From IMG/VR virus record IMGVR_UViG_3300035698_001792, positions 1 to 30,982 of that record: a stretch of DNA of 30,982 bases. One strand, given 5' to 3'. Made by a program: the position numbers and the translations under genes. The notes beneath the pieces were generated by a model. It was not told the DNA's origin, made no database searches, and saw only the letters and a list, made by a program, of their open reading frames with translations. Positions 1-30,982 of this stretch are shown here, piece after piece (position 1 is the stretch's first letter; each line of letters begins with the position of its first letter). The stretch comes from a virus.

Positions 1-124
1 AGTTTTGTGACCCTGCTCTTATCTGCCTGAACCTCTTGCTCATCACGAAGCCGTCACGCTTTGCCTGTCGAATCTTCACCGTTTTTTTATGCTTGGGTAT
101 TTCTCTGCTTAATACGTACATCAT
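1..124 (-). CDS. Small basic hypothetical protein, 3' end beyond window
   Basis: An open frame begins at tandem ATG codons (124 and 121) and runs off the left edge without a stop. The visible 41 residues start MMYVLSREIPKHKK and are rich in Lys and Arg. The upstream YopX-family gene ends inside the first ATG, and the G-run of its last codons can act as the ribosome binding site, so translation is probably coupled. The function is unknown. The basic character would suit nucleic-acid binding, but that is only a guess. Confidence 0.45.
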   Translation of the reverse strand, partial: MMYVLSREIPKHKKTVKIRQAKRDGFVMSKRFRQIRAGSQN

Positions 125-507
125 CCCCCCTGGCTTTCGCCTTTCAACAGCTCCGGGTCATCGTGCCGGTTGCCGATAATTTCGCCGTAAAAACCATACA
201 GCCCGGCATAGCCCGTGGGTATCTTGTACCAAAACTTAGCCCCGTCATCGTGCCATTCAATCACGACTCGGCTCTCGCCTTCCTCAACAATATCACCCTC
301 ATATATCTCCTTGCCGGTCTTGTCCTTTAGGCCGGTGTATTGGCCTACTGTTTCAGGATCTACCTTATGGCACACGAGCTGAAAAAACACCCCAATCTTT
401 TCCTGCCGGTAGATGTATTCCTTTGCCCATTCTTCATCATGCACATACCAGCCAAAGACCCATTCACCGTTATCAGATCGCTTCCCTCGAAACTTTTTCT
501 CTCTCAT
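121..507 (-). CDS. YopX family protein
   Basis: A 128-residue protein with the hallmarks of the phage YopX family: an N-terminal REKKFRGKRSDNGEWVFGW segment, the central ETVGQYTGLKDKTGKEIYEG block (about residues 53-72) and a C-terminal GEIIGNRHDDPELL. Family members are small, mostly beta, and common in phages and prophages; their biochemical role is not established. The ATG at 507 has an AAGGG-type ribosome binding site. It lies 12 bases after the zinc-finger gene and overlaps the next ORF at its stop. The length is typical of the family. Family assignment is from recognised motifs. Confidence 0.85.
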   Translation of the reverse strand: MREKKFRGKRSDNGEWVFGWYVHDEEWAKEYIYRQEKIGVFFQLVCHKVDPETVGQYTGLKDKTGKEIYEGDIVEEGESRVVIEWHDDGAKFWYKIPTGYAGLYGFYGEIIGNRHDDPELLKGESQGG

Positions 508-519
508 GCGTTTACCCTT

Positions 520-756
520 TTATTCTTTCTCATATCTCTTCCCGCAGAAAGGACAAAATGTCGGGACCAATATCCCCTCGCTTTCTTTAACGGCCAGCGT
601 GCCGTCCCTTTTCTTCTTGCGATAGATATACTTGAATTCCGGATATAGCTTGCCGCCCGCGCTTGCGTTGATAAGTCCCGCAATGTGTGCGTCATCATCA
701 CCGGTCTTTTCCCTTAATGCAAGATTGAACTTCTTTACGCATTCACACATGAGCAT
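520..756 (-). CDS. Small phage zinc-finger protein
   Basis: A 78-residue protein with CxC near the N-terminus (MLMCECVKKF) and a terminal FCPFCGKRYEKE knuckle. This is the kind of treble-clef or ribbon end often seen in phage accessory proteins of unknown role. The central part contains a basic YIYRKKKRDG segment. The ATG at 756 overlaps the end of the preceding gene by 14 bases, so translation is probably coupled. Zinc binding is inferred from the cysteine spacing. Confidence 0.6.
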   Translation of the reverse strand: MLMCECVKKFNLALREKTGDDDAHIAGLINASAGGKLYPEFKYIYRKKKRDGTLAVKESEGILVPTFCPFCGKRYEKE

Positions 757-1159
757 TTACCTCGCTTATGAGTTCACGAAGTTCAACCGGCGTAACCGTG
801 GTCAACGGGTTTGCTGCCACAAAAATATACCCCTCTTCTTCGAGGGATGGCTTATATGCCTCGATGCACACCATAAACATTGTGCACTGCAAATGCCCAG
901 ACACAACATGTTCATGGATGAGGAAACAAGGCTCGCCCTCAACCGGCTTCATCGCGTCGGCTACTAAGGGGTATGGGATGGTGATTTCGACCCGGTCTGA
1001 CTCGAACCCATCAGCATACAAAAGTATGAATCTTTTACAGGTTAATTCGGCACACACGGCTGATAGTTGCCAATCCGCCTTGAGAACCTCGCCCAAAAAC
1101 ATCGCGCCGACTAAAGGGTCCCTCGTTACAAGGCCGGTGTCGGTGAAGGTGTAATTCAT
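743..1159 (-). CDS. Hypothetical protein, 138 aa
   Basis: I do not recognise this protein. It is 138 residues, acidic and apparently soluble, with several cysteines in the middle and a hydrophobic EGYIFVAANPLTTVTPVEL stretch near the C-terminus. The ATG at 1159 follows GGAGAGCCGAA, a strong ribosome binding site formed by the last codons of the preceding small gene. Its end overlaps the start of the zinc-finger gene at 756. The overlaps on both sides support it as a real operon member. Confidence 0.6.
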   Translation of the reverse strand: MNYTFTDTGLVTRDPLVGAMFLGEVLKADWQLSAVCAELTCKRFILLYADGFESDRVEITIPYPLVADAMKPVEGEPCFLIHEHVVSGHLQCTMFMVCIEAYKPSLEEEGYIFVAANPLTTVTPVELRELISEVNAHV

Positions 1160-1278
1160 TTCGGCTCTCCTATTATTATTTCGACTACTCGCGGTGTTGT
1201 GAAATTGCGTAAAACTATCACCGTTATGATAATCGTGGTTGAGTTGTTGGCCGTAAATGCTATGTCAGCAAGGCTCAT
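1156..1278 (-). CDS. 40-aa hydrophobic small protein
   Basis: This short frame fills the gap between two clearer genes. It starts at ATG 1278, inside the end of the 104-residue gene and just after a GGAGAG ribosome binding site. It stops with TGA overlapping the ATG at 1159. The product begins MSLADIAFTANN, has an Ile/Val/Thr-rich centre that could be a short membrane or beta segment, and ends IIIGEPK. The last codons (GGAGAGCCGAAA) also form the binding site of the next gene. Being bounded by coupled starts and stops on both sides is the main support; no homolog is recognised. Confidence 0.5.
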   Translation of the reverse strand: MSLADIAFTANNSTTIIITVIVLRNFTTPRVVEIIIGEPK

Positions 1279-1579
1279 CGGACTCTCCTTTGATTGCTTC
1301 AAGGGCCTGCCTTGCCGTGCCTCCACTGTCTTCCATCACAGGCATCGCATAAGTGAAACTATCTTCATCCCAATTCGTCTCATTAGCATAAAACTCCAAC
1401 GCTTCCCGCAGTACCCGGACCTGCTCGGTGAGTGTTTTATTTTCCGCCTCCGCCTTTTCGAGCAGCTTGAAAATCTCCCTGTTGTCCAGACTTAGGAGGA
1501 GGGTCTGTTGATGGGCGAGGTCGATAATGCGCTGTTCTATTTTGTCTAACTGATTCTTTTCGTCCGGGTATTTTTTCAT
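1265..1579 (-). CDS. Coiled-coil small protein with AIKGE tail
   Basis: A 104-residue protein, mostly a predicted coiled coil (KLLEKAEAENKTLTEQVRVL), followed by LREALEFYANETNW and a tail ARQALEAIKGE. It is a shorter paralog of the 171-residue protein at 1809-2324, which has the same layout. The role is unknown; such coiled-coil accessory proteins recur in phage early operons. The ATG at 1579 is placed after AAAGGAGAGCCGAA, which is supplied by the last codons of the upstream gene. Confidence 0.65.
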   Translation of the reverse strand: MKKYPDEKNQLDKIEQRIIDLAHQQTLLLSLDNREIFKLLEKAEAENKTLTEQVRVLREALEFYANETNWDEDSFTYAMPVMEDSGGTARQALEAIKGESDEPC

Positions 1580-1806
1580 TTCGGCTCTCCTTTGATTGCG
1601 GTAAGGATTCCGGCAGCAATGTTTTCTGCTTGCTGTCTATCGTATGGTAAGACGTGTAGGAGTTCATCGGCTAAACGAAGAAACGTTCCCCTCAGAACTA
1701 AAATGTCATCATTATCATGTAAGCCTAAATTTATCGTAGTGCCATTATGGTCGAAAACCACCTCTTTGAATCGAGAACCATCTGCATGATTTATTTTCAG
1801 TTTCAT
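1576..1806 (-). CDS. Hypothetical protein, 76 aa, AIKGE tail
   Basis: An unrecognised 76-residue protein starting MKLKINHADG and ending ILTAIKGEPK. Alternating hydrophobic residues in the N-terminal half suggest a small beta-rich fold. It sits between two coiled-coil genes that end in the same AIKGE peptide, and its last codons provide AAAGGAG for the next gene. Its ATG at 1806 lies shortly after the AAAGGAG that ends the preceding gene. No function can be assigned. Confidence 0.55.
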   Translation of the reverse strand: MKLKINHADGSRFKEVVFDHNGTTINLGLHDNDDILVLRGTFLRLADELLHVLPYDRQQAENIAAGILTAIKGEPK

Positions 1807-1808
1807 AA

Positions 1809-2324
1809 TTATTCTCCTTTGATTGCGTCAAGAGCGTCTTGTGCTTTATCTCCCGAATCAGCATAGACCTCTGAGTTTTCCCACGCACTATAACTACCAT
1901 TATCAAGCCAATTATCAATAAGGGCATAAAATTTCAACGCTTCCCGCATGAGCTTGTTATTTTCCTCCAGCACGCATTCCCGCTGTTCGGCAAGGTACAG
2001 GTCAGCTTTCGCAGTATCGCGCTCCTGCTTGTAGTTTGCCATTTCATGAAAAAACTGTTCGTTCTGCTCGGTGAGCTTGGTATTTTCATTACCCCGCTTG
2101 TCCATCTCGGCCTTGTAGGTGTCGGCGTTCATTTCGCTTACTCGGAACTTCTCGTAAACCTCGTCCCTGTCGTCGCACTCTTTTTTTACGGCGGCGGTAA
2201 GTTCTTTATTTTCGTCGGTGAGGTGGCCTACTTCTATCTCCGCGTCGGCTAAATCCTGCCGTAGCTCTGTGATTGTTCCGCGTAATTCGTCTATTTGTAT
2301 ACGTATCGCATCAGTGTCAATCAT
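1809..2324 (-). CDS. Long coiled-coil protein, 171 aa
   Basis: Starting at ATG 2324 (MIDTDAIRIQIDELRG), this protein is dominated by a coiled coil of about 120 residues rich in Glu, Lys, Leu and Ala. It ends LMREALKFYALIDNW and ALDAIKGE. The frame stays open further upstream, but 2324 is preferred because it overlaps the end of the upstream gene (GATGATTGA junction), like its neighbours. The C-terminal third is paralogous to the protein at 1265-1579. The function is unknown; oligomerisation through the coiled coil is likely. Confidence 0.65.
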   Translation of the reverse strand: MIDTDAIRIQIDELRGTITELRQDLADAEIEVGHLTDENKELTAAVKKECDDRDEVYEKFRVSEMNADTYKAEMDKRGNENTKLTEQNEQFFHEMANYKQERDTAKADLYLAEQRECVLEENNKLMREALKFYALIDNWLDNGSYSAWENSEVYADSGDKAQDALDAIKGE

Positions 2325-2496
2325 CGGGTGACTCGAATTCGTGGTAAGCCTCAATCCATCCGTCATATCCGCGCAACTCGGATTCCTCGTCCAGCATAGA
2401 AATAATGATACGCTGACCACCTTCATCATCCTCAACCGGCCAAGGATCACAACACATGACAAGGTCCATCAAGGCTCTAAACTCTTTATCTTTCAT
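2317..2496 (-). CDS. Hypothetical acidic protein, 59 aa
   Basis: A 59-residue acidic protein beginning MKDKEFRALMDLVMCCDPW and ending EAYHEFESPDD. The frame could extend upstream to 2604, but that extension lies over the 45-residue gene at 2486-2623, so the ATG at 2496 is chosen. AAGGAGTCACCCG before the ATG gives a plausible ribosome binding site. No family is recognised. Confidence 0.5.
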   Translation of the reverse strand: MKDKEFRALMDLVMCCDPWPVEDDEGGQRIIISMLDEESELRGYDGWIEAYHEFESPDD

Positions 2497-2623
2497 CGGG
2501 TGACTCCTTGGGTTGAAGGTCCGAAACTGCTTCTTCAAAGGTTTTCCCTGTTGCGTAGTTGTCGATATATACAACCAGTTCGCCGTTCTGATAATATTCC
2601 TCAACCTTGTGACCGTCTACCAT
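2486..2623 (-). CDS. Hypothetical protein, 45 aa
   Basis: A 45-residue frame between two overlapping neighbours. Its ATG at 2623 sits within the end of the upstream gene (AAATGGTAG junction), and its stop overlaps the next start by 11 bases. The product begins MVDGHKVEEYYQNGELVVYI and ends with an acidic, proline-containing tail. The first half has the alternating pattern of a small beta-hairpin protein. Support comes from context and codon-like composition only. Confidence 0.5.
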   Translation of the reverse strand: MVDGHKVEEYYQNGELVVYIDNYATGKTFEEAVSDLQPKESPDER

Positions 2624-2883
2624 TTTCTTTCTTTCTGGATCCATACCTTGTTCTCCTTGGACGGGGTAAGTTTTTCTATCAGCTTAATTGCTTCATGCGC
2701 TTTAGCCGCACACTCAAAGGCATCGCTGGCATTGTCTATCGTATACCGCAATGACACCATGGCTATTGCTATTTGCTCGGTTAGGCGGTCTACTTCGTGA
2801 CAAAGGTCGGTCATGATTTCGTCAGGCTCATCCTCAAACTCGCCGTTCTCAATCGCGTGGAGAATCGCTTTCGTATCAGTCAT
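2617..2883 (-). CDS. Helical hypothetical protein, 88 aa
   Basis: An 88-residue, mainly alpha-helical protein with an acidic N-terminal half, a central Ala-rich helix (FECAAKAHEAIKLIEKL) and a basic C-terminus. The ATG at 2883 overlaps the end of the zinc-ribbon gene (GATGACTGA junction). It resembles the small helical accessory proteins common in phage early operons; no specific family is recognised. Confidence 0.55.
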   Translation of the reverse strand: MTDTKAILHAIENGEFEDEPDEIMTDLCHEVDRLTEQIAIAMVSLRYTIDNASDAFECAAKAHEAIKLIEKLTPSKENKVWIQKERKW

Positions 2884-4009
2884 CGGTATTCTCCTTGGGC
2901 GGGGTGGTGAGTGGTTCTAAAAACTCAAGACAATATTTATGCAAAACAGAATCTTTGGCCGTAGACTCCTTGGTGAGCATAATCAACTTTTTCACATCCT
3001 CATACCGCCCTACCTGCTCTTTCAGTTCGGCATTGTCTCCGGCATAATCGACTAATGACTCGTCTTTGATGTCGAGCATACGTTTTATATTGACTATCTC
3101 AGCCCTTGCTTGAATAAGCTCCTCGCTGTTCTCTACGTCATTCTTATCTTCCCCACAAAACTCACATTCCTCTCTACCCGTATTAAGATTCAATTTCCAT
3201 TTATGCCGACACGGTTCCATGCCTTCCGGCTCTGCTTTTGTAGTCAATATTTCCGGGTAAGCGGCGCGGTTTTCCATAGCCTCTGCGGGTATTCGTATGC
3301 CTTCCGGCTCTGCTGGTTCTTCTGGTTCGGGGAAATTATCCCTCATCTCGCAAGCAGGGCATTTGCCGTCTTCAAGGTCACAGCCACATTCTCCGCACAT
3401 CGCGATATACTTCTCTACCCCCGGCTTTTTGGGTTCCAGGCTTTCGGCTATGGTCTTCATGCCCTCAGGATGACAGAGGATGCAGTCACAATCTGAGGCG
3501 TGCATGGTTTTAGATAATGGCTCTATTGGTTCCGTAGGTAATGGCCTGACGCCTTCGTCAACTACGTGGGCCGGTGAGGGTATCCATTTGACGCTTGGGA
3601 TGGTTCCGCACCCACCGCCGAATTTGAGACACTCAAATATGTTGTCTTTAGAATTAGGTAGTGTTCCGCCAAGTAAGCCCCTGCCGTCACTCCAATTCTT
3701 ACCACAAACCGTGCATACCCAATTCCCATCATCATCTAACCGGGACTGATGTTCGGGAAGCATGATGTCGTCTGATGAGGGGAATACCTGTTCCTCAAGT
3801 TTCTTGATGCTGGCCTCTACATTACCTACCCGCACTTCAAAAGGTCTTGCCGGATGCCCGTCATAGTCGTAACCACGCTCAAGGGCATCGAGGCGGGGGT
3901 CGTGGTTGTTGTAACCTTTTATTAGTTCGTTTACCTTCCCGATAACCTGATTGGTAATATACTCAGTACTCGAATCGCGCTCTAACCGCATCCAGTCTAT
4001 CTTATTCAT
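2876..4009 (-). CDS. Multi-zinc-ribbon protein, 377 aa
   Basis: A long accessory protein with several separated metal-binding clusters joined by Pro/Glu-rich linkers. From N to C: WVCTVCGKNW; a C-x6-C in FECLKFGGGCG; SDCDCILCHPEG; MCGECGCDLEDGKCPACE; and CRHKW...ECEFCGED. The N-terminal ~100 residues are helical, and the C-terminal ~80 residues form a likely coiled coil (ELIQARAEIVNIKRML). The second of two ATGs (4009) is preferred, giving 6 bases after GGAGG; the frame is open upstream to 4060 but that would run over the DUF551 gene. The function is unknown. The architecture suggests a protein- or nucleic-acid-binding scaffold rather than an enzyme. Confidence 0.65.
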   Translation of the reverse strand: MNKIDWMRLERDSSTEYITNQVIGKVNELIKGYNNHDPRLDALERGYDYDGHPARPFEVRVGNVEASIKKLEEQVFPSSDDIMLPEHQSRLDDDGNWVCTVCGKNWSDGRGLLGGTLPNSKDNIFECLKFGGGCGTIPSVKWIPSPAHVVDEGVRPLPTEPIEPLSKTMHASDCDCILCHPEGMKTIAESLEPKKPGVEKYIAMCGECGCDLEDGKCPACEMRDNFPEPEEPAEPEGIRIPAEAMENRAAYPEILTTKAEPEGMEPCRHKWKLNLNTGREECEFCGEDKNDVENSEELIQARAEIVNIKRMLDIKDESLVDYAGDNAELKEQVGRYEDVKKLIMLTKESTAKDSVLHKYCLEFLEPLTTPPKENTDD

Positions 4010-4232
4010 CATCAGCCTCCTCGGGTGGTTCGGGTAGGGGCATCCAATGGGTGAACGCATAACGCCATCCAGAGTGATGCATTAGCGCGTTCTCGTCCTC
4101 GTCCCATTCGCCCATAAAATACTCTGAATCTAATCCATTCCAATTATTGCCGTTCCAGTCATTCCCGCAATATCCATATACAGTTTGGCCGTTAACAGGA
4201 GCTGAATCCTTTATGCTAATCCATTCACCCAT
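4002..4232 (-). CDS. DUF551 family protein
   Basis: A 76-residue protein matching the DUF551 pattern: an N-terminal WISIKDSAPVNGQTVYGY and a C-terminal FTHWMPLPEPPEEADD, separated by an acidic aromatic stretch. DUF551 proteins are small, single-domain and frequent in phages and prophages; the role is unknown. The ATG at 4232 overlaps the TGA of the upstream gene (TGATG); a GTG one codon earlier is possible. It is the second gene of the operon driven by the promoter at 4576-4604. Confidence 0.8.
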   Translation of the reverse strand: MGEWISIKDSAPVNGQTVYGYCGNDWNGNNWNGLDSEYFMGEWDEDENALMHHSGWRYAFTHWMPLPEPPEEADDE

Positions 4233-4558
4233 CACTCAGTCTCCAACGGCATACCGGCGGCGGTTACGTCTTGAGGAAGGCACATCTCAAAATGCTCGTA
4301 TAGGTTGCCAGCATCATCTCTAAACTGGCCTGTGATGCTACTTGTCAGATGCCCCCACACAGGAGGATAAGGATCGCCGTCAGCCCAAAACTTCCCAAAG
4401 CTCCCCGCGGGCGGTTGCTCGTAGAACGAGGCCGGGTAGTCCTGAGATATTGTGCCGTTTAGAACGTCATCGTCATAAAGGAGAAATAACATACTGTGTT
4501 TCTTACCTCTATTTTCTTTCATAAACTCGACCACTTGAACGTCATTTCGTAATTTCAT
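4232..4558 (-). CDS. Hypothetical protein, first gene of left operon
   Basis: A 108-residue protein beginning MKLRNDVQVVEFMKENRGKK. Its middle is rich in Pro, Gly and aromatic residues, and it ends with an acidic tail. Two ATGs lie six bases apart; the second (4558) is preferred because AAGGAG is then at a normal distance. The first ATG (4564) directly abuts that motif. A strong sigma70-type promoter lies immediately upstream. I recognise no family. Confidence 0.6.
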   Translation of the reverse strand: MKLRNDVQVVEFMKENRGKKHSMLFLLYDDDVLNGTISQDYPASFYEQPPAGSFGKFWADGDPYPPVWGHLTSSITGQFRDDAGNLYEHFEMCLPQDVTAAGMPLETE

Positions 4559-4575
4559 TGTCATCTCCTTATTTA

Positions 4576-4604
4576 ATCATACGCCGAGAGTAATAAATAG
4601 TCAA
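4576..4604 (-). promoter_or_regulatory. Sigma70-type promoter for the leftmost operon
   Basis: On the minus strand there is TTGACT (4604-4599), a 17-base spacer and TATGAT (4581-4576). This is a near-consensus bacterial promoter, followed by AAGGAG and the start of the gene at 4558. The upstream region (4605-4660) is AT-rich. Unlike the promoters at 14706 and 15934, it lacks the ATACTATTAGTAT palindrome, so it is probably regulated differently. Confidence 0.75.
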
Positions 4605-4660
4605 TAGGGTAATCATCGATATGTTAATTATTTTCTCGTTGGTAGAATTGGGGTTAGGTA

Positions 4661-5281
4661 TCATATCCCCTCCAAGGTAGTCTGCCGTGTAAACTGATAT
4701 ATCCGGTCTTGCATCGCCTCGTAATAGTCAGCGTCTATCTCAAAGCCCATGTAGTCAAAGCCCATATCGATACAGGCGATTATCGAACTACCCGAACCAA
4801 CGTGAGTGTCAAGTATCTTGTCTCCGGGCTTGGCGTAGGAAATCAAAATCCACTTGTATAAATCTACGGGCTTTTGTGTCGGGTGGATTCTGTCGTGTTG
4901 GTTCGGACTCATTTTTATTATTCGTGCCGATTTATCAAAGGACACCCACGCCTGCTCGCATTCTGCAAAACCTCGTCCGTACATTGTCTCTCCCTTGTCC
5001 CAAACAAAGAAGCATCTATTCGGAGGTAGCTTGAAATAGTTACCGCCCCAGATTACTTGATTTACCGATACCCGTCTAAGCTCGGTAAAATACTCGTCGG
5101 AAGGAACTGCATCATCCCAATTCCTGCTGTCTGGCCTTACGGTTTTACGAGAACCCATGTTCATCTTATTGACACCAATCCCATACGGCGGGTCAACTAT
5201 AGCAAGCTCAAAATACTTGTCGGGTATGTCCGCCATGCCCTCCATACAGTCCATCAGGTGCACCTTGTTTAGCTCCCCCAC
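4661..5281 (-). CDS. DNA methyltransferase, beta class (DPPY type)
   Basis: A 206-residue amino-methyltransferase that would methylate adenine N6 or cytosine N4 using AdoMet. The catalytic motif IV DPPYGIG is at residues 30-36. HPTQKP (about 133-138) and the AdoMet-binding motif DTHVGSGSS (about 158-166) follow. Motif IV before motif I defines the beta group. It is compact, with little room for a large target-recognition domain, as is usual for phage orphan methylases. GTG 5281 is chosen because AAGGAGG is seven bases upstream and the neighbour overlaps by 13 bases. No partner nuclease is adjacent, so anti-restriction or regulation is more likely than a restriction-modification pair. Confidence 0.9.
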   Translation of the reverse strand: MGELNKVHLMDCMEGMADIPDKYFELAIVDPPYGIGVNKMNMGSRKTVRPDSRNWDDAVPSDEYFTELRRVSVNQVIWGGNYFKLPPNRCFFVWDKGETMYGRGFAECEQAWVSFDKSARIIKMSPNQHDRIHPTQKPVDLYKWILISYAKPGDKILDTHVGSGSSIIACIDMGFDYMGFEIDADYYEAMQDRIYQFTRQTTLEGI

Positions 5282-5553
5282 GCCTCAGCCTCCTTATGTT
5301 TTCCTATCGTTTCCCAAAACTTAGAAAAAGCTTCGTCCGCTTCCTGATCGTTTGCCGTGCGCTCCGGTATATAACGCCCCGGTCGATAGTAGGCATGGCT
5401 TGTCGCCTCGCTATTCCAATCAGTAACAATCTCATGGAAGGTTGAAATATCAGGCACCGCGCGATACTGAGTTGAAGCTGTCCGCAAAACCTCCGCATAC
5501 AGCACGGCTAAATCACCCTCTTTGACATACTGCTTAAGGTACTGCATAACCAT
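5269..5553 (-). CDS. Hypothetical protein, possibly with disrupted 5' end
   Basis: A 94-residue reading from ATG 5553 (MVMQYLKQYVKEGDL) to 5269, between two DNA methyltransferases. The frame stays open upstream with convincing protein sequence (VEFIDAIEGYYGEYPRDTV) back to about 5617, but without an ATG, GTG or TTG. A perfect AGGAGG and ATG (5632) just upstream begin MAYDT in a different frame that stops at 5612. The natural gene may start at 5632 and carry a small frameshift near the ACACAC run at about 5617-5622. The function is unknown. Confidence 0.55.
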   Translation of the reverse strand: MVMQYLKQYVKEGDLAVLYAEVLRTASTQYRAVPDISTFHEIVTDWNSEATSHAYYRPGRYIPERTANDQEADEAFSKFWETIGKHKEAEAWGS

Positions 5554-5636
5554 ATCCTTAACCGTGTCGCGTGGATATTCGCCGTAGTAACCTTCAATAG
5601 CATCTATGAACTCAACGTGTGTCGTATGCCATCCTC

Positions 5637-6392
5637 CTATACAAACAAACTTGACTGAGCAAATGGAAGTATCTTTTCGTTGGCTTCATTGAAAAAATTC
5701 TTTTTGATCTCAAAGCCATACGCCCTTCGTCCCATGTTTTTCGCCGCCAATAACGTGGTGGCGCTACCGGCAACAGGGTCAATAACCACGTCATTGGTAT
5801 CGGTGAATATTTCTATCAATCGCTCAAGCAGCGGAACCGGTTTCTGTGTCGGGTGTACTTTCGGTGTCTCGGTATCCCGTACCCAAGGCATAGAGTTGAA
5901 TACCATGTTACCGTTGTTCCTGAATTTGGGCAACTTGTCCCGGTAAAGTATCAAGGCATATTCGCTATTGCCAACGACACGCATATTTGCCTTCAATACT
6001 TGCGGTGAAAAGTTCTTGTAAAATACCATGTTGATGTAATTAGGAAACCCGTTTTCCTTGGCGTGTTCTATCAGTTCAAACTGCTGTTCAAAGGAGCAGA
6101 ACACAATCATACACGGTGCTGATTTCGTTGCCTTTGGTTCTTTGATTAACATACGGCTTCCAAAGTGAAAGAATTCCGGTATCTTGAATAGCCCATCAGT
6201 GTCGAAAAATGAAGCGTTGGCATTCTTGCTCTCTCCATTCTTCCTGTCTCCCCCCTCGTACCACATTGGATTACTGCCATAAGCATCGTTACCTACGTTA
6301 TACGGTATGTCGGCAATAATCAATTGCGCCTTCGGTATTGCGTACCCCTTGAAGTTCTGGAAATGGTCATTGAATAATTCAACCCTGTTCAA
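5637..6392 (-). CDS. DNA methyltransferase, beta class (DIPY motif)
   Basis: A 251-residue amino-methyltransferase with a variant catalytic motif IV, DIPYNVGND (residues 28-36). It has HPTQKP at about 180-185 and a motif I of DPVAGSATT at about 205-213, the beta-class order. The middle (about 60-170) is longer than in its neighbour at 4661 and probably holds target recognition. The start is TTG at 6392, seven bases after AAGGAG. It lies two genes upstream of the second methyltransferase, to which it is only distantly similar, so the phage probably protects two different sites. The base methylated (m6A or m4C) cannot be told from sequence. Confidence 0.88.
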   Translation of the reverse strand: MNRVELFNDHFQNFKGYAIPKAQLIIADIPYNVGNDAYGSNPMWYEGGDRKNGESKNANASFFDTDGLFKIPEFFHFGSRMLIKEPKATKSAPCMIVFCSFEQQFELIEHAKENGFPNYINMVFYKNFSPQVLKANMRVVGNSEYALILYRDKLPKFRNNGNMVFNSMPWVRDTETPKVHPTQKPVPLLERLIEIFTDTNDVVIDPVAGSATTLLAAKNMGRRAYGFEIKKNFFNEANEKILPFAQSSLFV

Positions 6393-6437
6393 AATATCTT
6401 CTCCTTGATTACGCTTTCAGGTTTCGCAACCTTGCGC

Positions 6438-6545
6438 TTAAACGCCTCGTAATTCTCTGTCCATATCCACGCCTTCGCCCCTCCTATTGTCCATATTCAT
6501 TTTTGGTTCCACGTATCTCGTCTCGTTTTGAGGTCTCCGCGCCAT
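6438..6545 (-). CDS. Possible 35-aa ORF in methylase leader
   Basis: The 193-base interval between the genes at 5637 and 6586 holds this short frame starting MARRPQNETRYVEPK. A second, overlapping open frame ending at 6389 reads WIWTENYEAFKRKV and has protein-like composition but no usual start codon. The two could be halves of one small gene separated by an indel near 6497, or neither may be real. Support is weak. Confidence 0.25.
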   Translation of the reverse strand: MARRPQNETRYVEPKMNMDNRRGEGVDMDRELRGV

Positions 6546-6585
6546 CTCTTGCACGCGTTACTGACCAACTATCTCAACAATGTAA

Positions 6586-6837
6586 TCATACCGATAGCCC
6601 CTTCTTTCCGCCCCGGCACTCTCGGCATAGCGCATCCATGATCGGCGGCAACGTCCACACTGTTTCAACAAACTCTATAGGTGTTCTCGCGTTTATCTCA
6701 TCAGATGTCATCTTAGCAAGCACATCCTTACGACCATATCCATAGAAATATGATTTCTTAAATGTCCGCCTTGCCTCTACTTCAACGACGACAGCCCGCT
6801 TCCCGCACTTCGTACACATCACAGACCATTTACTCAT
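6586..6837 (-). CDS. Small zinc-binding protein, 83 aa
   Basis: A protein with two CxxC pairs, CTKCGK near residue 8 and CRECRGGKK near the C-terminus, around an aromatic/basic centre (KKSYFYGYGRKD). This is consistent with one zinc ribbon. The ATG at 6837 overlaps the end of the replication gene by eight bases. Its position next to replication and methylation genes suggests DNA metabolism, but no family is recognised. Confidence 0.6.
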   Translation of the reverse strand: MSKWSVMCTKCGKRAVVVEVEARRTFKKSYFYGYGRKDVLAKMTSDEINARTPIEFVETVWTLPPIMDALCRECRGGKKGLSV

Positions 6838-7552
6838 TAGGCACCTCTCTCCTGAAATTGTCTACATACCCAGGAAACTTCTCAGCTCCGAAAATGGTTG
6901 ATATCCTAACATACTCTTTCATCTTATCATCATCAGCCCATTTCCAGTTGCACCAAGATATAGCCTCCTTGCATTCTTCAACAGAATAACCGTTGTCAAT
7001 ACGCCCCCTTATCTTAGACCTTAGCGCCTCCGTTCCCTTCTTTACATTACCACCAGTTTTTTCATTGAAGTATAAAATTATTGTATCAATTCCTTCTTCC
7101 ATTTCCTTATCCTTTACCCGTACCTTAACCTTATCCTTTACCTTATCCTTATCCTTTACCCTTGCCTTACCTCCAAGGCTACTCCTTGGAGAGTCCAAGG
7201 CCAAGCCTTCAAATCTATTAAGTAAATCATGATGATGTAATAGTTTAAGATATGAGATACAGGCATTAGACTTGCTACCATTCAATAGGTCAACATGCTG
7301 AAAATTAACGTAATTAACCAAGTACCATTTACGATTAGGCAGTACTTCTATGTTACCATTAGCCCTATCCTTGAAGCCATCCCAATCAACTGAGCTACCT
7401 ATAGAAAAGTCTCCAAGCTCGAAGTCAGGAGTCCACACGCCTACGTTATCACACTTAGTAAGGATGTAAAGCCACGCCGATTTTTCAACCGGCAATAGCT
7501 TACGAAACCAAGGCTTTTCCCATAGGTTCGTGTCTATGAAACGCTTTGACAT
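6830..7552 (-). CDS. Phage replication initiator-like protein
   Basis: A 240-residue protein with the two-part layout of phage replication organisers. The N-terminal ~110 residues (FIDTNLWEKPWFRKLLPVEK...) look like the winged-helix DNA-binding domain of DnaD/replisome-organiser type proteins. The C-terminal ~85 residues (ILYFNEKTGGNVKKG ... RISTIFGAEKFPGYVDNF) match the conserved phage C-terminal domain of Phg_2220_C type. A Lys/Val/Asp-rich linker is encoded by direct DNA repeats that may be the origin. It probably binds the origin and loads a helicase, but no helicase or loader gene is in the window. It overlaps both neighbours. Confidence 0.72.
   Translation of the reverse strand: MSKRFIDTNLWEKPWFRKLLPVEKSAWLYILTKCDNVGVWTPDFELGDFSIGSSVDWDGFKDRANGNIEVLPNRKWYLVNYVNFQHVDLLNGSKSNACISYLKLLHHHDLLNRFEGLALDSPRSSLGGKARVKDKDKVKDKVKVRVKDKEMEEGIDTIILYFNEKTGGNVKKGTEALRSKIRGRIDNGYSVEECKEAISWCNWKWADDDKMKEYVRISTIFGAEKFPGYVDNFRREVPNE
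7105..7200. repeat. Iteron-like repeats and inverted repeats, candidate origin
   Basis: Three perfect copies of CCTTATCCTTTACC on the plus strand (7105-7118, 7129-7142, 7147-7160) have spacings of 24 and 18 bases. They are followed by an inverted repeat CTCCAAGG/CCTTGGAG (7171-7178 and 7184-7191, 5-base spacer) and a second inverted pair CCTTGGA/TCCAAGG (7184-7190 and 7194-7200). All lie inside the linker of the replication gene. Lambda-like phages keep origin iterons inside their initiator gene, so an origin role is a reasonable inference. The alternative is simple codon-level expansion of a charged linker. Confidence 0.5.
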
Positions 7553-7737
7553 TACTTCAAGCCTTTCAGTAACAGTGCATCATCAACCCTGCGCATCTCA
7601 ACTTTCTCTGCTTCCATCATAATTTCGGCAATCTGCTTATTAGACAACATGATATAGCCTACCGGTTGCTCTGTAAGCTGTTTGTATAACGCATCCCAAC
7701 AAGTAGCCTTCACTTCCATCTTTCGCATCTCTGTCAT
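7552..7737 (-). CDS. Hypothetical protein, 61 aa
   Basis: A 61-residue, probably helical protein starting MTEMRKMEVKATCWDALYK. It lies directly upstream of the replication gene, with its stop overlapping that ATG (TAATG). AGGAGAAAAT precedes the start. The tight coupling suggests co-expression with the initiator. I recognise no family. Confidence 0.55.
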   Translation of the reverse strand: MTEMRKMEVKATCWDALYKQLTEQPVGYIMLSNKQIAEIMMEAEKVEMRRVDDALLLKGLK

Positions 7738-7749
7738 ATTTTCTCCTCG

Positions 7750-8193
7750 TCAAGTTCCAGACTCATCAGACCTGAACCTAAATGATTGCACAGTCTCAGC
7801 CCATATTGTGAAGTGCTGCTTCAAGCCTACTCTTTTGTAATTCTTACGATTGCTTACCATTTTCACACCCTTCTTTTTTGCATAGTACTTCACGGTGGTA
7901 GACGATACGCCGTACTTTCTGCCGATAGCTTCAGTGTTGATACCAATTCTTACATCATTAAGCATGTTAGCTATTCTGGCAAGGTCCATTTTGCCCTGCG
8001 GACCAACGCGCCTATCTATTTGCTTCATCTCGCGGCAACCAAACTTACACCACCGCGCAGTATCGATACACAACCAAACAGGCTGTACGTATCCCATGTT
8101 AATGTCAAAGTCAATCTCAGTATGCCCGTAGTTGATAATTGGTGACGAGTCGTCGCAAGCATTGCCTAATATTCTACGCCAGTCTTTTGTCAT
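7750..8193 (-). CDS. HTH-containing DNA-binding protein
   Basis: A 147-residue protein whose second half contains a clear helix-turn-helix, EAIGRKYGVSSTTVKYYAKKKG (about residues 88-109), followed by a very basic KMVSNRKNYKRVGLKQH stretch. This resembles homeodomain-like or recombinase-type HTH segments. The N-terminal half has CIDTARWCKFGC cysteines and no recognised domain. The gene overlaps the HNH gene at its start. It probably binds DNA; whether it is a regulator or a replication accessory cannot be told. Confidence 0.65.
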   Translation of the reverse strand: MTKDWRRILGNACDDSSPIINYGHTEIDFDINMGYVQPVWLCIDTARWCKFGCREMKQIDRRVGPQGKMDLARIANMLNDVRIGINTEAIGRKYGVSSTTVKYYAKKKGVKMVSNRKNYKRVGLKQHFTIWAETVQSFRFRSDESGT

Positions 8194-8417
8194 ATTCGCT
8201 TACCCTGTCTTGTCCTGGCGTAGATTATAGTCTCGGCAAGCTCGTGATTATTCTTGCAAAACGTGCGCCAACCATGGTCATGGAACTCGCGGTGATGCAG
8301 AAAGCACAAGTCAAGCATGTTGTACTCATCGTCTACGCCACCCGCGCCTTTGCTGACTATGTGATGTCTACCGCCCTTGACTTCGTTGGGGCAGCCGGAA
8401 ACTTTACATTGTGTCAT
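8190..8417 (-). CDS. HNH endonuclease-like protein
   Basis: A 75-residue protein with the compact HNH/treble-clef pattern: CKVSGC, then RHHIVSKGAGG, then LDLCFLHHREFHDHG. The paired CxxxxC and CxxH-type residues would hold structural zinc, and the HH...N...H residues the catalytic metal. Proteins of this size often sit in lambdoid-like nin regions beside recombination genes; they could resolve DNA intermediates or nick DNA. It is bracketed by ATGA overlaps on both sides. Confidence 0.8.
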   Translation of the reverse strand: MTQCKVSGCPNEVKGGRHHIVSKGAGGVDDEYNMLDLCFLHHREFHDHGWRTFCKNNHELAETIIYARTRQGKRI

Positions 8418-9199
8418 TCGAATAGTACCGTTTGGTCTGTCTCTTCATTCCCCTCTACTCCCAGCCACCACCAAAAAAACTCTTCGCCGCTTGCCCATCT
8501 GTCCACGCTGGTACTGCCGTCTTTTTTGGGTTTGCTCTTACGGTCTGCCCACAGTAGTTCGAAATGCTTGATGAATGCCTTGGTCATGCGCGGGTATCTC
8601 TTCGCCTGCTTCAACCGTTCCTTGCTTCCGGCGTTGGGACAGAATAGGCATCCTATCCGTTTCCAGCCTTCGTCGTAAAGTGAGCAGTACGGCAGTTCCC
8701 TTTCCTTGATGAATTCCCAAACATCATCATCTGACCAGTTTATAATTGGGTTGATGAATATTTTCCCTGAATCTTTATAGCACGGCTCGATAGCTCTACG
8801 GCCTGCACGTTTGGCCGATTCTGCTGCGCGGATGCCCGTGATAACTCGCCGACCAGCGCCGCCATTCTCTTTATACAGCGCGCAGCACCACCGAGCTTGA
8901 CGTAGCGGTGCGCCCTGAATAACAAGTTGTTTGAGTAGTGGCCTTTCGGGATGATCAAAGGTTACGTCTTTGTGGTGCTGCTTGATAAACCGTACCAATT
9001 CGGGCGGGTCAATAGTGGTAACCGAATAATGCGCGTCGTATTTCACGCCCGCCATACGCGCCAACTCTTTGATGCAGATAGAATCCTTGCCTCCGCTGAA
9101 CGCGAGGTAATATCCTTCTGGCGGTTCATGATCTTTCAAGAATTGCACCGACTCAGCCACCTTGTCTATCACGCCGAACAGCCCATCTTCTCTAATCAC
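8414..9199 (-). CDS. PAPS reductase family (PP-loop) phage enzyme
   Basis: A 261-residue member of the phosphoadenosine-phosphosulfate reductase-like superfamily. The nucleotide-binding PP-loop SGGKDS is at residues 35-40. Downstream, the cysteines in WCCALYKENG, EPCYKDSG and GCLFCPNAGSKERL could bind an iron-sulfur cluster, as in DndC-like or tRNA-thiolating relatives. The GTG at 9199 is preferred: GGGGG is six to seven bases upstream, and it gives the usual start (MIREDGLFGVIDKV). The frame is open to a TTG at 9268 but would then run through the small membrane-protein gene. The substrate in phages is unknown; sulfur metabolism or DNA/RNA modification are the main options. Confidence 0.85.
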   Translation of the reverse strand: MIREDGLFGVIDKVAESVQFLKDHEPPEGYYLAFSGGKDSICIKELARMAGVKYDAHYSVTTIDPPELVRFIKQHHKDVTFDHPERPLLKQLVIQGAPLRQARWCCALYKENGGAGRRVITGIRAAESAKRAGRRAIEPCYKDSGKIFINPIINWSDDDVWEFIKERELPYCSLYDEGWKRIGCLFCPNAGSKERLKQAKRYPRMTKAFIKHFELLWADRKSKPKKDGSTSVDRWASGEEFFWWWLGVEGNEETDQTVLFE

Positions 9200-9350
9200 G
9201 ATTATCCCCCATTCGCTTAAGTACCTTTGCGATATGTTTACCATGACATGCCGTATCGATTGCGTCAAGTACTGCGATGCCTGTACAGAATAGCACCATG
9301 CCGGTAATCATGAAAAGTGGTATGCCGATTATTGCTAGGATGATGTTCAT
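9192..9350 (-). CDS. Small membrane protein, 52 aa
   Basis: A 52-residue frame starting MNIILAIIGIPLFMITGMVL. It has one hydrophobic segment over about residues 2-28 and a basic, hydrophilic tail (HGKHIAKVLKRMGDNRD). The stop overlaps the GTG of the PAPS-reductase-like gene, and the start lies at the end of the preceding gene. That coupling and the clean membrane segment support a real gene. The function is unknown. Confidence 0.55.
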   Translation of the reverse strand: MNIILAIIGIPLFMITGMVLFCTGIAVLDAIDTACHGKHIAKVLKRMGDNRD

Positions 9351-9553
9351 ATCTCTGTCCGTAGTCTCAATGCTATACGCTCAATATTCTTTCGTTCGTC
9401 AAGAAACGAAATATCATCATAAGCCAAAGGATACCCTCCGTCGAGCCTAACAATATTGGCGGCCTTCATAGCCTCAACGCCAATCATAAAGGCATTCATA
9501 TCGGCAACGAGCGCATACATTTCGGCTTGCATCCTAACCTCTGCTTCATTCAT
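9347..9553 (-). CDS. Hypothetical protein, 68-70 aa
   Basis: A Met- and Ala-rich helical protein. Three consecutive ATGs (9559, 9556, 9553) follow AAAGGAGT; the third gives the best spacing and yields MNEAEVRMQAEMYALVADMN. The second half contains DGGYPLAYDDISFLDERKNI and a basic end. No family is recognised. It overlaps the small membrane-protein gene downstream by a few bases. Confidence 0.5.
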   Translation of the reverse strand: MNEAEVRMQAEMYALVADMNAFMIGVEAMKAANIVRLDGGYPLAYDDISFLDERKNIERIALRLRTEI

Positions 9554-9555
9554 CA

Positions 9556-9714
9556 TCATACTCCTTTAGATGTTTTATCTCGCAATATCAACTCTTCGAT
9601 AGTGACGCGCTTCCTGTGAGACAGTCTATACAATGCTCTAAGTTTCATCAAGTCGATAAATGTCATATCAACCTTTACTTTCACTACCATTTCACACGTT
9701 CCAATTGATGCCAT
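9556..9714 (-). CDS. Small protein, 52 aa
   Basis: This frame fills the space between the basic 65-residue gene and the 68-residue gene. Starting at ATG 9714 it reads MASIGTCEMVVKVKVDMTF and ends LRDKTSKGV. The strand-helix-helix pattern, with a basic LYRLSHRKRV stretch, could fit a small ribbon-helix-helix-like DNA binder, but this is a guess. Its last codons (AAAGGAGTA) supply the next ribosome binding site. It starts three bases after the previous stop. Confidence 0.5.
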   Translation of the reverse strand: MASIGTCEMVVKVKVDMTFIDLMKLRALYRLSHRKRVTIEELILRDKTSKGV

Positions 9715-9717
9715 TAT

Positions 9718-9915
9718 TCATATTCCCCAGATAGATTGACATTCAGAAAACTTGCTACCACCCGACACCCCACGCGGTTTGCCTCTCTCGCCCTTGCGAA
9801 GTATCATTTCTCTATAGGATGAATAGCCGTGGATAACATTGCCCACAGTACTACCGTTCGACTTGTGCGCCTTCCTGCTTTTGGCATTACGTTTAGCGCG
9901 TGATTGTCTACTCAT
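9718..9915 (-). CDS. Highly basic small protein, 65 aa
   Basis: From ATG 9915 this protein starts MSRQSRAKRNAKSRKAHKSN and continues with a Gly/Ser/Arg-rich tail. The N-terminal third is strongly basic. The start overlaps the end of the NinB-like gene and uses its GGGGGGTGG as a ribosome binding site; an upstream start at 9963 is possible but less well placed. It could bind nucleic acid non-specifically. No family is recognised. Confidence 0.5.
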   Translation of the reverse strand: MSRQSRAKRNAKSRKAHKSNGSTVGNVIHGYSSYREMILRKGERGKPRGVSGGSKFSECQSIWGI

Positions 9916-10408
9916 CACCACCCCCCTTTTTTCTACCCTCAATACTCTTATAAGGTTTACCATCTTCGTCGTATTCTGTCAACCAAAAACCGTGCTTGTC
10001 GGCGAATAAGTTTATCATCTTTGTGATCTTGCTTGCATCTTCCATACTCGCATACTTGAGCGGTAACGGTTCCTCAACGCCGTCAATGTCATTGAAGTAG
10101 GTACGATAGCCAAGCTCAACCGCCATACGCTTCATTGCCGACTTGACATCATCCATCGAGTATTCCTTACCGCCAACGCTTAACTGTATAGCTATGTCGC
10201 TACAATGCCCATGTATCCTACTATTTATTGAACGCTTGCCGGTACTCTTCGGTCTCTTCGGCCTGTCTATTTTAAGATACAAGTTAAAGTTGCGATTCTT
10301 ACGCATTGACTCAAGTAGCACGGTCCACGCATCAATGGCGTACTTTGGTATGGTAACACTAAAACCTATAGGGCCAATTTCTACGGGTACGGCGGGTAGT
10401 TCAATCAT
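9908..10408 (-). CDS. NinB-like recombination-associated protein (tentative)
   Basis: A 166-residue protein with a positively charged middle (KIDRPKRPKSTGKRSINSRIHGHC) and a helical second half ending in a C-terminal KITKMINLFADKHGFWLTEYD helix. The layout of a basic beta-rich N-terminus followed by a short helical region resembles NinB/Orf and YqaN-like phage proteins, which help load or regulate single-strand annealing. It sits two genes after the Rad52-like candidate, which fits. The assignment is from layout and context, not a motif I can prove. Confidence 0.4.
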   Translation of the reverse strand: MIELPAVPVEIGPIGFSVTIPKYAIDAWTVLLESMRKNRNFNLYLKIDRPKRPKSTGKRSINSRIHGHCSDIAIQLSVGGKEYSMDDVKSAMKRMAVELGYRTYFNDIDGVEEPLPLKYASMEDASKITKMINLFADKHGFWLTEYDEDGKPYKSIEGRKKGGGDE

Positions 10409-10580
10409 CTTTTAACCCAATGTTTAACGGCTTGGTTATTACCATGGGCTGACCATATCCACCGCCCTCAATGAACTCAATCACTTCCGCCTCGGTGTCA
10501 AATCCCCTAGGTGCCCATCCCTCGGAATAGTAATCGACCCATACTATGTATGTCTTTTTAACGGCCTCTTCTTTGCCCAT
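10401..10580 (-). CDS. Small protein, 59 aa
   Basis: A 59-residue frame between the annealing-protein candidate and the NinB-like gene. It begins at ATG 10580, one base after the preceding stop, and reads MGKEEAVKKTYIVWVDYYSE. It ends PLNIGLKDD with a stop that overlaps the next start. A beta-alpha pattern (YIVWVDYYS, then AEVIEFIEGG) suggests a small compact domain. Codon-like composition and tight spacing on both sides support it; no family is recognised. Confidence 0.55.
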   Translation of the reverse strand: MGKEEAVKKTYIVWVDYYSEGWAPRGFDTEAEVIEFIEGGGYGQPMVITKPLNIGLKDD

Positions 10581-10581
10581 C

Positions 10582-11463
10582 TTAAAATATATCCAGTTCG
10601 CTATCAGTGTTAGCTTTTGCGCCTTTCTTTAACGCCTTCGCGGGATCAGGTACACTATCCGCCGTTTCTTGTACATGAGTTTTCGACGTGTCCAATTCGC
10701 TCGCCTTTTTCATACCATCGAAAGTATCATTCATGTTGATCTTGGTCTCCTTGTTGCGGTCTTTTTTGAGTTCTTTCTTCAGACCATCGAACACAACGTC
10801 AAGCCCTGAAGCATCGTTTTCAGCAACGGCAAAGTCAACCTCGGCGGTAATCTCAATTACATAGTCATCTGATATCATGCCCTGGTTATCTTCAAGAAGC
10901 TGAAATATCTCACGGCGCTTATCCTCACAATCAACAGGGTCTATCAAAGTAGCTTCTGGCATAGTGTCAAGCTCAACCTCATCGACAACGCCTAATCCGC
11001 ATATGGAAAGGGTGGCGCGGCGCTTGGCTTTGGTTTCAGCGCGCATCATGACGTTAGCTAATTCCTTACCGCTCGAACCTTTCGTTGTCACGGCACCGGT
11101 GCCCACGTCTGTACGGCCAGTCTTATCTTGTACTTTGACCTTGACCATATAGATATCGCCTACCTGACTATCGATAGATTCAACCACAGATACACCTTGC
11201 ACCTTTCTCAACTGTTCAGTGCATGATCTATTTGCGTACAGCGTTATCTTGCCGTCTTGCTTGATGTAATCAAATGGGCGGGTAACGGGATTAAGTCCAA
11301 GGACTTCACAGAATGATTTGTAATACTGTACTTTTTGGCGCGGGTGAAGACTCGACAAATCCCCGTTCAATACTATCTTTGCGATGACAGCATCTTGATC
11401 TTGCGGTCCTTCCGGTGCGATAATCTCAGTCAGTTTTTCAGGTTCGGTTGTTTGATCGCTCAT
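10582..11463 (-). CDS. Candidate Rad52-like single-strand annealing protein
   Basis: A 293-residue protein. Residues about 45-165 have the feel of Rad52/Sak-type annealing folds: YYKSFCEVLGLNPVTRPFDY, then a beta region KITLYANRS...VKVKVQDKTGRTDVGTGAV, then the helical MRAETKAKRRATLSICGLG (about 140-158). That end recalls the KR-rich helix of Rad52 relatives. The last ~110 residues are acidic/basic low-complexity and end DSELDIF, like the acidic tips that recruit partner proteins in single-strand-binding proteins. Nearby NinB-like, HNH and replication genes fit a recombination module. This is a conserved phage family; the annealing role is inferred. Confidence 0.5.
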   Translation of the reverse strand: MSDQTTEPEKLTEIIAPEGPQDQDAVIAKIVLNGDLSSLHPRQKVQYYKSFCEVLGLNPVTRPFDYIKQDGKITLYANRSCTEQLRKVQGVSVVESIDSQVGDIYMVKVKVQDKTGRTDVGTGAVTTKGSSGKELANVMMRAETKAKRRATLSICGLGVVDEVELDTMPEATLIDPVDCEDKRREIFQLLEDNQGMISDDYVIEITAEVDFAVAENDASGLDVVFDGLKKELKKDRNKETKINMNDTFDGMKKASELDTSKTHVQETADSVPDPAKALKKGAKANTDSELDIF

Positions 11464-11693
11464 GGTTTTACCTCTGTCTGTTCGGCGGTAAAGAACTGTT
11501 GACTCTTTCCGCTAACCGGCTCCGCGGTATTCCACTTGAAACCATGCGTCCTGCCAAGAGATGCCCACGCGGTATCCGCGTTCTCTTGTGGTGACCTTGG
11601 CGGGCTATTGCCAACAATCATGTATGGCACCGGCTTACACGCATCAAGCAACGTATTTAATTCTTCCGTGGTAATTTCATATTCCTTTCTCAT
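11460..11693 (-). CDS. Conserved phage protein, 77 aa
   Basis: A short, widely conserved phage protein recognisable by its EYEITTEELNTLLDACKPVPY start, a central SPPRSPQENADTAWASLG and an RFFTAEP-like ending (here QQFFTAEQTEVKP). Members sit in early or replication modules; the role is unknown. ATGA overlaps join it to both neighbours, directly before the annealing-protein candidate. Confidence 0.65.
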   Translation of the reverse strand: MRKEYEITTEELNTLLDACKPVPYMIVGNSPPRSPQENADTAWASLGRTHGFKWNTAEPVSGKSQQFFTAEQTEVKP

Positions 11694-11938
11694 AAATCCC
11701 TCCTCTCGTAATCCTCAATAATCGCCTCGGTAATCGCGCCTTGCAACTGCTCAGTCAAACTATCCCACACGTCAAGGCATGACTCGCCGATAGTGACATG
11801 GCACTTATCGATACCTTCGCTATTGCGATTGTACTTGTACTCGATGAAAAGGTCAACAGGTATTTGAGTCATCCCGTCGTATATTTCTTTGTATGGCATA
11901 TTTGCAAGCCGGTGCGCCAAGTCTTCCATGTCAGTCAC
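11690..11938 (-). CDS. Hypothetical acidic protein, 82 aa
   Basis: An acidic, likely alpha/beta protein beginning at GTG 11938 (or ATG 11929). It contains IPVDLFIEYKYNRNSEGIDK, consistent with a beta hairpin, followed by amphipathic helices (LDVWDSLTEQLQGAITEAII). Coupled overlaps at both ends place it firmly in the operon. No family is recognised. Confidence 0.5.
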   Translation of the reverse strand: MTDMEDLAHRLANMPYKEIYDGMTQIPVDLFIEYKYNRNSEGIDKCHVTIGESCLDVWDSLTEQLQGAITEAIIEDYERRDL

Positions 11939-12119
11939 GTAGAATGCCCCGCTCTTCCAGCTCTTTTACAAGTGCATTAAATGGCTCCCGGGTAAACTCA
12001 CTCCTACCTTTGCCGAGATAATCACACAACTCAACCGCCTCATGCTCTGTTTCAATTACAACCTCGATCACGATAGGTTTAAACGTTTCACAGCTCACAT
12101 TCAGTACTGTTGCCTTCAT
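11931..12119 (-). CDS. Hypothetical protein, 62 aa
   Basis: Starts MKATVLNVSCETFKPIVIEV. It shows a beta-beta-alpha pattern, with a C-terminal helix containing NALVKELEERGIL. The ATG overlaps the TGA of the basic protein upstream (ATGA). Its size and pattern resemble many small phage early proteins; no function is assigned. Confidence 0.5.
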   Translation of the reverse strand: MKATVLNVSCETFKPIVIEVVIETEHEAVELCDYLGKGRSEFTREPFNALVKELEERGILRD

Positions 12120-12298
12120 CTACCACACCTCCCATCCCTCGCCTTTATTTCTAACCGGTACGCCTTGCGGTGATACTTGGCTGACATATCACGATACTTC
12201 TCGTTGCCGGTATCTTGCAGATTGCGCTCTGCTTTTCGTTGCCGGTTCCACATTCTATGCGCTCTCCTGCTTCTCGATCTGTAAATCAATCCTCGCAT
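12116..12298 (-). CDS. Very basic small protein, 60 aa
   Basis: From ATG 12298 the product starts MRGLIYRSRSRRAHRMWNRQ and is about one third Arg and Lys throughout. The frame is open further upstream, but 12298 is chosen because GGAG lies eight bases before it and it overlaps the preceding gene by 13 bases. It is likely to bind RNA or DNA non-specifically; no family is recognised. Confidence 0.5.
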   Translation of the reverse strand: MRGLIYRSRSRRAHRMWNRQRKAERNLQDTGNEKYRDMSAKYHRKAYRLEIKARDGRCGR

Positions 12299-12564
12299 GT
12301 CGCTTCTCCTTTGGGTAATAGTGATTTGAGATAATCGAGTTCGTCTTGTGCAAGTTCTGAAGCATCCACGCTGTCGGGGTCCCAATTATCGTACGGGGTG
12401 GCGTTGCACTGTATAAGGCCGGTGTCTCGCCGGATAGGACACGCCCTACAGTCATTGTTCCAATATAGCCTGCACAATGGACACGACTCCTCGGAATCAC
12501 CATTGACAATTCCCTCCCACTTCTTAATGCTCGCCTTCAACCCCTTCAATGCTCGCCTAGTCAT
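12286..12564 (-). CDS. Cysteine-rich phage protein, 92 aa
   Basis: A helical N-terminus (RRALKGLKASIKKWEGI) is followed by a cysteine cluster, SCPLCRLYWNNDCRACPI and one further Cys. An acidic helix (ASELAQDELDYLKSLLP) closes the protein. The CPLC...CRACP arrangement is frequent in small phage proteins and suggests one zinc site. The function is unknown. It overlaps neighbours at both ends. Confidence 0.6.
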   Translation of the reverse strand: MTRRALKGLKASIKKWEGIVNGDSEESCPLCRLYWNNDCRACPIRRDTGLIQCNATPYDNWDPDSVDASELAQDELDYLKSLLPKGEATCED

Positions 12565-12745
12565 TGGCTTCTCCTATTTCAGTAGTACGGTAAAAACCGC
12601 CTTTCTCAAACGCATCTTCTATTCGCGATTCGGGAATCTCGTATACCCACGACTCAACCCACTTGCCATTAACGGTCTCGCACAGGTACACCCGCTCTTG
12701 CTTGGCGTAACCTCTCAGCTTGTGGAATGACTTAACGTGTGGCAT
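12557..12745 (-). CDS. Hypothetical protein, 62 aa
   Basis: Begins MPHVKSFHKLRGYAKQERVY and appears to be a small beta-sheet protein (VYLCETVNGKWVESWVYEIP) with an acidic end. It overlaps the zinc-ribbon gene by 14 bases at its start and the cysteine-rich gene at its stop. No family is recognised. Confidence 0.5.
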   Translation of the reverse strand: MPHVKSFHKLRGYAKQERVYLCETVNGKWVESWVYEIPESRIEDAFEKGGFYRTTEIGEAND

Positions 12746-12935
12746 TGCTTTTCTTCGCCGCTGTCCACTTTACGACAAACACAGAACCGCAGGCACATTT
12801 TTCTACCGATGATTCAATGGCCCCTAATTCATAATGATACCCGCGCCCACAATCGGGGCATTCCCACCGTTCGTATTCATCGAGACTTCCATTACCGAAA
12901 GACCTACTACGTTTCATAGCTGTTATCGTTCTCAT
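12732..12935 (-). CDS. Zinc-ribbon small protein, 67 aa
   Basis: Contains a four-cysteine ribbon: WECPDCGRGYHYE and, after about 20 residues, KCACGSVFVV. Basic ends flank it (MKRSRSF and AKKSNATR). The ATG at 12935 is favoured over a second at 12917 because GGAGG is six bases upstream and the stop of the 22-residue membrane-peptide gene overlaps it. Probably a nucleic-acid-binding ribbon. Confidence 0.6.
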   Translation of the reverse strand: MRTITAMKRSRSFGNGSLDEYERWECPDCGRGYHYELGAIESSVEKCACGSVFVVKWTAAKKSNATR

Positions 12936-13000
12936 CTTCCACCTCCATATACTAACACCATACCGGATAAGGCTAAAATTAGCAAGCAGATAATTGTCAT
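12932..13000 (-). CDS. 22-residue membrane micropeptide
   Basis: Starting at ATG 13000 this frame encodes MTIICLLILALSGMVL and then a short Gly/Arg-containing end, a single hydrophobic segment. The start overlaps the TGA of the C5 methyltransferase (ATGA), and its own TGA overlaps the ATG of the zinc-ribbon gene (ATGA). Its final codons, GGAGGTGGAAGA, are the ribosome binding site of that gene. The space between the two larger genes is exactly occupied. Translation is likely from context; the function is unknown, and it may serve only as a coupling leader. Confidence 0.5.
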   Translation of the reverse strand: MTIICLLILALSGMVLVYGGGR

Positions 13001-13584
13001 TTGATACAACTCAAAATATGCTTGCCCACCTCACTATCTACACAGTTGCGAAGTATCTGTCTCTTGTTGGGTATCTTGTAGCCCGATAGGTCAATGTGGT
13101 GTATCTTTTGCAATCCAGGTATCTGCTCATTTCTCAAGTTTGTGCGTTCAAAGTCTCGTTGCGGGATCATAAAGTTTGACCAAAAATAGTGGCGTTGCAA
13201 TACGACTGACTGCTCTATCAGCGGTTCGTAATACGGCTTTACGTTCTCGACAACCCAATAGCTTCGTGCGTTTGCCTGCAGGAATATTATCTCTTGATAC
13301 AACCGCATGTCTGGATAAAGCGGAGCGGCGCCGCGGCACCCGACTTGAAAATGTTGCCTGAATCCTGAGTGCGTTTGGCATGGCGGTGATGACCATATGA
13401 AGTCAAAATCTTTAAAGTGCTGCAATAGGTATTCATGGGCATCGTCAACAATAACAGTATCGGCAGGATATAAGTCTTGATAGATATTAGCTATGTCCTG
13501 ATTGTACTCAACCGCCGTTACGTCGCAGTTATCCCATAGCCTACGGTTACCGCCAAGTCCTGCGTACAGATTGAGAACCTTCAT
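12997..13584 (-). CDS. C5-cytosine DNA methyltransferase (short phage type)
   Basis: Motif I LNLYAGLGGNRRLW is at residues 4-17, the catalytic motif IV SSPPCQTHSG at 65-74 (nucleophile Cys69), and motif VI WVVENVKPYY at 110-119 (ENV). This is the signature of enzymes methylating cytosine C5 with AdoMet. At 195 residues it is much shorter than cellular Dcm-type enzymes, and the C-terminal recognition region and motifs IX-X are reduced. This compact form occurs in phages as an orphan, anti-restriction methylase. The start overlaps the TAA of the previous gene (TAATG). Confidence 0.88.
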   Translation of the reverse strand: MKVLNLYAGLGGNRRLWDNCDVTAVEYNQDIANIYQDLYPADTVIVDDAHEYLLQHFKDFDFIWSSPPCQTHSGFRQHFQVGCRGAAPLYPDMRLYQEIIFLQANARSYWVVENVKPYYEPLIEQSVVLQRHYFWSNFMIPQRDFERTNLRNEQIPGLQKIHHIDLSGYKIPNKRQILRNCVDSEVGKHILSCIK

Positions 13585-13781
13585 TACGCTATCACAAATG
13601 TGGTTGTTGTGGGTGTCATTTGATTATCTGACCCTAAAGTCGCCGAAGCTCTTTCTGTGACCCGTTCTACTTTTGACATCAGCGCCCATGTCCGCTTTAA
13701 TTCGTTCCAGTATTCCGCCGGGTTTATTTCGCCTCGTTCAGCTTGCCGCTGTAGTTTCGATCTTTCGTTGATAATTGTCAT
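13584..13781 (-). CDS. Hypothetical helical protein, 65 aa
   Basis: Begins MTIINERSKLQRQAERGEIN. It is mainly helical and basic in the first half, with a Thr-rich end (MTPTTTTFVIA). Both ends share overlaps with neighbours (ATGA at the start, TAATG at the end), immediately before the C5 methyltransferase. No family is recognised. Confidence 0.5.
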   Translation of the reverse strand: MTIINERSKLQRQAERGEINPAEYWNELKRTWALMSKVERVTERASATLGSDNQMTPTTTTFVIA

Positions 13782-13978
13782 TCGGCAAGTTCTTCTACGG
13801 TCACAGAATCAGGACAGCCAGCAGTAAACGACCATCGCGGATCAGCATCACTCTCATACCATTCGCCGCACATGCCGTAGACAATTTCACTCGCCTCATT
13901 CTCGCTGTGTGCCTCAACCGTTCCGTCAGCTGTTCTGTCGAGTCGGTCAAATTTTGCTCTGTAACCGTATGTTTTCAT
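13778..13978 (-). CDS. Small protein with RWSF-AGCPDSVTVE tail
   Basis: A 66-residue protein reading MKTYGYRAKFDRLDRTADG, with an acidic centre and the C-terminal RWSFTAGCPDSVTVEELAE. The same tail closes the 87-residue protein at 14952-15215, and the DNA is identical over 23 bases (13800-13822 and 14974-14996). The ATG at 13978 is favoured over 13984 because the GGGGG motif then has normal spacing. A strongly structured leader precedes the gene. The function is unknown. Confidence 0.55.
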   Translation of the reverse strand: MKTYGYRAKFDRLDRTADGTVEAHSENEASEIVYGMCGEWYESDADPRWSFTAGCPDSVTVEELAE

Positions 13979-13998
13979 ATTCATCCCCCGTTAAAGTT

Positions 13999-14053
13999 TA
14001 GCCTGTCTCGTCAGTGCGGGTAGGCTATCTCCCGCAGACCGCCCGTGGGCGGT
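13999..14053 (-). promoter_or_regulatory. Pseudoknot-like structured leader
   Basis: This 75-base gap before the gene at 13978 can fold. One stem pairs 14031-14036 with 14015-14020 (six pairs, GC-rich). Its loop contains 14022-14027 (TAGCCT on the minus strand), which pairs with 13999-14004 (AGGCTA), giving an H-type pseudoknot. A separate hairpin, ACCGCCC/GGGCGGT with a 2-base loop, occupies 14038-14053. The pseudoknot ends about ten bases before the GGGGG ribosome binding site. It is a candidate translational control element; no known riboswitch class is recognised. Confidence 0.4.
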
Positions 14054-14058
14054 TTCGA

Positions 14059-14286
14059 CTATACAATGTGCTCATCATCCCAGTCGGCCCGGCTGACTAT
14101 CTCATACTCACCAACGCTATTGGTAATGAGCAACCGCTCGTCATCCCAAGACCACACCATTTCGGTGCACGCGGGCTCTTCACCGCCAAATACCGGCAGA
14201 TCCGTCCGTGCGTCACCATGCACGTCTAATGTGGTAGGATCATTCGCGTTCATCGCCTCGACCAAGTCGTCTAATTTTTTGTCCAT
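14059..14286 (-). CDS. Hypothetical acidic protein, 75 aa
   Basis: Starts MDKKLDDLVEAMNANDPTTL. It is acidic with several Trp and a beta-like second half (WSWDDERLLITNSVGEYEIV). The upstream gene ends about ten bases before it, with AAGGAG in the gap. A hairpin-rich leader follows its stop. No family is recognised. Confidence 0.5.
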   Translation of the reverse strand: MDKKLDDLVEAMNANDPTTLDVHGDARTDLPVFGGEEPACTEMVWSWDDERLLITNSVGEYEIVSRADWDDEHIV

Positions 14287-14296
14287 TTCAATCTCC

Positions 14297-14707
14297 TTAA
14301 TTAGTATATACGTAACAGATCTCTAACCCGCTCCATGAAGGGTTAAGCTGTTTGGTATCAATATTGTATTCGGTGCAGGTCCATGATTTTCCATGATCCA
14401 ATCCAGTGTTTTCAGCAACGGCCAACAGTTCAATGTGGCGAGTGCTGGTAGATTTTCTGCTAACTGTTTCGGTAGCAGTTTCACTGTGAATCGCGTTGTA
14501 CTCGTTCATGGCGGTTTCGATTTTCTGGTAATCGGCTTTTGAACAGGAACCGAGAATTGCGCCGTCTATGACGTGGGGGCATCTAATGCTAGGCATCGTG
14601 GAAAAAAAATCATCAACGTTTTCGCCGATTATTTTGTATCCTGTCAACGCTCCGTTTCTTCCGTTCCAATTCATTGTTATCATTGTTTCTTTTCCGTTGT
14701 TAATCAT
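14297..14707 (-). CDS. Hypothetical protein under operator-promoter
   Basis: A protein of 128-136 residues with Asn-, Thr- and Ser-rich, probably beta, composition. Candidate starts are ATG 14707 (MINNGKETM...) and ATG 14683 (MITMNWNGRNG). The first sits at the expected transcription start of the promoter at 14714-14742, so it would be leaderless. The second has GGAAAAG five bases upstream. The leaderless ATG is listed because the same ATGATTAA context recurs at the other promoter. No family is recognised. Confidence 0.55.
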   Translation of the reverse strand: MINNGKETMITMNWNGRNGALTGYKIIGENVDDFFSTMPSIRCPHVIDGAILGSCSKADYQKIETAMNEYNAIHSETATETVSRKSTSTRHIELLAVAENTGLDHGKSWTCTEYNIDTKQLNPSWSGLEICYVYTN

Positions 14708-14742
14708 ACTAATAGTATACGCCACAACGCACAAAAAGTCAA
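14706..14742 (-). promoter_or_regulatory. Sigma70 promoter with palindromic operator
   Basis: On the minus strand: TTGACT (14742-14737), a 17-base spacer and TATACT (14719-14714). Overlapping the -10 and the start point is a perfect 13-base palindrome ATACTATTAGTAT (14706-14718). A 22-base block spanning the -10, the palindrome and ATGATTAA (14700-14721) is identical to 15928-15949. The palindrome placement is typical of a repressor site that blocks polymerase. The repressor is not identified; the HTH protein at 14761-14955 is one candidate. Confidence 0.75.
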
Positions 14743-14760
14743 TAGGTAAATGAAAAATAA

Positions 14761-14955
14761 TTAAGGAAAAAGCGCTATTGCGTTTATTTTTTTAGGCCGC
14801 CCGACGTTGCCTATGGTAGAACGGATCTGTGCAATTTCAGCGGGCGAGAATAGGTAATCCCGGCCGATCTTTTGCTTATGCTGTCTCAGTGCCCACTGCT
14901 GTACCCGGCGCATGGTCAGGCCAAGCATAGCGGCGACTTGTGCGGATGTTTTCAT
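14761..14955 (-). CDS. Small HTH DNA-binding protein (MerR/excisionase-like)
   Basis: A 64-residue protein with an N-terminal winged-HTH-type segment: SAQVAAMLGLTMRRVQQWAL, then IGRDYLFSPAEIAQIRST. This is the pattern of excisionase/MerR-like small regulators that bend DNA. The C-terminus contains the basic GRPKKINAIALFP. The ATG at 14955 overlaps the TGA of the preceding gene. It lies between the two identical operators and could be their regulator, or an excisionase if this is a temperate phage. Confidence 0.7.
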   Translation of the reverse strand: MKTSAQVAAMLGLTMRRVQQWALRQHKQKIGRDYLFSPAEIAQIRSTIGNVGRPKKINAIALFP

Positions 14956-15215
14956 ATTGCGAGCGCCTCGACCGTCACAGAATCAGGACAGCCAGCCTCG
15001 AAACTCCATCGCGCTTCAGGCGCATTGCTCTTGCTGGCTACTACTTGCCTCTGCTCAGTGACATCATCGCCGGTAGCAATCTGTAGTGTGGAGTCAAGAT
15101 AGCCATCGCCGTACATGCGGGTGCGCTCTCGTTTGGCACCGGTCAACGTATGCGCCTTGCACCCCGCCCAATAGCCGATCTCGCTGTTACTCTTGCTTGT
15201 CATGTAATAATTCAT
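14952..15215 (-). CDS. Hypothetical protein, 87 aa, RWSF-AGCPDSVTVE tail
   Basis: Begins MNYYMTSKSNSEIGYWAGCK and continues with a basic/aromatic region. It ends RWSFEAGCPDSVTVEALAI, the tail shared with the 66-residue protein at 13778-13978. The ATG at 15215 follows GGAGGAATAA, which is the end of the degenerate gene at 15216-15504. The role is unknown; the shared tail marks it as a module shuffled within this operon. Confidence 0.55.
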   Translation of the reverse strand: MNYYMTSKSNSEIGYWAGCKAHTLTGAKRERTRMYGDGYLDSTLQIATGDDVTEQRQVVASKSNAPEARWSFEAGCPDSVTVEALAI

Positions 15216-15504
15216 TTATTCCTCCATCGCCTTGGTCATCATTGCGCTGTGGTCGGCATACTCATCAGATACGATAGCCGCCGCGCCCTTGCCCTCTACG
15301 GAGATGCTAAACCGTTGTTTGCAAACATGAGTCTCTACTCGGCGAGATTGTTATGCTTACTAAGCCTACAATAAAGCAATATGAAAAGCTATACGGCAAG
15401 CGATTGTAGCCATCGGCAAATTGGGTTTCTGTGAGTATCAATTCGCAGGTGGCCGTGACTTCCGCGTCGCTTAATGTTTTCCACGTGTGAGTTTGTTTTG
15501 TCAT
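15216..15504 (-). pseudogene. Degenerate copy of the 136-aa gene at 15525
   Basis: The first 33 codons (MTKQTHTWKT...CELILTETQFADG) match the N-terminus of the neighbouring 136-residue protein. The sequence then runs into an unrelated segment of about 75 bases and stops at 15307. In a different frame it resumes with CKQRFSISVEGKG, jumps to AAAIVSDEYADHSAMMTKA and stops at 15216. So it is a tandem duplicate with an insertion, a frameshift and an internal deletion. The insert contains CTACAAT...ATTGTAG (15366-15372 and 15403-15409) as an inverted pair. It still supplies the ribosome binding site of the next gene. The 5' fragment could be expressed as a 65-residue peptide. Confidence 0.65.
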
Positions 15505-15524
15505 TGTTTTTTCTCCTTGTTAAT

Positions 15525-15935
15525 TTATTCCGCCGTCGCCTTGGTCATCATTGCGCTGTGGTCGGCGTACTCATCAGATACGATAGCCGCCGCTTTTTCA
15601 GACGCAATTTTTGCTACCCATGCAGGATGGAGTTCGATTATCTCGACCATGGCGTCTATCGCGTCAAGATTCTCTTGCGAAATTACCAATTTGCCGCATG
15701 TCGCGGGGTACATGATTCCGCCCATTTCTTGGGGTTTGCGGCTGATAAATAATCCTACTGTACCCTTGCCCTCTACCGCGATGCTAAACCGCTGTTTGCA
15801 AGTCGCGGTCTCAATATTCTGTCCGTCGGCAAACTGAGTTTCGCTGAGGATCAATTCGCAGGTAGCGGTAACTGTCGCGCCGCTTTGTGTTGTCCAGGTG
15901 TATGTCGTTGTTTCGCTTTCCTTTGTCTTAATCAT
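15525..15935 (-). CDS. Hypothetical protein, 136 aa, first gene of accessory operon
   Basis: Starts MIKTKESETTTYTWTTQSGA and has an N-terminal beta-rich half (ATVTATCELILSETQFADG, CKQRFSIAVEGKG). A helical C-terminal half ends AAAIVSDEYADHSAMMTK. There is no ribosome binding site before the ATG at 15935, which instead sits at the predicted transcription start of the promoter at 15942-15971. A leaderless message is therefore likely. A decayed duplicate follows. No family is recognised. Confidence 0.6.
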   Translation of the reverse strand: MIKTKESETTTYTWTTQSGATVTATCELILSETQFADGQNIETATCKQRFSIAVEGKGTVGLFISRKPQEMGGIMYPATCGKLVISQENLDAIDAMVEIIELHPAWVAKIASEKAAAIVSDEYADHSAMMTKATAE

Positions 15936-15971
15936 ACTAATAGTATACGGCAGATACGCATCAATTGTAAT
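15934..15971 (-). promoter_or_regulatory. Promoter with the same palindromic operator
   Basis: A TATACT -10 (15947-15942) and a weaker ATTACA -35 (15971-15966) with an 18-base spacer. The palindrome ATACTATTAGTAT (15934-15946) overlaps the -10 and the ATG of the next gene, as at 14706-14742. The 22-base core is identical between the two sites, while the flanks and the -35 are not, which argues for selection on the operator and start region. Confidence 0.65.
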
Positions 15972-16232
15972 AGGCTGAGAGAAAATAAATGCGAAATAAT
16001 GAAAGTTTTTTTAGTGAAGGGGTAACGGTTGTGTAGTAGTTTGAATGGTGTGCCGTGATAACGGTAGAATTGCGAGATTTTATGTATAGAGGATCGACGT
16101 AGATAGGTTAAAGGGTAAAAAGTATGCTATAGCGGTAAACCGCGTGAGAGCCGCGAGGATTGGCACTACTGCGATACGACGATATCAGTATAATATCTGA
16201 CGATAACTGACGATAGGTAACGAAATTAGTAA
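15972..16232. other. Intergenic control region between late and accessory blocks
   Basis: No convincing gene is seen here. Visible structures are a tandem 10-base repeat CTGACGATA (16197-16205 and 16207-16215), a hairpin GCGGT-AA-ACCGC (16132-16143) next to CGCG...CGCG, and the small palindrome CCGTGATAACGG (16053-16064). A clear terminator with a T-run was not found on either strand. The region follows the last lysis gene and precedes the operator-bearing promoter, so regulatory sites or an attachment/packaging site are plausible but unproven. Confidence 0.4.
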
Positions 16233-16583
16233 CTACATGCCGAATAGTAAGCCGAATATGAAGCCGACAACAATGCCAGCACTACCCGCCGCTATTCCCG
16301 TCACGATGTTTTGCTTTCGCCAATAGGTCTGAGCCGCGATGTACCAGTCGTTGAGCTGTGCTATTGCTCCGCTTGATATCACTTGCCAGCTTTGCGCTAT
16401 TGTCAACTGCTTCTCCTGCTGCGCTATTTGCGTCTCCTGCAAGGTTAGCACTTGGGATGTCTCCGCCTGGTTGTCCAATAGGGCTTGATAGTCCGCGTCG
16501 TTGAAGCACCACTCGCAAAATAATGCCGAGGGTAATGATAGTAATACCAGCAGCGAAATACAGAACACGCTTAACTTTCTCAT
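16233..16583 (-). CDS. Envelope protein with signal peptide and C-terminal TM; spanin candidate
   Basis: A 116-residue protein starting MRKLSVFCISLLVLLSLPSA, a signal peptide ending near LFCEWC. A Gln/Glu-rich, likely coiled-coil, periplasmic part (QETQIAQQEKQLTIAQSW) follows, then a Gly-rich membrane helix at about 95-115 (GIAAGSAGIVVGFIFG). A secreted N-terminus plus a C-terminal membrane anchor is the layout of unimolecular spanins, which fuse inner and outer membranes at lysis. The lipobox around Cys23 is poor (ALFC), so the lipoprotein step is uncertain. The start lies four bases from that of an overlapping frame and follows the holin-like gene. Confidence 0.6.
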   Translation of the reverse strand: MRKLSVFCISLLVLLSLPSALFCEWCFNDADYQALLDNQAETSQVLTLQETQIAQQEKQLTIAQSWQVISSGAIAQLNDWYIAAQTYWRKQNIVTGIAAGSAGIVVGFIFGLLFGM

Positions 16584-16587
16584 TCAT
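16282..16587 (-). CDS. Overlapping-frame membrane protein; i-spanin-like candidate
   Basis: A 101-residue frame fully overlapping the spanin candidate, starting at ATG 16587. The N-terminus MNEKVKRVLYFAAGITIITL continues to a single membrane segment ending near RVVLQRR. A hydrophilic, Ser/Ala/Lys-rich helical tail follows (SAKLASDIKRSNSTAQRL). That resembles inner-membrane spanins or Rz-type proteins. Its ATG overlaps the stop of the holin-like gene (ATGA) with GGAG five bases before, a better-placed site than for the other frame. Overlapping Rz/Rz1-type genes are well known; whether both frames are expressed here is inferred. Confidence 0.45.
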   Translation of the reverse strand: MNEKVKRVLYFAAGITIITLGIILRVVLQRRGLSSPIGQPGGDIPSANLAGDANSAAGEAVDNSAKLASDIKRSNSTAQRLVHRGSDLLAKAKHRDGNSGG

Positions 16588-16775
16588 TTTTTCTCCAAAA
16601 CCGTCACGCCAAGCATTGCGCCAACCATAACGGCAAACGGCCATATGATATTCCCAACTTGTGACGGGTCCTTGACAATGGCATACCCTGCTATAAATGA
16701 CATTACCACGAACCCCGAGAAAGCTATTACCCTTTTGCTTGATGTCTTTTTGCTTGCGTCTTTTAATACTTCCAT
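16584..16775 (-). CDS. Holin-like protein, two TM segments
   Basis: A 63-residue protein: a basic N-terminus (KDASKKTSSKR), a first membrane helix VIAFSGFVVMSFIAGYAIV (17-35), a short polar loop with DPSQ, and a second helix IIWPFAVMVGAMLGVTVL (about 43-60). It ends in EKK. Size, topology and position between a candidate endolysin and spanin-like genes fit a class II holin that times lysis by permeabilising the inner membrane. The assignment rests on topology and context. Confidence 0.6.
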   Translation of the reverse strand: MEVLKDASKKTSSKRVIAFSGFVVMSFIAGYAIVKDPSQVGNIIWPFAVMVGAMLGVTVLEKK

Positions 16776-16776
16776 A

Positions 16777-17214
16777 TTAACCCCTCGTGAAAACTCGTTT
16801 AGATTCTAAGTATCCCAATCGCACCGCATTGCTCACACCCGAAGGATCATAAGTAACCACGCCGCAACCGTTACCGCAGACGAAATGCCCATAAGTAATT
16901 GTCTCACCCTTCCTCTCGTAGCTTCGCTCAAACTTCAATATCTCAACCTCATCAGGATCGCAGATATAATCACTACCCTCGACGCGTATCGAACTTACCG
17001 GTAATCCCAGATAGTTGAATATCTCGCAGGGGTGTTTGACATAGCAATCCTTCTCCATCCAATCTAAGCCTACAAAGAAATCGTATAGATCGTTGATAAT
17101 CTTTCTGTCAAACCCGCGATGCTTATACCTGTTGACAATGAATAGGATGCACATAAAGTAGCATCCAAACTTTTGAATCAACGGCTTAAGGAAAGGGTCT
17201 TGCTGTACAATCAT
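16777..17214 (-). CDS. Candidate papain-fold peptidase (endolysin position, DUF261-like)
   Basis: A 145-residue protein with KFGCYFMCILFIVNRY near the N-terminus and ITYGHFVCGNGCGVVTYDPS towards the C-terminus. Cys18, His110 and Asp123 are placed like a papain/C39-type catalytic triad, and the GC-Y-F motif at a helix start supports this. It recalls the DUF261 proteins I associate with spirochete prophage-like elements, from memory only. Lying just before a holin-like gene, it could be the endolysin that cleaves peptidoglycan peptides. No other lysin is seen in the window. Confidence 0.45.
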   Translation of the reverse strand: MIVQQDPFLKPLIQKFGCYFMCILFIVNRYKHRGFDRKIINDLYDFFVGLDWMEKDCYVKHPCEIFNYLGLPVSSIRVEGSDYICDPDEVEILKFERSYERKGETITYGHFVCGNGCGVVTYDPSGVSNAVRLGYLESKRVFTRG

Positions 17215-17576
17215 CCTGCGGCCCTCGCTTCTAAAATCCTAATTACATCGTCCATCGTAATCTTATTCGTAAGTAGAAGTATCAACCCACCGAGTACCAA
17301 CGCAACAGCAAGCGTACCAAGGAATCCCTCAAGCAGTTTTTTCAGCGTGATAATTTTCACCGCCGGTCTATCCGCACTATGGAACCCCTCAACGCTTCCC
17401 CTGATATGCGCTACGTCAGTTTTCATTTCCCCGATGTCCTTTCCCTGCTCCCTTGTTATCGATACCAACCCTTCGCCATTAGTACCGATCACCACGTCCC
17501 ATAATTCGCCGCTCATCTCTTTCGCTGTTGCTGGTTTAATTCGCACTTTTGTAATCTCCGTTTTTTCAATTGGCAT
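17211..17576 (-). CDS. Single-TM phage membrane protein
   Basis: A 121-residue protein with a soluble N-terminal region (MPIEKTEITKVRIKPATAKE), a helical middle (REQGKDIGEMKTDVAHIRGS), one membrane helix (about residues 85-103, FLGTLAVALVLGGLILLL) and a short cytoplasmic-like tail. The layout resembles XhlA-type or tail-associated membrane proteins found just ahead of lysis genes. It may assist holin function. It overlaps its neighbours at both ends (TAATG and ATGA). Confidence 0.5.
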   Translation of the reverse strand: MPIEKTEITKVRIKPATAKEMSGELWDVVIGTNGEGLVSITREQGKDIGEMKTDVAHIRGSVEGFHSADRPAVKIITLKKLLEGFLGTLAVALVLGGLILLLTNKITMDDVIRILEARAAG

Positions 17577-18139
17577 TATTTATCGTCTATGGTTTTACTG
17601 CCGATTGTATCACTAAGGTAATGGAAGTCAAATTCAAGAAAGCACGCATTACCCGCATAAGTATCACCGGTGTCTGTACCGTTCCTCGTGAGAGCGCAAT
17701 TAAATATATGGCTGATAGTTAGCGTGGTATCTGATATGGTTGTGAAATAGTCAAGCTGATGTTGGTGCAATACTGCCGGTGCCGTTGATGTCATTACATC
17801 GCTTGTCGCATCAGGGAACGTACTGTCAATAATGGCTACAGTGTATTCAAGTGTCCATACAACATTACCCGCGCCGGTGGTATCCCCGCACCAATGAACG
17901 TGAGGATATATATCACTCCCTTCTTTGTAACCATGTGGCATCTGAGCGGAGAAATGTAGCGACTCATCGTCTGCATTAGCGTTATCAAACTTCCATACAA
18001 ATGTGCCGCCTATAAAACTCTCGAAAGCAGGCTCTGACTTTGCCGGGCTTAGTTTAGTATTCTGCGCAGGTACTCTCAGGTCATCCCACACCTCTCCGTC
18101 AGATTTTAATAGTACGGGTATCGATATGATGTATGGCAT
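17576..18139 (-). CDS. Conserved phage virion/tail-associated protein
   Basis: A 187-residue protein of a type often seen after tail fibre genes. It has WDDLRVPAQNTKLSPAKSEP near the N-terminus, then FVWKFDNANADDESLHFSAQ and DIYPHVHWCGDTTGAGNVVW. It ends FLEFDFHYLSDTIGSKTIDD. These phrases form a jelly-roll-like beta fold likely exposed on the virion. The role may be receptor binding or a tail-tip decoration; this is inferred from position and family pattern. Both junctions are TAATG overlaps. Confidence 0.6.
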   Translation of the reverse strand: MPYIISIPVLLKSDGEVWDDLRVPAQNTKLSPAKSEPAFESFIGGTFVWKFDNANADDESLHFSAQMPHGYKEGSDIYPHVHWCGDTTGAGNVVWTLEYTVAIIDSTFPDATSDVMTSTAPAVLHQHQLDYFTTISDTTLTISHIFNCALTRNGTDTGDTYAGNACFLEFDFHYLSDTIGSKTIDDK

Positions 18140-19848
18140 TAGTTATCATCAACCTCCGCTGTGGTATTCGTTCCGCCGTCAGTGAAGTTGTTCCCGTTGT
18201 TAGTGGAGCGCCCACTTGATATTTGAGTACGGTCTGCGGTTGGCTGGATGAGAATCCCGGTACCGCTACACCCGCTAACGAATATTCCCCCAAGTGTATT
18301 ATTATCTCCAACAATCTCTATCCCGCGTGAATTAGCGGCTGTGTCATCAGAGTCAACATCCGTCACCGAGCAATTAGATATAGAGTTACCATCACCGGTA
18401 ACATAAATACCTCGCCCATATCTACCGGCAAAATCTGAATGTATATCTGCTATGTTACAGTTAACTAAATTGCAGTCTGATCCCTCCACATATATAGCGG
18501 TAATGTCGCTGTTCCCTGGGTTATATACATTAGATATATTAACATTGGCTATATTAACACTTGATCCGTACACATATATACCTTCCGCCAACCCCCTACT
18601 ATTGCAGTCAAAAATGCAGTTAGCTATATTTGATAGTGTGCACGCAAAAAGATAAATAAAACGAGTAGAAGATAGCCCGGACTTAGAATTACGAATATCA
18701 AGAATATTTAACCTATCGCAATTCGTGCAATAAATATGAGCAGGAGAAGTAGTAAATAAAATATTCTGGACATAAGAATCATCAACATAATCAAATAGAA
18801 TACTCCCGGCCGGTGCGCCGCCATCACTATCAACCCTCATATCTCTTATGCCTATGTTTACCAATTCACTCCCGGAAACCCCGACCGCTTCTATTCCGTA
18901 ATCAAAACCACCGGCAAGTGTATAATTTATAATTGTCTTATCACCAGAACCAGAGAGTATAACGTTCGATTTCATAGCTATGGGAAAGACAGTATTGAAC
19001 TTTCCGTCTGTTAGCTTTATAGTGCCACCACCGGAAACATTACTAAGTCTGGTAATTTGTTTATTTATTAAAACTTCATCAGCCGTTCCTGTACAATATA
19101 CGTCGGCCTTACCGGTGAAGTATTGAGAGCCTATTGTTATAGTTGCCTGGGATGCTGGCATGCCGCGAAAATCACCGCTTGCAACAAACCGCGCCAGAGC
19201 ACTGCTGTCATTTTTCCACGCCTCTTCAACTTCACGCAGTACCAACCGTGTGCGCCCCAACTCATCAGCACCGCGCTCAGTCTCTACCGACATTACTCGT
19301 ACCGATGAATCTATGTATTCAATTTGACCCGCGCCGCCTATCTCAAGGTTATACCAATCATCAGGCTCTAAATCGTATCGCGTGCCGGGAAGGTCTAAGA
19401 CATATAAGTGTTTAGCACTGCCGTAATCTTTCCACAAGTAATCAGCTACCTTTTCAGCTTGCGTAGTACTGACAATAGAATCGTTACCCCAATCAATGCG
19501 CCGCTCGCCGTTCTCGAATATATCGCCGTTGTCTCTCAGGCTATCGTGGATAATACCTTCTTCACCTTGAAGCTGTATAACCGGCGCACCACGTACCGTA
19601 ACCTCTGAGATAGTGCGAGTCGCGGCACCGGCGTTGGTTAGCTTTATTTTCGCACCGTATGAGTAAGAAGATATGTCAAGCTCTTTAGTCCAATCGGTAG
19701 ACTCGACACCAGCGCTTGAAGTATCCATTACCGTGAGCAATGCGCCTGTTGATTGGATGCCCAATAACTTTTGATTGCTACTCATAAGCGCATTTTTCAG
19801 ACCGGTAAACTTAGGGCCTTGTATTACGGGTATTGTGTAGATGCTCAT
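18139..19848 (-). CDS. Hub C-terminal domain fused to beta-helix tail spike
   Basis: A 569-residue protein. Residues about 1-215 look like the C-terminal part of a tail hub (AEKVADYLWKDYGSAKH, LEPDDWYNLEIGGAG, RTRLVLREVEEAW). From about 235 to 545 it is a right-handed beta-helix with repeating rungs (GIYVYGSSVNIANVNISN, GRGIYVTGDGNSISNCSVTD, GIEIVGDNNTLGGIFV), as in pectate-lyase-like depolymerase spikes. The tail is Asn/Thr-rich. It probably forms a trimeric spike that binds or degrades host surface polysaccharide. It overlaps the upstream hub gene by ATGA, and its N-terminus seems to complete that hub domain. Confidence 0.7.
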   Translation of the reverse strand: MSIYTIPVIQGPKFTGLKNALMSSNQKLLGIQSTGALLTVMDTSSAGVESTDWTKELDISSYSYGAKIKLTNAGAATRTISEVTVRGAPVIQLQGEEGIIHDSLRDNGDIFENGERRIDWGNDSIVSTTQAEKVADYLWKDYGSAKHLYVLDLPGTRYDLEPDDWYNLEIGGAGQIEYIDSSVRVMSVETERGADELGRTRLVLREVEEAWKNDSSALARFVASGDFRGMPASQATITIGSQYFTGKADVYCTGTADEVLINKQITRLSNVSGGGTIKLTDGKFNTVFPIAMKSNVILSGSGDKTIINYTLAGGFDYGIEAVGVSGSELVNIGIRDMRVDSDGGAPAGSILFDYVDDSYVQNILFTTSPAHIYCTNCDRLNILDIRNSKSGLSSTRFIYLFACTLSNIANCIFDCNSRGLAEGIYVYGSSVNIANVNISNVYNPGNSDITAIYVEGSDCNLVNCNIADIHSDFAGRYGRGIYVTGDGNSISNCSVTDVDSDDTAANSRGIEIVGDNNTLGGIFVSGCSGTGILIQPTADRTQISSGRSTNNGNNFTDGGTNTTAEVDDN

Positions 19849-22718
19849 GGTTTGCTATCCTTGTATTCTTTGCTACGCTTCAATTGATCCCACAGTCCGC
19901 TAGCTGATGTTGACCTCTCGAACCAAATCCGTAACTTATCCCAAAATGTAGGATCGAATGTATCATAAGGTTCTGCCCCGGTGTCATCTATCGGCGTATC
20001 CAGAATAGTGGAAGTTCTTTCTACTTTATCGTTATCACCGTACCGCGCAATAAATGACTCGCCGTAGGTATCAGGATCGGGCCATATGCCAGCCGCAAGT
20101 ACGTCCTCGGCAATGGTTCCGTCATCGGTAAGCGGAAAGGCGTGAGATGAAGTAGCGTTCCATACGACAGTAGTGCTTACGTTCTTAACGATACTCACTC
20201 CATGCACAACTATTTTATTCTTACGCTGTAGGTCTATCGTGGTTCCGATCCCGCGAGTAGTTGAAAGCGTACCCATCGGAACAGGATCGCCGTAAGCAGT
20301 AGCAAGCCGTGAGCGAAACCTGAAACTACCCGCAGAGTTTAGGCCGATGTATGATGCAACAGTAGAATCTGCTATGTCTTTTAGGTACTGCCAAAGTGAT
20401 ACATTTTCATCTACCCTACGCCACCGATGAGTGATAGCTACGGATTCAACGTCGAAACCCAAAGTATCATATCCAGCACTAACTTCATCGTCGGCACTCG
20501 ATACACCCGCTACACCATCATTGCTATTCAGTACGAAATAGTTTAATGCCCTATCGCCACGGATTAGCATAGCACCGTCAATGTTTATCGTGTCTCCGGC
20601 ATCGGCACGAACTATCACGCGTAACCTGTTGCTATCGCTAAATGATATAGTCCTTGAAATATCTACTTTTGTATATCCTTCTCCACCGGTGAGCGTATAC
20701 AATTGAGAGCTATCGCCTCTATATGTTCCGTCAAGAAGTTCCATTAAGTATATAGAGTTGTTTGCTCCCGAAGCGGCAACAGTGCTTTTTACCAATATCG
20801 AGAAGTTATACACCTCCCCAACGTTTAGCTTTTTTGAACCAGAGAAAGTCACATCCTGGAAGGCGTCCTCTGTAGCCGCTCCCGGTATCAGCTCACCCGA
20901 AGCACTACCAAAGAAACCGTCAGCCGCGTCACGATTAAGAGTACCGCCCGCAGTAACTAACCAACTATTTGCAATCGTTGCATTTTCAAAACTGCTATTC
21001 GATAAGAAGTTAGGTATCTGTCTCTCAGTTGCGAGCCGCGTGATAATATGCAGTAAGCTATCAGACTCATCGGCGGTATCAACTAAATCAGCATCCTCGT
21101 AGTACCGCCCTTTCTCAACCGATGTACGCGCTATCAGCCCTACATTATCGTCACAAGATATAGCAACCGTGCCATAGGTTTGATCTTGAGTAGACCGCTT
21201 GTATAACGAACTATTTACCTTGCCGAAAAATACCGTATCGAAATCACCATCATACCAATTCTCGATAGTGACATTAGATCGACGCTGTAGATATTTCTGA
21301 TTAACCGTCCCGTTGAATATATCAGCAGTAGGATCGAAGGCCGCGTATTGATCATCAGAGAAATAGCCTTGACCATCAGCGTCACGATTAAACAATCTAA
21401 TACCGCAACGGTTAGCACCTTGACTACCTGATAATAGATTCTCTACTTGTTTAGTCGTGGTAATGCTACTGACAAATCGTGTGATATTACACCGCGAGCG
21501 CCCCGTACCGTGACCGTCTAAGCTAAAGAATATTTCCTCATTCTTAACGTCTTTGAAGTCTGCTTGTACCTGTGCGTCGGTGGCTACAAGGCCGGAGAAG
21601 AAGCGTACATAGGCGATGTCAAAAGCGCCGGTATTATTTAGCGATGCGGTCCGGCGAAGTAGCGCCTTGTTGAACTCACTTGACTTTGCGTCAATAGCCC
21701 CATCCCATGCCGCATCATCTTGTGTTTTATTCATCCACAGAGCAGAGCCGGTAGTATCTCCTGTCGTCGAATCGAAAGCCACCGTCATGGTAATATGTTG
21801 ATTTATATTTCTGTGAGAAGACCCGCCATCATATTGCACTGATTGGAGATTACGCTGATTGGTTCCATCCTTCCATGAAACATTAAACTTATCACTTCCC
21901 GCTCCGTAGAATATCCTGAGAAAATGAGTTGAATCAATATACCATTCCCATAGACTCTCGTTGTTTGCAGTTGTATGGGCAAAGGTAGGCAGGAACTTAA
22001 TCTGCATCGTGAAGGTATCGGGCATCTCAAGCAAGTGCTCGGTGTATCCGCTTGAGAGGTAATGACTGCCGGGTATGTTGTGGGTTGTTAGCTTGATGTC
22101 GTCGATGTAGAAATATTCATTGATTGCCGCCGCCGCCGCTATCGTAACCAATATATAAAACGTTTGCGCGTCATCACTAATCGTATGAGTCCCGCTTAAT
22201 TCATGCCATCCATCGAGAGATGAAGAAGCAAGCACCGTGTTATTCTGTACCGCGCCACCGTCGATATCCCTGATTATGATACCGGCTTCTGTAGCACCCA
22301 TGCCGCTCGCGGTCGGGATATAAACCCAACAAGAAAAATCTATAACTTGGCCAGCAACCATGCCATGCATATCGCCACCGACCAACGCGTCTATCATCCC
22401 AACGTATGGGCCAGCCCCGCCAGCCGCATTTGTCTTTGTATACTTGTATGAGTAATCGCCAGTGTGTGAAAAGTCGCTTGATCGCGCCCATGTTGCGTTG
22501 TTTAATGGCGCTACAGTCTCATCAAATATCATCGGTGCAGTTGTTGACTCGCAATTACCCCGGTCTATAAGATTATCCTCTCGTGCTAAAGAATAAACTG
22601 CACTACCCGTTTCAAGGTCTGGATATTCCAAGAGTCGAAAGTCTGAGTATATCCTGTCAGTAGGCGGTGAGACATTACCTAAATGAGTTTGCCAATCTGC
22701 ACCGATAGCGTTTATCAC
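19845..22718 (-). CDS. Tail hub/baseplate protein with lectin and jelly-roll modules
   Basis: A 957-residue minor tail protein. In order: a short N-terminus; a carbohydrate-binding-like jelly roll (about 50-210, NLIDRGNCES...DFSHTGDYSYKY); and a LamG/concanavalin-like domain (about 225-400, DTFTMQIKFLPTFAH...NQHITMTVAFDS). Next come a hub domain (about 400-560, VENLLSGSQGANRCGIRLFN), a second jelly roll (about 565-735, NFLSNSSFEN) and a C-terminal hub part (SLWQYLKDIADSTVASYIGL). It would sit at the tail tip, anchoring the spike and contacting host glycans. The start is GTG at 22718 in a TAGTG junction with the tape measure gene. Confidence 0.75.
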   Translation of the reverse strand: MINAIGADWQTHLGNVSPPTDRIYSDFRLLEYPDLETGSAVYSLAREDNLIDRGNCESTTAPMIFDETVAPLNNATWARSSDFSHTGDYSYKYTKTNAAGGAGPYVGMIDALVGGDMHGMVAGQVIDFSCWVYIPTASGMGATEAGIIIRDIDGGAVQNNTVLASSSLDGWHELSGTHTISDDAQTFYILVTIAAAAAINEYFYIDDIKLTTHNIPGSHYLSSGYTEHLLEMPDTFTMQIKFLPTFAHTTANNESLWEWYIDSTHFLRIFYGAGSDKFNVSWKDGTNQRNLQSVQYDGGSSHRNINQHITMTVAFDSTTGDTTGSALWMNKTQDDAAWDGAIDAKSSEFNKALLRRTASLNNTGAFDIAYVRFFSGLVATDAQVQADFKDVKNEEIFFSLDGHGTGRSRCNITRFVSSITTTKQVENLLSGSQGANRCGIRLFNRDADGQGYFSDDQYAAFDPTADIFNGTVNQKYLQRRSNVTIENWYDGDFDTVFFGKVNSSLYKRSTQDQTYGTVAISCDDNVGLIARTSVEKGRYYEDADLVDTADESDSLLHIITRLATERQIPNFLSNSSFENATIANSWLVTAGGTLNRDAADGFFGSASGELIPGAATEDAFQDVTFSGSKKLNVGEVYNFSILVKSTVAASGANNSIYLMELLDGTYRGDSSQLYTLTGGEGYTKVDISRTISFSDSNRLRVIVRADAGDTINIDGAMLIRGDRALNYFVLNSNDGVAGVSSADDEVSAGYDTLGFDVESVAITHRWRRVDENVSLWQYLKDIADSTVASYIGLNSAGSFRFRSRLATAYGDPVPMGTLSTTRGIGTTIDLQRKNKIVVHGVSIVKNVSTTVVWNATSSHAFPLTDDGTIAEDVLAAGIWPDPDTYGESFIARYGDNDKVERTSTILDTPIDDTGAEPYDTFDPTFWDKLRIWFERSTSASGLWDQLKRSKEYKDSKP

Positions 22719-24799
22719 TAATAACCCCTGTTCGTTCCGGCAGAACTTGTGAGCAGTTTACTTGTGACATCTCGCTCTACAATCATACTACCTGCTATTG
22801 ATGGCGCATACGTGTTATAATTATTCACCGTGGCACTACTGCCGCCACCCGAAACACCCGTAGGCTCAGAAGCATTAACAGCACCTTTGACAACTGCCGC
22901 GATACCGGACGCAACAATCAGCCCTGCGCCGAGTTCGAGAAGTCCGCCACTCATAGCCGCAAGCCCTGCCTGAAATAACAGAGTAGGTAAGTTATCAAGT
23001 ATAGCCTTGGCAAAATCTTCAACACTTTGCGCCGCCATTTCAGCACCGCTACTACCGCTAACCATTGCCGCGCCGAAACCTTCAAGCATTTCTAAAGTCT
23101 CGCGCCCGAATACTTCTTTGAGTGAGTCGCCCAACTTATCGGTTACGTCTTTTAGTTTTTGCTCTTCCTCGGTAAGTACAGGAAGTGTTTCTATTAGGTC
23201 AATTACACCAGCGTCAAGTACCGCAGTTCCCATACCTTCCCACGCAAAGGCTAACTCTTCTACGGCCTTTTTACCCGTCGCAAGGTTGTCCCCCTTGAGT
23301 ATAGAAGCGTAATAATCAAAGTCAACCGGTCCCTTGCCTTGAAGTATGCGAGGAAGGTCAAGCAATGAAGGGTCTTTCAATACCGCGGCAACACCGGCCA
23401 ATACCTCGCCCTGAAGTTTCATTGCCATTGTGACACCGTTCATTCTGTCAATCTGTCCTGGAGGTCCGAGCCCTATCAATGGAGCGAATACCAAATCAGC
23501 AGGATCGCCCATTTCATCAGCGAGTTTCAGTTCTCCGAGTAGTGCTTTTAATGCATCGCGTAATGCTCCAAGGTCGGTAAGGTCACCGCCAAGTAATGCC
23601 ATTGCGTTTATTGATTCTTGTATGGTTGCTAACGCCTCGGCGGTTTCTTCAATTCTTGTCAACGGTTCTTGTGGGAAAAAATCTGCTGAGTATTCCGCTA
23701 TAAGTTTTGAGTTGGTAACGTTCAACGCGTCAATGTCTGCCTTTCTCTTTGCTTCATCTGCTGCGTCTTTGGTATCCCTGGCAATCGTACTTGCCCATGC
23801 AGCCGCTCGTGCTTGACTTCCAATAAAGCGTTTATACGCCTCGTCCTGATTAAGTGCCTCTTGGGTTATTAGCCCCATTTCAATAGCGGTGTCTGCTACG
23901 ACACCTAAAGAAGCGCCTTGATATTCTGCAATCTTTATTATTTGTTTTATTATATCGTCATTTGTTGCCATGAACTCATCAAGGAGGAGTCCGCCCGCTA
24001 TATTTTTTTTAAGCTGCTCAAATCTTTTCTCGTCTAATTTCAACAATGCTTCTTCGTCGGCACCGGTTTTAACCAAGTCACGGAATTCTTTAGTTGCCTC
24101 ACGCGCCTCGTTTGCTTTAGTGATGAGATCGGTAAGCTTTGATATGGTTGGAGCCAAGAAATTAGCTATCATCTCGCCACCGGCTTCTTTCAAATCACCA
24201 ACAGCATTTTGGAACTGAACCATACCACCGGCAGTAGTCGACGCTAATGCTTCAGCCGTACCACCGAACTTGTCGTTCAATGCCTGAGTCAATGATGCAA
24301 GTTTCTCTGTCTCGGTTCCCGTCATGTCAATCTCGACGCCGTAACGAGTCAATGCATTAGTGGAACTGCCGAGAGTTTTACCGATAAGAGATGCCGCAGT
24401 ATTAAGGTCTACGTCCATAGCTGCCGCGAAATCGAGTATGCCGGGAGTTACTTTTTCTAATCCTTCTTGTGACAAGTTACCCAATTGCTGAGTCATGGCC
24501 ATAGCCGAAAGCGTAGCCTCATCACCGAACGTGGTAACTTTCTGCAACGACGATGCTAATTCGCCGAGCCTTTCGGTTGACATTTCATTCTCTCGACCCG
24601 TTGCGCGAATAGCAGCGGCAAGTTTCGTTTCGGCTTTCTCTTGCTCACCGAAAGCATTAACCATGTCAGCGCCGACCTTGACAAGTTTTTTGGCAACCAT
24701 AACAGCGGCACCAATACCTACGGCAAACTTAGCCATGCCCATTACGGCTTTTTTAGTATCTGCGATTACGTTAATAATTACATCTTGCTTAGTCGCCAC
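22718..24799 (-). CDS. Tail tape measure protein
   Basis: A 693-residue, Ala/Lys/Glu-rich, mostly helical protein. It has hydrophobic N-terminal and C-terminal segments (KFAVGIGAAVMVAKKLVKVG; AGLAAMSGGLLELGAGLIVA) and the TMP core phrases TKLAAAIRATG, TLGSSTNALTRYGVEIDM and FGGTAEALASTTAGG typical of siphovirus tape measures. It sets tail length and is ejected with the DNA. At about 1.5 angstroms per residue (a general rule) its length would suit a tail near 100 nm. The GTG at 24799 overlaps the preceding TAG (TAGTG). It directly follows the chaperone pair, as in most siphoviruses. Confidence 0.9.
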   Translation of the reverse strand: MATKQDVIINVIADTKKAVMGMAKFAVGIGAAVMVAKKLVKVGADMVNAFGEQEKAETKLAAAIRATGRENEMSTERLGELASSLQKVTTFGDEATLSAMAMTQQLGNLSQEGLEKVTPGILDFAAAMDVDLNTAASLIGKTLGSSTNALTRYGVEIDMTGTETEKLASLTQALNDKFGGTAEALASTTAGGMVQFQNAVGDLKEAGGEMIANFLAPTISKLTDLITKANEAREATKEFRDLVKTGADEEALLKLDEKRFEQLKKNIAGGLLLDEFMATNDDIIKQIIKIAEYQGASLGVVADTAIEMGLITQEALNQDEAYKRFIGSQARAAAWASTIARDTKDAADEAKRKADIDALNVTNSKLIAEYSADFFPQEPLTRIEETAEALATIQESINAMALLGGDLTDLGALRDALKALLGELKLADEMGDPADLVFAPLIGLGPPGQIDRMNGVTMAMKLQGEVLAGVAAVLKDPSLLDLPRILQGKGPVDFDYYASILKGDNLATGKKAVEELAFAWEGMGTAVLDAGVIDLIETLPVLTEEEQKLKDVTDKLGDSLKEVFGRETLEMLEGFGAAMVSGSSGAEMAAQSVEDFAKAILDNLPTLLFQAGLAAMSGGLLELGAGLIVASGIAAVVKGAVNASEPTGVSGGGSSATVNNYNTYAPSIAGSMIVERDVTSKLLTSSAGTNRGY

Positions 24800-25056
24800 T
24801 ATTTTACCTTGCTCTCTTGTTCAAGTGCTGAGATTATATCTTTGTATACCGCGGGCCAATTAGCCCAGCCATCGCCCCAGGGATCGCCGAGTACTTTCCA
24901 ATCACGCCACATATTAACTTGTGCGCTATGATCGGGAGTCAAATAACTCGCTATAGCACCCTTGGCAATCTCGTACTCAGTACCGGGAATAATAAATGAT
25001 AACTCTTCACGCCCCGGAATTGTGACGTAGGTCGAATCATATCCTTCACGCCACAA
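24799..25056 (-). CDS. Tail assembly chaperone, downstream (gpT-like) part
   Basis: An 85-codon frame after a TTG at 25056 (WREGYDSTYVTIPGREEL...). It has no ATG or GTG near its 5' end, but the frame is open upstream to the slippery site at 25074-25080. A -1 shift there fuses it to the 115-residue protein, giving about 206 residues. This matches the gpG/gpGT arrangement of siphophages, in which the T domain contacts the tail tube protein and tape measure. Independent initiation at TTG is the alternative. The stop overlaps the tape measure start. Confidence 0.65.
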   Translation of the reverse strand: MWREGYDSTYVTIPGREELSFIIPGTEYEIAKGAIASYLTPDHSAQVNMWRDWKVLGDPWGDGWANWPAVYKDIISALEQESKVK

Positions 25057-25080
25057 GTGAAAAGCTATCCTTAATTTTTT
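25043..25080 (-). promoter_or_regulatory. Programmed -1 frameshift signal (slippery AAAAAAT plus stem-loop)
   Basis: The heptamer A AAA AAT (25080-25074, minus strand) lies in phase with the zero frame, directly before the TAA of the 115-residue chaperone gene. After 10 bases a hairpin TTTTCAC/GTGAAGG (25063-25057 with 25049-25043, 7-base loop, two G-U pairs) follows. The heptamer fits the X XXY YYZ rule and the -1 frame leads into the 24799-25056 frame without a stop. Spacer and stem are slightly weaker than ideal. Confidence 0.7.
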
Positions 25081-25418
25081 GAGTCTTGCCTCGCCTGCAT
25101 TACAAGTATCTGGTTCCCAATCTCCATGTACAGATGAGTAAACCCTTTCAAGTTCCCAAACTGCCGGGCCGTAGTAATTTCGTTGTCGTCAACCGTGAAG
25201 TTCTTTATCTCAACAACTCCGTACTTGACAAGTAGCTCATGATTAGCGTCTACTGTTTCATTACCGTTCTTGTCTATTCCGAGCTTGAAACACTTAGACC
25301 GTTGCGCATCAGTGAGATACCGCAAGGTAAATACCGTCCGCTCATCCTCTTCAAGCTTATCGTTGCCATTCCAAAATGGGACGTAATCTATGTCCTTACT
25401 TACTGTCGTGTATTCCAT
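25071..25418 (-). CDS. Tail assembly chaperone (gpG-like)
   Basis: A 115-residue protein between the tail tube genes and the tape measure gene, the conserved slot for the tail assembly chaperone. It begins MEYTTVSKDIDYVPFWNGND and contains ERTVFTLRYLTDAQRSK and a C-terminal alpha/beta part (LKGFTHLYMEIGNQILVM). It would coat the tape measure protein during tube assembly and be absent from the virion. Its stop is immediately preceded by a slippery heptamer. The start has AGGGGGGAGT. Assignment is by position plus the frameshift. Confidence 0.7.
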   Translation of the reverse strand: MEYTTVSKDIDYVPFWNGNDKLEEDERTVFTLRYLTDAQRSKCFKLGIDKNGNETVDANHELLVKYGVVEIKNFTVDDNEITTARQFGNLKGFTHLYMEIGNQILVMQARQDSKN

Positions 25419-25434
25419 ACTCCCCCCTTAATTA

Positions 25435-25836
25435 TTACGTAGTCACATATGTAAGATTGCCGGTGCCCTGAAAAGTCCAGCTTACCGTAACCTTATCTGC
25501 TACACTTGAATTGATAGTTTCGCCCGTTACATACGCCTCGCCCTGCCAATGTGAGGTAGAATCATATAACCATAATGACAGAGTAGTACTTGTCGCGGTA
25601 CTCTCGAAGTCATTTAGGATAACTACTTGCCCGGTTGTATCGCTTCTGTCAAGCGTACCGCCACACGTTACCGACCAACCCCTGAGAGTTGACACGTACG
25701 CTTTTGAAGTATTGCCGTAGGCCGTTACCTCAGCAGTACCTATCTCTGCATTTAGTGTCCAGGTATCAATGTATACCGGTTTACCCGTAGTACCGTCGAC
25801 GGATATAAACCCGTCCTTGCCCATTGTTGCCGCCAT
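25435..25836 (-). CDS. Tail tube protein, paralog 2
   Basis: A 133-residue protein starting MAATMGKDGFISVDGTTG. It shares with its upstream neighbour the phrases MDTW/IDTW, ITAYG/VTAYG, SKAY, LRGWSV/LRSWAM, GTLDRSDT and a C-terminal VSWTFQGTGNL. The Gly/Thr/Ser-rich beta-sheet composition and ~130-residue size fit a siphovirus tail tube protein, which polymerises into rings around the tape measure. Which of the two is the major tube subunit is unclear. An AGGAGATATTAA site precedes the ATG. Confidence 0.72.
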   Translation of the reverse strand: MAATMGKDGFISVDGTTGKPVYIDTWTLNAEIGTAEVTAYGNTSKAYVSTLRGWSVTCGGTLDRSDTTGQVVILNDFESTATSTTLSLWLYDSTSHWQGEAYVTGETINSSVADKVTVSWTFQGTGNLTYVTT

Positions 25837-25847
25837 TTAATATCTCC

Positions 25848-26243
25848 TTATGATGTGGTAGCGGAAAGATTGCCGTTACCGTTACCGGTCCAACTAATCG
25901 AAACCTTATCGCCAACCTGTGAATTTATAGTTTGCCCGGTCAACCTTACGCTACCAGACCAATATGATGCGGCCGCAAAATAAAACCTACACGCGATATC
26001 CGCGAGTGTTCCATCCTCGAACTGATCCATCATATCAGCTTGATCGGTATCTGACCTGTCAAGCGTACCACTCGCGGTCATGGCCCAACTACGTAATGAG
26101 CTACCATACGCTTTCGATGAATCTCCATATGCCGTTATTTCCGGCGTATCGATTCCAGGGGTAATTGCCCACGTATCCATATAGGCTACCGTGCCCGTGG
26201 TGCCTATTAAAAACTTACCGTCCTTTCCTACTGTCGCCGCCAT
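25848..26243 (-). CDS. Tail tube protein, paralog 1
   Basis: A 131-residue protein beginning MAATVGKDGKFLIGTTGTVA. It contains AYMDTWAITPG, EITAYGDSSKAYGSSLRSW, GTLDRSDT and a final ISWTGNGNGNLSATTS. It is clearly paralogous to the next gene and roughly as long. It directly follows the tail terminator gene, the usual place for the major tail protein. Tandem tube paralogs are unusual; one may have an N-terminal or decoration role. The ribosome binding site is AGGGGGCAACA. Confidence 0.72.
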   Translation of the reverse strand: MAATVGKDGKFLIGTTGTVAYMDTWAITPGIDTPEITAYGDSSKAYGSSLRSWAMTASGTLDRSDTDQADMMDQFEDGTLADIACRFYFAAASYWSGSVRLTGQTINSQVGDKVSISWTGNGNGNLSATTS

Positions 26244-26252
26244 TGTTGCCCC

Positions 26253-26699
26253 CTATGGCCTTAAGTGATTATAATGATACAGCACCCGAAAGACTCCATT
26301 AGTCCACCCGATACCGTCCGAATATCCTCTATCTGTTCCCCGCTCTTGCGGAGTAATGTCTTTTACTAAATCGTCTATCGCAGTGCTTCCGGTCAAGGCC
26401 TTTTCTATATCTACCATCAGCGTATTTCTCGAAAGGTCTATGCTATCGGTTTGGCTTATGTTCTTTTTGACATAGCCCATAAACTCAAGCGGTAGTTCGG
26501 ATTCCATATCTTCGCTAACGTCATCTGGAAACGCGAGCCTGGTAATCTGTTCCTCACCGTCAAGCATCCTCACTGCCGGAAACTTATTATCCTTGAAACT
26601 CCACGCATTTTCTGCAACGTCAATAGTTACATAGTTAATACCTGTCGAAGTATTAAGCGCAGTAACAACCGCGTCATATATTGCTTTACGAGATGCCAC
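26253..26699 (-). CDS. Tail terminator-like protein
   Basis: A 148-residue alpha/beta protein in the slot between the gp10-like gene and the tail tube genes, where the tail terminator (lambda gpU-like) normally lies. Start GTG 26699 (MASRKAIYDAVVTALN), with GGAGG nine bases upstream. Features are an N-terminal helix, a central beta section (FPAVRMLDGEEQ, LPLEFMGYVKKN) and a C-terminal WTNGVFRVLYHYNH strand pair. It would cap the tail tube and join it to the head. Assignment is mainly positional. Confidence 0.6.
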   Translation of the reverse strand: MASRKAIYDAVVTALNTSTGINYVTIDVAENAWSFKDNKFPAVRMLDGEEQITRLAFPDDVSEDMESELPLEFMGYVKKNISQTDSIDLSRNTLMVDIEKALTGSTAIDDLVKDITPQERGTDRGYSDGIGWTNGVFRVLYHYNHLRP

Positions 26700-27129
26700 G
26701 AGCTATAGCCTCCTCAAGCATACTCCCTATCAAATCCCTAACCTCGCCTAACTTCGCTTTACGTGTCGGCTCAACAAACGGCCTCGCGGGAATAGTGATA
26801 GTCGTATTCTTATGCCAGCCAGCATTTGAAATGACACCGCCCTTCTCATGGGTCGCACCCTTGTATACCTGAGAGTGACCACCCGACATTCCAACACCTG
26901 CCGCAAACGTTACCCGAAACCCATTACGCTTATTCATGATAGGCCCAATAGAATCGTACAGCATACCGCTTCGCTTTTTGAGACCTGACATCTTGTATCT
27001 ACGCCTCATCTCTTTCGATAAAACATTAACGCCCTTAGCCGCAGCCTTCTTAACTACCTGCGGAGTCTTCTTTCCGACGTTATCTATTCGCTGTTGTAAT
27101 TGGTCAAGCGTTATAGCTGTTACTGACAT
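26686..27129 (-). CDS. HK97 gp10-like head-tail joining protein
   Basis: A 147-residue basic protein matching the HK97 gp10/virion morphogenesis type. It has an N-terminal helical region (LDQLQQRIDNVGKKTPQVVK), the characteristic RSGMLYDSIGPI followed by a beta sheet (FRVTFAAGVGM), a HEKGG-like loop (ATHEKGGVISNAG) and ARPFVEPTRKAK near the C-terminus. This family joins the connector to the tail. The ATG at 27129 overlaps the P-loop gene by 10 bases. Confidence 0.8.
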   Translation of the reverse strand: MSVTAITLDQLQQRIDNVGKKTPQVVKKAAAKGVNVLSKEMRRRYKMSGLKKRSGMLYDSIGPIMNKRNGFRVTFAAGVGMSGGHSQVYKGATHEKGGVISNAGWHKNTTITIPARPFVEPTRKAKLGEVRDLIGSMLEEAIARGIS

Positions 27130-27536
27130 TCAATCCACCATGTATCTATCAAGCCATCCCACATATACAAACCCTCTCGCCCCTGCTTCCTTATCCTTCG
27201 CTTACATTCATCTGCCGGAACGCTAAGTAAAACAACCTCCGCGTCAAGCAGGCTTTCGTATTTACGCCGTTGATTTTTTTGTGGCGCACATTCAATAACC
27301 CATAAGTCAATACCAGATTCCTTACCGGAAAACTTATCATTGACAAATTGAGTTACAACAAACCCTTTAATCAGTAACATCAAATCAAGCAGTTCCTCCG
27401 GCTTATCGTACATCGGTAAAAGCGTAAACGATTGCCATATATAATCAAGATCGAGTACAACGTCACCGCGCTTCATATGCTCTTTTACATATGTAGTTTT
27501 ACCCGAACCAACAGGACCACATACAAGCGTTGTCAT
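27120..27536 (-). CDS. P-loop NTPase/kinase-like protein in connector cassette
   Basis: A 138-residue protein with a canonical Walker A motif CGPVGSGKTTYVKEH (residues 6-20), a VVLDLDYIWQ segment after it (lid/Walker B-like DLD) and C-terminal AEVVLLSVPADECKRRIRKQ typical of small kinases. It resembles phage P-loop proteins with the CGP-GSGKTTYV start found near head genes. The substrate is unknown; options are nucleotide kinase, RNA repair or an assembly helper. TAATG coupling to the connector gene suggests late expression. Confidence 0.7.
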   Translation of the reverse strand: MTTLVCGPVGSGKTTYVKEHMKRGDVVLDLDYIWQSFTLLPMYDKPEELLDLMLLIKGFVVTQFVNDKFSGKESGIDLWVIECAPQKNQRRKYESLLDAEVVLLSVPADECKRRIRKQGREGLYMWDGLIDTWWIECQ

Positions 27537-28138
27537 TATCTACTTTGCCTATCACGATATATATTCAATACCTGGCGAACGCTCCACGGAATATCTTGCT
27601 CGAAAGTACGACTCATGCCCTCAAACGCCTCAGTTCTCACACCGATAGTATCCCGGTCATTCTCGCGGTTCCACATTAATTTGAGCTGCTCTTTAGCCGC
27701 GTGAGTCAAATCAAAAGACGCGTCAGTCGTGTAACCCGCCGAATACTCAACTTGTATATTCTTAGTGCCGCTATCAAACGAATCACCGTCAAGCTGTATA
27801 AATCCCATGGCTGTTGATAACATGACATCGGTACTCGTTACCTCGTCGCCCGTATCGCTGAAATCACGGTTTGCATTTATCGTTATAGTAATCGTGGTAG
27901 AGCTAATCGGGTAAGTAGTGAGCATCAATTCATTACTGCCGTCACCGCTGTAAATCTCGGTATAGTCGCGGCTCTTGAGATTACGGCCCGTCTCCGTGTT
28001 GAACCGATATGACACCGCGTTAATCAAATCTCTTACAAGATCGTCCTCGACCGTAGACGCGGCTGGAGTAACGCCGAGAAATGAAGCACCATCCTCAAAA
28101 CTCAACAGCGCATTATCTGTATCGGTTACTAAAGCCAT
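27536..28138 (-). CDS. Head-tail connector (gp6-like)
   Basis: A 200-residue protein with the profile of gp6-type connectors. An N-terminal helical segment (LSFEDGASFLGVTPAASTVE, DLVRDLINAVSYRFNTETGR) leads into the Y-T-E-I-Y-SGDGSNELML turn, a beta region with KNIQVEYSAGYTT and a C-terminal helix HAAKEQLKLMW. These rings sit below the portal and gate DNA exit. The start overlaps the small zinc-ribbon gene by TAATG. Confidence 0.75.
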   Translation of the reverse strand: MALVTDTDNALLSFEDGASFLGVTPAASTVEDDLVRDLINAVSYRFNTETGRNLKSRDYTEIYSGDGSNELMLTTYPISSTTITITINANRDFSDTGDEVTSTDVMLSTAMGFIQLDGDSFDSGTKNIQVEYSAGYTTDASFDLTHAAKEQLKLMWNRENDRDTIGVRTEAFEGMSRTFEQDIPWSVRQVLNIYRDRQSR

Positions 28139-28311
28139 TACTTACCCTCGTACTCCCTTGTACCTGCACCACATACAAGGCAGATAGTTTCATGCTCATC
28201 CATGGTCTTATTACCGCAGCTATGACAAATGCGCTTCCACGGTACAACTACTTTCTTGACGTCCCTTTTCTCCATAGCGTTTTCAGGTACATTGTCAGTT
28301 GCTATTTCCAT
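28138..28311 (-). CDS. Zinc-ribbon microprotein, 57 aa
   Basis: A small frame reading MEIATDNVPENAMEKRDVKK and then ICHSCGNKTMDEHETICLVC. The two CxxC pairs 15 residues apart form a classic zinc ribbon, and the product ends GTREYEGK. Its ATG overlaps the TAA of the previous gene, and its own TAA overlaps the next ATG (TAATG on both sides), strong evidence for translation. A zinc ribbon in the head-connector block is unusual; the role is unknown. Confidence 0.7.
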   Translation of the reverse strand: MEIATDNVPENAMEKRDVKKVVVPWKRICHSCGNKTMDEHETICLVCGAGTREYEGK

Positions 28312-28709
28312 TACTGTGCCGTTCCTTCAACGTAGATATCAAGCTGACCGGTCAAACTTACCGCAGTGCTAATAGTCATGCTCATTCTAATCCTTTCGTC
28401 GCATAGCGGAAATCTGATACCTGGAAAGTCGGTAGTATTTCCAACCTGTGCACCCGTACTATCAACAGCGATATAACGTGGGTAGTACGTCCACTTGTCA
28501 GTACTCCCGATAGTCTTATTCCATATCGCGTTATCAGTTGCACTTTCAACATTGAGATGCAGCGGTGACGTAGTACTCAAGATAGTATCGGCGCTCAAGG
28601 TCGGTGTGTATGAAATCGAGTGCAACATACCGTTGAACGTCTTGCTGTATTGAGTATCGTTGCCCGTGCTATCCGCTACAATCGTAATCGTGTCTTTTAC
28701 AAGATACAT
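28311..28709 (-). CDS. Virion-associated beta-rich protein, 132 aa
   Basis: A 132-residue protein: MYLVKDTITIVADSTGNDTQ, FNGMLHSISYTPTLSADTIL, WTYYPRYIAVDSTGAQVG and a final VSLTGQLDIYVEGTAQ. The Thr/Ser-rich beta-sandwich composition and YYPR...FPLCDERIRM segment match a kind of small structural protein often found near connector genes. It may be a capsid or connector decoration. AGGAGAATTAA precedes the ATG. Confidence 0.55.
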   Translation of the reverse strand: MYLVKDTITIVADSTGNDTQYSKTFNGMLHSISYTPTLSADTILSTTSPLHLNVESATDNAIWNKTIGSTDKWTYYPRYIAVDSTGAQVGNTTDFPGIRFPLCDERIRMSMTISTAVSLTGQLDIYVEGTAQ

Positions 28710-28719
28710 TTAATTCTCC

Positions 28720-29550
28720 TCATTCTTCCTTTGTATGCTCCCATGAACTGTGAGGATATACAAAGGCTTTATTCACCTGTTCAAAAGCACCTTGCGCTCC
28801 TTCTGCGCGTGATCTCTCGATCATGCTAAGGTTCACCTGATTATCAAAATGCTGTCTCTTCGCGCCTTGCTCTTCCTCAAGCTGTTTCATCCGCTGAGAC
28901 ATAATCGATAACTCGCCATCTTCAAATCCGTATTGATAAAAACATTTCAGCAAGTCGGACTCAGGCGGTATGTAAACCTTGATACCCTTGCCTTTCGCAA
29001 TCCCGACATAATACTCACAAGATGGACGTTGACTCTGATACTCGATATCGGTTGCCATGTTCACGCCATAAATGTGAATCTCTTCTACACCGATGTAAGT
29101 AGCTAAAGCAATCTCCCAACTAATCGTATTGGTGAAATAACTACCATATGCTTCCTCTAACGGCTCTCTCGGAAATGGTACAGAGTTGGGTATATCGTCA
29201 AAATGCTTTTGCATCATAATGACAGTCTTGCGCTGATCCCGTAACCATTTCAGATGATCCTTGTACCGCTTGCCTTCCTTGATCCACTTGTAATCGTGAA
29301 TCTCAAAAAGTACGTCAATCTTTTTTACGTCTGGAGCCATGTACATTTCATTGACACCCCAAAACTCAAAGCTCGGATCATCATACGGTGCCTTTTCTCT
29401 ACCCGGCGCAAACCCTACGATACAGATTTTCTTCTTCGCTCCAACCGTCAGCTTGCGCTCCTCGATAGGAACGGGGGCGGCCTCAGTGACCGCCCCCAGT
29501 TTTTTTTGTAATTTCTCTCTCGTCGCCCTACTCGTTTTCTTTTCAGCCAT
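28720..29550 (-). CDS. Rossmann-like phage protein, 276 aa
   Basis: From ATG 29550 the protein begins MAEKKTSRATREKLQKK, a basic helix. A Rossmann-like core follows, with KKICIVGFAPGREKAPYDDP, FEFWGVNEMY, IDVLFEIHDYKW, KTVIMMQKHFDDI, EIALATYIGVEEIHIYGVNM and a C-terminal coiled coil. The FAP-x-R...NEMY pattern recalls DUF115/sialyltransferase-like folds found in several phages next to capsid genes. The activity is unknown. A frame is open upstream to 29607, but the AGGGGGGAGT site and composition favour 29550. Confidence 0.5.
   Translation of the reverse strand: MAEKKTSRATREKLQKKLGAVTEAAPVPIEERKLTVGAKKKICIVGFAPGREKAPYDDPSFEFWGVNEMYMAPDVKKIDVLFEIHDYKWIKEGKRYKDHLKWLRDQRKTVIMMQKHFDDIPNSVPFPREPLEEAYGSYFTNTISWEIALATYIGVEEIHIYGVNMATDIEYQSQRPSCEYYVGIAKGKGIKVYIPPESDLLKCFYQYGFEDGELSIMSQRMKQLEEEQGAKRQHFDNQVNLSMIERSRAEGAQGAFEQVNKAFVYPHSSWEHTKEE
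29473..29507 (+). terminator. Plus-strand intrinsic terminator inside a minus-strand gene
   Basis: On the plus strand, GGGGGCGG (29473-29480), a 9-base loop and CCGCCCCC (29490-29497) form an 8-bp all-GC stem, followed after AG by eight T residues (29500-29507). This is a textbook rho-independent terminator oriented against the gene it lies in (28720-29550). It would stop antisense transcription coming from the left. The bases also encode AVTEAAP-type residues, so coding chance remains possible. Confidence 0.55.
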
Positions 29551-29566
29551 ACTCCCCCCTTTGAAA

Positions 29567-30046
29567 TTAGGCCGTACTCCCAGTACTCGCGGTACTGCCA
29601 ACAGCATATGCTACCATCCACGCAGTAGCACTGATACCTACAAAATGCATAGCCGCATATGCAGACTTTACACTCATGTATCGCTCGGTAGAGCTAATCG
29701 TAACCCCACTCCCGGCATCTATGTACCCAATAGCGGTACTTCCAAAACTACCGTCACATCTTACATACTTCGAAACTCCTGCCGCCGGAGCATCGAGTAT
29801 GAAAGTACTCAATCCCGAACTCGCATTTGCAATCGAAGATATCCCGGCGTTGGCCATATTAGCCGCAGTCGTATCGGTCACAACCTCAAGCACAATACTC
29901 GCGCCGTCCGCGATAGCAATACTCCCGCCGCTTTCGACATTGATATCCCCGCCATCTTCAACGGTGACGGCACCACCAGAGGCGACGACCTGTTCGTCAC
30001 CGCCCTGCACCATATACACTAATGGCATATATGTGTCATCAGCCAT
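29567..30046 (-). CDS. Capsid-associated beta-rich protein (head fibre/decoration candidate)
   Basis: A 159-residue protein with an N-terminal repeat of short Gly-bounded rungs: VVASGGAVTVEDGGDINVES, then GGSIAIADGASIVLEV. These look like a triple-beta-helix or fibre stalk. A compact domain ending in a Ser/Thr/Ala tail follows. In related phages, proteins of this layout next to the capsid gene are head fibres or decoration proteins. The start has AGGAGAATTAAATT. The role is inferred from layout and position. Confidence 0.5.
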   Translation of the reverse strand: MADDTYMPLVYMVQGGDEQVVASGGAVTVEDGGDINVESGGSIAIADGASIVLEVVTDTTAANMANAGISSIANASSGLSTFILDAPAAGVSKYVRCDGSFGSTAIGYIDAGSGVTISSTERYMSVKSAYAAMHFVGISATAWMVAYAVGSTASTGSTA

Positions 30047-30062
30047 AATTTAATTCTCCTAT

Positions 30063-30081
30063 CGGGGGCGGTTAGCCCCCG
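30063..30081 (-). other. GC hairpin between capsid-associated genes
   Basis: CGGGGGC and GCCCCCG (30063-30069 and 30075-30081) pair perfectly around a 5-base loop in the 41-base gap between two late genes. There is no T-run on either strand, so full termination is unlikely. The hairpin lies just upstream of AGGAG of the next gene and may stabilise or partially terminate the capsid message, tuning stoichiometry. Confidence 0.45.
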
Positions 30082-30087
30082 TCATTA

Positions 30088-30537
30088 TTAAGTAGTCGGG
30101 CTTACAAAAACGCCGCTGTTAATTACACCCTCTTCGGAGGTGGGTTGAACAACCGGGCCGAGGCTTGAGTTGTACTGTATCGCCATAAGCGAAGCATCAA
30201 CATCGTTTGCGGTGTCCTTGTAAATCATAGCCGACACATACCGCTTTAACGGCTTATGCACGTCAAGCACGTATAGGGTATTATCAATTGCCGGTATAGA
30301 AGTACTGATAGCAGCGGTAGCAGTAGAGCCTACCTGATCTCCCGTACCAGTATCGTCAGAGTGCATAAAATATACACCACCAAATCCACCGGTTGAATTA
30401 GTGTTTGCAGTAAAATGAGCAATCCACATTACACTATCGTAACCGGTCATATCCAAAACAGCAGTAGACTGTAAAGTCGTGGTCCCGGTAGACGGAGACA
30501 TTACACCATGAAACTTAGCATTCTTTAACAAATTCAT
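30088..30537 (-). CDS. Small capsid-associated protein, 149 aa
   Basis: A 149-residue protein directly after the major capsid gene: MNLLKNAKFHGVMSPSTGTT, YDSVMWIAHFTANTNSTGGF, LYVLDVHKPLKRYVSAMIYK, and a final VINSGVFVSPTT. The beta-rich composition and the YVSAMIYKDTANDVDASLMA segment are typical of small structural proteins encoded beside HK97-type capsid genes. Decoration or minor capsid function is likely. AGGAGGATATA gives a strong ribosome binding site. Confidence 0.6.
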   Translation of the reverse strand: MNLLKNAKFHGVMSPSTGTTTLQSTAVLDMTGYDSVMWIAHFTANTNSTGGFGGVYFMHSDDTGTGDQVGSTATAAISTSIPAIDNTLYVLDVHKPLKRYVSAMIYKDTANDVDASLMAIQYNSSLGPVVQPTSEEGVINSGVFVSPTT

Positions 30538-30547
30538 TATATCCTCC

Positions 30548-30982
30548 TTACGCCATCGTCACTCTGGCGAATGCTTCCTCGAGGACCGGCATACCGTCAG
30601 TTTCTTTGCGAAGTACATAACCATTCTGATTAGTCGCAGCGTACAGCTCGATGAGTACCTGAATCTCCATGTTCAGCGCGTCGGCAATCCAGTAGTTACT
30701 GAAGTCACCAATTATACCAACATATAATCCAGTAGTAAGCGTACTCGGGGCATATTCGCTCGACAGAAAAGGAATGTCCAGAATAGTATCAGGTTTGTCG
30801 GTTGCAATACCGGCGCGCCAAATATAGTTACCTTCGCCATCTTTCAGCTTTCTAATAACCTTGATTATGGCCCTGTTGAAAATCCACCGCGCGGCAGCTA
30901 TATACTGATCCTTCATCGCGTATCTTGTCTCAATCAGATTGTCAGCCTTTAGAGCGGTAGCGGTGTTTCCTGTAGAAACATC
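30548..30982 (-). CDS. Major capsid protein, HK97 fold (C-terminal part)
   Basis: The frame enters from the right edge (its 5' end is outside) and shows the last 144 residues. ADNLIETRYAMKDQYIAAAR and WIFNRAIIKVIRKLKDGEGN are the familiar HK97-type segments. IPFLSSEYAPSTLTTGLYVG, YVLRKETDGMPVLEEAFARV and the final TMA follow. These form the P and A domains of the coat subunit. An ATG at 30916 lies inside the conserved domain and is not the true start. It sets the order of the block: terminase, portal and protease would be expected further upstream. Confidence 0.88.
   Translation of the reverse strand, partial: DVSTGNTATALKADNLIETRYAMKDQYIAAARWIFNRAIIKVIRKLKDGEGNYIWRAGIATDKPDTILDIPFLSSEYAPSTLTTGLYVGIIGDFSNYWIADALNMEIQVLIELYAATNQNGYVLRKETDGMPVLEEAFARVTMA

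Follow-up and report, generated by a model that had tools for sequence, protein, structure and literature searches.

A predicted sigma70-type promoter-leader unit, duplicated locally, precedes two phage genes of which one is a candidate for leaderless translation

We found that two sites in the window (the whole stretch of DNA analysed here, 30,982 nt of the IMG/VR record IMGVR_UViG_3300035698_001792) are, judged by their sequence, copies of one promoter with a short leader, A and B, that would have arisen by local duplication. The explanation we favor, to which we give a probability of roughly 0.65, is that a sigma70-type promoter and its leader were copied within a repeatedly duplicating region and that host RNA polymerase would read both copies. 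The 22-bp core that they share would represent the -10 element, the melted region and the start site, and the palindrome in it would be mostly a by-product, arising mainly since the T-A-T start region is a mirror image of the TATA -10 box. Gene A would be translated mainly from an ATG 24 nt downstream of the predicted +1, its in-frame +1 AUG being a possible minor start, and in copy B the equivalent start would have become ACG, leaving gene B to be translated from the +1 AUG of a leaderless message. In this account it is the transcription starts, the translation starts, the direction of the ATG/ACG change and the use of the host polymerase that we infer. The copies and their core are:

14680-14746, minus strand: copy A of the promoter-leader unit, gapped match to 15905-15974
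15905-15974, minus strand: copy B of the promoter-leader unit, gapped match to 14680-14746
14700-14721 and 15928-15949, minus strand: 22-bp core, identical in A and B

The sequence itself shows the duplication, as it does the ACG, the elements of the promoters and the frame that the copies share. Gapped self-comparison aligned 15905-15974 with 14680-14746 at 57 of 71 positions (80% identity, 5 gap positions, E=6e-10), the duplicate extending from upstream of the -35 into the leader and ending where the downstream codon of the leader begins. The 22-base minus-strand identity that the earlier note had reported at 14700-14721 and 15928-15949 is exact, and it takes in TATACT, the perfect 13-bp palindrome ATACTATTAGTAT and ATGATTAA. 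That note had described twin promoters with a common core that diverge on both sides: the core is indeed shared, but it originated in the duplication of a 71-nt unit, and the divergence holds for ungapped identity only, the gapped alignment spanning all 71 nt. Identity is 22/22 in the core versus about 71% (35/49) in the remainder of the duplicate, and the core is thus kept better than promoter function alone obviously demands. Among 100 dinucleotide shuffles, none contained even a single copy of the 19-mer at three or fewer mismatches. The leaders of A and B differ by one 2-nt and one 1-nt indel, which jointly preserve the frame. Self-comparison of the region also revealed other local duplications around the unit, including that of gene B and its broken partial copy, and two small ORFs at 13778-13984 and 14952-15215 have a near-identical C-terminal stretch (CPDSVTVE), a further local duplication.

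Elsewhere in the window, adjoining ORFs at 25435-25836 and 25848-26243 are paralogous (48% identical), and adjacent N6/N4 DNA methylase ORFs at 4661-5281 and 5637-6392, of which the second aligns with just the C-terminal portion of its Pfam model, are either a split gene or a partial duplicate. The ORF at 12997-13584, apparently partial, matches the beginning of C-5 cytosine DNA methylases over its first 76 residues. There is also a gene with a PAPS-reductase domain, of phage accessory type (8414-9268), and a very weak sigma-factor match (E=0.009) at 7750-8193.

The promoter elements of the two copies are:

14737-14742, minus strand: copy A -35 hexamer, TTGACT
14714-14719, minus strand: copy A -10 hexamer, TATACT, 17 bp from the -35
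14705-14707, minus strand: copy A ATG at the predicted +1, in the frame of gene A, a possible minor start
15965-15970, minus strand: copy B -35 hexamer, TTACAA, weak
15942-15947, minus strand: copy B -10 hexamer, TATACT, 17 bp from TTACAA

Each copy has the near-consensus hexamers and 16-18 bp spacing of a sigma70-type promoter (TTGACT-17-TATACT and TTACAA-17-TATACT), and in both an ATG lies 7 nt past the -10 hexamer, as had been noticed before. They are like known sigma70-type phage promoters in their -35 and -10 hexamers, 17-bp spacing, A at +1 and T at -1, and differ from them by the perfect palindrome from -11 to +2 and by occurring as two diverged copies. Because consensus matches alone are not above chance (11 were found in the region versus 10.2 expected), the case for promoters rests on the duplication and on a homologous promoter in another contig. 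The one recognisable relative of gene A among viral contigs is in IMGVR_UViG_3300033148_002120 (36.8 kb, hereafter G001), with 52% protein identity; phage records gave none, and the 393 genomes of a Spirochaetaceae MAG's phylum yielded none that was convincing, one fragment with stops being found there. The promoter before the G001 homologue reads TTGACA-17-TATATTATTAATATG with a -10 of TATATT, its upstream flank aligns with those of both A (shuffle p 0.0005) and B (p <0.0005), and CCTATT stands at an equal distance before the -10 in all three. On these alignments we take the G001 promoter to be homologous to A and B, and A and B to be sigma70-type promoters, both probably used by host RNA polymerase. 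Overall, the duplicated unit is an element of a known kind. In G001 (L286) a second palindrome, GTCCCC-AC-GGGGAC, occupies the promoter spacer (1407-1420), and an upstream integrase-like ORF (626-1342) has matches limited to the N-terminal and central integrase domains. G001 also has a homologue of the weak sigma-factor match at 7750-8193.

Could the symmetric -10 instead mark bidirectional promoters that also fire an antisense transcript, at a distance of about 10 bp, from the other strand? What defines such promoters is that starts diverge at a distance of 7-25 bp and that the -10 elements and starts of both strands overlap (PMC10268837). In A and B, CATACT is present on the opposite strand at the mirror position, and symmetry about the -10 element is a likeness to the bidirectional promoters of bacteria (PMC10268837, PMC12825309). 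However, by eye we saw no convincing opposite-strand -35 at 17 bp, nor any sign that an antisense message is needed, and we regard this possibility as very improbable.

The palindrome and the gene that lies between its two occurrences are:

14706-14718, minus strand: copy A 13-bp palindrome ATACTATTAGTAT, predicted -11 to +2
15934-15946, minus strand: copy B 13-bp palindrome ATACTATTAGTAT
14761-14955, minus strand: HTH protein, 64 aa, with a sub-threshold HTH_17/excisionase-like match and a G001 homologue

The perfect palindrome claimed for the shared block, two 6-nt arms with T at the centre, was found in both A and B, and the HTH ORF does lie between the two sites. From these the earlier note had proposed a palindromic operator. 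In that case both genes would be silenced together by a repressor of the phage, for which the HTH protein is a candidate, bound over the -10/start region of each copy. The identity of the core between the copies despite their diverged flanks speaks for such an operator, as do two features of G001, whose palindrome differs from that of the window by two changes at mirror positions, a symmetric C:G to T:A change that keeps it palindromic, and in which a homologue of the HTH protein (45%) lies in the same gene neighbourhood, near the promoter, together with one of the ORF at 14059-14286. Against it, the Pfam match of the HTH protein is weak, falls below the cut-off and resembles excisionase/MerR-type domains. 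Nothing was found that links this protein to the palindrome, and its homologues were absent from phage records. A repeat (D6) considered as a second HTH gene was rejected; the ORF there, 16584-16775, resembles a membrane protein.

Another source of the symmetry can be found in promoters at large. In 92 strong, non-seed phage promoters, taken from fetched viral DNA and selected without regard to the motif, the start consensus is T at -1 (0.50), A at +1 (0.57) and T at +2 (0.48), and since a TATA -10 and this T-A-T mirror each other, together they produce the palindrome's three outer pairs. The pattern TTG-N20-TATACTATTAGTAT occurs in at least 119 stretches of viral contigs, versus 11 matches, none with a TTGAC -35, for the scrambled control TTG-N20-TATACTATTATGAT; the start-consensus frequencies predict an excess of about 2.6-fold, and the observed excess is larger, its surplus not accounted for. 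Among the matches listed, many lie at evident promoters in unrelated phages, others are chance matches, and a large group belongs to one marine T7-like phage family in which the site precedes a single-stranded-DNA-binding-like gene. We therefore rejected the palindrome as a specific viral signal, that family and the chance matches making up part of the count and the start-site consensus accounting for much of it. An operator for a host regulator was rejected as well, there being just 27 TTGACA-N17-TATACTATTAGTAT sites in the genome collection, spread over unrelated phyla. In one bacterial phylum the TATANTATTANTAT form is rare (11 matches in 398 genomes).

Covariation was an argument for selection on symmetry, and it did not last. 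Among 101 deduplicated TATANTATTANTAT sites, positions -8 and -2 were complementary in 42 versus 26.8 expected (p=0.0003, relatedness uncorrected), but after clustering by shared flanking genes the figures became 12.1 versus 10.3 (p 0.30) or 19.0 versus 15.2 (p 0.14), and unselected promoters had no covariation at -6/-4. Symmetry is thus not established as a selected trait. The palindrome is kept in G001; the same 14-mer also stands at the promoters of unrelated phages. With its outer pairs explained by promoter and start consensus and its covariation lost on clustering, the repressor operator is left unsupported and we consider it unlikely.

Gene A, read from its probable start, is:

14297-14683, minus strand: gene A (128 aa when counted from this start), 52% identical to the G001 homologue, the alignment beginning at this ATG

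Copy A has a usable Shine-Dalgarno start in its leader, a second in-frame ATG 24 nt downstream of the predicted +1 that follows a weak Shine-Dalgarno, GGAAAAG. Because the homology between gene A and its G001 counterpart begins at this second ATG (14683), which in G001 has a strong Shine-Dalgarno (AAGGAGAACAAAATG), gene A most likely starts there, with its +1 AUG as a possible minor start; the earlier proposal that the gene A message is leaderless does not fit this. Might both messages nevertheless be leaderless, so that gene A, like gene B, is read mainly from its +1 AUG? In A, in B and in G001 this AUG shares the frame of the gene, and the 24 or 27 nt by which it would lengthen the reading frame are stop-free.

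A wider sample of promoters bears on the same question. ATG stood exactly at +1 in 16 of 138 deduplicated strong, motif-free promoters (the contigs were fetched by motif searches and so are non-random, and the starts were predicted from sequence), and 14 of the 16 opened a long ORF, meaning one of 50 or more codons, or of 25 or more where it runs off the contig. Neighbouring offsets gave 0 to 3 long ORFs each, and a random TATG opens one in 26% of cases. An ATG at +1 behind sigma70-type promoters therefore looks common in environmental phages, which would favor leaderless starts in both genes; however, a further in-frame start with a Shine-Dalgarno lay within 60 nt in 0 of the 14 leaderless-type genes, unlike in gene A. 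Taken with the point at which the gene A homology begins, this makes leaderless translation of both messages improbable, and we retain 14683 as the predicted start of gene A.

The lambda cI message from PRM is leaderless. In phage PY54, leaderless cI and cro messages have been proven by RACE and the operator tested by gel shift (PMC4488713). As in both of these phages, the start codon in A and B would lie, as predicted here, at the 5' end of the message from a strong promoter; unlike those leaderless genes, genes A and B match no repressor, and, unlike the mapped ends and tested operator of PY54, those of A and B are predictions from the DNA. The view that a paired operator/start module of this kind is unusual gives way before the apparent frequency of ATG at +1 and this mapped precedent. 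The same promoter core occurs upstream of the SSB-like gene of the marine T7-like phages (L003-L007, L020, L029, L057 and relatives), where it is followed by a 5'-terminal hairpin in which the stem sequence varies and the pairing is kept (for example UUCUGAG/CUCAGAG and CUUGG/CCAAG). We considered, and rejected, that these phages share a conserved upstream ORF of 10 codons (MISNNAI...) that is leaderless, the leader being this sequence-variable hairpin with a persistent stem.

Gene B and the features that bear on its start are:

15525-15935, minus strand: gene B (136 aa), opened by an ATG at the predicted +1, candidate leaderless, no other ordinary start near the N-terminus
15906-15908, minus strand: ACG facing copy A's Shine-Dalgarno-linked ATG in the A/B leader alignment
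15220-15504, minus strand: partial, broken copy of gene B that keeps a Shine-Dalgarno and an ATG (repeats D1, D2, D4)

As the earlier note had observed, no Shine-Dalgarno precedes the ATG at 15935, and the leader of copy B offers no usable Shine-Dalgarno start. In the leader alignment (...GAAACAA[T/C]GA) an ACG in B stands opposite the ATG in A, and no other ATG, GTG or TTG was found near the start of gene B; for these reasons the 15935 ATG is the best start for the gene. Over its predicted first 68 nt the B transcript folds less stably than each of 200 shuffles, which suits leaderless initiation. The part of the earlier proposal that concerned gene B therefore appears likely, and on this sequence evidence gene B is probably translated from the +1 AUG, although weak initiation at the ACG, or decay of B as a gene, is conceivable. 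ATG is present in copy A, in G001 and in the broken gene B copy alike, which suggests that ATG is ancestral and ACG came later. Gene B had no relatives in phage records, and its sole other occurrence, in a contig from a different sample, shows 99.74% identity and provides no further test. The broken duplicate has unrelated sequence inserted within it.

We conclude that leaderless translation has a good candidate in gene B and that the annotated start of gene A should shift to 14683. For palindromes over -11 to +2 more generally, promoter and start-site preferences alone may be their source, and an operator reading needs further evidence. The frequency of ATG at +1 bears on how gene starts are called and on phage expression without a ribosome-binding site. 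We suggest tentatively, as something possible that we would not yet call probable, that a latent in-frame AUG was present as the first transcribed codon and that one duplicate lost its Shine-Dalgarno-linked start and turned leaderless; if true, this would show a route from leadered to leaderless phage genes.
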